Part shown: positions 1 through 64,000 of the stretch, in pieces
How the letters are laid out: each line of letters starts with the position of its first letter
Position numbering within the stretch: the first letter of the stretch is position 1
Notes under the pieces: generated by a model
What the model saw: only the letters and a program-made list of their open reading frames with translations
The model's database searches: none
Told to the model about the DNA's origin: nothing
Made by a program: the position numbers and the translations under genes
From: Acinetobacter sp. YWS30-1
Lineage (GTDB): Bacteria; Pseudomonadota; Gammaproteobacteria; Pseudomonadales; Moraxellaceae
DNA length: 64,000 bases
Direction of reading: 5' to 3'
NCBI RefSeq assembly: GCF_033558715.1
Contig: NZ_CP114606.1
Coordinates: forward strand, 2,232,001-2,296,000

Positions 1-294
1 TATATATTTTGTATGTTTATACTAGTTGGCTCTTGTTTTTCTACAGCATAATTGTGTATTTATTAGCTGGTTAGATAGTGAACGCTTTTTATCCCATGGA
101 TGAGGGACGTTTCTAAAATTAGATTGGGAAATACACTTGAAAAGATAAACTTAGACCCAATATTGATATTCAATTGTTATTCAAACATATTTATAAAATC
201 ATGCTTGACTGATCAATTCCAAAACTATTTCAGGTGAATTGTGCTATCATGCACGGTTTTTCACTGCCACAGATTCAACGAAGAGTAAGCAAAG
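1..294 (+). promoter_or_regulatory. rpoD upstream region
   Basis: This stretch is AT-rich and holds no convincing gene. It should carry the promoter(s) and leader of rpoD. A TTGACT at 205-210 and a TATCAT at about 245 resemble promoter hexamers, but they do not pair at a good distance, so no start site is proposed. The GAAGAG at about 280-285 is the likely ribosome binding site for the ATG at 295. Confidence 0.35.
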
Positions 295-2181
<1,887 letters not shown>

Positions 2182-2248
2182 GATTTAATACAATTTTGGA
2201 GACTTGAAATTTCATCTCTCGTCTCCATTTTGTATTGCAATACACCCA

Positions 2249-2271
2249 AACGCCTGCGCTATGCAGGCGTT
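2249..2271 (+). terminator. Hairpin after rpoD
   Basis: A perfect 9-bp stem (AACGCCTGC / GCAGGCGTT) with a GCTAT loop lies 70 bases after the rpoD stop, followed by only a short T run. A weaker GGAGAC/GTCTCC hairpin lies before it at 2198-2226. Both probably contribute to ending rpoD transcription before the next gene, whose ribosome binding site (AGGGGG) follows at once. Confidence 0.6.
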
Positions 2272-2288
2272 TCGAATAGGGGGACTAC

Positions 2289-2576
2289 ATGTTAGACCGT
2301 ACACCATCTCGTGAACTCCGCGAAGATCTTTGGGTTTTTCCAATGGATTACCCAATCAAACTCATTGGCCTTGCAGGTGAAGAACTGCTGAATGCGGTCG
2401 TTGAGATTTTCACCAAACATTTTCCTGACTTTGATGGTGATAGCGTAAGTATCACTCCATCTCGTACAGGTAAATATCATTCGATCACTGCTCAGCTACG
2501 CTTCCTTGAACTGGAACAGGTGCATGCCGTATATGCTGATCTTGCAGCTTGCCCACTAATCAAGACTGCTCTTTAA
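2289..2576 (+). CDS. DUF493 family protein (YbeD-like)
   Basis: Small cytoplasmic protein of 95 aa. The pattern WVFPMDYPIKLIG near residue 14, a central KYHSITAQLRF segment and a ferredoxin-like alternation of strands and helices match the YbeD/DUF493 family, whose fold resembles ACT regulatory domains. No catalytic residues are evident. In enterobacteria ybeD lies directly before lipB, and here too lipB is the next gene on the same strand, although a strong terminator separates them. A regulatory role around lipoate metabolism is possible but unproven. Start ATG follows AGGGGGACTAC. Confidence 0.85.
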   Translation: MLDRTPSRELREDLWVFPMDYPIKLIGLAGEELLNAVVEIFTKHFPDFDGDSVSITPSRTGKYHSITAQLRFLELEQVHAVYADLAACPLIKTAL

Positions 2577-2604
2577 GATTATTCTGCTCCAACCTTGGCA
2601 AATT

Positions 2605-2632
2605 AAAAAACACGCTTTCGGGCGTGTTTTTT
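2605..2632. terminator. Rho-independent terminator after DUF493 gene
   Basis: Stem ACACGC/GCGTGT with a short TTCG-type loop, flanked by six A on the left and six T on the right, so it could stop transcription from either side. It separates the DUF493 gene from lipB. Confidence 0.85.
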
Positions 2633-2739
2633 ATGTGTGTGACTAGCTCACCAACAATTACTACGAATCTCTCCCCTATCTATTGCTGAAATCATTATAA
2701 TTATTTGCAGTATGATTTAATTTTCTAAGGACGCACACT

Positions 2740-3399
2740 GTGACAGCTGCGGTTCAAAAACCCTCCCTGATTATCCGTCAATATAATAACCTGACTCCCT
2801 ACGAAGACCGTTTTCTGGAAATGAAAAGCTTCACGGAAAACCGTGATGAAAATACGCCTGATGAGTTATGGATTTTGCAGCACCATGATGTACTGACCCA
2901 AGGTCAGGCCGGTAAACCGGAACATATCCTGATTCCAACTGATATTCCTGTCATTCAAACCGACCGTGGTGGTCAAGTCACTTGGCATGGTCCTGGTCAG
3001 CTCGTCGCATACTTTATGTTTGACCTGAACCGTCTGGGCTGGAATGTCCGTACATTGGTGTCTTATGCCGAAAACCTGATGATTGAACTACTTAAAAAGC
3101 ATGAGATTGAAGCCTATGCCAAACCCGATGCTCCGGGCGTCTATGTGAATGAGCGTAAAATTGGTTCTCTCGGCTTCAAAATCCGTAAAGGCCGTAGCTA
3201 TCATGGCCTGTCTTTAAATATTGATTGTGACCTGACCGGTTTTCATACCATTAACCCTTGCGGCTATGCAGGTCTGGAAATGGTGCGAATTAATGACCTC
3301 GTCAGCAATCCGCCAAAGTTTAATGACTTGTGTGTTGAAATTATTGAAACTTTAAGCAGCAGCGGTTACTTTAATCAGGTGAACGTCGAGCAAAGATAA
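2740..3399 (+). CDS. lipB: Octanoyltransferase (lipoate biosynthesis)
   Basis: LipB moves octanoyl groups from octanoyl-acyl carrier protein to the lipoyl domains of 2-oxoacid dehydrogenases and the glycine cleavage H protein, the first step of endogenous lipoate synthesis. The 219 aa contain the family motif [14 protein letters not shown] near residue 78, the catalytic Lys147 in GSLGFK, and the nucleophilic Cys174 in INPCGYAG. The start is GTG at 2740, preceded by TAAGGA. lipA is not in the window. A perfect palindrome 27 bases downstream marks the boundary with the next unit. Confidence 0.97.
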
Positions 3400-3426
3400 A
3401 GCCTTTGCATTTTAATAATAAATAAA

Positions 3427-3444
3427 TTAGAGTAATTACTCTAA
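3427..3444. promoter_or_regulatory. 18-bp perfect palindrome, candidate operator
   Basis: TTAGAGTAA is followed without spacer by its exact inverse TTACTCTAA. It sits between lipB and the SCP2-like gene, 29 bases before the GTG start. There is no T run after it, so it looks more like a dimer-binding operator than a terminator. The binding protein is unknown and no regulator gene is adjacent. Confidence 0.45.
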
Positions 3445-3473
3445 ACAAATAATATCAAGATAGGGATCATCAC

Positions 3474-4007
3474 GTGATTGAGACAAAATCCGTAAAACCC
3501 GCTTTGCAGCTTGCCTATGTCAAACTGATGATGGATATCATTGGCCGTGGCCTGGTCATGGCAAGTCAGGTAGACCCAGAAATCAAACAGGAAGTTGCCC
3601 AGTTTCCCGCCAATTTCAGGCTTTCAATGAATGTTTTTCCGCATGGCCCGGCCTTCGTTGCCCGGGTCACGGAACAACATCAGCTGGAACTGGTCAAAGA
3701 CAGCAGCATCAAGCCAGACCTGACCATTACCTTTAAGCATCTGCATCATGCCTTTCTGGTGTTTTCCTTTCAGGAAAGCACGTCTCAGGCCTTTGCCAAT
3801 GACCGCATGATTGCCGATGGTGATATTTCCTATGCGATCCGTCTGGTACGTTGCCTGAACAAAATGGAAGCGCTGATCTTGCCGAAAATGGTGGCGCAAC
3901 TGGCAGTAAAAGAATACCCGAATAATCTGGGACTCAAAGATAAAATCATGGAAGCGAGCAGCATCTACTTAAAAGTCGCTCAATCTTATTTGAAACGGAG
4001 TGTATAA
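3474..4007 (+). CDS. SCP2-like sterol-carrier domain protein
   Basis: Protein of 177 aa without signal peptide. The central part (residues about 40-110: FRLSMNVFP, then KPDLTITFKHLHHAFLVFS, then ADGDISYAIRLVRCL) resembles the SCP2 lipid-binding fold, in which a DLTITFK-type strand and a following helix pair form the pocket. That is a family-level inference; no catalytic residue can be named. The start is GTG after TAGGGATCATCAC. Its stop is one base before the ATG of the iron-dependent alcohol dehydrogenase, so the two are translationally linked. This suggests a role in handling a hydrophobic alcohol or aldehyde substrate. Confidence 0.6.
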   Translation: MIETKSVKPALQLAYVKLMMDIIGRGLVMASQVDPEIKQEVAQFPANFRLSMNVFPHGPAFVARVTEQHQLELVKDSSIKPDLTITFKHLHHAFLVFSFQESTSQAFANDRMIADGDISYAIRLVRCLNKMEALILPKMVAQLAVKEYPNNLGLKDKIMEASSIYLKVAQSYLKRSV

Positions 4008-4008
4008 C

Positions 4009-5193
4009 ATGGCAAAACCTTATTATGAATTTTTCTGTCCAGTCAAAGTGATTGCTGGTCATGCCGCGTTAGAACACATTCCTTTTGAACTGGCCACTTT
4101 AGGTTCCAAACGTCCACTGATCATTACCGACAAAGGTGTTCGTGCCAATAACCTGCTGGCGCCGATTGAAGCTGCTTTTGAATCGACCGATGCCAAAATT
4201 GCAGCGATTTTCGATGATGTACCGCCAGATTCCAGTTTAGGTACAGTGCGCAGCGCGGCACAGTTGTATCGTGATCACGATTGCGATGCCATTATTGCCG
4301 TGGGTGGTGGCTCAGTGATTGATACTTCAAAAGCGACCAATATTTTGGTCTCTGAAGGTGGTCACGACTTACTCAAATATTCTGGTGCGCATAATCTGCC
4401 TAAACCGCTGAAGCCATTTTTCGTAATTCCTACGACTTCAGGAACTGGTTCTGAAGTGACCATGGTTGCTGTGGTATCGGATACCGAAAAGAATATGAAA
4501 ATGCCATTCGCATCTTATTATCTGATGCCGCATGCAGCGATTCTGGATCCACGTATGACTCAGACCCTGCCACCGCATCTGACTGCCATGACAGCCATGG
4601 ATGCGATGACACATGCTGTAGAAGCCTACACCTGTATGGCAGCCAATCCAATTTCAGATGCTTATGCCACAGCTGCCGTGAAAAAGGTCAGTGCCAACCT
4701 GTTTAACGTACTCGACAACCCAACTGATGCCCAAGGTCGTCTGGAGCTGGCTCAGGCCTCTACCATGGCCGGAATTGCCTTCTCCAATTCAATGGTGGGT
4801 CTGGTGCACTCCCTTGGCCATGCTCTAGGTGCAGTCGCGCATTTGCCGCATGGCCTATGTATGAATCTGTTCCTGCCTTATGTACTGGAATACAACAAGG
4901 AAGTGAATGGCGACAAGATTGCCGAGCTGCTGCTGCCATTGGCGGGTGCAGACATCTATGCACAAACACCAGCACACTTACGTGCAGACAAGACCATTGC
5001 TACAATTTTAACCATGCGTGATCGAATCTATAGCTTGACCAAATTACCGCGCACATTAAGTGAAACAGGTAAGATTTCTGAAGCACAGCTGGATGAAGTT
5101 GCTGAAAAAGCATTAAATGATGGTTCCATCATTTACAACCCAAAAGAAGCCAGTTTGGAAGATTTGAAATCTATCTTAAAAAAGGCTTGGTAA
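4009..5193 (+). CDS. Iron-containing alcohol dehydrogenase
   Basis: Group III NAD(P)-dependent alcohol dehydrogenase, 394 aa. It shows the nucleotide-binding GGGSVIDTSK near residue 97, the GTGSEVT loop near 145, and the metal ligands of the family (an Asp near 200, then His in AMTHAVEAY, HSLGHALG and HLPHG). The ATG at 4009 is preferred over an in-frame GTG at 4000 because AACGGAG lies at the right distance. It is coupled to the SCP2-like gene by a one-base gap, and a terminator follows. The substrate cannot be read from the sequence; long-chain or small alcohols are both possible. Confidence 0.9.
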   Translation: MAKPYYEFFCPVKVIAGHAALEHIPFELATLGSKRPLIITDKGVRANNLLAPIEAAFESTDAKIAAIFDDVPPDSSLGTVRSAAQLYRDHDCDAIIAVGGGSVIDTSKATNILVSEGGHDLLKYSGAHNLPKPLKPFFVIPTTSGTGSEVTMVAVVSDTEKNMKMPFASYYLMPHAAILDPRMTQTLPPHLTAMTAMDAMTHAVEAYTCMAANPISDAYATAAVKKVSANLFNVLDNPTDAQGRLELAQASTMAGIAFSNSMVGLVHSLGHALGAVAHLPHGLCMNLFLPYVLEYNKEVNGDKIAELLLPLAGADIYAQTPAHLRADKTIATILTMRDRIYSLTKLPRTLSETGKISEAQLDEVAEKALNDGSIIYNPKEASLEDLKSILKKAW

Positions 5194-5228
5194 TTACTGA
5201 AAAATAAGCCAATATAGCGAAAAATTTA

Positions 5229-5260
5229 AGCCTGATGTTTTTTTAGACATCGGGCTTTTA
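5229..5260 (+). terminator. Terminator after alcohol dehydrogenase
   Basis: Stem AAGCCTGATGT / ACATCGGGCTT (one G-T pair) around a T-rich loop, followed by TTTT. It closes the SCP2-ADH unit. Confidence 0.8.
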
Positions 5261-5386
5261 TCTTGCAGGAAATCGCCGTTTTTTGCTTCGAATGGCACAT
5301 TTCGTGCAGGCCTAAATTCAAAAAATAGCTAGTAAAAGCCGTAATTTTAAAGTAGATTGGCGCGCTTTTATAGAAAATTGTAGGGG

Positions 5387-5409
5387 GGATCGTTCGTCTC
5401 AAACGATCC
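5387..5409 (+). other. Leader hairpin before the APC permease gene
   Basis: An 8-bp perfect inverted repeat GGATCGTT / AACGATCC with a 7-base loop, preceded by a run of G, lies about 50 bases before the TTG start of the permease. No T run follows. It may be an untranslated-leader structure or an operator; nothing in the sequence decides. Confidence 0.35.
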
Positions 5410-5457
5410 TTATTAAATATGACTGATCCTTGATCAACGATTAAGAGGATAACGCCG

Positions 5458-6846
5458 TTGACAAATTTCTCTGGGACTCAATCGGCAGCTAAACTGCAAA
5501 AAACGCTAGGGCTCTGGCACATCATTATTATTGGTTTAGCTTACATTCAACCAATGACCTTATTTGATACTTTTGGTTTGGTATCTGAAGAAAGTCATTT
5601 GCATGTTCCTACTTCTTACATCATTGCCCTGATTGCAATTTTGTTTACATCGATCAGCTATGGTCACATGATTCGCCGCTACCCTTCTTCGGGTTCGGCC
5701 TATACCTATGCCCAAAAATCGATTCACCCGAATATTGGCTTCATGGTGGGCTGGTCTTCCTGGCTGGATTATCTGTTATCACCAATGGTGAACATCATCC
5801 TGGCAGTGATCTATCTTGAAGCACTGTTTCCTGATGTGAACCACTGGGTCTGGGTAATCGTGCTGACTGCCTTCATGACCGGGGTAAACCTGCGCGGTGC
5901 ACGCTTCGTGGCAAACTTTAACAGTTTGATCGTACTGGTACAGTTACTGGTGATCGGTATCTTTACCTGGATGGTCTTTACCAAACTGCAGGCCGGTTTC
6001 AATGCTGATGGTCCGATTACAGCTGAACAGCGTTACCAGCTTTGGAGTCTTGAACCGTTCTGGAATGAACTGACTTCGGTAGGCGCCCTGATTACTGGTG
6101 CGACCTTACTGTGCTTCTCATTCACCGGTTTTGACTCTTTAAGCTCTCTGGCAGAAGAAACCAAAGATACTGAAAACACCTTGCCTAAAGCGATTTTCTT
6201 GACTGCTTTAATCGCTGGTGTGATTTTCATTATCAGCACTTATTTCATGCAGCTGTACTTCCCTTCTACACCGGGTTCTTACTTCAAGAATATTGCTGAA
6301 ACTCAGCCAGAAATTCTGCTTCTTGTAGGCGGCTCACTGTTCCAGTCTTATGTTCTGACTTTTGCGATCATTACCGTAATGGCGTCTGGTATCTCTGCTC
6401 ATGCAGGTGTATCTCGTCTGATGTATGTCATGGGCCGTGATGGCGTGATCAACAAGAAAATCTTTGGTCATATCAGTCCGAAAAGCTATACACCAAACTA
6501 CAACATTCTGATTGTAGGTGCAGTGGCCTTAACTGCTGGCTTCATGGATCTGGATATCGTGATTTCGATGATCAGCTTCGGTGCCTTGACTGCGTTTACA
6601 TTCGTGAACCTGTCAGTAATTTCACGTTATGCACTGCGTGATGGCCGTACTAAAACTGCGAAAGATATTTTCAGCTTTGTGGTCATCCCGATGCTTGGTT
6701 TTATCAGCATCTTTGCGATGTGGCTGGAAATTGAAGAAACTGCACTGAAATACGGTTTATGGTGGGCGATGTTCGGTATTTTGTACCTGGGTTATAAAAC
6801 CAAGGGCTTTAAGCACCCTGCTCCACAACATAACGAGTTTGAATAA
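5458..6846 (+). CDS. APC-superfamily amino acid permease
   Basis: Inner-membrane transporter of 462 aa with about 12 hydrophobic segments. The N-terminal GLWHIIIIGLAYIQPMTLFDTFG and the RYPSSGSAYTYAQKSIHPNIGFMVGWSSWLDYLLSP stretch carry the pattern of the amino acid-polyamine-organocation family. LLCFSFTGFDSLSSLAEE near residue 220 matches the family's sixth-helix region. The start is TTG at 5458 after AAGAGGATAACGCCG. It stands alone between terminators. The substrate is undetermined; amines, putrescine-like compounds and amino acids are all known for this subgroup. Confidence 0.88.
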   Translation: MTNFSGTQSAAKLQKTLGLWHIIIIGLAYIQPMTLFDTFGLVSEESHLHVPTSYIIALIAILFTSISYGHMIRRYPSSGSAYTYAQKSIHPNIGFMVGWSSWLDYLLSPMVNIILAVIYLEALFPDVNHWVWVIVLTAFMTGVNLRGARFVANFNSLIVLVQLLVIGIFTWMVFTKLQAGFNADGPITAEQRYQLWSLEPFWNELTSVGALITGATLLCFSFTGFDSLSSLAEETKDTENTLPKAIFLTALIAGVIFIISTYFMQLYFPSTPGSYFKNIAETQPEILLLVGGSLFQSYVLTFAIITVMASGISAHAGVSRLMYVMGRDGVINKKIFGHISPKSYTPNYNILIVGAVALTAGFMDLDIVISMISFGALTAFTFVNLSVISRYALRDGRTKTAKDIFSFVVIPMLGFISIFAMWLEIEETALKYGLWWAMFGILYLGYKTKGFKHPAPQHNEFE

Positions 6847-6864
6847 TCGATATTGTTCATACCT

Positions 6865-6891
6865 AAAAAAGGCGCTTTATGCGCCTTTTTT
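6865..6891. terminator. Bidirectional terminator
   Basis: Stem GGCGC / GCGCC with TTTAT loop, six A before and six T after. It lies between the convergent permease gene and the small periplasmic protein gene and can serve both. Confidence 0.9.
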
Positions 6892-6915
6892 ATTTTCTTG
6901 GATAATAGACTGAGC

Positions 6916-7356
6916 TTATTGCAGACGACAATCGAAGCCCATCTGGGTATTTACCCGGTTATTTTGAAAGCCCAATTTTTCAATAAACTGATCACGATTG
7001 GATAATAGTTTCTGATCTTCCGGACTGAGCCGAGCCTTGTTTTTCACTGCCATTTGATACATTTCATTCACCACGCCCTGAAAAATATCGCAAACTTCCT
7101 GACGTTTGGCAGGTTTCATCTGACGTGCACGCCAAGTCCACTCGAAATCATCACGGCTAAGGGTTTTACCCCACTGCTCAATGCGGCTATTCAAGCGCTG
7201 TTGCATCGCTGCCAGCCCTTGGCGGATTTCTTCCTGAGTAATGGGCTGAACTGTATCTTGTAATGATACTAATTGCTGTGGCGCTTCTTGAGCCTGTGTC
7301 ATCATGCTGGCCAGCAACAACGTACTACAGCCTGCTAAAAACCATCCTTTTTTCAC
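6916..7356 (-). CDS. Hypothetical periplasmic protein
   Basis: Protein of 146 aa with a clear signal peptide (MKKGWFLAGCSTLLLASMMTQAQ, cleavage likely after AQA near residue 23). The mature part is helical and rich in Gln, Arg and Lys. It has one FEWTWRARQMKPAKRQEVCDIFQ segment and two Cys (in QEVCD and in FDCR near the end) that could form a disulfide. I do not recognise a family. It is transcribed alone, convergent with the permease. Confidence 0.7.
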   Translation of the reverse strand: MKKGWFLAGCSTLLLASMMTQAQEAPQQLVSLQDTVQPITQEEIRQGLAAMQQRLNSRIEQWGKTLSRDDFEWTWRARQMKPAKRQEVCDIFQGVVNEMYQMAVKNKARLSPEDQKLLSNRDQFIEKLGFQNNRVNTQMGFDCRLQ

Positions 7357-7445
7357 ATCTTGTTCCTTTTTTCTACATTCTCAAGAGCTTATCTACAAGA
7401 TTACCTGAAAGACCTAATATGTACCCACATCTGTTACATAAAATA

Positions 7446-7471
7446 AAAAAGCTGCCCTTAGGCAGCTTTTT
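7446..7471 (-). terminator. Terminator of the trmL unit
   Basis: Stem GCTGCC / GGCAGC with a CTTA loop, flanked by A and T runs, lies 18 bases beyond the trmL stop on the minus strand. Confidence 0.88.
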
Positions 7472-7488
7472 AAATTGGTACGATAAAC

Positions 7489-7965
7489 TTAAAGCGGTTT
7501 AAAACCCTGCTGACGCCATGCTTCATAGACAATCACAGCAGTCGCATTAGACAAGTTTAAGCTGCGTGAATTCTCTGCCATTGGCAGACGAATCCAATGC
7601 TCTTTCGGGAACATCATACGGACATTTTCTGGCAAGCCACGAGTTTCTGGTCCCATCAACAAGGCTACAGAACGATTTAGATCTGAGGTATGCGGGGTTT
7701 CAAAACCTTTGGTGGTCAGCGGATAAACTGCATCTACACCTACGCCCTTAGTAGCCAGATCGGCCAGACAGTCATCAATATTTTCCCAAATCTGCATATT
7801 GGCATATTCATGATAATCGAGACCGGCACGTCTTAGTTTTTTATCATCCAGTTCAAAGCCAAGTGGCTTGACCAAATGTAACTGTGCTCCCGTATTTGCG
7901 CATAGGCGAATAATATTACCTGTATTGGCAGGAATTTCAGGTTCATATAAAACAACATGGATCAC
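7489..7965 (-). CDS. trmL: tRNA (cytidine/uridine-34-2'-O)-methyltransferase
   Basis: SPOUT-class RNA methyltransferase that 2'-O-methylates the wobble base of tRNA-Leu isoacceptors using S-adenosylmethionine. The 158 aa protein starts [23 protein letters not shown] and has the knotted C-terminal half with [11 protein letters not shown] and [18 protein letters not shown], all diagnostic of TrmL. The start is GTG at 7965, which gives the expected N-terminus; AGAGAAAA precedes it. The gene lies 34 bases after cysG on the same strand and probably shares its transcript. Confidence 0.95.
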
Positions 7966-7999
7966 AGCTTTTCTCTACTTTTGGGAGTCCAATGGCCGT

Positions 8000-9373
8000 T
8001 TAGGACCACTTCAATTTTTCACGTAAACGCACCACTTCACCAATAATGGTCAAGGTTGGTGCCTGAATATGGTGCTTATTCACTTTCGATGCAATATCTT
8101 GGAGCGTTCCCACCACGACTTTTTGCTCTGGTGTGGTGCCTTTTGAGACTAGGGCTACTGGCATATCTGGACGCTGACCATGCTCAATCAATTGTGCACA
8201 GATTTTTTCCAGTCCAACCAGTCCCATATACAGTACTAAGGTCTGGTTTTCATAGACCAGTTCATTCCAAGGCAGCTCTGGTGAACCTTCTTTTAAATGA
8301 CCTGTCAGGAAGCGCACGCTTTGCGCATAATCACGATGAGTGAGCGGAATACCAGCATAAGCTGAACAGCCTGAAGCTGCAGTAATGCCAGGCACGACCT
8401 GAAAGGCCACGCCAGCAGCAAACAGCTCTTCAATCTCTTCACCGCCACGACCAAAGATAAACGGATCACCGCCTTTTAGACGACAAACGCGCTTGCCTTC
8501 GCTGGCATATTTCACCAGTAAGGCATTAATTCCTTCTTGTGGCACTGCATGATTAGACCGCGCCTTACCGACATAGATCTTCTCTGCATCACGGCGACAG
8601 AGATCCATAATTGGTGCAGAGACCAAACGGTCATAGATCACCACATCGGCTTGTTGCATCAAACGTAAGGCTTTTAGCGTCAATAACTCTGGATCACCCG
8701 GTCCAGCACCGACCAGATAAACCTCACCTTTTGGCTTTTGCCATTCATTTAAAGCTTGTTCAATCAGACGGTCAGCTTCAGCCAGATTGTCATTAAATAC
8801 CTGTTCTTTCAAAGGACTGGCATATAAATCTTCCCAGAAGATACGGCGTTCATCGGGATTAGTGATCTTGGCTTTAACTGCACTACGCCACTTACCAGAG
8901 AACTCAGCCAGTTTACCCATACCATGCGGAATGGTAGCTTCAAGCTGAGTGCGGATCTGACGAGACAATACCGGTGAAGTACCGTTACTGGCGACTGAAA
9001 TAATCAGTGGTGAGCGGTCGATAATTGCTGGAACCATGAAACGGCAATGTGGCGGATCATCAACACTGTTGACCAGCACATTTTCGGCTTCACAGTCTTC
9101 AAACACCTGACGGTTGACTCCAGCATCATTGGTCGCTGCAATCACCAGACGATAGGAACGTAGAGAAATTTCAGAATTGAAAGGTGCCTGAACATATTGA
9201 CCGGCGGTCGCTTGAACAATCTCAAGCAGACTCGCTTCAATCTTAGGTGCAATCACCGAAATGACTGCCCCTGCTTTCTGTAGCAATACCGCTTTACGGT
9301 ATGCAATATGTCCACCACCGACAATCAGACAAGGTTGCTGTTGCAACTTTAACGAGATTGGAAAGATATCCAC
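8000..9373 (-). CDS. cysG: Siroheme synthase (trifunctional CysG)
   Basis: Makes siroheme for sulfite/nitrite reductases. The N-terminal domain (residues 1-210) has the NAD site IVGGGHIAYRKA for precorrin-2 dehydrogenase/ferrochelatase. The C-terminal half (from VYLVGAGPGDPELLTLKAL, near 216) is uroporphyrinogen-III C-methyltransferase, with LKGGDPFIFGRGGEE and GITAASGCSAYAGIPLTHRD. The GTG at 9373 is preferred over the TTG four codons upstream: GAGG lies six bases before it and it yields MDIFPISLKLQQ and 457 aa, the length of E. coli CysG. It follows serS on the minus strand. Confidence 0.96.
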   Translation of the reverse strand: MDIFPISLKLQQQPCLIVGGGHIAYRKAVLLQKAGAVISVIAPKIEASLLEIVQATAGQYVQAPFNSEISLRSYRLVIAATNDAGVNRQVFEDCEAENVLVNSVDDPPHCRFMVPAIIDRSPLIISVASNGTSPVLSRQIRTQLEATIPHGMGKLAEFSGKWRSAVKAKITNPDERRIFWEDLYASPLKEQVFNDNLAEADRLIEQALNEWQKPKGEVYLVGAGPGDPELLTLKALRLMQQADVVIYDRLVSAPIMDLCRRDAEKIYVGKARSNHAVPQEGINALLVKYASEGKRVCRLKGGDPFIFGRGGEEIEELFAAGVAFQVVPGITAASGCSAYAGIPLTHRDYAQSVRFLTGHLKEGSPELPWNELVYENQTLVLYMGLVGLEKICAQLIEHGQRPDMPVALVSKGTTPEQKVVVGTLQDIASKVNKHHIQAPTLTIIGEVVRLREKLKWS

Positions 9374-9446
9374 AAAATGCCTCAAAAAGTTTTAAATCTG
9401 ACTGTCTAAGCAATTTTCATGCACATTTTGGTGCATACACCGACAT

Positions 9447-11577
<2,131 letters not shown>

Positions 11578-11774
11578 CCTGAGCTCCTAAAATTTTGCAA
11601 TTTCATTGACTCAACTTTTGTTTATTCTAAAACGCCCGAACTTCCAGATATACGCCAACCTTGTAATGACTCCAAATCCATCCCGATCAGGAACAAAAAA
11701 GCAACCCGGAGGTCACTGCTGTCCCATAGTTTGCTTTAAATAAAAAAACCTGAGTCCTAACAGTTAAAATATGA

Positions 11775-12962
11775 GTGCAAACAAACACTTTAACGACCAG
11801 GATTCAGGTTTTGTCACATCAGAATACCGTATTTCATGAGCTAATTAAACCTGTTGTGCGACAGGATTTTGAACAACTTGCTAAAGTACACCATGTTGGA
11901 CAGAAATTTAGAGCGGCTTCCCGGTGGGATCAGTTTATTGCCATATTAATGTCTCAATTCTCTTGTAGGCAAAGTCTGAGAGATATTCAATCCAATTTGG
12001 AGTGCCAACAGGAAAAGCTAAGTCATCTCGGAGCAAAGTCTATTCCCCGAAGCACGCTGGCACGAATCAATGAGCAGCAGCCTGCTGCCTTGTATCAACA
12101 GCTATTTTACAAGTTGCTTAAATACTATGACCACTCAAAAGTCGCTCATAAATTTCGCTTTAAGAATCCCTTGTATTCCTTGGATGCCAGTCATATTGAC
12201 CTGTCGCTTTCCTTATGTGAATGGGCCAAAGTTCACGACTCAAAAGCCAGCATGAAACTCAGTATAGGATTGAATCACAGCAATGATATTCCTGAGTTTG
12301 TTGCAGTTGAAAATGGCAAAGAAAATGACATGGTACAAGGCCGCAAATTCCAGTTTCCTGCTGGCAGCATTGTAGTTTTTGATAAAGGCTATGTCGATTA
12401 CCAATGGTATGCAAATCTGACTGCTCAAAACATTGGATTTGTCACACGTTTTAGGCCTAAATCTGTGTATCAGGTGATCCAGCAACATCCAGTGCTTGAA
12501 TCCAAAGGTATTCTAAAAGATGAAACCATTCAGCTGAATAGCGCACATGCCCTAAAAAGAAAAGCCCCAGTGTTAAGAAGAATTGAATATAGAGATCAGC
12601 AAAGTGGCAAGCACTTTAGCTTTCTCAGCAATAACTTTCATTTAGCCGCCTCCACCATTGCGGCGATTTATAAAGATCGTTGGAAAGTTGAGCTGTTCTT
12701 TAAGGCGATTAAGCAGAATCTCAAATTAAAAGCGTTTCTAGGCCGCAGCAGGAACGCAATTCAGACACAAATCTGGATTGCGATGATCGCCTATTTATTG
12801 GTGAGTTTCGCTCAACATTTAGGAAAAACAGGTTGGACAGTTCAACGTTTACTCAGAATAATTCAAGTGAATTTGTTTGAAAGAAGAACTTTAAAAGCTT
12901 TATTTTCACCCGATAAAATACCCATAAAACAAGAGGAAGCTCATTTGGGCTTCCTCTTGTGA
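11775..12962 (+). CDS. IS4-family DDE transposase
   Basis: Transposase of 395 aa. The N-terminal 75 residues (FEQLAKVHHVGQKFRAASRWDQFIAILMSQF) match the DUF4372-type domain of IS4-family enzymes. The DDE catalytic triad is visible: Asp in YSLDASHIDLS near 138, Asp in VVFDKGYVDY near 200, and Glu in YKDRWKVELFFKAIKQNL near 305, the last being the family's Y-x2-R-x3-E-x6-K signature. Start is GTG at 11775. The reading frame is uninterrupted, so the element may be active. The last codons form a 12-bp hairpin. Confidence 0.92.
   Translation: MQTNTLTTRIQVLSHQNTVFHELIKPVVRQDFEQLAKVHHVGQKFRAASRWDQFIAILMSQFSCRQSLRDIQSNLECQQEKLSHLGAKSIPRSTLARINEQQPAALYQQLFYKLLKYYDHSKVAHKFRFKNPLYSLDASHIDLSLSLCEWAKVHDSKASMKLSIGLNHSNDIPEFVAVENGKENDMVQGRKFQFPAGSIVVFDKGYVDYQWYANLTAQNIGFVTRFRPKSVYQVIQQHPVLESKGILKDETIQLNSAHALKRKAPVLRRIEYRDQQSGKHFSFLSNNFHLAASTIAAIYKDRWKVELFFKAIKQNLKLKAFLGRSRNAIQTQIWIAMIAYLLVSFAQHLGKTGWTVQRLLRIIQVNLFERRTLKALFSPDKIPIKQEEAHLGFLL
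12929..12960 (-). terminator. IS-borne hairpin facing lolA transcription
   Basis: A perfect 12-bp stem ACAAGAGGAAGC / GCTTCCTCTTGT with an 8-base loop overlaps the last codons of the transposase. Read on the minus strand it is followed by TTTTA, as a terminator would be. It would stop transcripts entering from lolA before they run antisense through the transposase gene. Confidence 0.55.
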
Positions 12963-13020
12963 AAAATTGTGGGACAGCAATGACCCGGAGGTTGCTTTTT
13001 TATTTAGGGTGTATTGATGC

Positions 13021-13713
13021 TTACTGATCAATAATGTCTGTGCCCTTTGGCGGAGTAAAGTTAAACGTAGATGCCGGAATCGTGGTATTCAGTTTTACAT
13101 TACTAAATTTAATATTCGTAGTCTGACCTAAGGAATCTTGCAAAATCATCAAGCTAGGCGCTTTGTTCGCACCAAAACTAATAGTCAGGCTTTCAAACAC
13201 CCCATCGGTATTTTTCGGATAAAGCGTATAATAGGTTTTAGCTTTATTCGGCTGAGTTACGCGATAAGATTGCATAATCTGGCTGGTATTGCCGGACAAT
13301 AATAATGCCGGTGTATTTGCCACCTGGTCGTCTAGACTCTGACGCACTGCTTGCTGCAAGTCTGGATCATAGATCCATACGGTTTTACCTGTAGTGGCAA
13401 TGGTCTGTTTAGATGGACTAGAAGTTTCCCAGTAGAATTTACCTGGACGCGCCACCTTCATCACACCTTTAAAGGTCTGGTTCATGTGCTGGGCGGTTAA
13501 GCCTTTTTTCTGGGTCGCTTTCGGATTCGTGACTTTAGTCGTTTGTTCAAAATTTGCAGTTAAGCTACGGATATTGCTGAGCTGTTTCACCAGATTCGCA
13601 GTAGCTTGCTGCTCCGTCGCTGCAGTTGCGGCAAATACAGTCGTGCTCATGACAGGTGCCAGTGTCGCCGTACCGATTGTTATGGCACATACAGTTTTAC
13701 GAAGCATACTCAT
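13021..13713 (-). CDS. lolA: Outer-membrane lipoprotein carrier protein
   Basis: Periplasmic chaperone that accepts lipoproteins from the LolCDE transporter and passes them to LolB at the outer membrane. About 230 aa: signal peptide MSMLRKTVCAITIGTATLAP with cleavage after VFAA, then the LolA fold with LVKQLSNIRSLTANFEQTT, GVMKVARPGKFYWETSSPSKQTIATTGKTVWIYDPDLQQ and ALLLSGN. The ATG at 13713 (or 13707) follows AAAGGTGAG; the ATG at 13737 lies upstream of that site and is less likely. An IS now sits directly downstream. Confidence 0.93.
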   Translation of the reverse strand: MSMLRKTVCAITIGTATLAPVMSTTVFAATAATEQQATANLVKQLSNIRSLTANFEQTTKVTNPKATQKKGLTAQHMNQTFKGVMKVARPGKFYWETSSPSKQTIATTGKTVWIYDPDLQQAVRQSLDDQVANTPALLLSGNTSQIMQSYRVTQPNKAKTYYTLYPKNTDGVFESLTISFGANKAPSLMILQDSLGQTTNIKFSNVKLNTTIPASTFNFTPPKGTDIIDQ

Positions 13714-13914
13714 AATCTCACCTTTTTGTATTTGCATATTGCTATTTATCTAATGGCTCATATTAAACCAATTTCTCGAACTAAGATGATAGAAAATAAG
13801 AAGTTTTGTATTGTTATTAATGCAGAATTCCTGTTTTTATTCATCATGATGAAGATTCAATAGTGATATTTACATTCGCTGTCACAGCTTTATAAGCCGA
13901 TAAATCTTCATGCA

Positions 13915-13940
13915 TAAAAAAACCCACAGAAACTGTGGGT
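13915..13940 (-). terminator. Terminator of rplU-rpmA
   Basis: Stem ACCCACAG / CTGTGGGT with an AAA loop, followed on the minus strand by seven T. It lies 20 bases after the rpmA stop. Confidence 0.9.
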
Positions 13941-13960
13941 CTTTTTTCTATTTCAGCAAA

Positions 13961-14215
13961 TTATGCTTCAACAGATACGTAGCGACGGCCAAATTGACCT
14001 TTCACTTCGAATTTTACTACGCCATCAGCAGTAGCAAATAATGTATGGTCACGGCCCATACCTACGTTTTGACCAGCGTGGAATTCAGTACCACGTTGAC
14101 GAACGATGATGTTACCTGCAGTTACAGTTTGGCCACCGTAAACTTTAACACCTAACATCTTAGGATTCGAATCACGACCGTTCTTAGTCGAACCACCGGC
14201 TTTTTTAGTTGCCAT
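13961..14215 (-). CDS. rpmA: 50S ribosomal protein L27
   Basis: L27 of 84 aa; its N-terminus reaches the peptidyl transferase centre. [24 protein letters not shown] and the core [22 protein letters not shown] and [11 protein letters not shown] are invariant features. It follows rplU by 19 bases with TAGGAG-like spacing, forming the usual L21-L27 operon on the minus strand. No anomalies. Confidence 0.99.
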
Positions 14216-14234
14216 GTCTATTTACTCCTAGTAA

Positions 14235-14546
14235 TTAGCCTGAGATACCAGTAATTTTCAACTCAGTGAACCATTGACGGTGACCTTGTTGTTTACGGTA
14301 GTGCTTACGACGACGCATTTTGATGATGCGGATTTTGTCGTGACGACCATGGCTAACTACTTCTGCAGTTACTTTAGCGCCAGCTACAACTGGAGCACCG
14401 ATTTGAATGCTATCACCGTTTACAAGCATAAGTACGTCATCAAACGTAATTGTTGAACCAGTTTCAGCTTTCAATAATTCAACTTTAAGGGTTTCACCCT
14501 CAACTACACGGTGCTGTTTACCACCGCTTTGGATTACTGCGTACAT
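14235..14546 (-). CDS. rplU: 50S ribosomal protein L21
   Basis: L21 of 103 aa, binding 23S rRNA near L20. [18 protein letters not shown] at the N-terminus and [21 protein letters not shown] near residues 68-88 are diagnostic. The open frame extends 23 codons upstream (to 14615), but the extension has no L21 similarity, so the ATG at 14546 after GGAGTACATT is used. First gene of the rplU-rpmA operon. Confidence 0.98.
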
Positions 14547-14990
14547 AATGTACTCCAAACATGCCCGTGTCGACGTGCCGATAAAGGAATATATCGATCT
14601 TAAAACGCGCGCCACTGGGGGTTATACAAGGGCAAAGATTTTAAGGGATATTATAAGAAACAACAAGCCATTTTAAGGAAATAATCATGAACTCCATTAT
14701 AAAGCCTATAAATCATTAAATTATTCATTCAAAATCAAAGATTAATACCGGATATACTGACCAAAAAACGCTGCTCAATTCCGAGTTTTCCAGCTGCCTG
14801 AGAATGTTTAGAAAAAAACTTTAGCGGAAAGATATTGTTCATTTTTTAAATGTCAAAATTTAGGCTAAACTCAAAGAAGTGCTATAAAAAGCTGATTTTT
14901 AGTGGAGTTTGTGCTTTTCTTAGCTTTCACTCATGTTATAAATTGTTAAACTACCCGCTGCGATTTACCAAACTAGAGGTTTTCTTTCAC
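14547..14990. promoter_or_regulatory. Divergent control region between rplU and ispB
   Basis: About 440 bases without a supported gene. On the minus strand a TATAAT at 14651-14656 is a good -10 candidate for rplU, without a clear -35. On the plus strand TATAAA near 14883 could serve ispB. An in-frame open stretch from 14850 to 14990 lacks prenyltransferase similarity and is taken as untranslated leader. Confidence 0.45.
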
Positions 14991-15968
14991 ATGGCCATCG
15001 ACTTTAAGCAAGATATTCTCGCTCCTGTTGCTAACGACTTTGCTGCGATGGACACATTCATTAACGAAGGAATTACCTCAAAAGTAGCGCTGGTGATGGC
15101 GGTCAGCAAGCATGTGGTTGAAGCTGGCGGCAAGCGTATGCGCCCAATCATGTGCCTGTTGGCAGCAAAAGCCTGTGGTGCCGTAGAACTGGAACAACAT
15201 CGCAAACTGGCCGCCATTATCGAAATGTTGCATACGGCAACTCTAGTTCATGATGATGTTGTGGATGAGTCAGGCTTACGCCGTGGCCGTCCAACTGCCA
15301 ATGCGACCTGGAACAATCAGACAGCTGTGCTAGTGGGTGATTTCCTAATTTCGCGTGCCTTTGATTTGTTGGTCGACCTTAACAATATGACCCTGCTCAA
15401 AGACTTCTCTACGGGTACCTGCGAAATTGCCGAAGGCGAAGTTCTGCAACTGCAATCGCAACATCAGCCAGAAACCTCAGAAGAAACCTATTTGAGCATT
15501 ATTCATGGCAAGACTTCTCGCCTGTTTGAACTGGCGACCGAAGGTGCCGCTATTCTTTCCGACAAGACTGAGTTCCGTGAACCGTTACGTAAATTCGCCG
15601 GTCACTTCGGTAATGCTTTCCAGATTATTGATGACATTCTGGACTATACATCTGATGCTGAAACCCTAGGTAAAAACATCGGTGATGACCTGATGGAAGG
15701 CAAACCGACCCTGCCATTGATTGCTGCCATGAAGAATACGACCGGTGAATCACATGAAATTATTCGTCGCAGTATTGCAACGGGCGGAACAGATCATTTG
15801 GCAGAAGTGATCAAGATTGTAAATGATTCTGGCGCTTTGGATTATTGCCGCCAGCGTGCAACTGAAGAAACAGAAATTGCAATTCAAGCCTTGAATGCAC
15901 TACCCGATTCAGAGTATCGTCAGGCCCTCGTTAATCTGGCCAAACTGGCTCTTCACCGGATTCAATAG
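14991..15968 (+). CDS. ispB: Octaprenyl diphosphate synthase
   Basis: Trans-isoprenyl diphosphate synthase that extends farnesyl diphosphate with isopentenyl diphosphate to make the ubiquinone side chain. 325 aa from the ATG at 14991 (AGAGGT upstream; MAIDFKQDILAPVANDF is the usual N-terminus). The two Asp-rich motifs are present: LVHDDVVDESGLRRGRPTAN near 86 and IIDDILDYTSD near 211. GGKRMRPI near 46 binds diphosphate. Chain length cannot be read from sequence with certainty. The next gene starts 15 bases downstream and is probably cotranscribed. Confidence 0.95.
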   Translation: MAIDFKQDILAPVANDFAAMDTFINEGITSKVALVMAVSKHVVEAGGKRMRPIMCLLAAKACGAVELEQHRKLAAIIEMLHTATLVHDDVVDESGLRRGRPTANATWNNQTAVLVGDFLISRAFDLLVDLNNMTLLKDFSTGTCEIAEGEVLQLQSQHQPETSEETYLSIIHGKTSRLFELATEGAAILSDKTEFREPLRKFAGHFGNAFQIIDDILDYTSDAETLGKNIGDDLMEGKPTLPLIAAMKNTTGESHEIIRRSIATGGTDHLAEVIKIVNDSGALDYCRQRATEETEIAIQALNALPDSEYRQALVNLAKLALHRIQ

Positions 15969-15983
15969 CCGCTTACCTCGCCT

Positions 15984-18026
15984 ATGCATATTAATTTTCT
16001 TGATATTTTTCAAAGCATGCAGCACCAGCTTGAACAACCACAGGCGGTGCTGGATGAGAATTTGCTCATCCAACTTGTAGAACGTATACGCCCAGAAGAC
16101 AGCAGAAATACAGAAGAAATCGAAACAAAATTTAATGCATTTATCCGGGCTTTACTGCTCACTCCCAATGCAGTCTTAACCTTACAAAGTTTCACTTTAA
16201 GAGTTATCAATCGTTATAAACAAGCCAGCTTGTTTTCCGATACCGGGATTCTTTCTCTAGATGGTTTCTGGAACCAGCTGAATCAGCGGATCGGGGCGCA
16301 TATCCTGCCGGTGATTCCAGATCATCTGCAGCTTCAGGAATTGTTCCGCAAGATTTTCTATTTGCGTACCGATAAATACTGGCTGGATTATTTTGATGAA
16401 GCAGACTGGCAGCGACTTTTTGCTGTTGTAAATCAGGGTCATTCTAATCAGGTAGAAAAAACCCGAATCAAAGATCAGATCATTAAAGCACTAACGATTC
16501 TGTCCTACCGGGTGAGTGGGATCGGTCTGCATCCTGAATTTATTAATGCTCAGCCTGAGCTCATGGAATATGAATCACCTTTTCTGGTGCAAAACCGTGA
16601 GATCATTGAATTTATCCAGGAATATAAAAAACGCTATAACACGGTAGAACTGGTGGATGCGATTACGCCGCCAGATGCTTCCCAAGCTCTGGTCATGCTG
16701 GAGCAGTGTCACGATGTTGTCGCCAAAATTCGCCGCTCTACCAAACGGATTGGGGTCAGTGTCAGCCTGACCTATATGCTGGCCTTACTGGAACAGTGTC
16801 TGGAACGGATTGAAATCCTGCTGAATATGGTGCTGGATGATGATGACCTGCGTTATCAATCCATTGGCCTGTTTATCGCCGATATTACCGAAGCAATTTA
16901 TAGTGAACGCAGTGTGCGTGCCTTACTGACTACCAATAGTGAACTCCTGGCTTTACAGGTGACTGAAAATGCCAGTAAAACCGGTGAACATTATGTAAGT
17001 ACCGACAAGCAAGGCTTTCTGGCCATGTACAAATCGGCAGCCGGTGCCGGTGTCATCATTGCCTTTATGGCTTCGCTGAAAGTCTTAATGGCGCGTGTCA
17101 CCATGGCACCTTTAATGCAAGCCTTTAGCTATAGCATGAACTATTCGCTCGGTTTTATGCTAATTCATGTACTGCACTTTACCGTTGCGACCAAACAACC
17201 GGCAATGACCGCAGCTGCACTGGCTTCTACCGTACAGCAGCGTAAGGGTTCGAAAACTGCCCAGATTGCTGAACTGGCTGCCCTGATTGTGAATATTATC
17301 CGGACCCAGTTTGTCGCGATTCTTGGGAACATTTCCATCGCAATCCCGGTTGCAGCACTGATTGCCCTGATGTGGGAGTTTGCCCTACATGAGCCATTAA
17401 TGACGCATGCCAAAGCAGCCAAAACCTTATATGACCTGAACCCATTTACTTCTTTGGCGATTCCTCATGCAGCAGTGGCTGGCGTATGTTTATTCCTGTC
17501 AGGCCTATTAGCCGGTTATTTCGATAATATGGCAGTGTATCGGAAGGTCGGTCCTCGTCTGAGAGCTCATGTGCGCCTGTCACAACTGATGGGACAAGAA
17601 CGTCTGCATCGATTTGCCGATTATATTGAGCGTAATCTAGGTGCACTGGCGGGTAATTTCATTTTTGGGGTTATGCTGGGCAGTATGGGTACTATTGGTT
17701 TCATTCTCGGTCTACCTTTAGATATTCGTCATATTGCCTTTGCGTCTGCCAACTTTATCCAAGGACTGATCAATATTAATGGTCCAGATATTGGACTCAT
17801 TATCATCTCTTTCCTGGGTGTTCTGCTGATTGGTCTGACTAACCTTTTTGTAAGTTTCAGCCTGACCATTATTGTGGCATTACGCGCACGACGGGTGCGT
17901 TTCGAACAGTGGAAACCGCTCGCCAAACTGGTCATGACCCATTTCCTGACTCGCCCAAGTGAGTTTTTCTGGCCGCCGAAGCAAACCATTGAAATTGACG
18001 AAAATCATACATCCACAAAACTGTAA
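15984..18026 (+). CDS. Large membrane protein of the so-called site-specific recombinase family (PF10136-like)
   Basis: Protein of 680 aa. The N-terminal half (1-330) is soluble and helical. From about 350 onward there are multiple hydrophobic segments (AGAGVIIAFMASLKVLMARV, FVAILGNISIAIPVAALIALMW, AVAGVCLFLSGLLAGYFDNM, NFIFGVMLGSMGTIGFILGLPLDIRHIAFASANF, IGLIIISFLGVLLIGLTNLFVSF). This pattern matches a family often annotated as site-specific recombinase (Gcr-like), but no tyrosine or serine recombinase catalytic residues are visible, so the label is doubtful. It lies 15 bases after ispB. Role unknown. Confidence 0.75.
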   Translation: MHINFLDIFQSMQHQLEQPQAVLDENLLIQLVERIRPEDSRNTEEIETKFNAFIRALLLTPNAVLTLQSFTLRVINRYKQASLFSDTGILSLDGFWNQLNQRIGAHILPVIPDHLQLQELFRKIFYLRTDKYWLDYFDEADWQRLFAVVNQGHSNQVEKTRIKDQIIKALTILSYRVSGIGLHPEFINAQPELMEYESPFLVQNREIIEFIQEYKKRYNTVELVDAITPPDASQALVMLEQCHDVVAKIRRSTKRIGVSVSLTYMLALLEQCLERIEILLNMVLDDDDLRYQSIGLFIADITEAIYSERSVRALLTTNSELLALQVTENASKTGEHYVSTDKQGFLAMYKSAAGAGVIIAFMASLKVLMARVTMAPLMQAFSYSMNYSLGFMLIHVLHFTVATKQPAMTAAALASTVQQRKGSKTAQIAELAALIVNIIRTQFVAILGNISIAIPVAALIALMWEFALHEPLMTHAKAAKTLYDLNPFTSLAIPHAAVAGVCLFLSGLLAGYFDNMAVYRKVGPRLRAHVRLSQLMGQERLHRFADYIERNLGALAGNFIFGVMLGSMGTIGFILGLPLDIRHIAFASANFIQGLININGPDIGLIIISFLGVLLIGLTNLFVSFSLTIIVALRARRVRFEQWKPLAKLVMTHFLTRPSEFFWPPKQTIEIDENHTSTKL

Positions 18027-18108
18027 AATTGCGAGAATATTTGGGCATTTAGGTACAAAATCCCATAAATAAAAAATGGAATTTGCATAAAATACGCACT
18101 CTTGAAAA

Positions 18109-18132
18109 AAAGTGTACTGGCAAGTACACTTT
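18109..18132 (+). terminator. Candidate terminator after the 680-aa membrane protein gene
   Basis: A 10-bp perfect stem AAAGTGTACT / AGTACACTTT with a GGCA loop, preceded by an A run but followed by only three T in the stem end. It could terminate the ispB unit or be a leader structure of the PAP2-adeIJK unit. Confidence 0.5.
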
Positions 18133-18143
18133 AGCGCAGACAG

Positions 18144-18166
18144 TTAACCGGTTGAATAACGGTTAA
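18144..18166. promoter_or_regulatory. Inverted repeat before PAP2-adeIJK
   Basis: TTAACCG and its inverse CGGTTAA are separated by nine bases, about 20 bases before the PAP2 start codon. It may be an operator or leader hairpin for the downstream efflux unit. No binding protein can be named. Confidence 0.35.
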
Positions 18167-18185
18167 AAGGACAAGGATTTTTGGC

Positions 18186-18788
18186 ATGCATTACTTGTTA
18201 CTTATTGTCGGAATTTTATTTTTAATTTTCAGTGTGTTATTTCTTGATATTGCAACTTTAAGCCAGTTAGATGTGCTTGCAATAGAATGGATTAGCGGCT
18301 ATCGCACAGAATTTTTAAATCAAATTAATCAGTCCTTATCAGTGATAGGTGGCATGCCATTTGTATTATTTTTATCCACACTATGGTGTATTTTTCTACT
18401 GTGGTATAAAAAGTATGCAAGCGTAATTTTTATATGTATCGGAATTATCGGAGGAATTCTCCTAGGCTGGCTTTTAAAATTCAGTATTGCCCGACCTCGA
18501 CCAGCAGAGTCTTTTCATCTGGTTGAAAGCTATGGAAGCTCCTTCCCGAGTGCCCATAGCGTCTATGCAGCCTGTCTCGGCTGTCTGGCAATATTCATAT
18601 ATCGGCAACATCCCCGACATACCATCATCTGGATGGGTGCAGGTGCATGGATGCTGATTATGGGTATTTCAAGAGTTTATCTAGGTGTACATTTTCCTTC
18701 AGATGTCATATCCGGCTGGAGTATAAGTTTTATTTGGATTTCGTTGTGGTATATGGTCTGGATCAGATATTGCACGGCTCACAAATAA
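18186..18788 (+). CDS. PAP2-family membrane phosphatase
   Basis: Integral membrane phosphatase of 200 aa with about five or six transmembrane segments. The three-part active site is complete: KFSIARPRP near 97 (motif 1), PSAHS near 120 (motif 2, catalytic His) and SRVYLGVHFPSD near 161 (motif 3, second catalytic His). Members dephosphorylate undecaprenyl diphosphate, phosphatidylglycerol phosphate or related lipids; the substrate here is not evident. The stop lies 35 bases before adeI on the same strand, so read-through into the efflux operon is likely. Confidence 0.9.
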   Translation: MHYLLLIVGILFLIFSVLFLDIATLSQLDVLAIEWISGYRTEFLNQINQSLSVIGGMPFVLFLSTLWCIFLLWYKKYASVIFICIGIIGGILLGWLLKFSIARPRPAESFHLVESYGSSFPSAHSVYAACLGCLAIFIYRQHPRHTIIWMGAGAWMLIMGISRVYLGVHFPSDVISGWSISFIWISLWYMVWIRYCTAHK

Positions 18789-18823
18789 AAAAATTTAGAT
18801 AAGAATCCAATTGAGGTGGAACA

Positions 18824-20095
18824 ATGATGTCTGCAAAGCTTTGGGCACCCGCCCTGACTGCTTGCGCATTAGCAACAAGTCTTGCACTTGTTGGTTGTAG
18901 CAAAGATCCTAAAGAGGGCCAGCAAGCTGGTGCTCAGCAGCAAATGCCACCGACTGAAGTCGGTATTCTTGTTGCACAGCCACAAAGTGTCGAGCAGTCT
19001 GTAGAGCTCTCAGGTCGTACAACAGCATTTGAGATTTCTGAAGTACGTCCACAGGCTAGTGGTGTGGTGCTTAAACGCTTATTCACTGAGGGTAGCTATG
19101 TCCGTGAAGGTCAGGCGCTTTATGAAATCGATTCAAGCACTAACCGTACTACTGTTGATAATGCCCGTGCTGCGATTGCCCGTGCTGAAGCGAATTTAGG
19201 TGTATTGCGTGTTAAAGAAGGCCGTTACCGTCAACTGGTCGGTACCAATGCCATTTCTAAACAGGAATACGATGACATCGCAGCACAGGTCAAACTGGCT
19301 GAAGCTGATTTGAATGCAAACCGTGCAACTTTACGTAATGCTGAAATCAACCTGGGCTATTCAACCGTACGTGCACCGATTTCTGGTCAAACTAACCGTT
19401 CTTCGATTACGGCGGGTGCGTTAGTGACTGCAAATCAGACAGAACCACTGGTTACGATTCAGCGCCTAGATCCAATCTATGTAGATATCAACCAATCCAG
19501 TGCTGAACTGCTGCGCCTGCGTCAACAGCTAAGCAAAGGCAACCTCAACAGCTCAAACAACACCAAAGTGAAGTTAAAGCTTGAAGATGGCAGCATCTAC
19601 CCTGTCGAAGGCCGTCTTGCATTCTCGGATGCCAGCGTGAACCCTGAAACAGGTACTGTGACTTTACGTGCAGTATTCCCGAACAAAAACCATTTACTTC
19701 TGCCAGGTATGTTTGCCACAGCGCAAATCGTACAAGGCGAAATTCCAAATGCCTTCCTGATTCCACAAGCGGCGTTAACCCGTACACCTACGGGTCAGGC
19801 CATGGCGATGCTGGTGGGTGCTGACAATAAAGTGACTCCACGTCCAGTAACGACAGTCGGGACTCAAGGCAGCAACTGGATCGTAACCGAAGGTTTGAAT
19901 CCGGGTGATAAAGTGATTGTTGACGGTATTGCTAAGGTAAAACCTGAACAGCAAGTGGTGCCTAAACCTTATCAACCTCAAGCGGCTGCCCCACAAGGTG
20001 CTGCTCAACCAGCTGCACAGCAACCTGCAGCAGATGCAAAAAAGGCAGATGATGCAAAGAAACAACCTGAACAAAAACCTGCTGCAAATGCATAA
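18824..20095 (+). CDS. adeI: RND efflux periplasmic adaptor AdeI
   Basis: Membrane-fusion protein linking the AdeJ pump to the AdeK channel. 423 aa with a lipoprotein leader (LALVGC, lipidated Cys25). It contains a biotinyl-lipoyl-like domain (SGRTTAFEISEVRPQASGVVLKRL), a helical hairpin (about 95-175), lipoyl return APISGQTNRSSITAGALV, a beta-barrel with PIYVDINQSSAELLRLR, and a membrane-proximal domain. The C-terminal 50 residues are Pro/Ala/Gln/Lys-rich low complexity. TGAGGTGGAACA precedes ATGATG; either codon could start. First gene of adeIJK; its repressor adeN is not in the window. Confidence 0.94.
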   Translation: MMSAKLWAPALTACALATSLALVGCSKDPKEGQQAGAQQQMPPTEVGILVAQPQSVEQSVELSGRTTAFEISEVRPQASGVVLKRLFTEGSYVREGQALYEIDSSTNRTTVDNARAAIARAEANLGVLRVKEGRYRQLVGTNAISKQEYDDIAAQVKLAEADLNANRATLRNAEINLGYSTVRAPISGQTNRSSITAGALVTANQTEPLVTIQRLDPIYVDINQSSAELLRLRQQLSKGNLNSSNNTKVKLKLEDGSIYPVEGRLAFSDASVNPETGTVTLRAVFPNKNHLLLPGMFATAQIVQGEIPNAFLIPQAALTRTPTGQAMAMLVGADNKVTPRPVTTVGTQGSNWIVTEGLNPGDKVIVDGIAKVKPEQQVVPKPYQPQAAAPQGAAQPAAQQPAADAKKADDAKKQPEQKPAANA

Positions 20096-20108
20096 GGAGT
20101 AATGGTTC

Positions 20109-23100
20109 ATGGCTCAATTCTTTATCCATCGCCCGATTTTTGCATGGGTGATTGCATTGGTAATTATGCTGGCGGGTATTTTGACCATCAGCAAAATGCC
20201 AATTGCTCAATATCCGACGATCGCGCCACCGACAGTCACCATTTCTGCGACTTATCCGGGTGCATCTGCAGCGACTGTAGAAAATACAGTAACGCAGATC
20301 ATCGAGCAGCAGATGAACGGTCTGGATGGCTTGCGTTATATTTCTTCGAACAGTGCCGGTAACGGTCAGGCATCCATCGCCTTAAACTTTGAACAGGGTG
20401 TCGATCCTGATATCGCACAGGTACAGGTACAAAACAAGTTACAGTCAGCGACTGCACTTTTGCCTGATGATGTACAACGTCAGGGTGTACGTGTTACCAA
20501 ATCTGGTGCCAGCTTCCTTCAGGTATTAGCTTTCTATTCGCCTGATGGCAGCCTGACTGCAGATGACATTAAAGACTATGTGAACTCAAATATTTCTGAA
20601 CCTTTAAGCCGTGTGGCCGGGGTTGGTGAAGTTCAGGTCTTTGGAGGTTCTTATGCAATGCGTATCTGGCTGGATCCAGCCAAAATGGCTAGTCTGCAAG
20701 TGACTCCAAGTGATGTGGCTCAGGCAATCCGTACCCAGAACGCTCAGGTGGCTGTCGGTCAATTAGGTGGTGCGCCACAGATTGAAGGTCAGGTGCTGAA
20801 TGCGACGGTGAATGCGCAAAGTCTGCTGCAAACACCTGAACAGTTCGAAAACATCTTCTTGAAAAATACCACTTCAGGTGCTCAAGTCCGTCTGGGCGAT
20901 GTCGCACGTGTAGAACTGGGTGCAGACAACTACCAGTTTGATTCTAAATTCAACGGTAAACCGGCTGGCGGTGTTGCGATTAAACTTGCAACTGGCGCCA
21001 ATGCGCTGGATACCGCTGAAGCAGTTGAAGAACGGCTAAAACAGTTACGTCCGAACTATCCGCAAGGGATGGTAGATACCCTGGCATTTGATACCACACC
21101 ATTTATTCAGTTATCGATTGAATCGGTGGTTCATACCCTAATCGAAGCGGTCATTCTGGTCTTCATCGTGATGTTCCTGTTCTTGCAGAACTGGCGTGCA
21201 ACGATTATTCCAACCATGGCCGTTCCAGTGGTTGTATTAGGTACTTTTGCAATCATTAATATCTTCGGCTTCTCGATCAATACCTTGACCATGTTTGCGA
21301 TGGTTCTTGCAATTGGTCTGCTGGTCGATGATGCGATCGTTGTGGTCGAAAACGTTGAACGTGTCATGGCTGAAGAGCATCTTGATCCTGTGACGGCGAC
21401 TGCAAAGTCGATGAAACAGATCTCTGGTGCGCTGATCGGTATTACCTCTGTACTGTCTGCAGTATTCGTACCAATGGCATTCTTTGGTGGTTCTACAGGG
21501 GTTATCTATCGCCAGTTCTCAATCACGCTGGTCACAGCAATGGTTCTGTCTCTGGTGGTGGCCTTAACCTTTACCCCTGCCCTGTGTGCGACCATTCTGA
21601 AACAGCATGATCCGAACAAGCCGCAAAGCAACAACCCGGCTGCGCGTTTCTTCCGCTGGTTTAACCATAGCTTTGACCGTGTTTCTGTGAAATATCAGGG
21701 CGGTGTCAATCGTATGACCCACCACAAAATTTTCTCCGGTATCATCTATGCGGTGGTGATCGGAATTATTGTGCTGATCTTCCAGAAACTGCCTTCTTCA
21801 TTCTTACCTGATGAGGACCAAGGTGTCGTGATGACGCTGGTACAGTTGCCACCAAATGCAACCTTGGAACGTACCGATAAAGTCATCAATACCATGACAG
21901 GCTACTTCCTGGAAAATGAAAAAGATCATGTCCAATCTGTCTTCAGTGTGGCTGGTTTCTCATTCACAGGTGTAGGTCAAAACGCTGGTCTGGCATTTAT
22001 CAAACTGAAAGACTGGTCTGAACGTACCACACCAGAATCACAGGTCGGTGCAATTATCCAGCGTGGTATGGCACTGAACATGATTGTGAAAGATGCGTCT
22101 TACATCATGCCATTACAATTGCCAGCAATGCCTGAACTGGGTGTATCTGCCGGCTTTAACATGCAGTTAAAAGCAGCAAGTGGTCAAAGCCATGAGCAAC
22201 TTTTGGCAGCGCGTAATACTGTTCTGGGTCTGGCTGCACAAGACAAACGTCTTGCAGGTGTCCGTCCAAATGGTCAGGAAGATAACCCGCAGTACCGTGT
22301 GATTGTCGATCATGCACAAGCCGGTGCTTTAGGTGTCAGCATTTCTGAAATTAACAGCACCATGAGCATGGCGTGGGGTGGTTCGTACATCAACGACTTC
22401 CTTGACCGTGGTCGAGTGAAAAAAGTGTACGTTCAGGGTGAAGCCAGCTCTCGTATGATGCCGGAAGACCTGAACCAGTGGTATGTTCGTAACAACCGTG
22501 GCGAAATGGTACCGTTCTCTGCATTCGCAACGGGTGAATGGACCTATGGTTCGCCTCGTCTAGAACGCTATAACGGCGTATCTGCAATGAACATTCAGGG
22601 TACACCGGCACCGGGCGTGAGCTCAGGTGATGCAATGCGTGCGATGGAAGAAATCATTGCCAAGCTTCCTGAAATGGGCATGCAAGGTTTCGACTATGAA
22701 TGGACTGGTCTGTCTCTGGAAGAACGTGAGTCTGGCGCACAGGCACCATTCTTGTACGCGCTTTCACTGTTGATCGTGTTCCTGTGTCTGGCTGCATTGT
22801 ATGAAAGCTGGTCAATTCCATTCTCGGTTCTTCTGGTTGTACCATTAGGCATCGTGGGTGCATTACTATTGACCTTTGGCGGTATGATTCTGTTTAAAGA
22901 CCCGAACCTGTCGAATAACATCTACTTCCAGGTAGCGATTATTGCCGTAATTGGTCTTTCTGCGAAAAACGCAATCTTGATTGTGGAATTCGCCAAAGAG
23001 CTGCAGGAACAAGGCGAAGAGTTGTTTGATGCGACCCTGCATGCAGCAAAAATGCGTTTACGTCCAATTATCATGACCACCCTTGCCTTCGGTTTTGGTG

Positions 23101-23285
23101 TACTTCCACTAGCACTTGCTTCAGGTGCCGGTGCGGGTAGCCAGCACTCCGTCGGTTATGGTGTCCTCGGTGGTGTAATCAGTTCGACTCTTTTAGGTAT
23201 CTTCTTTATTCCTGTATTCTACGTGTGGATTCGAAGTATCTTTAAATACAAACCAAAACAACAAAATCAGGAGTACAAGTCGTAA
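20109..23285 (+). CDS. adeJ: RND multidrug efflux permease AdeJ
   Basis: Proton-driven inner-membrane drug pump of 1058 aa, the length of Acinetobacter AdeJ. It has 12 transmembrane helices in the AcrB arrangement and two large periplasmic loops. The proton relay Asp pair is in GLLVDDAIVVVENVERVM near 408, and the matching Lys is in IAVIGLSAKNAILIVEFAKE. Family motifs such as FFIHRPIFAWVIALVIML at the N-terminus and MTTLAFGFGVLPLALASGAGAGSQHSVG near the end are intact. Start follows AAGGAGTAATGGTTC. Its stop overlaps the adeK start (TAATG). Confidence 0.96.
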   Translation: MAQFFIHRPIFAWVIALVIMLAGILTISKMPIAQYPTIAPPTVTISATYPGASAATVENTVTQIIEQQMNGLDGLRYISSNSAGNGQASIALNFEQGVDPDIAQVQVQNKLQSATALLPDDVQRQGVRVTKSGASFLQVLAFYSPDGSLTADDIKDYVNSNISEPLSRVAGVGEVQVFGGSYAMRIWLDPAKMASLQVTPSDVAQAIRTQNAQVAVGQLGGAPQIEGQVLNATVNAQSLLQTPEQFENIFLKNTTSGAQVRLGDVARVELGADNYQFDSKFNGKPAGGVAIKLATGANALDTAEAVEERLKQLRPNYPQGMVDTLAFDTTPFIQLSIESVVHTLIEAVILVFIVMFLFLQNWRATIIPTMAVPVVVLGTFAIINIFGFSINTLTMFAMVLAIGLLVDDAIVVVENVERVMAEEHLDPVTATAKSMKQISGALIGITSVLSAVFVPMAFFGGSTGVIYRQFSITLVTAMVLSLVVALTFTPALCATILKQHDPNKPQSNNPAARFFRWFNHSFDRVSVKYQGGVNRMTHHKIFSGIIYAVVIGIIVLIFQKLPSSFLPDEDQGVVMTLVQLPPNATLERTDKVINTMTGYFLENEKDHVQSVFSVAGFSFTGVGQNAGLAFIKLKDWSERTTPESQVGAIIQRGMALNMIVKDASYIMPLQLPAMPELGVSAGFNMQLKAASGQSHEQLLAARNTVLGLAAQDKRLAGVRPNGQEDNPQYRVIVDHAQAGALGVSISEINSTMSMAWGGSYINDFLDRGRVKKVYVQGEASSRMMPEDLNQWYVRNNRGEMVPFSAFATGEWTYGSPRLERYNGVSAMNIQGTPAPGVSSGDAMRAMEEIIAKLPEMGMQGFDYEWTGLSLEERESGAQAPFLYALSLLIVFLCLAALYESWSIPFSVLLVVPLGIVGALLLTFGGMILFKDPNLSNNIYFQVAIIAVIGLSAKNAILIVEFAKELQEQGEELFDATLHAAKMRLRPIIMTTLAFGFGVLPLALASGAGAGSQHSVGYGVLGGVISSTLLGIFFIPVFYVWIRSIFKYKPKQQNQEYKS

Positions 23286-24751
23286 TGCAAAATATATGGT
23301 CTATTACAGGTCGTAGCATTGCGGTATCTGCCCTCGCGCTTGCTTTGACTGCATGTCAAAGCATGCGTGGCCCAGAGCCCGTTGCAGAGGCGAATATCCC
23401 AAGCAGTTATACCAATGCTTCAGGTACTTCTGTAGCAGAACAGGGTTATAAAGAATTCTTTGCTGACCAGCGCCTGTTACAGGTACTGGACTTGGCATTG
23501 ACCAATAACCGTGATTTGCGTACTGCCGCATTAAACATTCAGCGTGCCCAACAGGCTTATCAGATTTCTGAAAATGACCGTCTGCCAACCATTGGTGCGA
23601 GCGGCAGCGTGTTACGTCAGGATACTGGCAGTAACAACCCGCAAAGCCGTGGCGCTGTGACGACTTATAATGTCGGTCTAGGCGTAACTGCATTTGAGCT
23701 AGATTTCTGGGGTCGTGTGCGTAGCTTGCGTGACAATGCTTTAGATACTTATCTGGCGACTCAAAGTGCGCGTGATGCGACTCAGATTTCTCTGATCGGT
23801 CAGGTGGCCCAAGCATGGCTGAGTTACTCATTTGCCAATGCCAATCTGGCGCTGGCTGAGCAAACGCTGAAAGCCCAGCTTGAATCTTACAACCTGAACA
23901 AGAAACGTTTTGATGTTGGGATCGATAGCGAACTTCCAGTACGTCAGGCGCAAATTTCTGTTGAAACTGCGCGTAATGATGTTGCCAACTATCGCACCCA
24001 GGTGGCTCAGGCACAAAACCTGTTAAATCTGCTTGTAGGTCAACCCGTACCGGCCAACCTGTTACCGGCACAACGTGTTACCCGCATTACCTCTAATGCG
24101 GCCCTAGGTGCAGGCTTACCAAGTGACCTGCTGATTAACCGTCCGGATGTACGTGCAGCTGAATACCGTCTGTCTGCGGCAGGTGCCAATATTGGGGCTG
24201 CCCGTGCACGTCTGTACCCAACCATCAGTCTGACGGGTTCTGCAGGTTTTGCATCTGCGGATCTGGGTGATCTGTTCAAATCTGGCAGTTTTGCGTGGTC
24301 TGTAGGCCCAAGTCTGGATATTCCAATTTTCGATTGGGGTACACGTCAGGCCAATATTCGTATTTCTGAAACAGATCAGCAAATTGCGCTGTCAGATTAT
24401 GAAAAATCCATTCAAACTGCATTCCGTGAAGTGAATGATGCCCTGGCGGTACGACAGAACATTGGTGACCGTATTGCTGCTCAACGCCGTCTGGTTGATG
24501 CGACCAACACGACTTACCGCCTGTCTCTAGCACGTTTCCGTGCCGGTATTGACAGCTATCTGACTGTACTGGATGCACAACGTGCTTCATATGCAGCAGA
24601 ACAAGGTTTGTTATTACTTGAACAGGCGAATCTGAACAGCCAGGTTGAGCTGTACAAGAGTCTTGGTGGTGGTTTGAAAGTTAACACTTCAGACACCGTA
24701 GCGTATCGCCCGTCTGTGACCGAACAGCGTCGTGCCGAACAGGCAAAATAA
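23285..24751 (+). CDS. adeK: Outer-membrane efflux channel AdeK
   Basis: TolC/OprM-type outer-membrane lipoprotein of 488 aa. The leader ends in LTAC with lipidated Cys24. Two repeats of the outer membrane efflux domain follow, with NNRDLRTAALNIQRAQQAYQI near 77, the LDFWGRVRSLRDNALDTYLA region, LLINRPDVRAAEYRLSAAGANIGAARARLYPTISLTGSAG near 278, and FDWGTRQANIRISETDQQIAL. Its ATG overlaps the adeJ stop by one base, so expression is coupled. A terminator follows. Confidence 0.95.
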   Translation: MQNIWSITGRSIAVSALALALTACQSMRGPEPVAEANIPSSYTNASGTSVAEQGYKEFFADQRLLQVLDLALTNNRDLRTAALNIQRAQQAYQISENDRLPTIGASGSVLRQDTGSNNPQSRGAVTTYNVGLGVTAFELDFWGRVRSLRDNALDTYLATQSARDATQISLIGQVAQAWLSYSFANANLALAEQTLKAQLESYNLNKKRFDVGIDSELPVRQAQISVETARNDVANYRTQVAQAQNLLNLLVGQPVPANLLPAQRVTRITSNAALGAGLPSDLLINRPDVRAAEYRLSAAGANIGAARARLYPTISLTGSAGFASADLGDLFKSGSFAWSVGPSLDIPIFDWGTRQANIRISETDQQIALSDYEKSIQTAFREVNDALAVRQNIGDRIAAQRRLVDATNTTYRLSLARFRAGIDSYLTVLDAQRASYAAEQGLLLLEQANLNSQVELYKSLGGGLKVNTSDTVAYRPSVTEQRRAEQAK

Positions 24752-24772
24752 GCTTAATCTCTTTTTCAGAAA

Positions 24773-24797
24773 AGCTCACTTCGGTGGGCTTTTTTTA
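24773..24797 (+). terminator. Terminator of adeIJK
   Basis: Stem AGCTCAC / GTGGGCT with a TTCG tetraloop followed by seven T, just after adeK. Confidence 0.92.
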
Positions 24798-24889
24798 TAC
24801 GTTGGTCCAATAGCCGATATATTTTGATTGAATCAAAAAATCTGTATACTCAATTGGATGAGACTTAACACTTTATAAAATGTAAATCG

Positions 24890-25687
24890 ATGAAAAAAAT
24901 ATTGTTATCTGCCTTGGTAAGTTCAATTTTCTTAACCGCATGCCAACAAAAAAATACAGTAGATTCAAAACCTGAACCAACAGCGGAAACCGTCGCTGAA
25001 AAAGAAAGCTTACCGTTGATTAAGGCTAAAACTGAACGTGTACAGCTCAGTAAAAATGAAGTATGCCATCCAGCCAGTGAGGATGAGTTTGCCAGTTGCA
25101 CTAAATATCATCTGCAAACAGTGAAAACGAATGTAAATTGGTTAAACCAATATTTTTTGGAGCGTTTACAAAAAGACCATGCTGAAGCTTTCGACAAATC
25201 ACCTGCTGTAGAGGTCACTCTTGATCCTGAAATGCCATCAACCAACTACAGTACCACTGCTGTACGTTATATCGGTCAGCATTACAATATCGCAAACTTT
25301 ACATACTTTTCCGAATATTACCCAGCAGGCGCTGCACATGGTATGCATCATAGTGACTACGTTATTTTTGATCTCAATACCAAGCAGCGTTTAAGCCTGA
25401 ATGATATTTTGGCACCTGCAAGCAAAGAAAAACTCAAAACTGAACTTTACGAACATAATCGTGAGTGGCTTGAACAACATCATATTGAGCAAAATGCATT
25501 TGAAGTAAGTGATAATTTCTATTTCAATGCCAATGGAATTGTATTTGTCTATCCATTGTATGAATTGGCTTCTTATGCAGAAGGTATTACTGAACTTGAA
25601 CTTCCCTATTGGTCAGCTCAAGGGGTGATCCAAACAAAGTATTTACCCCAGCTGCCTGAGTCATCTGAAGAAATTTATAATGACTAA
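24890..25687 (+). CDS. DUF3298 (RsiV-like) lipoprotein, copy 2
   Basis: Lipoprotein of 265 aa: leader MKKILLSALVSSIFLTAC with lipidated Cys18. The mature domain is clearly related to the copy at 10819-11577: LQTVKTNVNWLNQYFLERLQK against LQTVDTNISWIDQYFMERIQR, HSDYVIFDLNTKQRLSLNDIL against HSEYVNLDIKQKKRLALHQVV, and FNANGIVFVYPLYELA against FDGQGLVLVYPAGELS. The HGMHHSDY segment is like the metal-like His cluster seen in DUF3298 proteins. Role unknown; RsiV-type lysozyme binding is a speculation from the family. Transcribed alone. Confidence 0.78.
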   Translation: MKKILLSALVSSIFLTACQQKNTVDSKPEPTAETVAEKESLPLIKAKTERVQLSKNEVCHPASEDEFASCTKYHLQTVKTNVNWLNQYFLERLQKDHAEAFDKSPAVEVTLDPEMPSTNYSTTAVRYIGQHYNIANFTYFSEYYPAGAAHGMHHSDYVIFDLNTKQRLSLNDILAPASKEKLKTELYEHNREWLEQHHIEQNAFEVSDNFYFNANGIVFVYPLYELASYAEGITELELPYWSAQGVIQTKYLPQLPESSEEIYND

Positions 25688-25744
25688 ACTATCTATTTTA
25701 AGTGTAATAATAATCAAAGTATTTTTTCTAATTTAGGGATATGA

Positions 25745-26101
25745 ATGTTACTCAGCAATCTGGAATCTGTACCGGGACATACCATTCGCCAGCAGATTGA
25801 TGTGGTGTATGGCAGTACTGTGCGCAGTAAGCATGTTGGACGTGATTTACTGGCCGGTCTGAAAAATATTGTCGGTGGCGAGTTGACCGCTTATACCGAA
25901 TTACTGGAAGAATCCCGTCAGGAAGCCATGAACCGGATGATTGAAAAAGCCCGCAGTATGGGTGCCAATGCGATTGTGGGTATTCGTTTTTCTACCTCAA
26001 ATATTGCCCAAGGTGCTTCTGAACTGTTTGTGTATGGCACTGCAGTCATCGTTGATCCGGTCATGCCTAAACTGCCTGATCCATTTCCACAGGCGAACTA
26101 A
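25745..26101 (+). CDS. YbjQ/UPF0145 family protein
   Basis: Protein of 118 aa with the YbjQ pattern: GHTIRQQIDVVYGSTVRSKHVGRDLLAGLKNIVGGELTAYTELLEESRQEAMNRMIEKARSMGANAIVGIRFSTS. The family was named heavy-metal binding on structural grounds, forms pentamers, and has no proven function. The stop is three bases before the next start, and the next gene encodes a second member with a membrane anchor. Confidence 0.9.
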   Translation: MLLSNLESVPGHTIRQQIDVVYGSTVRSKHVGRDLLAGLKNIVGGELTAYTELLEESRQEAMNRMIEKARSMGANAIVGIRFSTSNIAQGASELFVYGTAVIVDPVMPKLPDPFPQAN

Positions 26102-26104
26102 TGC

Positions 26105-26542
26105 ATGGACGGATTGATTATACAGATTGTCATTTTTGCCATTCTGTTCAGCGTGGGTTTCGGTTTTGGTCGCTTTAACGAGCGCAAGCATCTGCAATAT
26201 CTGGATGAACAGGAACAGCGTTTGGCTTATATCCGGGTCAATAATAGCCGTTTCATCGAATCTACATTCCCCGGTCATATGATCAGCAGCAATGTGGTCA
26301 TTTCACATGATTACTTTAAATATGCGATCGCTAATGTGCAAAACATGTTAGGTGGTCGTTTGACCAGTTATGAGAGTGTCGTTGAACGGGCACGACGTGA
26401 AGCTATAGTACGGTTAAAACTGGAAGCAGAAAAAATGGGCGCTGACCAGATTATGGGAATCCGCCTCAGTACGACTGAACTTGGCATGCAAGGCGGTATG
26501 GTTGAAGTCTTTGCTTATGGCACTGCAATTCAGACCAAGTAA
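26105..26542 (+). CDS. Membrane-anchored YbjQ-like protein
   Basis: Protein of 145 aa. One transmembrane helix (residues 2-20, LIIQIVIFAILFSVGFGFG) is followed by a YbjQ domain: VISHDYFKYAIANVQNMLGGRLTSYESVVERARREAIVRLKLEAEKMGADQIMGIRLSTTELG. It is a diverged duplicate of the preceding gene and is probably expressed with it. The pairing of a soluble and an anchored copy suggests a mixed oligomer at the inner membrane, which is inference only. Convergent with the deformylase homologue, with no gap. Confidence 0.82.
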   Translation: MDGLIIQIVIFAILFSVGFGFGRFNERKHLQYLDEQEQRLAYIRVNNSRFIESTFPGHMISSNVVISHDYFKYAIANVQNMLGGRLTSYESVVERARREAIVRLKLEAEKMGADQIMGIRLSTTELGMQGGMVEVFAYGTAIQTK

Positions 26543-27031
26543 TTATGCTTCTGCAAGCTTCTCTACAAATAGAATTCCATTCAGGTGGTCAATTTCGTGC
26601 TGTACAATTCGTGCCGGAAAGCCTTTGAACACTTGAACCATTTCATTTCCCTCTAAGGTAAAATAACGCACCTGAATCTCTTCTGCTCGAGCTACTCTCC
26701 CTCTTTGTTCGGGCACACTTAAACAGCCTTCCTCACCCAATACTTGCGTAGCTGAAGCACTGATAATCTCCGGATTGATCATGGTCACAGCTTCCATATA
26801 CGGCGCGTCTGGATAACGTAAATTGGGCCGTGATGCGACAATAATAATGCGTTTAGAGACATAAACCTGCGGTGCTGCAATGCCCACGCCCTGACGTTGT
26901 TGCATGGTCTCCATCAAGGCGCTGTTAAATTGCCGCAACCAGTCACTGTCAAATTCAGCCTGTGTGACCGGACTGGCAATTAGGGTTAAAATGGCCTCAC
27001 CTTGCTGTGCCACCGCCAAGGTATTTGTCAT
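26543..27031 (-). CDS. Peptide deformylase family protein
   Basis: Metal-dependent deformylase fold, 162 aa. All three family motifs are present: GVGIAAPQV near 44, EEGCLSVP near 99 (metal-binding Cys) and QHEIDHLNG near 142 (HExxH with two metal-ligand His). It should remove N-formyl groups from nascent proteins. It is not next to fmt, where the housekeeping def normally sits, so it is probably a second deformylase. The ATG at 27031 gives the best fit to family length; an ATG eight codons upstream (27055) is possible. Confidence 0.88.
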   Translation of the reverse strand: MTNTLAVAQQGEAILTLIASPVTQAEFDSDWLRQFNSALMETMQQRQGVGIAAPQVYVSKRIIIVASRPNLRYPDAPYMEAVTMINPEIISASATQVLGEEGCLSVPEQRGRVARAEEIQVRYFTLEGNEMVQVFKGFPARIVQHEIDHLNGILFVEKLAEA

Positions 27032-27348
27032 CGCGCTATCCTGTATTTTTTTCATTTAACTCTATCTTAGAGGGAAAATTACAGAATGAACATCATACTA
27101 AAATGAATAAATACGTCTAAAAAAGATAAGCTGTGTTTTAAGTAGTATGTCGAAATCCAGCTTATGGTTGCCTTAAAGACTTCACCTGAAAGGAAAATAA
27201 TTAATCAAAACATTCCAAATAATTTTATTCATTTAAATTTTAATAACTTTTAGTTTAGATTAAACAAAGAAAGATTGATTATTCAAGAAAATAACCCTTC
27301 TTTAAAATCAGCAATCAAGTCATGGATATTAAATAATGGAACGACCAC
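27032..27348. other. AT-rich intergenic region
   Basis: About 300 bases of AT-rich DNA between the divergent deformylase and transporter genes. It presumably holds both promoters. I see no small gene, repeat or strong hairpin. Confidence 0.4.
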
Positions 27349-28626
27349 ATGAATGCACAACCCTATCTGAGCCATGCTGATAAACGCACCCTCGGACTAT
27401 CGTCCCTAGGTGGCGCACTGGAATTCTATGATTTCGTCATTTATGTGTTCTATGCCAAATTAATTTCCGAACTGTTCTTCCCAAGTACCCTGAGTCCATT
27501 TTGGGCCATGCTGAATACCTATGGCATCTTTGCCGCAGGCTATTTCTTCCGTCCACTCGGCGGTGTGGTGATGGCGCATTTTGGGGATCTGATCGGTCGT
27601 AAACGACTATTCAGTTTATCCATCTTGCTGATGGCGCTACCGACCCTCATGATTGGGATCATGCCGACCTTTGAAAGTATTGGTTATGCTGCACCATTGC
27701 TGCTGCTATTGATGCGTGTTGTTCAAGGTATTGCGATTGGCGGTGAAATTCCGGCAGCTTGGACCTTCGTGTCTGAGCATGTACCAGAACGCCGGATTGG
27801 GATTGCCAATGGCTTACTGACCGCTGGCCTATCACTCGGAATTCTACTCGGTGCCCTAATGTCGCTGTTTATTTCCCTTCAATTCACTGAAGCAGAAATC
27901 AAAGACTGGGCTTGGCGCGTTCCTTTCATTGTAGGTGGGATTTTTGGTTTTGTGGCCCTTTACCTGCGCAGTTATTTGAAAGAAACTCCAGTTTTTAAAG
28001 CCATGCAAGCTCGAAAAGAGCTATCTAAAGAATTACCGGTTAAACAGGTGCTGTTAAGCCACAAAACTGCTGTAGGCATTGGGATGTTATTTACCTGGTT
28101 CCTGACCGGCTGCGTGGTAGTCTTGATTCTGGCGATGCCAAATTTGCTAGTGGCGAGTTTTGGTTTCGAACGTGCTGATGCGTTCAAGATGCAAAGTGCT
28201 GCAATCCTGATGCAAATGCTCGGCTGCATTATCGCTGGTGTACTGGCTGACCGTTTCGGTGCAGGCAAGGTCATTTTACTTGGCTCTATTTTTGTCGCGG
28301 CAATGGCTGGGATTTTTTATCACAGTCTGGGTCATGTTGAAGCGTCAACGGTGTTCATGCTTTACATGTTGCTCGGTCTAAGCTCAGGAACCGTGGGCAT
28401 GGTGTCTTATAGCATGGTGAAAATGTTCCCGGCACAAATCCGTTTTAGCGGAATTTCATTTTCCTATAATCTGGCCTATGCGATTGCAGGTGGAATCACC
28501 TTGCCACTGGTACAATGGTTGAGCCTGTATAGCAATATTGGCGCCCTGTACTATATCTGGACCGTTTGTCTAGTGACTCTCTTCACTGCCCTGCTTTACC
28601 GCAGCAAATTTGAAAAAACAGCCTAA
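27349..28626 (+). CDS. MFS transporter, metabolite:H+ symporter (MHS) type
   Basis: Major facilitator of 425 aa with 12 predicted helices. LGGALEFYDFVIYVFYAKLISELFFPS at the N-terminus, GGVVMAHFGDLIGRKRLF (loop 2-3 signature) near 75, and VQGIAIGGEIPAAWTFVSEHVPERRIG near 125 are typical of the MHS/ProP-like branch, which takes up organic acids or compatible solutes with protons. The substrate is not determined. Single gene, ending at a strong bidirectional terminator. Confidence 0.88.
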   Translation: MNAQPYLSHADKRTLGLSSLGGALEFYDFVIYVFYAKLISELFFPSTLSPFWAMLNTYGIFAAGYFFRPLGGVVMAHFGDLIGRKRLFSLSILLMALPTLMIGIMPTFESIGYAAPLLLLLMRVVQGIAIGGEIPAAWTFVSEHVPERRIGIANGLLTAGLSLGILLGALMSLFISLQFTEAEIKDWAWRVPFIVGGIFGFVALYLRSYLKETPVFKAMQARKELSKELPVKQVLLSHKTAVGIGMLFTWFLTGCVVVLILAMPNLLVASFGFERADAFKMQSAAILMQMLGCIIAGVLADRFGAGKVILLGSIFVAAMAGIFYHSLGHVEASTVFMLYMLLGLSSGTVGMVSYSMVKMFPAQIRFSGISFSYNLAYAIAGGITLPLVQWLSLYSNIGALYYIWTVCLVTLFTALLYRSKFEKTA

Positions 28627-28630
28627 AATA

Positions 28631-28659
28631 AAAAAGAGCCTGACTCACAGGCTCTTTTT
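28631..28659. terminator. Bidirectional terminator
   Basis: Stem AGAGCCTG / CAGGCTCT with a five-base loop, A run before and T run after. Shared by the convergent MFS and DUF2505 genes. Confidence 0.92.
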
Positions 28660-28679
28660 CTAAGCGTGAAAATACGAGC

Positions 28680-29177
28680 TTAAGCTTTCAGATTCTTGCG
28701 TAGCTCATCTTCCACAATACTGATCTCGATTTCACTGAATTTACGGATTTCACCTTCGGCATGTTTTTCCAGCATGCCACCGACCAAAGGCACTTTCACA
28801 TTCACCGTCCAGTTCAACTGGAACTGAATCTGCTGTTCATCACCTGTTACGGCACGTTGACATTTAGCTTCAATTGGCAGATTGGCACCTAGTTCCACAA
28901 CAGAAGTCATTTCTTCTAGATTACTGACATCAGTACGCTGCAAGCGAAACGCATCTTTCAGCAGTTTCTTGGCAATATCTGGGATTTTGACATCCAGATT
29001 GTAGGCACGTTTCAGGGTATACAGATGTCCCTGCTTTTCTGAAACCAGAATTTCCATATTTTGAGCAGGGATCCGATGACAAACCGCTTCATGCAAACTG
29101 ATGTCATTTGCCAGACGCTTAAACTCATCAATCGAGACACCGCGAATAATTGCGTTTACGGTAAACTGGTGGGCCAT
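28680..29177 (-). CDS. DUF2505 family protein
   Basis: Cytoplasmic protein of 165 aa with no signal peptide. The pattern VCHRIPAQNMEILVSEKQGHLYTLKRAYNLDVKIPDIAKKLLKDAFRLQRTDVSN and a C-terminal VPLVGGMLEKHAEGEIRKFSEIEISIVEDELRKN fit DUF2505, a START/SRPBCC-like fold that often binds hydrophobic ligands. No enzymatic residue can be named. Start ATG at 29177 after AAGGAAAATAG. Confidence 0.75.
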   Translation of the reverse strand: MAHQFTVNAIIRGVSIDEFKRLANDISLHEAVCHRIPAQNMEILVSEKQGHLYTLKRAYNLDVKIPDIAKKLLKDAFRLQRTDVSNLEEMTSVVELGANLPIEAKCQRAVTGDEQQIQFQLNWTVNVKVPLVGGMLEKHAEGEIRKFSEIEISIVEDELRKNLKA

Positions 29178-29315
29178 ATCTATTTTCCTTATTTTTATTA
29201 GGGGTTATGGACTCAAATTAAGTCAAATGAATCATCTGACAGAGAAGATAAGCTATTTAAGTCAATTTTACATCGGCTGTCATTATTTTTTTATTGAGAA
29301 AAATTGGCATTGAGG

Positions 29316-29588
29316 TCAATGTTTCCAGGCAATTTTTGCAGATATACAGGGTCCACAGCTGAGTAAAAGCTGAACTTCACGATACTCAATGACCGCATGA
29401 AATTCTTCTGCCCCATCATCCAGACCAGAAGCATACCAGACCGTACCCGCAGGAAATTTCTTTAACCAGCTGGCCTTATAAAAATCAGAAACGGAATCAA
29501 ACTGTAGATAGTGTTCCGGTTCGGCTTCAACCTGAGTCGCCAGAGCCATAAATTTCTGTAATTGTGCCTGATGAAAATCAATCAGCAT
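29316..29588 (-). CDS. Small hypothetical protein
   Basis: Protein of 90 aa, no signal peptide or membrane segment. Features: FHQAQLQKFMALATQ helix at the N-terminus, WYASGLDDGAEEFHAVIEYREVQLLLSCG strand-rich middle, one Cys-x2-Cys-like pair (SCGPC) near the end. I do not recognise a family. Base composition and codon use look native, so it is probably real. Confidence 0.6.
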   Translation of the reverse strand: MLIDFHQAQLQKFMALATQVEAEPEHYLQFDSVSDFYKASWLKKFPAGTVWYASGLDDGAEEFHAVIEYREVQLLLSCGPCISAKIAWKH

Positions 29589-29742
29589 GAGGCAGCCCTT
29601 CCTTTTGTATGAGGCGATTGCATGCCATATTAAGCATAGATGTCATTTACGACTCGTGAGTTTTGACATCATGGCTTAGATCAGATTAAAAATAATATAG
29701 ATTCACCTCCCCTGATTCAATCCACGTATAAGGATATCCAGT

Positions 29743-30624
29743 ATGCTACAAGGAAAAGTTCAGGTCGAAACCGTGCAGTTTTTGGCAGAAGATGGCTATA
29801 CCTTAACCGGCAAGCTTTACCGCAGTGAATATGCCAAAGCCAATATTGTCATCGCCTGTGCGACAGGTGTTCCCCAAGCTTTTTACCGGCGCTTTGCCGA
29901 TTATGCAGCACATGCAGGTTTTCAGGTACTGACTTTTGATTATCGTGGGGTGGCTAATTCTGCGCCTAAACGGTTAAAGAATTTTAAGATGTCCTATCTG
30001 GACTGGGGACAATATGATCTCAGCGCTGCGATTGATTATCTCAGCCAAACCGGTCTGGACATCTATATGATTGGCCATTCCTATGGCGGACAGGCCTTGG
30101 GATTAAGCAAATATCATGATCGCATTGAAGCAATGTACTGCTTTGGCACTGGTGCTGGCTGGCATGGTTATATGCCTTTAACTGAAAGAATCAAGGTTCA
30201 GGTAATCTGGAATATTATTTTCCCACCGATGGTGGCAGTGACAGGCTATTTGCCATGGAGCCGTTTAAATATGGGCGCTGACTTGCCACGTGATGTTTAT
30301 CGTCAGTGGCGAAAATGGTGTAAAAATCCGACCTATTTCTTTGCCGATCCTGAACTGAAAGACCTGCATACCCATTATGCCGCGGTAAAAACACCTATTT
30401 ATGCCGTAGCCGCGCTTGATGATGCCTGGGCCTTACCTGAATCCAGACAGGCTTTTATGCAACATTATCGTCAGGCTCCGTTGCATTATATCAATATTCA
30501 GGCAGCTGATTATGGACTCAAGCATATGGGACATATGGGTTATTTCCGTCAGGGCGCAGAACAGCTCTGGGATGAAGTGCTCACCAAGTTCAGCGAATTA
30601 CATCAACTCAAATATGCAGCTTGA
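29743..30624 (+). CDS. Alpha/beta hydrolase
   Basis: Serine hydrolase of 293 aa. The nucleophile elbow GHSYGG lies near residue 111. A likely acid is in AVAALDDAWALPES near 223, and a His candidate lies in KHMGHMGYFRQ near 263, completing a triad in the right order. The oxyanion region ACATGVPQAFYRRFADYAAHAGFQVLTFDYRG is typical of the serine aminopeptidase-like branch. No signal peptide. The substrate is unknown; esterase or lipase activity is the default expectation. Start ATG after AAGGATATCCAGT. Confidence 0.85.
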   Translation: MLQGKVQVETVQFLAEDGYTLTGKLYRSEYAKANIVIACATGVPQAFYRRFADYAAHAGFQVLTFDYRGVANSAPKRLKNFKMSYLDWGQYDLSAAIDYLSQTGLDIYMIGHSYGGQALGLSKYHDRIEAMYCFGTGAGWHGYMPLTERIKVQVIWNIIFPPMVAVTGYLPWSRLNMGADLPRDVYRQWRKWCKNPTYFFADPELKDLHTHYAAVKTPIYAVAALDDAWALPESRQAFMQHYRQAPLHYINIQAADYGLKHMGHMGYFRQGAEQLWDEVLTKFSELHQLKYAA

Positions 30625-30658
30625 TTTTAGTTTCTAGAGCATTTAAGCATTTAGCTGC

Positions 30659-31147
30659 TTAAGCATAACGTGCCTGTTGAATATCGGTTCTGATTTCCTG
30701 ACGGTGTTCCTCGCCGAAACGGTCGACATGGGCATAAAATACCCCATAACGGCCGACATAATATTCCAGTGACTGGTCATAAAAATTCCAGAAAATTGAC
30801 CATTCGCCTAAATCCATCTGACGGATTTGTGTACCGGTATGCATCGGCATTTTACGGAGCAATTCCTGCTGTAACTGCTCTGCTTCATTGCGGTCCTGAA
30901 TCTGAACCTGATGCTGGAAAAATAATTGCGCCACATCATCAAACAGTTCCAGCTCATAGGCATCGACCACATGCAAGGTTTCCTGAGACTCAGGTTGACT
31001 CTCTTCAGTACTACTGGAAATCGGGTCCGCTTTTTTGACACGTTTACTTTTTACATAACGCTGGGTTTTATAGATTTTCATGCCGATAAACCACATCGCA
31101 TAAATTATCAGGGCTAGACATGAAAAAATCAGGAATTTAAGCATCAT
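30659..31147 (-). CDS. Hypothetical membrane-anchored protein
   Basis: Protein of 162 aa with one N-terminal transmembrane helix (residues 2-22, LKFLIFSCLALIIYAMWFIGM), a basic patch (RYVKSKRVKKADP), a Ser/Glu-rich linker near 45-60, and a C-terminal alpha/beta part with VAQLFFQHQVQIQDRNEAEQLQQELLRKMP and WSIFWNFYDQSLEYYVGRYGVFYAHVDRFGEEHR. I do not recognise a family. Convergent with the hydrolase gene. Confidence 0.65.
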   Translation of the reverse strand: MMLKFLIFSCLALIIYAMWFIGMKIYKTQRYVKSKRVKKADPISSSTEESQPESQETLHVVDAYELELFDDVAQLFFQHQVQIQDRNEAEQLQQELLRKMPMHTGTQIRQMDLGEWSIFWNFYDQSLEYYVGRYGVFYAHVDRFGEEHRQEIRTDIQQARYA

Positions 31148-31523
31148 TGATCATCTCGTGTGGTTAATTTTATTTTTATCACGGTCTGCCAATTCTTGAT
31201 TTGGCGATCTTCTTTTAACTTAACACAAGTCTATTTTTTGTACAGCAAACTTGAGGATTTTTTTAGATCTTCTTGGATTTTTTTCTTTAGTTGAGCCTTA
31301 TTTTCCAGTATTCAATTTGAAATGAGGATCTAAAATCTTGTTAAAAATTAGAATTAATCTTAGAGGCCAATATTGATCAGGATAAATAAATCAGACAAAT
31401 CACTACAGAATCGATCATCAACTCTGGATTCTTTAGCAAATGCACTCAAAAAGCTACATGATTGGTATTTGTTTTTTTGAGCATTTTCCTTCAAATAAAA
31501 GGTCTCTCTTTATGGTCGAGTAA
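31148..31523. other. AT-rich intergenic region before the acetyltransferase
   Basis: About 375 bases, strongly AT-rich, between divergent genes. It should contain promoters for both. I see no convincing small gene, repeat, or hairpin. Confidence 0.4.
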
Positions 31524-32042
31524 ATGAATAAAATTATGATTCGTGAAGGGAAGATTCAAGATATACCTCAAATAATTCAGGTCATCCACGACAGTATTCA
31601 ATCCTGTATTTTGGATCATCAACGTGAAGACAGCGTGATCCAGCGCTGGCTGGAGCAGTTTAATCACGCCCAGTTAATTGTGGAAATGCTTTATAACGAC
31701 TGCTGGGTGTATATTTTAAATGATCAGATTGTCGGCTTTTTGCTGGTCAGTGACACTGGAGAAATCCTGATGCACTATGTGGCTGCACGTTTCCAGCGAC
31801 TCGGGGTTGGCACCCAGCTTTTTGATCAGATGCACAAATCCTTAGTGCGTAAAAATATCCATAAAATTAAAGTCCAATCGACTCAAACGGCTTTAAGTTA
31901 TTATCAAAAAAATGGATTTTTCTCACCGAATTCTCAATCGGAAAATGAAGAAAATTATCATTTATCTCTGTACACGACAAATTTCACAGAACCCTTATCC
32001 TATCAGGATTCTGCTTTCTTAAAATTGCCAAAATTTCCTTAA
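31524..32042 (+). CDS. GNAT acetyltransferase with IS-derived C-terminus
   Basis: N-acetyltransferase, now 172 aa. Motif A, the acetyl-CoA site, is the segment MHYVAARFQRLGVGTQLFDQMH near 85-106 (RxxGxG/A type: QRLGVG), and YYQKNGF near 125 is motif B. ISAba1 is inserted after codon 147. The present frame runs 25 codons into the IS before stopping. Removing the IS restores an ending Tyr-Lys-Tyr-Ala-Phe and a 152-aa protein with a TAA at 33169-33171. The catalytic core is untouched, so activity may persist with an altered tail. Substrate unknown. Confidence 0.85.
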   Translation: MNKIMIREGKIQDIPQIIQVIHDSIQSCILDHQREDSVIQRWLEQFNHAQLIVEMLYNDCWVYILNDQIVGFLLVSDTGEILMHYVAARFQRLGVGTQLFDQMHKSLVRKNIHKIKVQSTQTALSYYQKNGFFSPNSQSENEENYHLSLYTTNFTEPLSYQDSAFLKLPKFP

Positions 32043-32430
32043 ACTCTTCTTTTTTCCCAAAACCAATTAAACGCTGAATCGCCATTTGAACATAGTCTAA
32101 ACCATAGCGAAATAAACTCATTGAGAGTCGTCCATGCTTCTTTATTTTTATCGCTTTTTTTTGATTATGTTGCCATTCACCCGTTAAGTAACACCAACAG
32201 AAGCTTATAGCTAACACCGCAATCAATTTTTTCACTCGTCTAGGGTCTGTCAAGCGCGTATTTTCAAGATTAAACCCGCGTCCTTTGAGACAACTGAATA
32301 AGGTTTCAATTTCCCAGCGTAATGCATAATCCTGAATAGCATTGGCATTAAACTGAGGAGAAACGACGAGTAAAAGCTCTCCATTTTCTAACTGTAGTGC
32401 ACTTATATATAGTTTCACCCGACCAACCAA
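31984..32430 (-). CDS. ISAba1 transposase, second frame
   Basis: C-terminal part of the IS4-family transposase (148 aa from the first ATG; the frame continues upstream to the slip site near 32528). It carries the catalytic Glu in ALRWEIETLFSCLKGRGFNLENTRLTDP. It is expressed by a -1 frameshift from the first frame: the open frame joins at AAAAAAAC without a stop, giving an uninterrupted DDE enzyme of about 360 aa. Standing alone, the first ATG at 32430 lacks a good ribosome binding site. Confidence 0.9.
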   Translation of the reverse strand: MVGRVKLYISALQLENGELLLVVSPQFNANAIQDYALRWEIETLFSCLKGRGFNLENTRLTDPRRVKKLIAVLAISFCWCYLTGEWQHNQKKAIKIKKHGRLSMSLFRYGLDYVQMAIQRLIGFGKKEEFKEILAILRKQNPDRIRVL

Positions 32431-32504
32431 AATCCGTCGTTTACGACATTCAATTTGACCAACTTTAAGATGGCGAAATAAATCACTAATTTTATGATTC
32501 TTTC

Positions 32505-33074
32505 CTAAATGATTGGTGACAATGAAGTTTTTTTAACACGAATGCAGAAGTTGATGTCTTGTTCAATTAACCATGTAAACCACTGCTCACCGATAAACTC
32601 TCTGTCTGCGAACACATTCACAATACGGTCTTTACCAAAAATGGCTATAAAGCGTTGAATCAAAGCAATACGCTCTTTCGTATCTGAATTTCCACGTTTA
32701 TTAAGCAATGTCCAAAGGATAGGTATCGCTATTCCACGATAAACGATTGCGAGCATCAGGATATTAATATTTCGTTTTCCCCATTTCCAATTGGTTCTAT
32801 CTAAAGTCAGTTGCACTTGGTCGAATGAAAACATATTGAAAATCAACTGAGAAATTTGACGATAATCAAAATACTGACCTGCAAAGAAGCGCTGCATACG
32901 TCGATAAAATGATTGTGGTAAACACTTGATGGGCAAGGCTTTAGATGCAGAAGAAAGATTACATGTTTGCTTTAAAATAATCACAAGCATGATGAGCGCA
33001 AAGCACTTTAAATGTGACTTGTTCCATTTTAGAGATTTGTTTAAGATAAGATATAACTCATTGAGATGTGTCAT
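32505..33074 (-). CDS. ISAba1 transposase, first frame
   Basis: N-terminal part of the transposase, 189 aa: MTHLNELYLILNKSL, then LDRTNWKWGKRNINILMLAIVYRG (first catalytic Asp) and NVFADREFIGEQWF (second catalytic Asp). It ends shortly after a run of seven A (minus strand; 32528-32534), a typical -1 slip heptamer A-AAA-AAC. Known ISAba1 has the same two-frame layout. Confidence 0.92.
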   Translation of the reverse strand: MTHLNELYLILNKSLKWNKSHLKCFALIMLVIILKQTCNLSSASKALPIKCLPQSFYRRMQRFFAGQYFDYRQISQLIFNMFSFDQVQLTLDRTNWKWGKRNINILMLAIVYRGIAIPILWTLLNKRGNSDTKERIALIQRFIAIFGKDRIVNVFADREFIGEQWFTWLIEQDINFCIRVKKTSLSPII

Positions 33075-33085
33075 AGTATTCGTCG

Positions 33086-33113
33086 TTAGAAAACAATTAT
33101 TGTGACATTATTT
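33086..33113 (+). promoter_or_regulatory. ISAba1 outward promoter
   Basis: TTAGAA (33086-33091) and TTATTT (33108-33113) with a 16-base spacer are the hexamers described for the outward promoter of ISAba1. It reads rightward, out of the transposase-start end, towards the 3' end of the diguanylate cyclase gene, which is on the opposite strand. Confidence 0.75.
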
Positions 33114-33184
33114 CAATGAGTTATCTATTTTTGTCGTGTACAGAGATCATTTATATAAATACGCTTTTTAAAATTAAAACTTTT

Positions 33185-35032
33185 TTATGTCATTTTAAGT
33201 TGATCTCGCCCTGCCTGCTTAGCCGCATATAACTGTACATCTGCCGCTTTCATCAGTGCATGAATATCTGGATAGAGATGTGCTTGATCCATCCAAGAAA
33301 TGCCCATACTAACCGTGACATAGGATTTATCATCTGTGCGATTTAAATGTTCAAATTGCTGTTCGCGAATCTTGATTAAGACTTTTTCCAGAGATTGAAA
33401 TGCTGCCTGGACAGGTACATCAGTAAGTAGAATCGCAAATTCTTCTCCACCATAACGGGCTAAATACGCGGATTCGGGGAGTACCGTCTGAATGACCTTG
33501 ACCAGATTCTGTAAAATTTCATCTCCTTTTAAGTGCCCATAATAATCATTGTAGTTTTTAAAATAGTCGACATCGAGCATGGCAAAAATCAGTGTACTGT
33601 GTGGATGTTGCTGACAGTATAAAAACTGCTGCTGGATTTGGTCATTTAAAGCACGGCGGTTAAAGGCACCCGTCAAAGCATCAATATTCACCTGATGTTC
33701 GAGTTTGGCATTCAGTTCACGTAATTGCTCGGTACGTGCTTTGACTTTCTGATCGAGTGAATTATTTAACTCTTTCAGATTCATATTCAACTGCTCTGTC
33801 GCATAGGTTTGATGGGCATAATTTTGCGACTGCTGAAACATGATGATCACGGCATACAGACTGGTCGAGATAAAAGACAGATGCACACTTTCAATCACAT
33901 TGATCAGCAATAAATAGTCATTTATAAAGGTCAGGCATAGAAAAATGACCGCATAGAGAGTCAAGCGCGAATAATTGTCTTTATGATGTAAAGTCTGATA
34001 AAAGCCATAGATAAAATTGACCACCACGACTATCCCGAAAATCGCACTATACAAGGCCAGACGTTGAAAATTTTCCGGATCGGTCAACAGGGTTACGACA
34101 CAGTTCAGTAGTAAAAGTCCTGCGGCAACACTATAAATAAATCGATGCAAATAGCGCTGATTAAACAGGTACATATAACTGAGGAAAAATAGAATCGCCA
34201 GGAAAGTGAACAGATATTCTAGGCGTGTTCCCCATAGCCAACCGAGCTTAGTCACGATCGAATAGGCATACGGCGCTGCAAAAAAGTTATGCAGGGCCAG
34301 AAAAATAATGAACAAGCCAAAGATAAAAATACTTTTGCTATTGCGTTCTGTTGATCCCCTAAACATTGAAAAAAGAATCGTGAAAAAGCCCACCCCAAGC
34401 ACCAGTCCACAGACTATACTGATGCTCATCATAAGCTGCTGATACTGACGGTTAATAGTTCCGGCTGTTCCAATGCGTATAGGCTGTTCAATCCCGCCAT
34501 GCAGATGGGTATAGTTTGAGGCCTGAATACTCATGGTGAAATATTCACTCTCAGGAACAAAATAACCGATTCGAGGAGCCCTTTCATTTCTCTGCTCTTC
34601 CGCTGTTTTCGCAATTTCCCCATGCCGCAGAATAAATTTTCCATCGATATAGATTCGATAGGCACCATATTCAGCCGGAATATGCACGGCGATCCGACGT
34701 CCGATAAATTCTGATGGAATTTTGAAATGTCCGATAAAGGTTCCATAGCCAATATTTGAACCGGTCAGGTCTTTAAATGAAGCGGGTAATTGAACCTCTT
34801 GCGGAGTAAGTACGGAACTTGGTTCAGTAATAAACTGGTTTGGATAAAACTGCCAATTTTGGGGCAATTGGCTACTATGATCTTCAGTAAAGTGAATTTC
34901 GGAAATATGCGGTTGACTGTGCTGCGTGACAGAGGAAGATTCAAGAGATGCCTGGGCGAAAACTGGAATCATCACTAATAGGACCCAGCTAATGCTCCAA
35001 ATCAATATTACAGAATAGACATTCCTTATCAT
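33185..35032 (-). CDS. Membrane diguanylate cyclase (7TM-DISM plus GGDEF)
   Basis: Predicted cyclic-di-GMP synthase. From the ATG at 35032 it has 615 aa: signal peptide (MIRNVYSVILIWSISWVLLVMIPVFAQA), a periplasmic beta-sandwich domain of 7TMR-DISM type to about 190, seven hydrophobic helices to about 390, a coiled coil (LNMNLKELNNSLDQKVKARTEQLRELNAKLEHQ), then GGDEF (DALTGAFNRRALNDQIQQ and RYGGEEFAILLTDV). The active-site GGEEF is intact, but the product-inhibition RxxD site is absent (P and A at those positions). An in-frame TTG at 35107 is a poorer start. ISAba1 lies 40 bases beyond its stop. Confidence 0.88.
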   Translation of the reverse strand: MIRNVYSVILIWSISWVLLVMIPVFAQASLESSSVTQHSQPHISEIHFTEDHSSQLPQNWQFYPNQFITEPSSVLTPQEVQLPASFKDLTGSNIGYGTFIGHFKIPSEFIGRRIAVHIPAEYGAYRIYIDGKFILRHGEIAKTAEEQRNERAPRIGYFVPESEYFTMSIQASNYTHLHGGIEQPIRIGTAGTINRQYQQLMMSISIVCGLVLGVGFFTILFSMFRGSTERNSKSIFIFGLFIIFLALHNFFAAPYAYSIVTKLGWLWGTRLEYLFTFLAILFFLSYMYLFNQRYLHRFIYSVAAGLLLLNCVVTLLTDPENFQRLALYSAIFGIVVVVNFIYGFYQTLHHKDNYSRLTLYAVIFLCLTFINDYLLLINVIESVHLSFISTSLYAVIIMFQQSQNYAHQTYATEQLNMNLKELNNSLDQKVKARTEQLRELNAKLEHQVNIDALTGAFNRRALNDQIQQQFLYCQQHPHSTLIFAMLDVDYFKNYNDYYGHLKGDEILQNLVKVIQTVLPESAYLARYGGEEFAILLTDVPVQAAFQSLEKVLIKIREQQFEHLNRTDDKSYVTVSMGISWMDQAHLYPDIHALMKAADVQLYAAKQAGRDQLKMT

Positions 35033-35203
35033 GTTTTGCAAAGACAGTATTTTCCTGAAAAGTGCTTTATTCTTCTTATAATCTACGTCGAATAGCAGGG
35101 AGTGCAAAGCTTTTTTTGTAGCTCATCGGATGAAGTCCATCTAGCTATGACTTCACCCGTTCAACATTCACTCATCACAATGAATGAAGCTTATTTCAGT
35201 GAA

Positions 35204-35542
35204 TCAATCACGTGTTTTAACATCATACAGTTCGATTTCAAAAATCAGGTTTGAATTGGCCGGGATGATATTCCCCATTTTACGTTCACCATAAGCCAAA
35301 TGAGCAGGCACAATTAGTTTACGCTTACCGCCTACTTTCATACCGATAATCCCTTGATCCCAGCCCTTGATCACACGGCCAGTGCCAATCACGGTTTCAA
35401 AATAGTTACCACGATCCAGTGATGAGTCAAACTTGGTGCCATCTTCTAGCCAGCCAGTATAATGAGTCGTAATAAGCGCGCCCTTAACCGCTTCTTTACC
35501 TTCACCCACTTTCAAATCAATAATTTCTAGCTCTTTGGTCAT
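35204..35542 (-). CDS. FKBP-type peptidyl-prolyl cis-trans isomerase
   Basis: Single FKBP domain of 112 aa with no signal peptide, so cytoplasmic. VKGALITTHYTGWLEDGTKFDSSLDRG, VIKGWDQGIIGMKVGGKRKLIVPAHLAYGER and IPANSNLIFEIELYDV are diagnostic, with the pocket Tyr, Asp and Trp residues present. It catalyses proline isomerisation during folding. ATG at 35542 with AAGGAT nine bases upstream; a TTG two codons earlier is less likely. Single gene. Confidence 0.95.
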   Translation of the reverse strand: MTKELEIIDLKVGEGKEAVKGALITTHYTGWLEDGTKFDSSLDRGNYFETVIGTGRVIKGWDQGIIGMKVGGKRKLIVPAHLAYGERKMGNIIPANSNLIFEIELYDVKTRD

Positions 35543-35622
35543 GACCAATATCCTTTCTCTGGCAAATACGCATAGTATAAACGGGATTAGACAGAATTCC
35601 TTTAGCTTTGAGGCTTAAAGGA

Positions 35623-36246
35623 TTAAAAGCTGAGTTCCTGGATATTTGAATCATTCAGTAAATAGTTAGTCAATTTTTTATGATTTTCGGCGGAGCCAAT
35701 TAAAATCCAGCGTCCACTAATACGGTGTTCCGTTTTATGCTGCACACTGCGAACGACTTTCATATTATAAGTTTTAAATAATTCTTCGTATTGCTCTAAG
35801 GTTTTACGTTGATAAGGACAGATAATTCGGTAGGTTCGTGCCTGACTTAAAGTTTCTATTCCCTCTTGGACATAGATCAGAAAAATCAGCACGATTAATA
35901 CAATAAAAGTAGCAAACAGACTCAGCCATTCATAACCCGCGCCAGCTGCCATGCCCAGTGCTGCTGTCATCCAGATGGTTGTCGCTGTCGTAATGCCTGA
36001 AATCCGGTTTTCATCTTTAAAGATAACTCCCGCACCGACAAAGCCCAAGCCAGTAAGGATATTGGCTGCAATCCTATCCTGACTATCCAGACCAATTTTG
36101 ATTGACATAATCGTGAACAAGCAGGAACTCAGACTGACCATGATCATAGTCCGCAAACCGGCAGACTTACTGCGATATTCGCGTTCTGCACCAATAATTG
36201 CACCAATACCGAGGGCAATGAGCAAACGATAAAGATCCGGATGCAT
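35623..36246 (-). CDS. MgtC/SapB family membrane protein
   Basis: Protein of 207 aa. The N-terminal 130 residues hold about four or five helices with the family core: LLIALGIGAIIGAEREYRSKSAGLRTMIMVSLSSCLF and AANILTGLGFVGAGVIFKDENRISGITTATTIWMTAALGMAAGAG. The C-terminal 75 residues form a soluble ACT-like domain. MgtC proteins are linked to survival at low Mg2+ and in host phagocytes by acting on ATP synthase or on Mg2+ status; which applies here is unknown. No Mg2+ leader element was seen upstream. Confidence 0.9.
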   Translation of the reverse strand: MHPDLYRLLIALGIGAIIGAEREYRSKSAGLRTMIMVSLSSCLFTIMSIKIGLDSQDRIAANILTGLGFVGAGVIFKDENRISGITTATTIWMTAALGMAAGAGYEWLSLFATFIVLIVLIFLIYVQEGIETLSQARTYRIICPYQRKTLEQYEELFKTYNMKVVRSVQHKTEHRISGRWILIGSAENHKKLTNYLLNDSNIQELSF

Positions 36247-36335
36247 ATATTTATCCCTGTTTCATTTTTATTATTGTCAGGTATACGCAATTTCTGAATC
36301 AGGATACAAGCCGAGACTTGCATCCTTATTGGCTG

Positions 36336-36866
36336 TTATTGTAACTGTTCCCATTCAATTACAGCTTGGGCCTGATCACCGATCAAGGTCCATTCGCCAT
36401 CCATGACATTCAGTTGCAGCTGCATGGTACGTTCACATAACTGTTGTACCGCTTCAGTGCTGGCGGTCGAGATTTTCCAGACCTCAACATTCGACAGCGT
36501 TTTCAGTTTGGAATTACGTTTATACCATTCATCAACTGAAGAACCATAAGCAACTACTGCGACCTGTTTGCAACGTGCGCTGGCTTTTTTGACTTTATCT
36601 TCGTCAGGACAACCCACTTCGATCCATTTCAATAATTGGCCAGTCAGGTCTTTTTCCCACAGCGCTGGCTCATCAGTCTCAAACAGATCCTTGGTAAATT
36701 CAAGCGCCTCGCCAGCAAAACGTGCATAAGCCAGAATACGTACCATCAGACGTTCAATGGTTTCCGAAGGATGCAGCGCCATCGTCAACTGATAGTCTTC
36801 ATAACGATGGGTATCCATATCGGCAACGTTCAAATCTGCCTTATAAATTGTCGCTTTTAACGCCAT
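36336..36866 (-). CDS. YaeQ family protein
   Basis: Protein of 176 aa beginning MALKATIYKADLNVADMDTHRY, with ETIERLMVRILAYARFAGEALEFTKDLFETDEPALWEKDLTGQLLKWIEVGCPDEDKVKKAS following; this is the YaeQ pattern. The fold is nuclease-like (PD-(D/E)xK-related), and E. coli YaeQ was once linked to RfaH function, but the biochemical role is unsettled. The ATG at 36866 is the family start; 22 more in-frame codons upstream lack similarity. Confidence 0.92.
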   Translation of the reverse strand: MALKATIYKADLNVADMDTHRYEDYQLTMALHPSETIERLMVRILAYARFAGEALEFTKDLFETDEPALWEKDLTGQLLKWIEVGCPDEDKVKKASARCKQVAVVAYGSSVDEWYKRNSKLKTLSNVEVWKISTASTEAVQQLCERTMQLQLNVMDGEWTLIGDQAQAVIEWEQLQ

Positions 36867-36966
36867 AATACAATCCTCAAATTTGGCGCCTAGCATATAA
36901 GATTTATTGCATTTTTGCTGAACAGATTTCATCTTATCCAGCTATTTTCAACACGCAGATTCGAAG

Positions 36967-37971
36967 TTATTTTTCCTGAACAATCCGGCATTGCATTAAG
37001 GCGGTTTCAAATTCCAGCCAGTCACGTGAGGTCTGGTAAATCACTTCTACCCGATTATCAATGCCTTCTTCGGCAGACTGATAATTAAACTGATCAGGAT
37101 TGAAATTAAAGCTTTTCCAGCCCTGATTGGTATTAAAAATCCCTTTGATTCTGAGCCAATCCTGCTGCTCACAAAGCAGATCCAGCAGATCATAAAAATC
37201 AAACTGCCAGCGTTTTGGCAATTTCCAACCTGCCACCTGATAGCCTTGTGCACTTTCAACATAATGATAAGGCAACTGATGTACGACAGCCGGCACCTCT
37301 CCCAACACTTGGCGCTGTTGCTTGAGCAGTGGCTGAATCTGACGTGAAGCACCCTGATAATCCTGTTTGATTTGCTCAATATCCAGCTGTCCGTTTTCTA
37401 TCATCAGCCAGTGCTGGGCATATGGCTGATACTCAGACTTGAGTTCAGTTAAAGCAGCATGATCAGTTTCAGTCATCAAATCAGCATGGGAAATAACCAT
37501 GATATTGGCAACTTTCAGCTGATCCGCATACAGGTTCTGATGCGTCCAGTCCCGATCATGTAAACGTGAACCATCGACTACCGTGACCAGAGCCTGCATT
37601 TTCAAATGACTCTGCCAATGCGGTTCGGTGAGCTGTTCCAGCAGTTGCCCGGGATGTCCGAGTCCTGTAGGTTCAATAAATAGCCGGTCCGGTTTGGTTT
37701 CTGACAATAGCCGGGATAAAGCAATCTGCATTGGCAACTGACTGCTACAACATAAACAGCCGCCCAGCAATTCTTTCACTGCATAGCCCTGATCCTGAGG
37801 CAGTAATTGCTGGTCGACGCCAATCTGACCAAACTCATTCATCAGCACAGCCCAGACTTCTTGCTCCGGTTTCTGGCTCAGTAAATATTTTAATAAAGTG
37901 GTTTTACCAGCACCCAAGAATCCGGAAATGATGTGTACAGGAATAGGCTGCTGAGCGGCAAGAACTTTCAA
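36967..37971 (-). CDS. CobW/COG0523 family GTPase (metal chaperone type)
   Basis: P-loop GTPase of 334 aa: Walker A GFLGAGKTTLLKYLL near 18-32, the family metal-binding GGCLCCS (CxCC) near 70, switch EPTGLGHPGQLLEQL, and a C-terminal CobW domain with KGIFNTNQGWKSFNF. Members hand Zn2+ or other metals to target enzymes, often under Zur control in zinc shortage. I could not identify a Zur box upstream. Single gene; metal specificity not determinable. Confidence 0.9.
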   Translation of the reverse strand: MKVLAAQQPIPVHIISGFLGAGKTTLLKYLLSQKPEQEVWAVLMNEFGQIGVDQQLLPQDQGYAVKELLGGCLCCSSQLPMQIALSRLLSETKPDRLFIEPTGLGHPGQLLEQLTEPHWQSHLKMQALVTVVDGSRLHDRDWTHQNLYADQLKVANIMVISHADLMTETDHAALTELKSEYQPYAQHWLMIENGQLDIEQIKQDYQGASRQIQPLLKQQRQVLGEVPAVVHQLPYHYVESAQGYQVAGWKLPKRWQFDFYDLLDLLCEQQDWLRIKGIFNTNQGWKSFNFNPDQFNYQSAEEGIDNRVEVIYQTSRDWLEFETALMQCRIVQEK

Positions 37972-38360
37972 AATTGATTCTCAAAGATAGAATTAGAAGT
38001 AGTAAACCTGACTATTATAGAACACTGGACTCTTGCAAAAATGTTCATTCTTGGATGATTAGATTCTATTTATCTCGGTTCAAATAAAAATAACAGTCTG
38101 TAGTAAGTACTTTTTAACCGTTAACTAGTTCACTTAAACGCTATATTTGAAATATTTACACACATTTCCAGCTAACAATTTCCTATACATTTAACAGAAG
38201 AAAACAAATTTCCAATGATTGTATTTGCTTGCTTAACAGCTTCGTGCGGCTTTTGTTAATTGCTTTGCTCCATAAAATTTTCATGCTTAGGATGAATTCC
38301 TGCCGGATTGATGTGATGGTCATTCGGCAGTTTATAAATGTAATAAAAAGGATGCTCAAC
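37972..38360. other. Intergenic region between divergent CobW and small secreted protein genes
   Basis: About 390 bases, AT-rich. An in-frame open stretch extends upstream of the 84-aa gene to 38229 but shows no protein-like features. No clear operator, repeat or hairpin found. Confidence 0.4.
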
Positions 38361-38615
38361 ATGAAATATGCACAAATCTTACTTGCAACAACGCTTACTG
38401 CAGCCGCAGCTACCAGTTTTGCAGCAAACAACACCACTGACACGAAGACCACTGAGGAACAGAAAGTCACTGTGATAACTCAGGAACTTCCTGCAACGAA
38501 TAACCCAAATCCAAATGTAACCACAGCTGGACCTGCTGACCAGCCTGCTGCGTCTGAAGCTGCTACAGAAGACAAAGATGGTAAAAAAACGACTAAGTCG
38601 ACATCGACTCGTTAA
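38361..38615 (+). CDS. Small secreted Thr/Asn/Ala-rich protein
   Basis: Protein of 84 aa with a signal peptide (MKYAQILLATTLTAAAATSFA, cleavage near residue 21) and a mature part of about 63 residues, rich in Thr, Asn, Ala, Glu and Lys, without hydrophobic core. It ends in a Lys/Thr/Ser/Arg tail. Likely disordered and periplasmic or secreted. AAAAGGATGC precedes the ATG at 38361. I do not recognise a family. A good terminator follows, which supports a real transcription unit. Confidence 0.7.
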   Translation: MKYAQILLATTLTAAAATSFAANNTTDTKTTEEQKVTVITQELPATNNPNPNVTTAGPADQPAASEAATEDKDGKKTTKSTSTR

Positions 38616-38942
38616 TCAGGTTTAAAGCAACATCTCGTGCAGTAAATCTCCAGTAGGTTTAACCTATGCTGCCGGATGTAGACTAAGGCTGAATCATGCA
38701 ACTGCGTGATTCAGCTTTTTTATACCTTATAGGCTATTCACTATAGCCAGAAATGATCATAGGATTCATTCATCTTATGAATAAATTTAAATATTATTAT
38801 TTATTATCAATAACTTATTAAAATAAAATTCTTTTCAACTAAATCTTTTTGATAGACATGACCTACTATGGACTAGCTTGTTTAGCGCTATTGATTGTTC
38901 CTTAATAGTCTCAATCCTGAATTGATGGAATGGACATTCGCG
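38616..38942 (+). other. Region between small secreted protein and monooxygenase genes
   Basis: About 325 bases. The first third holds a terminator (38688-38720). The remainder is AT-rich and probably carries the monooxygenase promoter. No further gene was seen. Confidence 0.4.
38688..38720 (+). terminator. Terminator after the 84-aa secreted protein gene
   Basis: Stem GCTGAATCA / TGATTCAGC, extended by a few pairs, followed by six T. Confidence 0.9.
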
Positions 38943-40547
38943 ATGAGCAATACAAATTACACCACTGAAGTGGCGATTTTGGGGGCTGGCCCAGTAGGCT
39001 TAACGATTGCCAACTATTTAAGCAAACAGGGTATACAAGTCACCGTAGTTGAACAGCTAGATAGTCTGATCGATTATCCGCGTGCCATCGGCATTGATGA
39101 TGAATCCTTGCGTACCATTCAATCTTTGGGACTGGTTGATCAGGTCTTGCCGCATACTACCCCGAATCATGCCATGCGCTTCCTGACACCCAAAGGCCGT
39201 TGCTTCGCAGACATTCAGCCACTGACTCGTGAATTTGGTTTCTCCCGCCGTAATGCTTTCATTCAGCCACAAGTAGATAACGTTCTGCTAGAAGGCCTCA
39301 AACAATATAAAAAAACTGAAGTACTTTTCTCTCGCCATCTGACACATTTCAGCCAGGATGCTGAGGGTGTAACTTTAAATGTTCAGACTAAAAATGGCAG
39401 CTTAGAAACCATTCGTGCGCAATACCTGATTGCCTGTGATGGTGGAAACTCTTATGTACGCCGTACCCTCAACATTCCATTCGAAGGTGAAACTGCGCCA
39501 AACCAGTGGATCGTGATTGATATCGATAATGACCCATTGGCAACCCCACATATTTATCTATGCTGTGACCCGGTGCGTCCTTATGTATCAGCTGCCCTGC
39601 CGCATGGCATTCGCCGCTTCGAATTCATGGTCATGCCAGGCGAAACTCAGGAAGAACTCAGCAAACCAGAAAATATTGCCAAACTACTATCTAAAGTTTT
39701 ACCGAATACCGATGGAATCGAAGTGATTCGTCAACGTGTCTATACCCACAATGCACGTATTGCAGATAAGTTCCGTGCTGACCGTATTCTGCTTGCTGGT
39801 GATGCTGCACACATCATGCCGGTATGGCAAGGCCAAGGCTATAACAGCGGTATGCGTGATGCCTTTAACCTGGCCTGGAAAGTTGCATTGGTGATCCAGG
39901 GTAAAGCAAGCCATGAATTACTGGACTCTTACCAGGTAGAACGTAAGGATCATGCCAAGGCGATGATCGATCTTTCAGTCATGGCAGGCCACGTCCTTGC
40001 TCCACCAAAAAAATGGCAAGGCTTTGTTCGTGACGGTATTGCTTACGCATTGAACTATATCAAGCCAATCAAACAGTACCTGCTGGAAATGCGCTTTAAG
40101 CCTATGCCGAAGTATCATGATGGTGCCCTGCTGGCCAATACTCAGAAAGACTCTCCAGTCGGCAAGATGTTCATTCAGCCGCAGGTGAAACTGGAGTCTG
40201 ATGAAACTGTATTGCTGGATGAAGTGATTGGCAATGACTTTGCCATCATTGCCTGGGGGGTGGATCCGAAATGGGGCTTAAGCAAGCAAACGATACAACA
40301 GTGGAAAAAACTTGGCGTAAAATTTATCCAGGTTATTCCTACAGTTCAATTGTCTAATCAACATCGTAAGCAATACGAAGATGTGATCACCATTGGTGAT
40401 ATCGGTACGGACATTCGTACCTGGTTCGGCAAGACCAAGGACTCTATCGTCATCCTGCGTCCAGACCGCTTCGTGGCAGCCTTAGCGATTCCTCAATCTA
40501 TAGAAAGCACAAGTCAGGCGCTATTTAACAAGCTCCATGTCAAATAA
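38943..40547 (+). CDS. FAD-dependent aromatic-ring monooxygenase (MhpA-like)
   Basis: Flavoprotein hydroxylase of about 534 aa. The FAD-binding Rossmann motif [21 protein letters not shown] lies near residue 10, the DG motif region [16 protein letters not shown] near 155, and the [38 protein letters not shown] motif near 280. It resembles 3-(3-hydroxyphenyl)propionate hydroxylase and resorcinol-type hydroxylases, which use NAD(P)H and O2. No other mhp genes are adjacent, so the substrate is open. The ATG at 38943 gives the expected start; earlier in-frame codons exist at 38895 and 38925. Confidence 0.88.
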
Positions 40548-40560
40548 TTGACCTCAGTCA

Positions 40561-40588
40561 AAAAAACCACGCTACGGCGTGGTTTTTA
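40561..40588. terminator. Bidirectional terminator
   Basis: Stem ACCACGC / GCGTGGT with a TACG loop, A run before and T run after, between the convergent monooxygenase and GST genes. Confidence 0.92.
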
Positions 40589-40608
40589 TTTATAGATGAA
40601 CATAGAAG

Positions 40609-41226
40609 CTAAGTTCGGTATTGCTCAAACCATGAAATATCTTTGAGAGAATCACGACGTGCCATTTGCTGTAGGAAAGGTTTAAATTCTTCCAACGTCG
40701 GCAAAATTTTGGTACTAATTGCGAAGATCAGACAATAGGCCACATATAGATCTGCAGCAGAAACTTTTTCACCTAAAAGATAAGGCTTGGCCTGCGACAA
40801 ACCTCGTTTAAAAAAATCAAATACCGCGGCTTCGTTACCAAAACTTAAACTGGTTCGGACCTTTTCAATCTGTTCTTGAGATACTTGTAAATTTTTTACA
40901 TCAATATATTCAGTCAGTGGCCCATGACAGAAGAAAATCCATTTTAAATAAGTACCACGCTTGGGATCATCTAAAGCGGGTGCCAATCCTTTGTCCTGAT
41001 ACTTATCTGCCAGATAGATGATAATAGCCGCCATTTCTGAAATTACGACGCCTTGATCAACCAGACAGGGAACTTTACCCATCGGATTGATCTGAAGATA
41101 TTCAGGTTGATGCATATCTTTAAAAGGAACTTCCACCTGCTCAAGCTGGTCTTCAATCTGTAGTTCTTTAAGTATAGGCAGCAAGGTCATGCCACGTGAC
41201 TGAGGGTTGTTATAGAGCTTCATCAT
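40609..41226 (-). CDS. Glutathione S-transferase family protein
   Basis: Cytosolic GST of 205 aa. The N-terminal thioredoxin fold has KLYNNPQSRGMTLLPILKEL, MGKVPCLVDQGVVISEMAAIIIYLADKY with the cis-Pro (VPCL) and the glutathione gamma-glutamyl site (SEMAAI). The helical C-terminal domain includes LLGEKVSAADLYVAYCLIFA. It may conjugate electrophiles or assist the neighbouring aromatic degradation; adjacency to the monooxygenase is suggestive only. Two successive ATG codons at 41226 and 41223. Confidence 0.9.
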   Translation of the reverse strand: MMKLYNNPQSRGMTLLPILKELQIEDQLEQVEVPFKDMHQPEYLQINPMGKVPCLVDQGVVISEMAAIIIYLADKYQDKGLAPALDDPKRGTYLKWIFFCHGPLTEYIDVKNLQVSQEQIEKVRTSLSFGNEAAVFDFFKRGLSQAKPYLLGEKVSAADLYVAYCLIFAISTKILPTLEEFKPFLQQMARRDSLKDISWFEQYRT

Positions 41227-41346
41227 TCTGCTTCAACCGATTTCTTATTTTTTGAATTTCAGTATAAAGCGATTTTCTTCTGCGATTAAAAAGCATGTGC
41301 TACAGATCATTTCTGTAACACATTTCATTTATGGAAGATCAATAAT

Positions 41347-42243
41347 TTACTTAAAAAGGTCTACACAAAACTTTTCTTTGAGCACTTTCAGAATCAGCTC
41401 AATCGCAGGATGCTGGTTATTTTTACGGTAACTGACATAGAGAGCAATCATCGGTAAAGGTTCCAGCGTTTTTTTCACCACAATATTATCGCCGAGTAAA
41501 GGAATCACATAAGCGGGTACCAGGCTCCAGCCGACGCCCATGCCGACCAGGTTGACATTCAGCAGAATATTGGTGGAATACTGCACCACATTCACGTTCA
41601 GTTTTGACTGCCTAAAGAAATCATCAATAATCTTATGCAGCTGTGGTGAGGCCTGTTCATCACTAATCACAAAATCCTGATTCTCAAACTTCTTGATGCT
41701 GACATAGGGCATTTCTGCGACCGGAGAATTTTTCGGCACAATCAGCGTCAGTGGCTCATCAAAAATCTGAACGGACTCAAACTCATCCGACTGATCTCGG
41801 TAGCGGGTAAAGGCAATATCAATACTGCCCTGTCTCAGCGCGCTAAACTGTTCTGCATCGGTCAGGCTATGAAACAGTGCTTTCAGTTCAGGAAAATGTG
41901 CACGGATATTCGGCATGATATAAGGAAAAATTTTCATTTCCGCGACCGGTACGAAGCCGATATTCAGCTGACCCTTATGTGCATGGGCGATCTGACGGGC
42001 TGCCTGCACGGCACGTTCCGCATGTTCTAAGCTCAACAGAGCTTCCTTTAGAAAAGCCTGTCCAGCCTCGGTCAGCTCAACCTTGCGGTTATTCCGCTCC
42101 AGCAATTGCGCATCTACTTCACGCTCCAGATCCTTAATCTGCTGACTGAGTGAAGGCTGAACAGTATTCAGTTTTTCAGCTGCCCGAGTGAAATTCAGCT
42201 CTTCAGCCACTGTAACAAAATAGCGTAAATGTCTTAATTCCAT
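41347..42243 (-). CDS. LysR-family transcriptional regulator
   Basis: LysR regulator of 298 aa: helix-turn-helix at residues 1-60 (MELRHLRYFVTVAEELNFTRAAEKLNTVQPSLSQQIKDLE) and a periplasmic-binding-protein-like effector domain from about 90 (GQLNIGFVPVAEMKIFPYIMP). It resembles the BenM/CatM/CbnR branch that often senses aromatic acids. Unusually, it lies one base after the MFS gene on the same strand rather than divergent from its target. The ATG at 42243 is used; the longer frame to 42294 overlaps the MFS gene. Confidence 0.9.
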   Translation of the reverse strand: MELRHLRYFVTVAEELNFTRAAEKLNTVQPSLSQQIKDLEREVDAQLLERNNRKVELTEAGQAFLKEALLSLEHAERAVQAARQIAHAHKGQLNIGFVPVAEMKIFPYIMPNIRAHFPELKALFHSLTDAEQFSALRQGSIDIAFTRYRDQSDEFESVQIFDEPLTLIVPKNSPVAEMPYVSIKKFENQDFVISDEQASPQLHKIIDDFFRQSKLNVNVVQYSTNILLNVNLVGMGVGWSLVPAYVIPLLGDNIVVKKTLEPLPMIALYVSYRKNNQHPAIELILKVLKEKFCVDLFK

Positions 42244-42244
42244 T

Positions 42245-43447
42245 TTATTCTTCCGGTAAGGATGCTGAAATCGAAGGTCGCTTCCTGGCCACATATTGAC
42301 GGTAGATCAATAAAGTGACAATCACCATCACTGCACAGAACATATAGGTCTTTTCAAAACCGTATTGCGCAATGATCATACCCATCACTACTGAACCCAC
42401 TGCCAGTCCAATATCAAACAGGGTAAAAAAGGTAGAAATTGCATGGCCCATACGCTGTTTTTCGACAGATTGAATCGCCAGAGTTTGTAAACATGGAAAT
42501 AATGAACCGTAACCAATTCCGATAAATACCGCAGACAACCACATAGTCCATTGGCTGGACATGACACTGACAATCATCATGCCAATCGCAAAGAAAATAA
42601 AGGAAGGATAGATAACTGCACTTGGTCCTTTACGGTCGTAAATTTTGCCCACCCAAGGCCGTACCAACAACATTGAGGCCGCAAAAACAATAAAGAAGAT
42701 GCCGGTATAAGCCAGTAGTTGCTTGGTTTCACTAAAGGGCGTGATAAAACTCATGATACTGGAGTAAGCAAAAGCCGTGAGCAGTGCCACAAAACTCACC
42801 GCCAGCACTTTGACTTCAATAATGTCATGCAGGCTGAATTTTGATTTTTCGACCACTGTAGCTTGAGGTTTTGCTAATTCGGTAATTTTCAGCATGAAGG
42901 AAAAGATCAAGCCGATAGAGATAATCACGGCAAGCAAGCCAAACAGCACTTTAAAGCTGGTGAACTGAACTACGGTTAAGGCCAGTAATGGACCAAATAC
43001 CACACCCAGATTAGTCGACATGACAAAATAGCCCATGCCCTCACCCTTACGAGATTCCGGAATAAACTCATTTGCAACGGGAACGGTGACCGTCGTCAGT
43101 ATGCTGAACCAGATCCCATGTAAGAAACGCACTGCCAATAATGACCACATGCTATCGACCAGCAGATAACTAAAGGAAAATAAGGCAAAAATAACTCCGG
43201 CTCCGCGCATTGCCAATTTCTTGCCGAGTTTCTCGATAATCATGCCAGAAAAAGGTCGAATGGCGATGGATGAAACTAAGAACAGAGTCAAAGCCAAACC
43301 TGCTTCTTTGACTGATCCGCCCAGACCTTTCATGATATAAACCGGCAGAATGGTCAGTAAGGCAAAGTAATAGACAAACAGGAACAGATTGTTCAATAAA
43401 CACAGAATAAAGGAGCGATTCCATAAGCGCTCAGGACTAGCAGACAT
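42245..43447 (-). CDS. MFS transporter
   Basis: Major facilitator of 400 aa with 12 predicted helices, starting MSASPERLWNRSFILCLLNNLFLFVYYFALLTILPVYIMKGLG. The loop motif RPFSGMIIEKLGKKLAMRGAG near 65 and RFLHGIWFSILTTVTVPVANEFIPESRKGEGMGYF are typical of the drug-proton antiporter or YfcJ-like branch. It lies 41 bases after a TetR gene and one base before a LysR gene, all on the minus strand, so it is probably an inducible exporter. Substrate unknown. Confidence 0.88.
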   Translation of the reverse strand: MSASPERLWNRSFILCLLNNLFLFVYYFALLTILPVYIMKGLGGSVKEAGLALTLFLVSSIAIRPFSGMIIEKLGKKLAMRGAGVIFALFSFSYLLVDSMWSLLAVRFLHGIWFSILTTVTVPVANEFIPESRKGEGMGYFVMSTNLGVVFGPLLALTVVQFTSFKVLFGLLAVIISIGLIFSFMLKITELAKPQATVVEKSKFSLHDIIEVKVLAVSFVALLTAFAYSSIMSFITPFSETKQLLAYTGIFFIVFAASMLLVRPWVGKIYDRKGPSAVIYPSFIFFAIGMMIVSVMSSQWTMWLSAVFIGIGYGSLFPCLQTLAIQSVEKQRMGHAISTFFTLFDIGLAVGSVVMGMIIAQYGFEKTYMFCAVMVIVTLLIYRQYVARKRPSISASLPEE

Positions 43448-43488
43448 AACACGCAACTTTTAAAAACAAATTTAAGAACTGACTAAAC

Positions 43489-44052
43489 TCAGGGAGAAAT
43501 CAAAGCTGGGCTTAAGGCCAGATCTACCAGATTCTGGATATATTGATCATCCGGCATGCGGTTGAAGAAAATGATCTGGTAATGAATCGGCCCGTACAAG
43601 GTGTCCAGCATCAGATCAAAAGGATAATCCGCACGTAATTCCCCACGCTCGATGGCCTGTTGAATCAATTGGTGGGTTTGTTTTCGACGTGGTAATAGAT
43701 ACTGCTGAAAAAAGTCTGCAGCCAGCTCCCGATGATTGGCCATAACGACCAGCAAAGCTCGGCCTACCGGATGATTAAGCGCCTGAACCAGCAGAGTTAG
43801 CTGTTGAACCAGATTGCTGCGCAAGCTTTGTGAAGCATCCAGTTCAAATACCCCTGCTGTGCGCTGCTTGAAAGCATCTAGTACCAGTTCAGATTTATGT
43901 TTCCACCAGCGGTAAATCGTAGATTTGCCAACCCCTGCCCGTGCAGCCACATCTTCAATGGTTAGCTGATGATATTCACCTTCTGCCAGTGCATCCGAAA
44001 CCGCCTGCAGAATACTGTGCTGACGCCGTGAACATTTTTCTTCTTCACTCAT
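43489..44052 (-). CDS. TetR-family transcriptional regulator
   Basis: Repressor of 187 aa: N-terminal helix-turn-helix (SILQAVSDALAEGEYHQLTIEDVAARAGVGKSTIYRWWKHKSELVLDAFK, residues 11-60) and a TetR_C-type ligand domain. The ATG at 44052 gives MSEEEKCSRRQ; a TTG four codons upstream is unlikely. Twenty bases upstream lies an 18-bp perfect palindrome of the kind TetR proteins bind, so it probably controls itself and the MFS-LysR genes behind it. Confidence 0.92.
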   Translation of the reverse strand: MSEEEKCSRRQHSILQAVSDALAEGEYHQLTIEDVAARAGVGKSTIYRWWKHKSELVLDAFKQRTAGVFELDASQSLRSNLVQQLTLLVQALNHPVGRALLVVMANHRELAADFFQQYLLPRRKQTHQLIQQAIERGELRADYPFDLMLDTLYGPIHYQIIFFNRMPDDQYIQNLVDLALSPALISP

Positions 44053-44071
44053 GCTTAAAACCAAAAAAACA

Positions 44072-44089
44072 AAACGATACGTATCGTTT
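44072..44089. promoter_or_regulatory. Candidate TetR operator, perfect palindrome
   Basis: AAACGATAC is followed directly by its inverse GTATCGTTT. The core GATACGTATC is a frequent operator core for TetR-family repressors. It lies between the TetR start codon and a TACTAT that could be the -10 element, so a bound repressor would block transcription of the TetR-MFS-LysR unit. Confidence 0.8.
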
Positions 44090-44141
44090 CATAGTAGATT
44101 AAAAAACAAGCTTAAGCCAGAGTTAAATGAATTTTATAGGC

Positions 44142-44175
44142 AAAAAAAAAAGACCTCTCATTGAAGGTCTTTTTA
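44142..44175. terminator. Terminator after the thioesterase gene
   Basis: Stem AGACCT / AGGTCT with an 8-base loop, ten A on one side and five T on the other; for the minus-strand thioesterase the A run reads as the T tract. Confidence 0.85.
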
Positions 44176-44197
44176 ATAAGCAAATTAAGTTTAGTTC

Positions 44198-44719
44198 TTA
44201 GCTATGCGCTGATTTTTTATAGATACTGCATGAAGGATGATGATTTTCCTGCAGACGGGCAACTTTACGTTGTTCAGCTGCTTCAAAACGGCAACGTTTC
44301 CAGTCATTGTCCAGATTCAGCGGTGGAATCTGTTTAGGCTTACCATTTTCATCAACAGCGACCATCGTGAAGTAGCAACTATTGGTATGGCGTACAGTAC
44401 GTTTCTGAATATTTTGCGCTTCTACACGAATGCCAATTTCCATTGAAGTACGACCTACATGGTTCACACTTGCCAGGAAAGTCACCAGCTCACCCACATG
44501 AATCGGTTCTTTGAAATTTACTTTGTCTACAGACAGGGTTACGACATAACTACCCGAATAGCGACTCGCACAAGCATAAGCAACCTGGTCCAATAATTTC
44601 AGAATTGTTCCACCATGTACATTTCCTGAAAAGTTCGCCATATCTGGCGTCATAAGAACCGACATCGTTAACTCTGACTGGTCATCCGATGCTGTTGCAA
44701 TTTGATCTAAAGGGGCCAT
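44198..44719 (-). CDS. Acyl-CoA thioesterase (hot-dog fold)
   Basis: YciA-like thioesterase of 173 aa. The hot-dog motif NFSGNVHGGTILKLLDQVAYACASRYSG near 28-55 includes the catalytic Asn/Asp positions, and VDKVNFKEPIHVGELVTFLASVNHVGRTSMEIGIRVEAQN completes the domain. It hydrolyses acyl-CoA to free acid and CoA. The C-terminal 35 residues (EAAEQRKVARLQENHHPSC) are helical and outside the domain. Minus strand, single gene. Confidence 0.9.
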   Translation of the reverse strand: MAPLDQIATASDDQSELTMSVLMTPDMANFSGNVHGGTILKLLDQVAYACASRYSGSYVVTLSVDKVNFKEPIHVGELVTFLASVNHVGRTSMEIGIRVEAQNIQKRTVRHTNSCYFTMVAVDENGKPKQIPPLNLDNDWKRCRFEAAEQRKVARLQENHHPSCSIYKKSAHS

Positions 44720-45034
44720 CGTTTTCTCTGAACTCTTTGAATGACAATGATATAGACCATTATTATAGCGTTTTTGGCCTAAATAAAATGTTCAATTCGG
44801 CAAATAAAACATCATAATTCTTGATATGAAATTTTTCTCCATACAAAAAAAAAGATATCCCTCTGAGGATCCATAGAAATCATCAGAAAGTTATTTTCAG
44901 TAACTATAAAATAAACAGGAATTTATCCACTAAATTATTTTCTTGAATCAATGCACTGTGATGAAGAGATTTTCCATTAAGCATGCAAAACTCGGTTTAG
45001 GAAAATGCATGCATTAACAAAAAATAACCTCGAA
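44720..45034. other. AT-rich intergenic region
   Basis: About 315 bases upstream of the thioesterase and downstream of the 58-aa gene. A TATAAT on the minus strand near 44761-44766 may serve the thioesterase. A nine-T run on the minus strand after a weak hairpin at about 44844-44875 could end the 58-aa gene. Nothing else was recognised. Confidence 0.35.
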
Positions 45035-45211
45035 TTAAGCAGGCACCTGTCTCAACATTTCTCGCGCCACATTCTCATAACTTAAAGTCTGCTGGCCATG
45101 CAATATAGTTTCAACGGTAAAAGAACCATCGGGATGAACTTTAGTTACAGTAAAAATCGTATTTTCAAACTGAGCTAGTGTGACTTGCTGGCCAATTTCG
45201 ATGTGATTCAT
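45035..45211 (-). CDS. Small hypothetical protein (58 aa)
   Basis: Open frame of 58 codons plus stop on the minus strand: MNHIEIGQQVTLAQFENTIF at the start, then TVTKVHPDGSFTVET, ending REMLRQVPA. The alternation (TVTKVHPDGSFTVETI) suggests a small beta-barrel, and the end is a short amphipathic helix. Composition is protein-like and it lies in otherwise non-coding DNA, but the ribosome binding site is weak. I recognise no family. It probably escaped automatic length cut-offs. Confidence 0.55.
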   Translation of the reverse strand: MNHIEIGQQVTLAQFENTIFTVTKVHPDGSFTVETILHGQQTLSYENVAREMLRQVPA

Positions 45212-45544
45212 ATGGCTTTTACATTTATTAATCTGTCGATTTTTATTCTGTCATGATCTTCTAAGCTTTTGAACAGTTGTTTAACTTAAGTCTGTGAATA
45301 ATTTTGTTAAAATCAAAAAATAGCCTTAAAACATTTTCATAAAATCACTATAGTTTTATAATTCAAATATTTATTTCCCATTGAAACTTGGGCTTTAAGT
45401 GACTTTCAATAGGTAGAAAACATTAGCTCATCTCTAAAAACGATGAACAAAAATGAGCCATTTTTCACCTACTTGAGAAAAGCGATAAATATTTTTATAC
45501 ATCTATTTGAAAGATAAATATTTTATTCAAAATCTTAGAACAAA
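45212..45544. other. AT-rich intergenic region with a direct repeat
   Basis: About 330 bases without a gene. GATAAATATTTT occurs at 45484-45495 and again at 45513-45524, 29 bases apart on the same face of the helix. No good terminator for the patatin gene was found, so the repeat may be part of its 3' region. Nothing else stands out. Confidence 0.35.
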
Positions 45545-46540
45545 CTATTGTTGCTGAGCCAAGAGCAATGGAATCTGATGACCCTGGCTATAATTATGCT
45601 TCTGATAGACCTGAGCAATTTCTGGTAGCTTGAGTTTAGCCGCCTCGATGCCAGCGTCCATGGTCAACTCCCTGCCACGCACATCAAAAATATGACCTTT
45701 TTCGCGTAAGTCTGGCTGAATCACCACATCGGCATATTGCAGCTCTTCAGAAGCTAAACGTTGCTGCATGATATTAATATTCTGGTTGAATAGGCCCCAG
45801 ACATTAGTGGTTTCGGTATGGATTGGCTGCGCCAGAATATCGACAGCAATCACAATATCAGCGCCCAATTCACGAGCTACTTTAACTGGCACCGGACTGA
45901 CCAGCCCTCCATCCACATATTCTTTTTTCTGGATGACAGTCGGAATAAACATGCTTGGAATAGAAACAGATGCACGTACTGCCTGACCAGTATTACCATA
46001 ATTGAAGACTACCCGCTTACCCTCTTTCAAGGCTGTTGCTACCACAAACATCGGAATTTTCATGGCTTGCAAAGGCGTCTGATCAACCTGCAAATTCACA
46101 TAATTTTCAACTTTTTTGCCATCAAAAAAGCCTTTGCGGTCTAGCTTGATGTCGCGAACATCAGTGGCTTTCATACTTAATGCAATATTACGCAGTTCAA
46201 TCGCCGGTTTACCACTGGCATAAATGGAACCGACAATACTGCCAGCACTGGTTCCCACAATAAAGTCAGGTTGTATGCCTGCCTGCTCCAGCACTTCAAT
46301 CGCCCCGATGTGCGCATAGCCACGCGCACCGCCACTGCCAAGAACCAGTGCAATCACCGGACGGTTTTCTGTTTGCTTAATTTTGCGGAAATTGATCTGG
46401 TTTGGACGTGCCTGGGCTTCTGCTACTGAACTGGCAGATTTGATATGACTAGAGTTAGATGGATTAAAACCGGATGTCGTTTGGCAGCCGCTCAAACCTA
46501 CCATTGTCATCGCCAATATACTCAGTACATATTTCTGCAT
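45545..46540 (-). CDS. Patatin-like phospholipase lipoprotein (RssA/NTE type)
   Basis: Predicted lipoprotein of 331 aa: leader MQKYVLSILAMTMVGLSGC with lipidated Cys19. The patatin domain has the oxyanion loop GSGGARGYAHIGAIEVLEQAG, the nucleophile GTSAGS near 100, and the catalytic Asp in VDGGLVSPVP near 215. It should cleave phospholipid or lysophospholipid esters in the cell envelope. The ATG at 46540 is preferred to an in-frame GTG at 46549. Divergent from the chromate-type transporter gene. Confidence 0.92.
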   Translation of the reverse strand: MQKYVLSILAMTMVGLSGCQTTSGFNPSNSSHIKSASSVAEAQARPNQINFRKIKQTENRPVIALVLGSGGARGYAHIGAIEVLEQAGIQPDFIVGTSAGSIVGSIYASGKPAIELRNIALSMKATDVRDIKLDRKGFFDGKKVENYVNLQVDQTPLQAMKIPMFVVATALKEGKRVVFNYGNTGQAVRASVSIPSMFIPTVIQKKEYVDGGLVSPVPVKVARELGADIVIAVDILAQPIHTETTNVWGLFNQNINIMQQRLASEELQYADVVIQPDLREKGHIFDVRGRELTMDAGIEAAKLKLPEIAQVYQKHNYSQGHQIPLLLAQQQ

Positions 46541-46661
46541 GCAGAGCACGTCCTCATTTTGTTAAAGCAACATAGTGTATAAACACATGCTTAAATAATC
46601 TGTAGAATTTCGTAAAACTGTCATACAGTTGCACTAATGTCTTTCAATTTTCAGCCACTGT

Positions 46662-47873
46662 ATGAATACACCTTCACTGTACCGGATCTTTCTCACTTTC
46701 CTGCAACTGGGCTGTATGGCATTCGGTGGACCGGCAGCGCATCTGGTGTTTTTTCACCGTAAATTTGTCGACCAGTTACAGTGGTTAAATGCGACACAAT
46801 ATGGCCAGCTGGTTGCATTAGCGCAGCTTTTGCCCGGCCCAAGCAGTAGTCAGGTAGGCCTTTCAATTGGCTATCTGCAAAGAGGTTATGCTGGGGCATT
46901 CGTGGCTTGGCTTGGATTTACTCTGCCTTCAACGCTTCTGATGAGCTTGATCGCAGTACTCGGTCAGCACTATTTCCATATTCTAAACTCAAACAGCTTT
47001 CATAGCATTCAATTGATCGTTTTTTCTGTAATCGTCTGGGCATTCTGGCAAATGCTTAACAGTTTCTGCAAGAGCATCTGGCAGTATGTACTGGTCTTGA
47101 TTTCAGTCCTAATCCTGAGCTTCATTAGTATCAGTTTGAATCAGCTATTAGTCATTATTTTAGGGGCAGTTTTTGGCCTTGTAATGGCAAAATTTTCTAA
47201 TCCTCAGGAAAATAAGCCTGCTTCAAATTCATCTACCATTCACTCAAGTTATATTCGTCCACGTCATGCACCCTACTGGTTCATCGCATTTATACTGCCC
47301 TTTTTCCTGATTCCTCTACTAGTCAAATCTGGTTCTTGGCCTGAACTCGCATTTTTTGCTGATTTCTATCAAACTGGCTCATTAGTCTTTGGTGGCGGAC
47401 ATGTCATTCTGCCTTTGCTGCATCAGGACTTTGTGGCGACCAATTTACTTTCGCCCCAATCTTTCGATCTAGGTTATGCATTTGCCCAATTGATGCCGGG
47501 TCCATTATTTAGTTTTTCCAGCTATGTCGGTGCTCTGTTGCCTTGGACAGGTTCATCCTGGATTAATGCACTGTTAGCAACCTGTGCCATTTTCCTGCCT
47601 TCGTTTTTTCTGATTTTTGCTACTTTGCCTTATTGGTCATGGTTAATGCAGCAACGTATTATTTTTCAGGCGGTGAACGGGATTAATGCAGCGGTGGTCG
47701 GTCTGCTTTTATATTTGCTGATTGATCTCTCTCAGGCATATTTTCGTTCCTGGTCTGATCTGGTTTTTGTCATCGTGATGATTTTACTGTTACGCTCGAA
47801 ATTACCAGTCTGGTTCAGCCTGATTGCTGGCTTTATCCTATATCAAAGCTATCTTAATTTTGTGTCATTCTAA
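46662..47873 (+). CDS. ChrA-type chromate transporter family protein
   Basis: Long-chain CHR transporter of 403 aa with two homologous halves joined by a polar linker (about 180-205). Half one: LGCMAFGGPAAHLVFFHRKFVDQLQWL and GQLVALAQLLPGPSSSQVGLSIGYLQRG. Half two: FYQTGSLVFGGGHVILPLLHQDF and FAQLMPGPLFSFSSYVGALLPW. Members export chromate or take up related oxyanions. A short inverted repeat AACTGT-CAT-ACAGTT at 46616-46630 lies before the start. The gene ends near a bidirectional terminator. Confidence 0.9.
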   Translation: MNTPSLYRIFLTFLQLGCMAFGGPAAHLVFFHRKFVDQLQWLNATQYGQLVALAQLLPGPSSSQVGLSIGYLQRGYAGAFVAWLGFTLPSTLLMSLIAVLGQHYFHILNSNSFHSIQLIVFSVIVWAFWQMLNSFCKSIWQYVLVLISVLILSFISISLNQLLVIILGAVFGLVMAKFSNPQENKPASNSSTIHSSYIRPRHAPYWFIAFILPFFLIPLLVKSGSWPELAFFADFYQTGSLVFGGGHVILPLLHQDFVATNLLSPQSFDLGYAFAQLMPGPLFSFSSYVGALLPWTGSSWINALLATCAIFLPSFFLIFATLPYWSWLMQQRIIFQAVNGINAAVVGLLLYLLIDLSQAYFRSWSDLVFVIVMILLLRSKLPVWFSLIAGFILYQSYLNFVSF

Positions 47874-47889
47874 CCATTTAAACCCATAA

Positions 47890-47917
47890 AAAAGCCCCGA
47901 ACCAGTCGGGGCTTTTG
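47890..47917. terminator. Bidirectional terminator
   Basis: Stem AGCCCCGA / TCGGGGCT with a five-base loop, A run before and T run after, between the convergent ChrA-type and AGCS genes. Confidence 0.93.
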
Positions 47918-47925
47918 CTCAAGTC

Positions 47926-49401
47926 TTACCAGATATCTGATTTAACTTTATCTTTAAATTTCGGATGATCATCGAGCTTAAACTCTGGTTGCTCGATGCC
48001 ACGTTTCAGCTGACCGGTATAGTCCTTGAGCAGCATCAAAATAAATGGCATCAGCAGTACAATCGCAATCAGGTTAATACTGGCCATGACGCCCATGAAC
48101 AGGTCCGCCATATTCCAGATCAACGGTACACTGGCAATCGAGCCGAAATACACCATAAACAATACCAGCAACCGGAAAATAAACATGACCTTGCTGTTAT
48201 TATTGATGAACTGAATATTTCCTTCTGCATAGGCATAGTTACCAATGATAGAAGAATAGGCAAACAGGAACAGAATCAAGGCCAGGAAGTCATCGCCCCA
48301 AGCACCAATCTGGCTTTCAAGCGCCATCTGGGTCAAGGTCACGCCTTCAAAACCGGCATTTTCATATAGGCCAGAAACCAGAATCACGATAGCGGTACAT
48401 GAACACACAACGAAGGTATCTACAAATACGCCAAGCATTTGAACCAGACCCTGATTCACCGGATGTTTCACGTCAGAGGCAGCCGCCGCATTCGGTGCTG
48501 AACCCATCCCCGCTTCATTCGAAAATAAACCGCGCTTAATCCCCATCATCATGGCCATCGAGATCATGGCACCGAAGAAACCGCCTGCAGCTGCTTCAAA
48601 CTCAAATGCTTTGCTAAAGATCAGCTGAAAAATAGACGGCAACATATCGTAATTGATGACGGCGATATATAAAGCTACACCCAGATAAAGAACTGCCATG
48701 AAAGGGACCACCCCTTCAGCAACTTTTGCAATCCGTTTGATCCCGCCAAAAATAATCATGGCCGTAATCAAGACCAAGACCAGACCAATCCAGGAAACTT
48801 CCAGATCGAAACCACCTAATGGCAACATCAGATTGGCTTCATTCCAGCCCCAGGCATGTGAGGTTGCACCCGTAATGGCATTGGCCTGCACGGCATTGAA
48901 CACAAAGCCATAGGTCGTAATCAGTGCAATTGCAAAGACAATTCCCAGCCATTTCTGTTTAAGACCCTGAGTAATGTAATACGCAGGTCCACCACGGAAT
49001 TGCTGATTCTTGTTATCCCGAACTTTAAACAACTGGGCTAATGATGATTCTACAAAAGCAGAACTCATTCCCAGAAATGCAGTAAACCACATCCAGAACA
49101 CAGCACCTGGACCACCGACAGCAATCGCAATGGCAACACCTGCAACATTACCCACACCGACCCGGCTAGCCAGACCTGTTACAAAGGCCTGAAACGGCGT
49201 AATACCATGGTCATCATCGACCTTGCCACGACTACGTTTCATGACTTTGATACTGTGCCAGAATAAACGGATCTGTACTGCACCGGTCATGATCGTATAC
49301 AAAATACCGACTGCGACTAGAAACACCACCAAAAAGTCCCAGAGTGGACCATTTAAGGCATCGACCCAGCCCAGTAAGGTTTCATTTAGCTGATCATTCA
49401 T
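47926..49401 (-). CDS. Sodium:alanine/glycine symporter (AGCS family)
   Basis: Inner-membrane symporter of 491 aa with about 10-11 helices. Family signatures: SRVGVGNVAGVAIAIAVGGPGAVFWMWFTAFLGMSSAF near 80-115 and KRGLFSNEAGMGSAPNAAA near 290. It imports alanine or glycine with Na+. The soluble C-terminal tail is charged. It lies 42 bases after gltS on the minus strand, so two sodium-coupled amino-acid importers may be cotranscribed. Confidence 0.93.
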   Translation of the reverse strand: MNDQLNETLLGWVDALNGPLWDFLVVFLVAVGILYTIMTGAVQIRLFWHSIKVMKRSRGKVDDDHGITPFQAFVTGLASRVGVGNVAGVAIAIAVGGPGAVFWMWFTAFLGMSSAFVESSLAQLFKVRDNKNQQFRGGPAYYITQGLKQKWLGIVFAIALITTYGFVFNAVQANAITGATSHAWGWNEANLMLPLGGFDLEVSWIGLVLVLITAMIIFGGIKRIAKVAEGVVPFMAVLYLGVALYIAVINYDMLPSIFQLIFSKAFEFEAAAGGFFGAMISMAMMMGIKRGLFSNEAGMGSAPNAAAASDVKHPVNQGLVQMLGVFVDTFVVCSCTAIVILVSGLYENAGFEGVTLTQMALESQIGAWGDDFLALILFLFAYSSIIGNYAYAEGNIQFINNNSKVMFIFRLLVLFMVYFGSIASVPLIWNMADLFMGVMASINLIAIVLLMPFILMLLKDYTGQLKRGIEQPEFKLDDHPKFKDKVKSDIW

Positions 49402-49443
49402 GTCATATCCTTATGAGCTTATGACTCATTATCAAGCTTAAAA

Positions 49444-50682
49444 TTAGACGAAAAATTTCAAGATCATCTGGATGATCGTGGCATTAATCAAGTCAACGAA
49501 GAAAGCACCACATAATGGAACGATCAGAAAGGCTTTATGCGAAGCGCCATACATATTGGTAATCGCCTGCATATTGGCAACAGCCGTTGGGGTTGCACCC
49601 ATCCCGAAACCACAGTGACCTGCAGCAAGTACTGCGGCATCGTAGTTTTTGCCCATCACCCGGAAAGTGACAAATGCTGCATATAAAGCCATAGTCAAGG
49701 TCTGTGCACCGAGAATCACCATCAATGGTCCTGCCAGATCCGCCAGTTGCCATAATTTTAATGACAGCAGCGCCATGGCCAGATAAAGCGACAATGAAGC
49801 ATTACCAAACACATCAATCGCACGGTCGAAGATCTGGATTTTCAGGATGCCTTCCAGCACGTTACGCAGAATCACACCGCCTGCCAGTGCCCATACAAAT
49901 GTTGGCAGTTCAAATACTGTATCTTTACTGAAGCCAGTCATCAGTTCTGCAAATGCCAGACAGCCTGCAAACAGACCAAGTGTGGTAATGGCATTATCAG
50001 CGGTGATCAGACGGACACGATGTGGATATTCAAATTGCACATATTCATCTGTCGTGCTGTCCATTGGCGTATTGTCACGCTTTTCGATCTGCTGATCGGT
50101 ACGTGCCACCGCAAGATTATGACGGTTAATCAACAGTTTCGCCAAAGGTCCACCGATAACACCACCAATGATCAGACCAAAGGTTGCACTTGCCATCCCG
50201 AGCGCCAAAGCCCCCTGAATACCATGCTCAACCTCCATAATTTCACCCCAGGCGCCAGCAGTACCGTGTCCACCAGTCAAGGTAATCGAACCGGCAATCA
50301 GACCGATCAGAGGATCAATACCTAACAAGCTTGCCAGCCCCATACCCACTGCATTTTGTAGGGCAATAAATGTTGAGATGGCAACCAGGAAGATCACCAG
50401 TCCGATCCCGCCTTCGCGTAATTTAGCGAAGTTCGCACTCAGACCGATCGAAGCAAAGAAAATCAGCATAAAACTGGTTTGCAGTTCCGCGCTCGTGGTA
50501 ATGCTGTAGCCCCAGAACGAATGAACCAGCAGAGAGATAACCGCTGCAACCAGACCACCTGCGACAGGTTCAGGAATGTTGTAACGTTTTAGAAAATCGA
50601 TTTTATCTACCAGAAACCGGCCCAGTAATAGCACAATTACTGCAGCGATCAGGGTATAAAATGCGTTAAAAGTAAAATCCAT
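49444..50682 (-). CDS. gltS: Sodium/glutamate symporter
   Basis: GltS-family Na+:glutamate symporter of 412 aa from the ATG at 50682. It shows about ten helices in two halves, with the repeated re-entrant motifs GSITLTGGHGTAGAWG near 135 and AGHCGFGMGATPTAVANMQAITNMYG near 355. The Gly-rich GMGATPTA segments form the substrate path. An in-frame TTG at 50697 is a weaker start. It probably leads a unit with the AGCS symporter. Confidence 0.94.
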   Translation of the reverse strand: MDFTFNAFYTLIAAVIVLLLGRFLVDKIDFLKRYNIPEPVAGGLVAAVISLLVHSFWGYSITTSAELQTSFMLIFFASIGLSANFAKLREGGIGLVIFLVAISTFIALQNAVGMGLASLLGIDPLIGLIAGSITLTGGHGTAGAWGEIMEVEHGIQGALALGMASATFGLIIGGVIGGPLAKLLINRHNLAVARTDQQIEKRDNTPMDSTTDEYVQFEYPHRVRLITADNAITTLGLFAGCLAFAELMTGFSKDTVFELPTFVWALAGGVILRNVLEGILKIQIFDRAIDVFGNASLSLYLAMALLSLKLWQLADLAGPLMVILGAQTLTMALYAAFVTFRVMGKNYDAAVLAAGHCGFGMGATPTAVANMQAITNMYGASHKAFLIVPLCGAFFVDLINATIIQMILKFFV

Positions 50683-51608
50683 AATTTTTTTGTCCAAGAT
50701 GGTTCTGAATTTTTGTCATTCTAAAAGTCGTGTTGCGATTCATTTCCACAGAAGAAAACCTTACATTACCCCATGTAATTGTCATCTACTTCATTCATCC
50801 ATCGCCTTTAGAATCAACAAAGCATTCCGCATCTGTTTCAAACTTATGAATATCATCGTGATGATCATATTCAGTGAGAGATTTATAAAAGCGAAAAACA
50901 GCCTTTTGCTGATTGCATAAGCTACGCCAGATGCATAAATTCATCTAAGCGTGCAACTCATAGCGATAACATCCAGCCTATATTTTTTACTTCTCAACCA
51001 GCATGAATTGCTGCATGAGTGCTTTTAACCTAACTGAGTTCATCAAGTCATTTGCAATAAGATATTTCAAATAGAGCTTGACCATGCAATCTTCATTATT
51101 TCTTCAAAATGCATGTATTCAACTGAAAAGTCGCACATTATGCTGTTTCTTTGTATAAAGTTTTATTGTTTTTTATTAACTATAGTTAGCGAATATATAA
51201 AAAATAATTATAACTTCTTATTTTTTATAGTTTACTACCCCCAAATTTTAATCGAAATAAAATATTAATTGAAAGTAAAAACGGATATTTAATTTTATTT
51301 TTAAGATTGAATTTTAATCATTCTATTTTGTTTTCAACTTTCCTTTTAGTTCCAGCCATCGATGTTAATTGCTCAAGATATCAGCATCTAAAATATCGGT
51401 TGCATGTTTAGAAGGAGTTTTGTTTAAGCATTCAATAAATTTCTTAGGCTATTTATATAACTTCTATATCTCTTAAGTGCATTCTCATTCATGTGATTTT
51501 TATTAATCATCATAATTCACTGTGAAACTAAAATTCCCCCTGCCCGACAGAGTTTGTTTGGTTTATAGTCAGTTCACCATCATTAAGGATATGAGATTGG
51601 AAATTAGA
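50683..51608. other. Long AT-rich intergenic region
   Basis: About 920 bases between the divergent gltS and nitroreductase genes. The 50690-50920 open frame has no protein-like pattern or ribosome binding site. The middle (51150-51520) is very AT-rich, with poly-A/T tracts. It may hold a small RNA or a decayed gene, but I can support neither. Confidence 0.4.
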
Positions 51609-52316
51609 ATGGATCAAAACCTCGTTCATGCTGTAGATCAAACCATTACTTCCCGTCATTCAGTTCGTGCTTTTCTGGATACGCCGGTCAGTACCGACAT
51701 GCTCAAAGACATTTTGACTGTGGCCAGCCGCGCCCCTTCAGGGACCAATACCCAGCCATGGAAAGTATATGTGCTGACAGGGAAAAAGCGTGATGAGCTG
51801 GTGCAGCGTGTCTGTCAGGCGCAAATGGAGCTTTACCAGAATCCGGCACTGGCCGAGCAATATAAAGAAACCTTTGCCTATTATCCCGAACAATGGTTCT
51901 CTCCTTATATCGACCGACGCCGTGAAAATGGCTGGGGCTTATATGGTTTGCTGAATATCCAGAAAGGCGAAAAAGAAAAAATGGCGCGCCAGAACCTGCG
52001 TAATTTTGAACTGTTTGATGCACCAGTGGGGCTATTCTTCACCTTACATAAAGATTTGGGCATAGGTTCAAAAATGGATATTTCCATGATGATTCAAAAC
52101 GTGATGCTGGCTGCCAAGGCACGTGGTCTGGATACCTGTCCGCAGGCTGCCTGGAATCATTTTCATAGCATTGTGCTAGATGTACTGGGAGCAGGTGAAG
52201 ATGAAGAGCTGGTCTGTGGCATGTCACTAGGCTATGCAGATCCAGACCATATCGTAAATACCTTTATCACCCCACGTGTCCCGGTAGAGGAATTTGCCGT
52301 TTTTGTAGATGAATAA
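51609..52316 (+). CDS. Nitroreductase family oxidoreductase
   Basis: FMN-dependent NAD(P)H nitroreductase-like enzyme of 235 aa. The FMN-binding RHSVRAFLDTPVS near 16 and SRAPSGTNTQPWKVYVLTG near 42 are diagnostic; the C-terminal ARGLDTCPQAAWNHF, VCGMSLGYADPD and a late Arg complete the FMN site. It resembles the PnbA/NfnB group that reduces nitro-aromatics. The ATG at 51609 is preferred; the frame opens earlier (51522) without similarity. Single gene. Confidence 0.9.
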   Translation: MDQNLVHAVDQTITSRHSVRAFLDTPVSTDMLKDILTVASRAPSGTNTQPWKVYVLTGKKRDELVQRVCQAQMELYQNPALAEQYKETFAYYPEQWFSPYIDRRRENGWGLYGLLNIQKGEKEKMARQNLRNFELFDAPVGLFFTLHKDLGIGSKMDISMMIQNVMLAAKARGLDTCPQAAWNHFHSIVLDVLGAGEDEELVCGMSLGYADPDHIVNTFITPRVPVEEFAVFVDE

Positions 52317-52332
52317 GATTTGATAAGCCATG

Positions 52333-52362
52333 ATCCAAGCATCAACTTTGAGCTGCTTGGAT
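52333..52362. terminator. Hairpin between convergent genes
   Basis: A 9-bp perfect stem ATCCAAGCA / TGCTTGGAT with a 12-base loop lies between the nitroreductase and the Bcr/CflA gene. There is no T run, so termination is only a possibility. Confidence 0.4.
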
Positions 52363-52395
52363 TGTCTGACAGAGATATAGAGTTCTTGCAGCTCC

Positions 52396-53607
52396 TTATT
52401 TCTGTTTAACTCTAGGCAGTTCTAATTTCAATACAGATCTAAAGGCTATAACTACAAAGATCGCCATTACCAAGGCCATATTGAATAAAGCATCCCACAG
52501 CATAAAGTTCAGCAAAACCCCACCCAACAAACCGCAGGCAAATTGCATACTGCCCATGATCGCACTGGCGGTTCCCGCACGCGCGCCCTGCTCTGCCATG
52601 GCCAGCGCCATCGCATTCGGTCCCACAAAACCAATCGAGGCCACAACGACAAATAAGGCCGCCATAACTAGGACAACAGATTCAATATTCAGATAGCCTA
52701 AAACCAGTAAAGCCAGGACACCGATTCCCTGTAAAGAAGCACCTAGTTTTAAGCGACTTAATACTGAAAGATATTGAGCCAGATGCTTATTCAGGGTCGA
52801 GAACAGCATGATTCCAACGGCATTCCCCCCGAAAGCATAAGCAAACTGCTGCTCGGTCAGATGATAATGATCCATCAGAATGGCTGAAGAAGCGCTGATA
52901 TAGCAGAACATCACCGCCCCAGAAAAACAGCCCACCAGCATCGGTCGTCTGAAACTTTCATCCTGAAAAATGGTTCGGTATAAACTCAATACCTGTTGCA
53001 AATTCAGTTTAAGACGGCGTTCCGGGGGCAAGGTTTCCTGAAAGAAAAAATGCACACAGACCAGACTAAACAAGCCACAGCCCATCAGCACCAAGAAAAT
53101 AATATTCCACTCAAAGAACATCAGTACCCATGCGCCGAGACTTGGCGCAATAATCGGTGCAATGGTCGTTACAATCATCATGCTGGCAAAGGCCTGGGCA
53201 GCCGCCTGCATATCCAGCCGATCACGAATGGTTGCTCGGGCAACCACGACTCCTACACATCCTCCTAAGGCTTGTAATACCCGTGCTGCAATCAGGCTCC
53301 ATTCATTCTGTGCAAACATACATAACAGGCTGGCCAGAATATACAGACTCAATCCAAAATAAAGCGGTGGCTTACGTCCAATCCGGTCACTGATCGGGCC
53401 ATATAGCAACTGCCCAACCGCCAGTCCAAGGAAATAAGCTGGCAGACTATTGGAGACCATCTGGGTACTGACACCAAAATCCGCTGCCATTTCTGGCAAG
53501 GCAGAGAGATACATATCAATGGATAAAGGACCAAGTGCAGTCAGTGAAGCCAGCAAAATAATCCAGGACATGGCATAAGGCCGTGGTGCTGTCGTATTGG
53601 AGTTCAT
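52396..53607 (-). CDS. Bcr/CflA family drug efflux MFS transporter
   Basis: Exporter of 403 aa with 12 helices. PLSIDMYLSALPEMAADFGVSTQMVSNSLPAYFLGLAVGQLLYGPISDRIGRKPPL near 22-80 is the Bcr/CflA signature, with the D-R/GRK loop intact. VLQALGGCVGVVVARATIRDRL near 112 is motif C-like. Family members export bicyclomycin, chloramphenicol, cysteine or sulfonamides; which one is not decidable. Start ATG at 53607; divergent from the FUSC gene with about 145 bases between. Confidence 0.9.
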   Translation of the reverse strand: MNSNTTAPRPYAMSWIILLASLTALGPLSIDMYLSALPEMAADFGVSTQMVSNSLPAYFLGLAVGQLLYGPISDRIGRKPPLYFGLSLYILASLLCMFAQNEWSLIAARVLQALGGCVGVVVARATIRDRLDMQAAAQAFASMMIVTTIAPIIAPSLGAWVLMFFEWNIIFLVLMGCGLFSLVCVHFFFQETLPPERRLKLNLQQVLSLYRTIFQDESFRRPMLVGCFSGAVMFCYISASSAILMDHYHLTEQQFAYAFGGNAVGIMLFSTLNKHLAQYLSVLSRLKLGASLQGIGVLALLVLGYLNIESVVLVMAALFVVVASIGFVGPNAMALAMAEQGARAGTASAIMGSMQFACGLLGGVLLNFMLWDALFNMALVMAIFVVIAFRSVLKLELPRVKQK

Positions 53608-53752
53608 GTAATTAAAGATTTTAATGCGTAGTAGGCAGACAAATTAACATAGCGCATAGTATGATTTACATGGAAATTAAAAGTTATAAATATACTTTTT
53701 CTCATATGTATATTCAGCTTTGCAGCAGAGACTGCAAGAGAAAGGATCACCG

Positions 53753-55927
53753 TTGAAATCTTGGCTCAATCGTCTTAAGCACGCGACCTATAATACGACC
53801 CTGATGTATAACCTGCGTATGCTGATCGCTTTTGCAGGAACTGCCTTCGTTCCCTATTTCATGGGACAGCAGTTAATGACTATTCCACTCACCCTTGGGG
53901 TGGTGGCCGCAGGTTTAAGCGATATTGATGACCGCTTTTCCGTACGTATCCTGAATCTGTTCTATACCTATTTAGGCTTCTTCATTACCGCAGTGGCAGT
54001 CTATCTGTTATTTCCTTATCCGCTGCTGTTTGCTTCTGCCCTCATTGTTTCTTGTATTGTCCTGATTCTGCTTGGCTCGCTTGGTCGACGTTATGCCACG
54101 ATTTCCTATGGCTGTCTGGTGATTTCTGTCTATTCCATGCTGGGGGTTGAACTTTTTGATGGATGGTATCAGCAGGCAAGCTTGCTGCTGATTGGTGCGG
54201 TCTGGTATGGCTTTTTGTCGACCCTCAGCTTTCTACTGTTTCCTGCGCGACGTGCACAGGATAATCTGGCCAAATGCTATGCCTCATTGGGTGATTTCCT
54301 CTATGCCAAGTCGAATCTGTTCGATGTCGATATGACTGCAAAAAGTTATCAGCAAAGTATGATCGAGCTGTCACTGGAAAATGGCAAACTGATTTCAATT
54401 TTTAATGAAATGAAGACTGTCCTTTTGACCCGCCTGAAAGGTGACCGGGGTCAGAAAGATACTCGTCGTAGCCTGCAATATTATTTTGTGGCACAAGATA
54501 TTCACGAGCGTGCCGATTCTGCGCATATTGATTATCAGAAACTGGCCAAGATTTTTGAACACAGCGACGTTTTGTTCCGTTTTCAGCGCATCCTGTCGAT
54601 TCAGGGCAAAGCCTGTAAAGACCTGAGTGAAAGCATTCAGCAGCGCAAAACCTATAAACATAATAAACGCTTCAAACATGCCTTTGAAAACCTGAGATTG
54701 TCCCTGGAAAAATTGCGTACAGAACAGCAGTATGATCAGGTCTGGATCAATGCCCTATTTGCCTTATTCCAGAACCTGAAATCCATTGATGCGCAGTTAC
54801 GCAACCTGGAAACTGAACGTAATATCAAATTTGATCGTGCTAAACATATTGAAAACCAGCTCAAAGATGACGACCTGAAAGGCTGGGAAGATATCAAGAT
54901 TCGGGTCAAGCAGCATCTGACACCTGAATCGGTGTTGTTCCGTCATGCCATTCGTCTGTCGATTGTGCTGCTGATCAGCTATATCTTTGTCCAGCTGACC
55001 GATATTCAGTATGGTTACTGGATCCTGCTTACAGCACTATTCGTCAGCCAGCCTAACTTTAATGCTACCAAGCGCCGCTTACGTTTACGTATTGTCGGGA
55101 CTCTGGCAGGTATTCTTTTGGGATATGCCATTCTGTACTTTATTCCTTCTGTTGAAGGACAATTATTGCTGCTGATTTTGAGTGGGATTCTGTTCTTTGA
55201 ATTACGCAGTAAACAGTATGCACAGGCCACTGCCTTTATTACCATTCTGGCCCTGATCAACTTTAACCTGGACGGTATGGGCTTTGCCGCAGCTATTCCA
55301 CGTATGATTGATACCCTGATTGGCTGTGCGATTGCCTGGTTTGGTGTGAGCTTTATCTTTCCAGACTGGAAATTCCGTCGCTTGCCACGCAGCATTAGCC
55401 GTAGTCTGCAGGCAGAATGTGACTACTTGAGTGAAGTGATTGAACAGTATAAGTCTGGACGAAATAATGGTCTGACCTACCGCGTGGTACGTCGTGCAGC
55501 TCATAATACGGATGCTGAAGTTGCTTCCCTGATTTCGACTTTGGCCACTGAACCTGATTTTGATCCGGTGCAAAAATCACAGGCTTTTGAGTTCCTGTGC
55601 CTGAATCATACTTTTATCAGTTATATTGCCGCGCTGGGTGCGCATCGTGAAAAAATTCAGGATCAGGATGTGCTGGACTTGCTAGACCAAGCCCTAGAAA
55701 ATATTCGTGGTGCCCTGCTTTATGATGAAGTCCCTGACCTAAGTACCCAGAATATGATTCAGAATATCCGTCAGCGTCTGTCACAACAGCAGGAAGAAGA
55801 CCAGAAACCATTGATTATTTTACAGCAACTGTCTTTAATGTTTAGTATCTTGAAGCAATTGAGTCAGTTAAAGCAAAGTTTAAGTCACGAACGTGATGAA
55901 CAGGCCACTGAATTGGCTTCATTATAA
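53753..55927 (+). CDS. FUSC/YccS-like membrane protein
   Basis: Protein of 724 aa from a TTG start at 53753, chosen because AAAGGATCACCG lies directly before it; the longer frame to 53720 also begins with TTG and lacks a site. An N-terminal membrane bundle (YNLRMLIAFAGTAFVPYFMGQQLMTIPLTLGVVAAGLSDIDDRFS onward) is followed by a soluble helical part (about 170-390), then a second bundle (HAIRLSIVLLISYIFVQLTDIQYGYWILLTALFVSQPNFNATKRRLRLRIVGTLAGILLGYAI) and a C-terminal coiled-coil. Family members are proposed aromatic-acid exporters. Confidence 0.88.
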   Translation: MKSWLNRLKHATYNTTLMYNLRMLIAFAGTAFVPYFMGQQLMTIPLTLGVVAAGLSDIDDRFSVRILNLFYTYLGFFITAVAVYLLFPYPLLFASALIVSCIVLILLGSLGRRYATISYGCLVISVYSMLGVELFDGWYQQASLLLIGAVWYGFLSTLSFLLFPARRAQDNLAKCYASLGDFLYAKSNLFDVDMTAKSYQQSMIELSLENGKLISIFNEMKTVLLTRLKGDRGQKDTRRSLQYYFVAQDIHERADSAHIDYQKLAKIFEHSDVLFRFQRILSIQGKACKDLSESIQQRKTYKHNKRFKHAFENLRLSLEKLRTEQQYDQVWINALFALFQNLKSIDAQLRNLETERNIKFDRAKHIENQLKDDDLKGWEDIKIRVKQHLTPESVLFRHAIRLSIVLLISYIFVQLTDIQYGYWILLTALFVSQPNFNATKRRLRLRIVGTLAGILLGYAILYFIPSVEGQLLLLILSGILFFELRSKQYAQATAFITILALINFNLDGMGFAAAIPRMIDTLIGCAIAWFGVSFIFPDWKFRRLPRSISRSLQAECDYLSEVIEQYKSGRNNGLTYRVVRRAAHNTDAEVASLISTLATEPDFDPVQKSQAFEFLCLNHTFISYIAALGAHREKIQDQDVLDLLDQALENIRGALLYDEVPDLSTQNMIQNIRQRLSQQQEEDQKPLIILQQLSLMFSILKQLSQLKQSLSHERDEQATELASL

Positions 55928-56012
55928 TTTGGCCGATTTTGGAACAATATACTCACTGAATCAGCACAATTAATGCTAAACTTTTTACAGTTTTAAATCT
56001 GTTAATTTCATT

Positions 56013-56573
56013 ATGACCGCGAAAAATTTATACGCTTATACCCTACAGCCTGTGAACTATGAAATTTCAGAAGCTGAGCAACGTCATGCTCAGCTGATGA
56101 TCTGGCGTAGTACCAATAAAATTGGCATGAAAGCCTGGCTGATCATGGGTGCTATTGTTGCCTTGTCTATTTTGGGAATTATCCTGATCAAGAACTACTC
56201 AACAGTTATCTGCTGGGTGGCGATTGTCTGTGTAGTCCTGTATTACCTGATTCGTACTTTCGGTCTGGAATGGTATGTTAAACGCAAGATGAATGAATTT
56301 CCGGTACAGGAAATTAAAGGCATTCGTCTGGGCGTACAGCCACATGGTATTGTGATGCGCCAGAAAATGGGCATGCAGGAAGGTGTGGGTGCTATTGGCT
56401 GGAAAGACATCTATGAATGGTATAACACGCCAGAATTCATGCTGATCAATTTTAAAGTCAAAGGTCAGCAAGGTGCTTATATCTTACCTAAACGTTTAGA
56501 CAGTAAAAACTTCTCTTTCGCAACCATTCGCAAGCATCTGCAAGAAGAAGTGGGCGCGCCAAAAGAAATCTAA
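56013..56573 (+). CDS. YcxB-like membrane protein
   Basis: Protein of 186 aa with two adjacent transmembrane helices (about 41-60 and 66-84) and a C-terminal PH-like domain: GIRLGVQPHGIVMRQKMGMQEGVGAIGWKDIYEWYNTPEFMLINFKVKGQQGAYILPKRL. The order (helix pair then PH-like YcxB domain) matches YcxB-like proteins, whose role is unknown. It lies 85 bases after the FUSC gene and ends at a terminator. Confidence 0.78.
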   Translation: MTAKNLYAYTLQPVNYEISEAEQRHAQLMIWRSTNKIGMKAWLIMGAIVALSILGIILIKNYSTVICWVAIVCVVLYYLIRTFGLEWYVKRKMNEFPVQEIKGIRLGVQPHGIVMRQKMGMQEGVGAIGWKDIYEWYNTPEFMLINFKVKGQQGAYILPKRLDSKNFSFATIRKHLQEEVGAPKEI

Positions 56574-56594
56574 GACATATCCCGATTTTGAAAG

Positions 56595-56624
56595 ACCTCC
56601 TGTTTCGACATGGAGGTTTTTTTT
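56595..56624 (+). terminator. Terminator after the YcxB-like gene
   Basis: Stem ACCTCC / GGAGGT, 11-base loop, followed by eight T. Confidence 0.92.
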
Positions 56625-56657
56625 ATGTCTATCTTTTATCCGACTCATCGACACAAA

Positions 56658-56681
56658 TGATAATGAGAATAAATATTATCA
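56658..56681. promoter_or_regulatory. Fur-box-like inverted repeat
   Basis: TGATAAT and its inverse ATTATCA frame GAGAATAAAT, giving overlapping GATAAT-like hexamers close to the Fur consensus. It lies about 80 bases before the start of the PepSY-flavoprotein reductase gene, so iron repression of that gene is likely. Confidence 0.75.
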
Positions 56682-56758
56682 TCATAATCTATAATTTATT
56701 CTGATTCTTCAGTTATAATTTGCCTACTTTTACACATACCAGCATAAATCTGACCATC

Positions 56759-59335
56759 ATGTTTAAAAAGACATTTTTCCAAATCCACTGGTTTCTGGGG
56801 ATTACTGCAGGTTTGATTCTCTCAATTATGGGAGTCACAGGTGCTATTTATTCTTATGAGCCGCAAATCTTAAAATGGATGAATAGCGACAGTTATACTG
56901 TACAGGTTCAAGAGCGAGATAAGCTTAGCCCTGCCCAGCTGTATCAGCATTTCCATACCCAAAACCCTGAAATGAAAATTAACAGTATTACCGTGGCACA
57001 GGATCCAAGTGCCTCCAGTACGGTCAATATTGTAAAAGAGGGAGCACGTCGTGGTTATAACATGATGGTCAACCCCTACACGGCTGAAGTATTGCCTGAA
57101 ATTAAAGGTCGTGAATTCTTCCAGTTTGTACAGCAACTACATCGTAATTTAACAGTAGGTCCCGTTGGTAAACAGATTACCGGTGCCTGTACCCTGATGC
57201 TGATCTTTTTCGTCCTGTCTGGCCTGTATTTACGCTGGCCAAAACGTCATTCGATCAAGCAATGGCTAGCAGTGAAGCCACAACTGAAAGGCCGTAACTT
57301 TATCTGGGATCTGCATGCAGTGGTGGGTACCTGGGTGGTAATTTTCTACCTGATTCTGGCTTGTACCGGTCTTACCTGGTCTTATGGCTGGTGGCGTGAT
57401 GGTATGTATAAAGTTCTGGGCGTAGAACGTCCACAACCAGAAATGCAGGCCAATGGCGGTCGCGGCGAAGGCGGGCCACGTGGTGAACGCGGACAACGTG
57501 GTGAAGGCCGTGAAGAAGCTGGCATGAGTCCAGAAAGTATTTCACGTGCACTGGATCAAAGCTGGGCTGGCTTCAGTACACAATTTGCAGGCAAATATTC
57601 GACTGTGACATTTAACCTGCCGAAAAAACCGGATGGTGAAATGCAGTTGAGTTTTGTTGACCCTGTGGCACAGCATGAACGTGCCCGCAACAATGCGACT
57701 TATAATTATCGCAGTGCTGAATTTACCGAAGTCCAGCTCTATGAAGATAAGAAGCTCAATGAAAAAATCATGAGCAGCATGTTACCGGTGCACCGTGGCA
57801 GCTTCTTTGGTCCTATTTACCAGTTCCTGGTCATGATTGCTGCATTATTAATGCCATTGTTCTTCGTGACCGGCTGGATGCTCTATCTGAAACGTCGTAA
57901 GCAGAAAAAACTTACTCTGGCTGCACGCCAAGGGGCAACTGCCCTGCCTCTGGATCCAAATGCCAAGCCTTGGCTGATTGCGTATGCTTCACAAACGGGT
58001 GTCTCTGAACAACTGGCATGGCGCACAGCTACTGCCTTACAGGAAGCACGTCAACCTGTCAGCGTTAAAGCAGTACAACAGTTAAGCCTTGCAGATCTGC
58101 AACAGGCAGAACAGGTTTTATTTGTAGCCAGTACTTATGGCACAGGTGAAGCGCCTGACCTGGCTTCATCTTTCGAAAAGAAAATTCTGTCTGCCAAAGC
58201 AGATCTCAGCCATCTCAATTATGCAGTTTTGGCTCTAGGCTCTCAGGAATACCCGGACACCTATTGCAGCTTCGGTCATCGTATTGACCAGTGGTTACAG
58301 CAGAATGGTGCCAAGCAGCTCTTCAAGACTATCGAAGTGGATAATGCAAATAATGAGCATATCCAGCAATGGACCAATGCCCTTGCCCATGTGACTCAAT
58401 TTGAATTGCAGGATATGGGTATCGATAAAACCTTTGATCAATGGACTTTGAGCAAACGTGAATTGCTGAATCCAGACAGTCTGGGTGCACCTGCGTTTAA
58501 TATTGAACTGGTTCCACAGCATGAAGCCGTGTGGCAGGCAGGTGATATTGCCGAAATCCAGCCAGGAAACAGCCCTGAACGTATCCGTGCATTTATGGAG
58601 AAATACCGTATTGCCGCGGGTACACAGGTACCTTCTCTGAAGCAAAGTATCGAACAGGCACTTTGGAATCGTGATTTGACTCAGGTTGATCCTTTTGATT
58701 CAGTAGATGAGCTGTTACAGCAATTACCAACTCTTGCTACACGTGAATATTCAATCGCCAGTATTCCAAGTCAGCAAGTGCTACGTCTGGTCGTGCGTCA
58801 GCAATCTGATGCACAAGGCCAGTTAGGTCTGGGCTCAGGCTGGTTAACACAGCATACTGCCCTAAAGTCACCGATTGCCCTGCGTATTCGCAAGAATGAA
58901 TCTTTCCATCTGATTGCAGATAACCGTCCGATTATCTGTATTGGTAATGGTACGGGGATCGCAGGTTTGATGAGCTTGCTGAGTGCGCGTAACCGTCAGG
59001 ACTATACTCAGAACTGGCTCATCTTTGGTGAACGTCAGCGTGCCCATGATTTCTTCTTTGAAGAAACCATTCAGGCCTGGCTGCAAATGGGTACATTAAA
59101 ACGACTGGACCTTGCTTTCTCTCGTGACCAGCAGGAAAAAGTTTATGTGCATCATAAATTGCGTGAGCAGGCTGAAGAATTGAAACTCTGGATCGCTCAA
59201 GGCGCCGTGATTTATGTGTGTGGTAGCATTAATGGCATGGCCAGCGATGTCGATCAGGCTCTGATTGATATTCTCGGTGAAAGCACAGTAGATCAATTAC
59301 GTCTGGATGGTCGTTATCGTCGTGATGTATATTAA
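56759..59335 (+). CDS. PepSY-domain membrane flavoprotein reductase (sulfite-reductase-alpha-like)
   Basis: Fusion protein of about 858 aa. The N-terminal membrane part (1-390) has helices near 10, 140, 195 and 360, a PepSY-type periplasmic segment (YNMMVNPYTAEVLPEIKGREFFQFVQQLHRNL) and paired His as in bis-heme iron-uptake proteins. A Gly/Arg/Glu-rich linker lies near 231-255. A flavodoxin domain follows (AYASQTGVSEQLAWRTATALQ near 405), then FAD- and NADPH-binding parts (REYSIASIPS, GNGTGIAGLMSLL, VYVCGSINGMASDVDQALI). It should pass electrons from NADPH through flavins across the membrane, probably to a ferric siderophore. Fur box upstream. Confidence 0.88.
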   Translation: MFKKTFFQIHWFLGITAGLILSIMGVTGAIYSYEPQILKWMNSDSYTVQVQERDKLSPAQLYQHFHTQNPEMKINSITVAQDPSASSTVNIVKEGARRGYNMMVNPYTAEVLPEIKGREFFQFVQQLHRNLTVGPVGKQITGACTLMLIFFVLSGLYLRWPKRHSIKQWLAVKPQLKGRNFIWDLHAVVGTWVVIFYLILACTGLTWSYGWWRDGMYKVLGVERPQPEMQANGGRGEGGPRGERGQRGEGREEAGMSPESISRALDQSWAGFSTQFAGKYSTVTFNLPKKPDGEMQLSFVDPVAQHERARNNATYNYRSAEFTEVQLYEDKKLNEKIMSSMLPVHRGSFFGPIYQFLVMIAALLMPLFFVTGWMLYLKRRKQKKLTLAARQGATALPLDPNAKPWLIAYASQTGVSEQLAWRTATALQEARQPVSVKAVQQLSLADLQQAEQVLFVASTYGTGEAPDLASSFEKKILSAKADLSHLNYAVLALGSQEYPDTYCSFGHRIDQWLQQNGAKQLFKTIEVDNANNEHIQQWTNALAHVTQFELQDMGIDKTFDQWTLSKRELLNPDSLGAPAFNIELVPQHEAVWQAGDIAEIQPGNSPERIRAFMEKYRIAAGTQVPSLKQSIEQALWNRDLTQVDPFDSVDELLQQLPTLATREYSIASIPSQQVLRLVVRQQSDAQGQLGLGSGWLTQHTALKSPIALRIRKNESFHLIADNRPIICIGNGTGIAGLMSLLSARNRQDYTQNWLIFGERQRAHDFFFEETIQAWLQMGTLKRLDLAFSRDQQEKVYVHHKLREQAEELKLWIAQGAVIYVCGSINGMASDVDQALIDILGESTVDQLRLDGRYRRDVY

Positions 59336-59355
59336 GATCAGCTGATCTATAAAAG

Positions 59356-59380
59356 ACCGGGCTTCATGCCCGGTTTTTTA
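59356..59380 (+). terminator. Terminator after the PepSY reductase gene
   Basis: Stem ACCGGGC / GCCCGGT with a TTCAT loop followed by six T. Confidence 0.93.
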
Positions 59381-59420
59381 TTAATAAGATAGAAGAAAAG
59401 ATAAAAAGATTAATAAAAAT

Positions 59421-60227
59421 ATGAGTATCCAAATATCCAGCCAACTTAAACGAAGTCTCAGCCTGATCTTTGGTTTGATCCTTGGCATAAACAGCCTCTG
59501 GTTAATAAGTCAGGGACAAAGACATTTCGGTGTTCTTTTGCCAATTTTCATTAGCGTAGCACTGATCCTGTATGCTCTGCTCTTTTCAGGCATTCAACGC
59601 TGGAAACAGCATTCCAGATTTAGAATCTGGTTCTGGAACAACCTCTGGGCCGGATTTCTACTCTGGATAATCAGTGTCGCAATCTTCTTCGCTTATATCC
59701 AGATGTCCATTCATTCAAATGAATCTACACAGCCTCCTGCCGCTATTCTGGTTTTAGGCAGCGGGATTACGAATGGACAGCCCTCACCCATCTTAAAAAG
59801 CCGTCTGGATACTGCAGCTAAATATGCAGCACACTATCCAGATGCTTTAATGATTATGACAGGTGGGCGTAATTATCGGGAAAGGCAAAGTGAGGCTGAA
59901 GTCATGCAACACTATATCCACACCACCTACCCAGAACTCATCAATCCTATCCAACTTGAAGATCGAAGCAGAAGTACTGCTCAAAACCTGATGTATTCTC
60001 AAGTGATATTGGAACAACAAAATATAAGTCAAAATGATCCTGTTGCGATTGCAACCAGTGATTTTCATAGTCCTCGTGCTCGTGCCATTGCCAGACACCA
60101 AGGTTATCAGCAAGTGATTAGTTTGAGTGCCAGTACTCCCCTTTATCTGCGCTATAACTCCTGGTTAAGAGAATATTTTGCCTTTTTGAGTGGCTGGCTG
60201 CTCAATGAATATTCACTATTTAAATAA
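59421..60227 (+). CDS. YdcF/ElyC-like DUF218 protein
   Basis: Membrane protein of 268 aa with about three N-terminal helices (13-30, 36-55, 75-95) followed by a DUF218 domain: ILVLGSGITNGQPSPILKSRLDTAAKYA, MIMTGGRNYRERQSEAEVMQHYI, LEDRSRSTAQNLMYSQVIL and IATSDFHSPRARAIARHQGY. The order matches YdcF and the envelope-biogenesis factor ElyC/SanA; these affect envelope polysaccharide or vancomycin sensitivity. The exact role is open. Convergent with the DUF2750-like gene. Confidence 0.88.
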   Translation: MSIQISSQLKRSLSLIFGLILGINSLWLISQGQRHFGVLLPIFISVALILYALLFSGIQRWKQHSRFRIWFWNNLWAGFLLWIISVAIFFAYIQMSIHSNESTQPPAAILVLGSGITNGQPSPILKSRLDTAAKYAAHYPDALMIMTGGRNYRERQSEAEVMQHYIHTTYPELINPIQLEDRSRSTAQNLMYSQVILEQQNISQNDPVAIATSDFHSPRARAIARHQGYQQVISLSASTPLYLRYNSWLREYFAFLSGWLLNEYSLFK

Positions 60228-60244
60228 GTGACTTAAACACTAAA

Positions 60245-60706
60245 TTAATTTAAACGGATATGCCTTGGCGAAGGGATCGCTGGATTTTTGAATAGTTCAG
60301 GTTTCTGTACATAGACCTGATACAGGTAGTTTTTAAGATCCAGCAAAAGTTTTTCAGGCGCAACCAGAATATTCTGCCCTTCCGGTGTCAGATCCAATGA
60401 CACAATAGTGCTTTCCTGACGTAAGAAAGGAATGACCTTTTCAACAAAATCTTTGAGGGTAATTTCCTGAATCTGGTAATTGGCCCAGTTATCTTTAATG
60501 AGTAGTCTGGCCAGACCTTTGCTTTGCCAGGTCGCGAAAGCTCGCTGTCCTGTCGGCGTGGCACATAAAGCCCAGCCCTCTTGGTAAAGTGCAAAAATGC
60601 CACCTTGGGCAACAATAGCTTCAATAAAATTTTTATAAACTTGTAGCGGATCGTAGGCGGTATTTTGCGATTTGATCGCTGCCTTGCGCTGATATGGATT
60701 TCTCAT
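60245..60706 (-). CDS. DUF2750-like hypothetical protein
   Basis: Cytoplasmic protein of 153 aa. The stretch YKNFIEAIVAQGGIFALYQEGWALCATPTGQRAFATWQSKGLARLLIKDNWANYQIQEITLKDFVEKVIPFLRQESTIVSLDLTPEGQNILVAPEKLLLDLK fits the DUF2750 pattern (GWAL, xFxxWxxKxxA, then F-x-E-x3-P). The first 25 residues are basic. Function unknown. It lies just downstream of the tRNA array on the same strand but is separated from it. Confidence 0.6.
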   Translation of the reverse strand: MRNPYQRKAAIKSQNTAYDPLQVYKNFIEAIVAQGGIFALYQEGWALCATPTGQRAFATWQSKGLARLLIKDNWANYQIQEITLKDFVEKVIPFLRQESTIVSLDLTPEGQNILVAPEKLLLDLKNYLYQVYVQKPELFKNPAIPSPRHIRLN

Positions 60707-60776
60707 AGTCTGAAATCTTCAAATTATTATAGACTTCAAATTCTATGAAATATTCAGGATTTAGGCAAGAAAGATA

Positions 60777-60852
60777 TGGTGGGCGCTGACGGGATCGAAC
60801 CGCCGACATTCTGCTTGTAAGGCAGACGCTCTACCAACTGAGCTAAGCGCCC
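60777..60852 (-). tRNA. tRNA-Val(UAC), copy 1
   Basis: Full cloverleaf with encoded CCA, 76 nt. Anticodon loop CTTACAA gives anticodon UAC. The acceptor GGGCGCT pairs with AGCGCCC. Last gene of the array in the direction of transcription; it is separated from its neighbour by about 101 bases, far more than the others. Confidence 0.97.
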
Positions 60853-60860
60853 TGAAGAGT

Positions 60861-60915
60861 AAAAAATAACATCGTTATTTTTTATGATGCAAGACAAGCG
60901 TAGCGCGTAGTCTTG
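60861..60915. other. Hairpins in the long Val1-Asp1 spacer
   Basis: An AT stem AAAAAATAAC / GTTATTTTTT (60861-60870 and 60874-60883) and a second inverted repeat CAAGAC / GTCTTG (60890-60895 and 60910-60915) fill much of the 101-base spacer. They may be a terminator or processing site dividing the array. Confidence 0.4.
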
Positions 60916-60953
60916 GATTTTGAAACACATTTTCCACATCAGGGAATGAAAAA

Positions 60954-61030
60954 TGGCGCAGCGGACGGGACTCGAACCCGCGACCCCCGGCGTGACAGGC
61001 CGGTATTCTAACCAACTGAACTACCGCTGC
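60954..61030 (-). tRNA. tRNA-Asp(GUC), copy 1
   Basis: Cloverleaf of 77 nt with encoded CCA. Anticodon loop CTGTCAC gives GUC. Acceptor GCAGCGG pairs with CCGCTGC, with a G discriminator base as expected for tRNA-Asp. Confidence 0.97.
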
Positions 61031-61053
61031 ATCGCGTATATCTTTAGAAGATA

Positions 61054-61129
61054 TGGTGGGCGCTGACGGGATCGAACCGCCGACATTCTGCTTGTAAGGC
61101 AGACGCTCTACCAACTGAGCTAAGCGCCC
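61054..61129 (-). tRNA. tRNA-Val(UAC), copy 2
   Basis: Identical in sequence to the other three Val copies by eye; 76 nt with encoded CCA, anticodon UAC. Confidence 0.97.
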
Positions 61130-61159
61130 TTAAAGGGTCAAACTGTTTGATTCTTAGGA

Positions 61160-61236
61160 TGGCGCAGCGGACGGGACTCGAACCCGCGACCCCCGGCGTG
61201 ACAGGCCGGTATTCTAACCAACTGAACTACCGCTGC
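61160..61236 (-). tRNA. tRNA-Asp(GUC), copy 2
   Basis: Identical by eye to the other Asp copies; 77 nt, anticodon GUC, encoded CCA. Confidence 0.97.
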
Positions 61237-61249
61237 ATCACAAAAAATC

Positions 61250-61325
61250 TGGTGGGCGCTGACGGGATCGAACCGCCGACATTCTGCTTGTAAGGCAGAC
61301 GCTCTACCAACTGAGCTAAGCGCCC
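61250..61325 (-). tRNA. tRNA-Val(UAC), copy 3
   Basis: 76 nt, anticodon UAC, encoded CCA. Only 13 bases from Asp copy 2, so processing from a common precursor is needed. Confidence 0.97.
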
Positions 61326-61346
61326 TCAAAAGGTCTATCATGTAAA

Positions 61347-61423
61347 TGGCGCAGCGGACGGGACTCGAACCCGCGACCCCCGGCGTGACAGGCCGGTATT
61401 CTAACCAACTGAACTACCGCTGC
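61347..61423 (-). tRNA. tRNA-Asp(GUC), copy 3
   Basis: 77 nt, anticodon GUC, encoded CCA. It neighbours another Asp gene, breaking the otherwise alternating order. Confidence 0.97.
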
Positions 61424-61472
61424 ACTTACACAATGTCGCTATTGTGGCAAACGATTCATCAAGAACTTAAAG

Positions 61473-61549
61473 TGGCGCAGCGGACGGGACTCGAACCCGC
61501 GACCCCCGGCGTGACAGGCCGGTATTCTAACCAACTGAACTACCGCTGC
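61473..61549 (-). tRNA. tRNA-Asp(GUC), copy 4
   Basis: 77 nt, anticodon GUC, encoded CCA. Two Asp genes lie side by side here; the spacer is about 49 bases. Confidence 0.97.
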
Positions 61550-61579
61550 ACTATAAGTGTCTCAACTTTGAAAGAAGCT

Positions 61580-61655
61580 TGGTGGGCGCTGACGGGATCG
61601 AACCGCCGACATTCTGCTTGTAAGGCAGACGCTCTACCAACTGAGCTAAGCGCCC
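61580..61655 (-). tRNA. tRNA-Val(UAC), copy 4 (first transcribed)
   Basis: 76 nt, anticodon UAC, encoded CCA. Nearest to the promoter at 61688-61715, so first in the precursor. Confidence 0.97.
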
Positions 61656-61687
61656 TTTCAAATCGACTTCATCGCTTGATGAGGTGC

Positions 61688-61715
61688 ATTATAGAGAATC
61701 TTCACAGACTGTCAA
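61688..61715 (-). promoter_or_regulatory. Strong sigma-70 promoter of the tRNA array
   Basis: On the minus strand, TTGACA (61710-61715) and TATAAT (61688-61693) are both exact consensus hexamers with a 16-base spacer. A GC-containing discriminator (GCACC) follows the -10 box, as in stable-RNA promoters under stringent control. It reads into Val copy 4. Confidence 0.9.
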
Positions 61716-62165
61716 ACGCTTTTCTGACTGTTTTCTGCTTTTTCGGTGTGAGTGATTAAAAAATAGGTTGATTGTTAAAAAAAACAACACTTTTTGTTTA
61801 TTTTTTAAGTCTATACCGATTTTTTAAAGATACTCTGTGAAACTAAAAGCCGGATTTTTACGGTTTTACTCATGAAAATTGAGACCAGAACATGCAACAG
61901 ACTTCAGTATTGCTGAAAGATTATACAAAGCCTAGCTCACCGCAACGTTGTGATCCTATAATCTTTATTTTAAGAGCTTGCAGCCTTGTAAGAACAAATT
62001 GATGACTTTTATTGGCGGGCTATAAATCCTGTTTCTAACTCTATTTGTCTATAAAAGTAGAGTACATAGATGATCGATGACCTCATCTACTTTCCCTTAT
62101 TTAAATAGAAGATATTTCAATTAATTTTAAATCATCCACAAATTTTCTTATGTCATTTAAGTCAT
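61716..62165. other. Intergenic region between tRNA array and L,D-transpeptidase gene
   Basis: About 450 bases. No gene, repeat, tRNA remnant or convincing hairpin was found, and no clear terminator for the transpeptidase gene. It could contain a small RNA; nothing supports one. Confidence 0.4.
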
Positions 62166-62678
62166 TTAAACAGTCAGATTCAAAGGCTGTTCTGAAATAT
62201 AGACCAGTGCATCTTCATTCACCAGTTCAAACAGCTCGGCCACATCCGTATTCCGCATGCGGATACAGCCATGTGACATTGCAATACCCATCGGCTCAGA
62301 ATCAGGCGTACCATGAATATAGATATAACGTTGGTAAGTATCACAACCCTCGCCCTGGTTAAAACCTTCTTCAAGCCCACTTAGCCATAAGATCCGGCTG
62401 AGAATCCAGTCTCGCTGCGGGAATTGCTGTGCCAGTTCTGCATTATAAATTTCACCTGTCGCTTGACGGGCAATAAACACACTATTTAAAGGTGTCTGCT
62501 GGCCAAACTTTTCAGCGACTTTATGCCATCCACGAGGCGTCTTGCCACTATTTTCTGCTTCACCTATGCCATTCTTACCCGTAGAAATCAGGTACTGCTT
62601 ATTATATTTTGGCAAATATAGTTTTTGTTGGGCGAGATCAATCAGGATTTCTGCCTGATCCAGCTGCAAATGGCTCAT
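62166..62678 (-). CDS. YkuD-type L,D-transpeptidase family protein
   Basis: Protein of 170 aa from ATG at 62678. The catalytic motif AMSHGCIRMRNTDVAELFELV near 137-157 has the nucleophilic Cys and upstream His, and YIYIHGTPDSEPMG just before it supplies the second His. The N-terminal strands (ILIDLAQQKLYLPKYNKQYLISTGKNGIGEAENSGKTPRGWHKV) match the YkuD domain. No signal peptide is visible at this start or in the upstream frame, which is odd for a peptidoglycan crosslinking enzyme. It overlaps the DUF454 gene by four bases (ATGA). Confidence 0.9.
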   Translation of the reverse strand: MSHLQLDQAEILIDLAQQKLYLPKYNKQYLISTGKNGIGEAENSGKTPRGWHKVAEKFGQQTPLNSVFIARQATGEIYNAELAQQFPQRDWILSRILWLSGLEEGFNQGEGCDTYQRYIYIHGTPDSEPMGIAMSHGCIRMRNTDVAELFELVNEDALVYISEQPLNLTV

Positions 62679-63112
62679 GACTTCTCTTTCTCTGTCTTGA
62701 TAGTTTCTAGTTCTACTTTCTTTGTGGCCATGTGTTCTGGATGGATTATGTCCTGAACTGGTTCGGGTCGACGCCATAACCAGATCGCCACAATCAGCAT
62801 GGTCACATCAGTAAAGATTTTGACTGCCAGCGGTGCTGTCGTAAATAACATGATAATGCCACTGATGAACATCATGATACTGGCCAGCCATTTGGCCTTG
62901 CGTGGCACAGTACCATTGGCACGCCAGGCTCTTAAAGTCGGACCATATTTTGGATGATTCAGCAGCCATGCATCCATCTGTGGCCAGCCTTTGGATGCCG
63001 CCCAAGCCGCCAGAATTAAAAATACTGTAGTTGGCATGCCGGGCAAGATTGCGCCGATAAAACCCAGTACGACAAATAGTACGACCAGGCTTCGCCAAAA
63101 CAATATTTTCAT
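62675..63112 (-). CDS. DUF454 (YbaN-like) membrane protein
   Basis: Small inner-membrane protein of 145 aa. LVVLFVVLGFIGAILPGMPTTVFLILAAWAASKGWPQMDAWLLNHPKYGPTLRAWRANGTVPRKAKWLAS is the YbaN/DUF454 signature. Two N-terminal helices, then two more (about 75-115), and a charged C-terminus. Function unknown. Its stop overlaps the transpeptidase start, so the two are translationally coupled. Confidence 0.9.
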   Translation of the reverse strand: MKILFWRSLVVLFVVLGFIGAILPGMPTTVFLILAAWAASKGWPQMDAWLLNHPKYGPTLRAWRANGTVPRKAKWLASIMMFISGIIMLFTTAPLAVKIFTDVTMLIVAIWLWRRPEPVQDIIHPEHMATKKVELETIKTEKEKS

Positions 63113-63200
63113 AAATCGGTCCTACCCACAAAATTAGGGGTAGTATAAAGTGTTTTTAAAATCTGTCCGTTGTATTTGTGCACTTTTCACAGGATGTGCT

Positions 63201-64000
63201 ATGCCCTTTTCCAGTCTAAATCATCATCTTGTAGAAGCATGGCAATATTATCAGCATCCTTTGGTGCGGCAACTGGCATTTGCTGTCGGTAGTCCAAACC
63301 TTCTGTCTCAAATTCCAGACGAACTTGAAGTCGTCCATGCTTTTGACTTACATGATTCTGAGACTTGGCAACATCACCTGCAAAATTATCATCCACGTCT
63401 GAAATATCTGGACCGGCATCCAGAAGAGCTGGAGCAATTCGTGCAGCAGCTTAAAAGCACCCGGCTGGGTTTGCGCTTTGAAATGCTGGTCTGGTTCTGG
63501 CTGCTGGATGATGCCTATCATCCTTATAAGCTTTTAGGTCATAGCATTCAGAAAATTGACGGCGCTAAAACACTGGGTGAACTGGATTTTCTGTTATTCA
63601 ATACAGAGGCTGGTCTGACTGAACATTGGGAAGTGGCGCTGAAATACTACCTCGCAGAAGCCGATTTTAGCCTGCCAAACTGGTATGGCCTAAACCGCAC
63701 CGATACTTTAATCCGTAAAATGAAGCATTTTACCCAGAAACAGTTTCAGTTTGATGAGGCTCTGGATCAGCAGATTGAGCAGCGTTTCTGCATGTTAAAA
63801 GGCCAGCTTTATCTTCCAGTACATCGTGCAGATCAGACCTTACCTGACTGGGTCAATACCCAACGTCGCATAGGCTTATGGGGTCAGCAGATTCCCGACC
63901 CAGCGGCTAACTTCTATCGTTTACAACGTCATGAATGGATTTATCCTAATGCGCAGATCAGCAGTTCAAGTCCCTATTGGTGGACAAATGGACTTTATAA
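63201..64000 (+). CDS. DUF1853 family protein (partial, cut by window end)
   Basis: Open frame from ATG at 63201 to the window end, at least 266 residues, with no stop. MPFSSLNHHLVEAWQYYQHP at the start is followed by TRLGLRFEMLVWFWLLDDAYHPYKLLG and GELDFLLFNTEAGLTEHWEVALKYYLA. The stretch ELDFLL...WEVALKYYLA resembles a PD-(D/E)xK nuclease core (Asp then Glu-x-Lys), as known for DUF1853. AGGATG seven bases before the ATG supports the start. Divergent from the DUF454 gene. Confidence 0.8.
   Translation, partial: MPFSSLNHHLVEAWQYYQHPLVRQLAFAVGSPNLLSQIPDELEVVHAFDLHDSETWQHHLQNYHPRLKYLDRHPEELEQFVQQLKSTRLGLRFEMLVWFWLLDDAYHPYKLLGHSIQKIDGAKTLGELDFLLFNTEAGLTEHWEVALKYYLAEADFSLPNWYGLNRTDTLIRKMKHFTQKQFQFDEALDQQIEQRFCMLKGQLYLPVHRADQTLPDWVNTQRRIGLWGQQIPDPAANFYRLQRHEWIYPNAQISSSSPYWWTNGLY

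Follow-up and report, generated by a model that had tools for sequence, protein, structure and literature searches.

ISAbe18 and its close relatives probably direct their insertion into intrinsic transcription terminators

Introduction

Does an insertion sequence that lies in the middle of a transcription terminator owe its position to chance, or to a transposase that selects such places? The question is raised by a 64,000-nucleotide stretch of the genome of Acinetobacter sp. YWS30-1 (contig NZ_CP114606.1, positions 2,232,001 to 2,296,000 of the forward strand), which is referred to here as the window and whose numbering is used throughout. Within it, a copy of the insertion sequence ISAbe18 is found between lolA (13021..13713, minus strand; Pfam LolA, 141 bits), the terminator of which it splits, and another minus-strand gene that has no Pfam match. 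A sequence-only reading of the window had described the two flanks as joining into a perfect lolA terminator once the element is removed, and had suggested that this type of IS may choose hairpins. We conclude that the clade to which ISAbe18 belongs in all probability directs its insertion into intrinsic terminators, mainly by way of a pair of A- and T-tracts, and that its members carry a terminator-like right end of their own.

The element in the lolA terminator

ISAbe18 extends from 11714 to 12982 on the plus strand and is a 1269-bp member of the IS4 family. Its identity follows from a near-identical match over the full length of the element, plasmid copies annotated as ISAbe18 family being about 99% identical, and the length of 1269 bp is also that given in the portions of PMC6863613 and PMC8552602 available to us. 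The terminal inverted repeat reads CACTGCTGTCCCA at one end and TGGGACAGCAATG at the other. On either side lies one copy of a 10-bp target duplication, ACCCGGAGGT, at 11704..11713 on the left and 12983..12992 on the right. Beyond these copies are the two halves of the split lolA terminator, the left half (11695..11703) consisting of a run of six A (11695-11700) and the outer stem bases GCA, and the right half (12993..13001) of the outer stem bases TGC and a run of six T (12996-13001). Joined without the element, the flanks give A6-GCAACC-CGGA-GGTTGC-T6, the perfect terminator that had been described.

The boundaries themselves had to be moved. The element had been placed at 11713-12983, with an 8-bp duplication, CCCGGAGG, that comprised the loop and two bases on each side. 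The ends common to the 11 copies in the genome place it at 11714-12982, and the duplication at lolA is made up of the loop CGGA and three stem bases on either side. The start of all ten other copies falls one base later than 11713, and the 8-bp version puts one base per side inside the element that the other copies do not have as element sequence; one other copy does match the last base as it was originally assigned, because its own duplication begins with A. The 9-bp direct repeat published for ISAbe18, GCTATAGGC, as it appears in the available portions of PMC6863613 and PMC8552602, is identical to bases 1-9 of the duplication found at a terminator on another plasmid (L304).

The transposase is encoded at 11811..12962 on the plus strand, from a TTG codon at 11811, which matches the annotated start codon of plasmid copies; the reading frame is open upstream from a GTG at 11775. 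It harbors the Pfam domains DDE_Tnp_1 (86 bits) and DUF4372, and scores 236.2 bits against the NCBIfam model for IS4 family transposases, NF033592, the cut-off of which is 115. Members of the IS4 family carry the signature Y-2-R-3-E-6-K in their DDE transposase; in an alignment of 45 sequences, Y299, E306, and K313 are invariant and R302 is nearly so. The transposases of this family have a Tn5-like fold. A structure model of the ISAbe18 transposase reached a mean pLDDT of 51.5 and a pTM of 0.38, a confidence too low for use, and a search against PDB sequences gave no match at E values up to 1. An Rfam search of the window at gathering thresholds returned eight tRNAs and nothing else; these eight genes form one minus-strand cluster at 60780-61655 and are of two kinds by score and length.

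If the element entered an existing terminator, that terminator should be visible at the empty site in relatives. Besides the source genome, 24 relatives have a match to lolA and no insertion there, and in five of them (L251, L252, L254, L260, and L261) the hairpin GCAACC/GGTTGC is found just downstream of the gene, with one substitution in the partner arm of L251. A different hairpin is called by the script downstream of lolA in a further 15, of which a few are weak (for example L262 and L266). No hairpin is called by the script in the remaining four, L256, L265, L273, and L274, although one is visible by eye in L256. The presence of the same stem at the empty site in 5/24 relatives supports a single insertion event into the lolA terminator.

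Terminators as the target of a single clade

To place this event in context, at least 249 loci were gathered from searches of the own genome, the genus, the order, the class, and the phylum, together with named genome contigs and one viral contig. The genus-to-phylum searches took loci from among the matches listed per genome; one of them used the best 80 of 101 loci and another scored 8000 candidates. These 249 loci reduced to 168 distinct rows, with 32 lacking usable ends and 49 repeating a flank pair already counted. Site counts include only rows with a target duplication. A site was called a terminator by a simple caller when a stem of at least 5 pairs, with a loop of 3-9 bases and no more than 1 mismatch, was centered within 3 bp of the center of the duplication and had at least 5 T after it or at least 5 A before it, within 8 bases.

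All 11 full copies in the own genome lie inside intrinsic terminators, with the center of the hairpin no more than 1 bp from the center of the duplication in each, as against 15 of 1100 random positions called terminators in the same flanks. Among elements whose transposase is at least 57% identical, terminators are found at 61/70 sites, some of which may go back to a shared event (L029 and L052, for example), and in all 61 the two centers again coincide to within 1 bp. More distant relatives are inserted in terminators at 2/51 sites, and random host positions are called terminators at a rate of 0.7-2.4%. The change with transposase identity is abrupt: 42/46 sites at 85% or more, 13/15 at 70-85%, and 6/9 at 57-70%, then 1/27 at 45-57% and 1/24 below 45%. 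The earlier idea of a hairpin-choosing IS is thus borne out as far as terminators are concerned, by 11/11 own copies and 61/70 clade sites compared with 2/51 outside.

In a quick tree, one clade of 37 of the 77 rows (SH-aLRT 100) takes in every row of at least 57% identity; the 77 were drawn from 96 distinct sequences among 140 usable proteins from the 168 rows. The shift to terminators coincides with this one well-supported branch (SH-aLRT 100 in the same quick tree). Between 34 transposases of the clade and 20 of its sisters, 17 residues differ consistently. The duplication is 10 bp long at 54/70 clade sites and 9 bp at 48/51 sites outside, the 9-bp form being found at 8/15 sites in the 70-85% group. 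Besides Acinetobacter, the hosts of the clade include other Gammaproteobacteria, such as Marinobacterium, Alcanivorax, Thalassolituus, and Cellvibrionaceae. No further relatives near L082, the closest sister, were found in two genomes of its family. A collection of phages gave no match to the element, and viral contigs yielded one relative, L225 (IMG/VR), which is 76% identical and lies near the end of its contig, followed by a T-tract half-site.

Elements without a duplication agree with this distribution. Within the clade, all 14 in which both flanks are readable have the two tracts, A to the left and T to the right, at the distance expected, compared with 2/15 outside the clade and a background of 1.6% of positions; we read these elements as recombinants between copies in different terminators. 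Plasmids (12 of 48 matching records) supplied 10 distinct new sites, six of which are called terminators; of the remaining four, three retain no fewer than 3 A and 3 T at the expected places.

Several elements outside the clade have insertion sites of other kinds. The relatives of 33% identity in Tahibacter soli (L220, L221, and L222) include two sites at which both flanks are readable, where duplications of about 10 bp, one of them inexact, are centered in a palindromic repeat without A/T tracts, possibly an independent case of targeting to a REP-like repeat. Four relatives of about 40-43% in genome G1004 (L232, L238, L241, and L244) each have an in-frame TGA and are bordered on both sides by matching arms that resemble half terminators; no target duplication was found for them, and their ends may be longer than assumed. 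L119 (41%) and L090 (33%) are single insertions centered on hairpins.

The preference for terminators is not absolute, since in Acinetobacter sp. Tol 5 the active element inserted, under selection, at two sites upstream of bamA, between that gene and a promoter, according to the portion of PMC8552602 at hand. A published jump lies at +17 behind the Pu promoter, with a second reported place at +146. In the native pWW0 leader, rather than the published construct, +17 ranks second among 280 scored placements if +1 is assumed to be the G that lies 12 bases downstream of the -12 C; its score is low and lends weak support.

Genes around the sites were called with a simple ORF finder for the 52 of the 70 clade sites that have enough flank. 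Thirty pairs are convergent, 22 codirectional, and none divergent, so that at all 52 sites at least one neighboring gene points towards the insertion. Such an arrangement would also fit transposition that is targeted to termination events, such as paused RNA polymerase, R-loops, or supercoils, and not to a DNA sequence. We consider this highly improbable, given that the cuts fall within 1 bp of a position symmetric on the terminator and that the element faces both ways with respect to codirectional genes. An orientation bias relative to gene direction was rejected, as the 14 versus 8 split among the 22 codirectional sites is not significant (p 0.29).

The nature of the target cue

What does the transposase recognize in a terminator? 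When the 70 clade sites are aligned on their cuts, position -6 is A in 94% and position +6 is T in 99% of them; positions -1 to -4 are mostly purines and +1 to +4 mostly pyrimidines. The motif is therefore symmetric: beyond one cut lies an A-tract, beyond the other a T-tract. It is also possible, if rather unlikely, that the transposase reads the DNA hairpin itself, as an extruded cruciform or a single-stranded stem-loop, and that the tracts merely come along with terminators. A hairpin is scored at 68/80 sites (the 70 of the clade and the 10 from plasmids), and, as noted above, hairpin and duplication share their center to within 1 bp at all 61 called sites even though the caller allowed 3 bp. 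The stem halves pair beyond the shuffled expectation at the outermost position of the duplication and at three positions outside it, 9-bp duplications favor odd loops and 10-bp duplications even loops (p 0.012), and one site, L197, has an 11-bp stem with weak tracts. Against a reading of the hairpin, both tracts are retained at 10 of the 12 sites where no hairpin is scored, compared with 0.8% of background positions; two of the 12 (L025 and L054) have hairpins by eye with loops outside the limits of the caller. Among the clade insertions, L036 alone lacks a hairpin and at least one of the tracts.

The spacing of the tracts is also informative. It lies between 14 and 19 bp, a range chosen post hoc, in 51/55 targets compared with 72/145 background terminators (p 4e-9), so that terminators with other spacings are under-used; the medians are equal and the spread among targets is narrower (Levene p 8.5e-6). 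This comparison used the 55 sites with strict AAAA and TTTT, of 61 that otherwise qualified. Symmetry is about as tight around the tracts as around the hairpin, with standard deviations of 0.55 and 0.49 bp, respectively, over 56 sites. An attempt to separate the hairpin from the motif by scoring the genome failed: in 462 kb of background there are 34 places with a motif score above 16, and since all of these are hairpins, sequence alone cannot separate the two cues. Under a looser tract rule, 110 of 577 background places are hairpins, compared with 48 of 54 insertions of the same kind. On the sequence evidence, paired tracts at a fixed spacing seem likelier than an extruded hairpin as the cue, because the motif persists at 10/12 sites without a scored hairpin. 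The original idea of hairpin choice holds at the level of where the element lands, and its view of the cue needs refining in that the A- and T-tracts are about as constant as the hairpin.

The narrow spacing also bears on the idea that insertion is random and that selection then removes all insertions except those in terminators. Terminators are innocuous sites for insertion, and the element supplies hairpins itself, both of which would fit with survival of this sort. It leaves the 1-bp centering and the restricted tract spacing unexplained, however, and the relatives outside the clade insert elsewhere, with just the two terminator sites out of 51; we find the idea barely credible. In the mechanism that we favor, the transposase of the clade would direct ISAbe18 into intrinsic transcription terminators and make staggered cuts that are symmetric about the center of the hairpin, giving rise to the 9-10-bp duplication. 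The likeliest cue would be the two tracts, A on one side and T on the other, placed symmetrically at a distance of mostly 14-19 bp, together with purines by the left cut and pyrimidines by the right; this arrangement may be read by a symmetric transposase dimer, and the shape of the hairpin may help.

Hairpins carried by the element

The element carries a hairpin towards each end. On the left, an RNA that reads inward could form a leader hairpin (11745..11812, plus strand), the 3' arm of which runs to the TTG start, and the ribosome site would lie within this arm. The hairpin is kept in the clade and in sister elements, with double changes at 9/10 predicted pairs among 33 sequences, and, because it is conserved both inside and outside the clade, it is older than the targeting.

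At the right end, a terminator-like hairpin reads inward on the minus strand (12921..12959), with a stem-loop at 12930-12959 and a U-tract at 12929-12921. In the lolA copy the stem is 12 bp and is followed by TTTTAT; among the 11 distinct right ends of at least 97% identity, six have a stem of 14 bp. Stems of 9 bp or more occur in 39/44 distinct right ends at 57% identity or above, versus 2/40 below. Of these two exceptions, the tree places L077 within the clade, and L220 is the Tahibacter element that inserts into palindromic repeats of another kind. In an alignment of 29 right ends, 94.3% of cells are paired and 55 cells have double changes, compared with 15.9 after shuffling. Double changes are found at 7/12 pairs, a figure reached by 27/500 shuffles; for the other measures, 0 to 5 of 500 shuffles did as well. 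The covariation score is 0.432, against 0.143 when shuffled (0/500) and no more than 0.163 when slid. The clade thus combines terminator-centered insertions with an inward, terminator-like hairpin at the right end.

Insertion splits the terminator of the host. The host hairpin has a folding energy of -12.2 kcal/mol before insertion and of -7.4 and -7.1 kcal/mol at the element junctions, a loss of about 5 kcal/mol. A pattern scan had hinted that a terminator is re-formed at the junctions between element and flank. This was rejected, as the junction folds are no stabler than those with shuffled element ends, and the left one is less stable (p 0.0009). The hairpin gained at the right end should instead stop transcription arriving from the right; at this locus, transcription of lolA would read into it about 60 bases past the stop codon of the gene. 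The older hairpin at the left end should hide the transposase start in read-through RNA. The pattern as a whole is that of terminator targeting with what would function as a replacement terminator. More broadly, and tentatively, since we rate the idea at a little under an even chance, terminator exchange may be a way of life for a transposon: terminators would be recognized as three-dimensional or dyad-symmetric DNA objects, split, and replaced by the element's own, with both traits having arisen on one branch and evolving together.

Implications

A bacterial genome holds many intrinsic terminators, and these are near-neutral places in which to land. By extrapolation, the 34 high-scoring sites in 462 kb suggest around 240 in the genome of YWS30-1, of which 11 are occupied. 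A stop signal of its own would allow the element to jump at little harm to the host, and, if the terminator-exchange reading is true, the 3' ends of genes would be open to occupation genome-wide at little cost. Since a terminator-like right end was gained to match, the idea of a low-damage niche can be put to a direct test. ISAbe18 may nonetheless alter transcription at the 3' ends of genes. A DDE transposase with a symmetric DNA cue would provide a simple system for questions about how targets are read, and possibly a tool for placing DNA downstream of genes.

Comparison with known systems

Symmetric targets are known in the IS4 family. IS231A, IS10, and other members use symmetric targets with short motifs, and in this they resemble ISAbe18; unlike those of ISAbe18, their targets are not terminators with A/T tracts. 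IS1630 of Mycoplasma fermentans targets inverted repeats like terminators and makes duplications of variable length; it has a transposase of another family, the IS30 type, so that the likeness to ISAbe18 lies in the terminator-like targets. IS10 and IS50 are protected against outside transcription, and the leader hairpin of ISAbe18 resembles this protection.

Our search of an open-access library found no report of IS4 elements that target terminators. In the portions of the main texts on ISAbe18 that were available, the word "terminator" does not appear in PMC6863613 or PMC8552602, nor in PMC7031236, which lists the element; ISAbe18 is likewise listed in the available portion of PMC10272872. 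For a Porphyromonas MITE, the available portion of PMC4596501 describes predicted terminators and/or polyadenylation sites on the flanks in 10/19 cases, not insertion into them. A parallel in target choice among mobile elements is provided by the group IIC introns, which, like the ISAbe18 clade, are directed to intrinsic terminators (PMC7161350, in the portion available). These introns are retroelements that use the stem-loop of the terminator together with RNA pairing and insert after the hairpin, whereas ISAbe18, the sole long ORF of which encodes a DDE transposase, inserts at the center of the hairpin.
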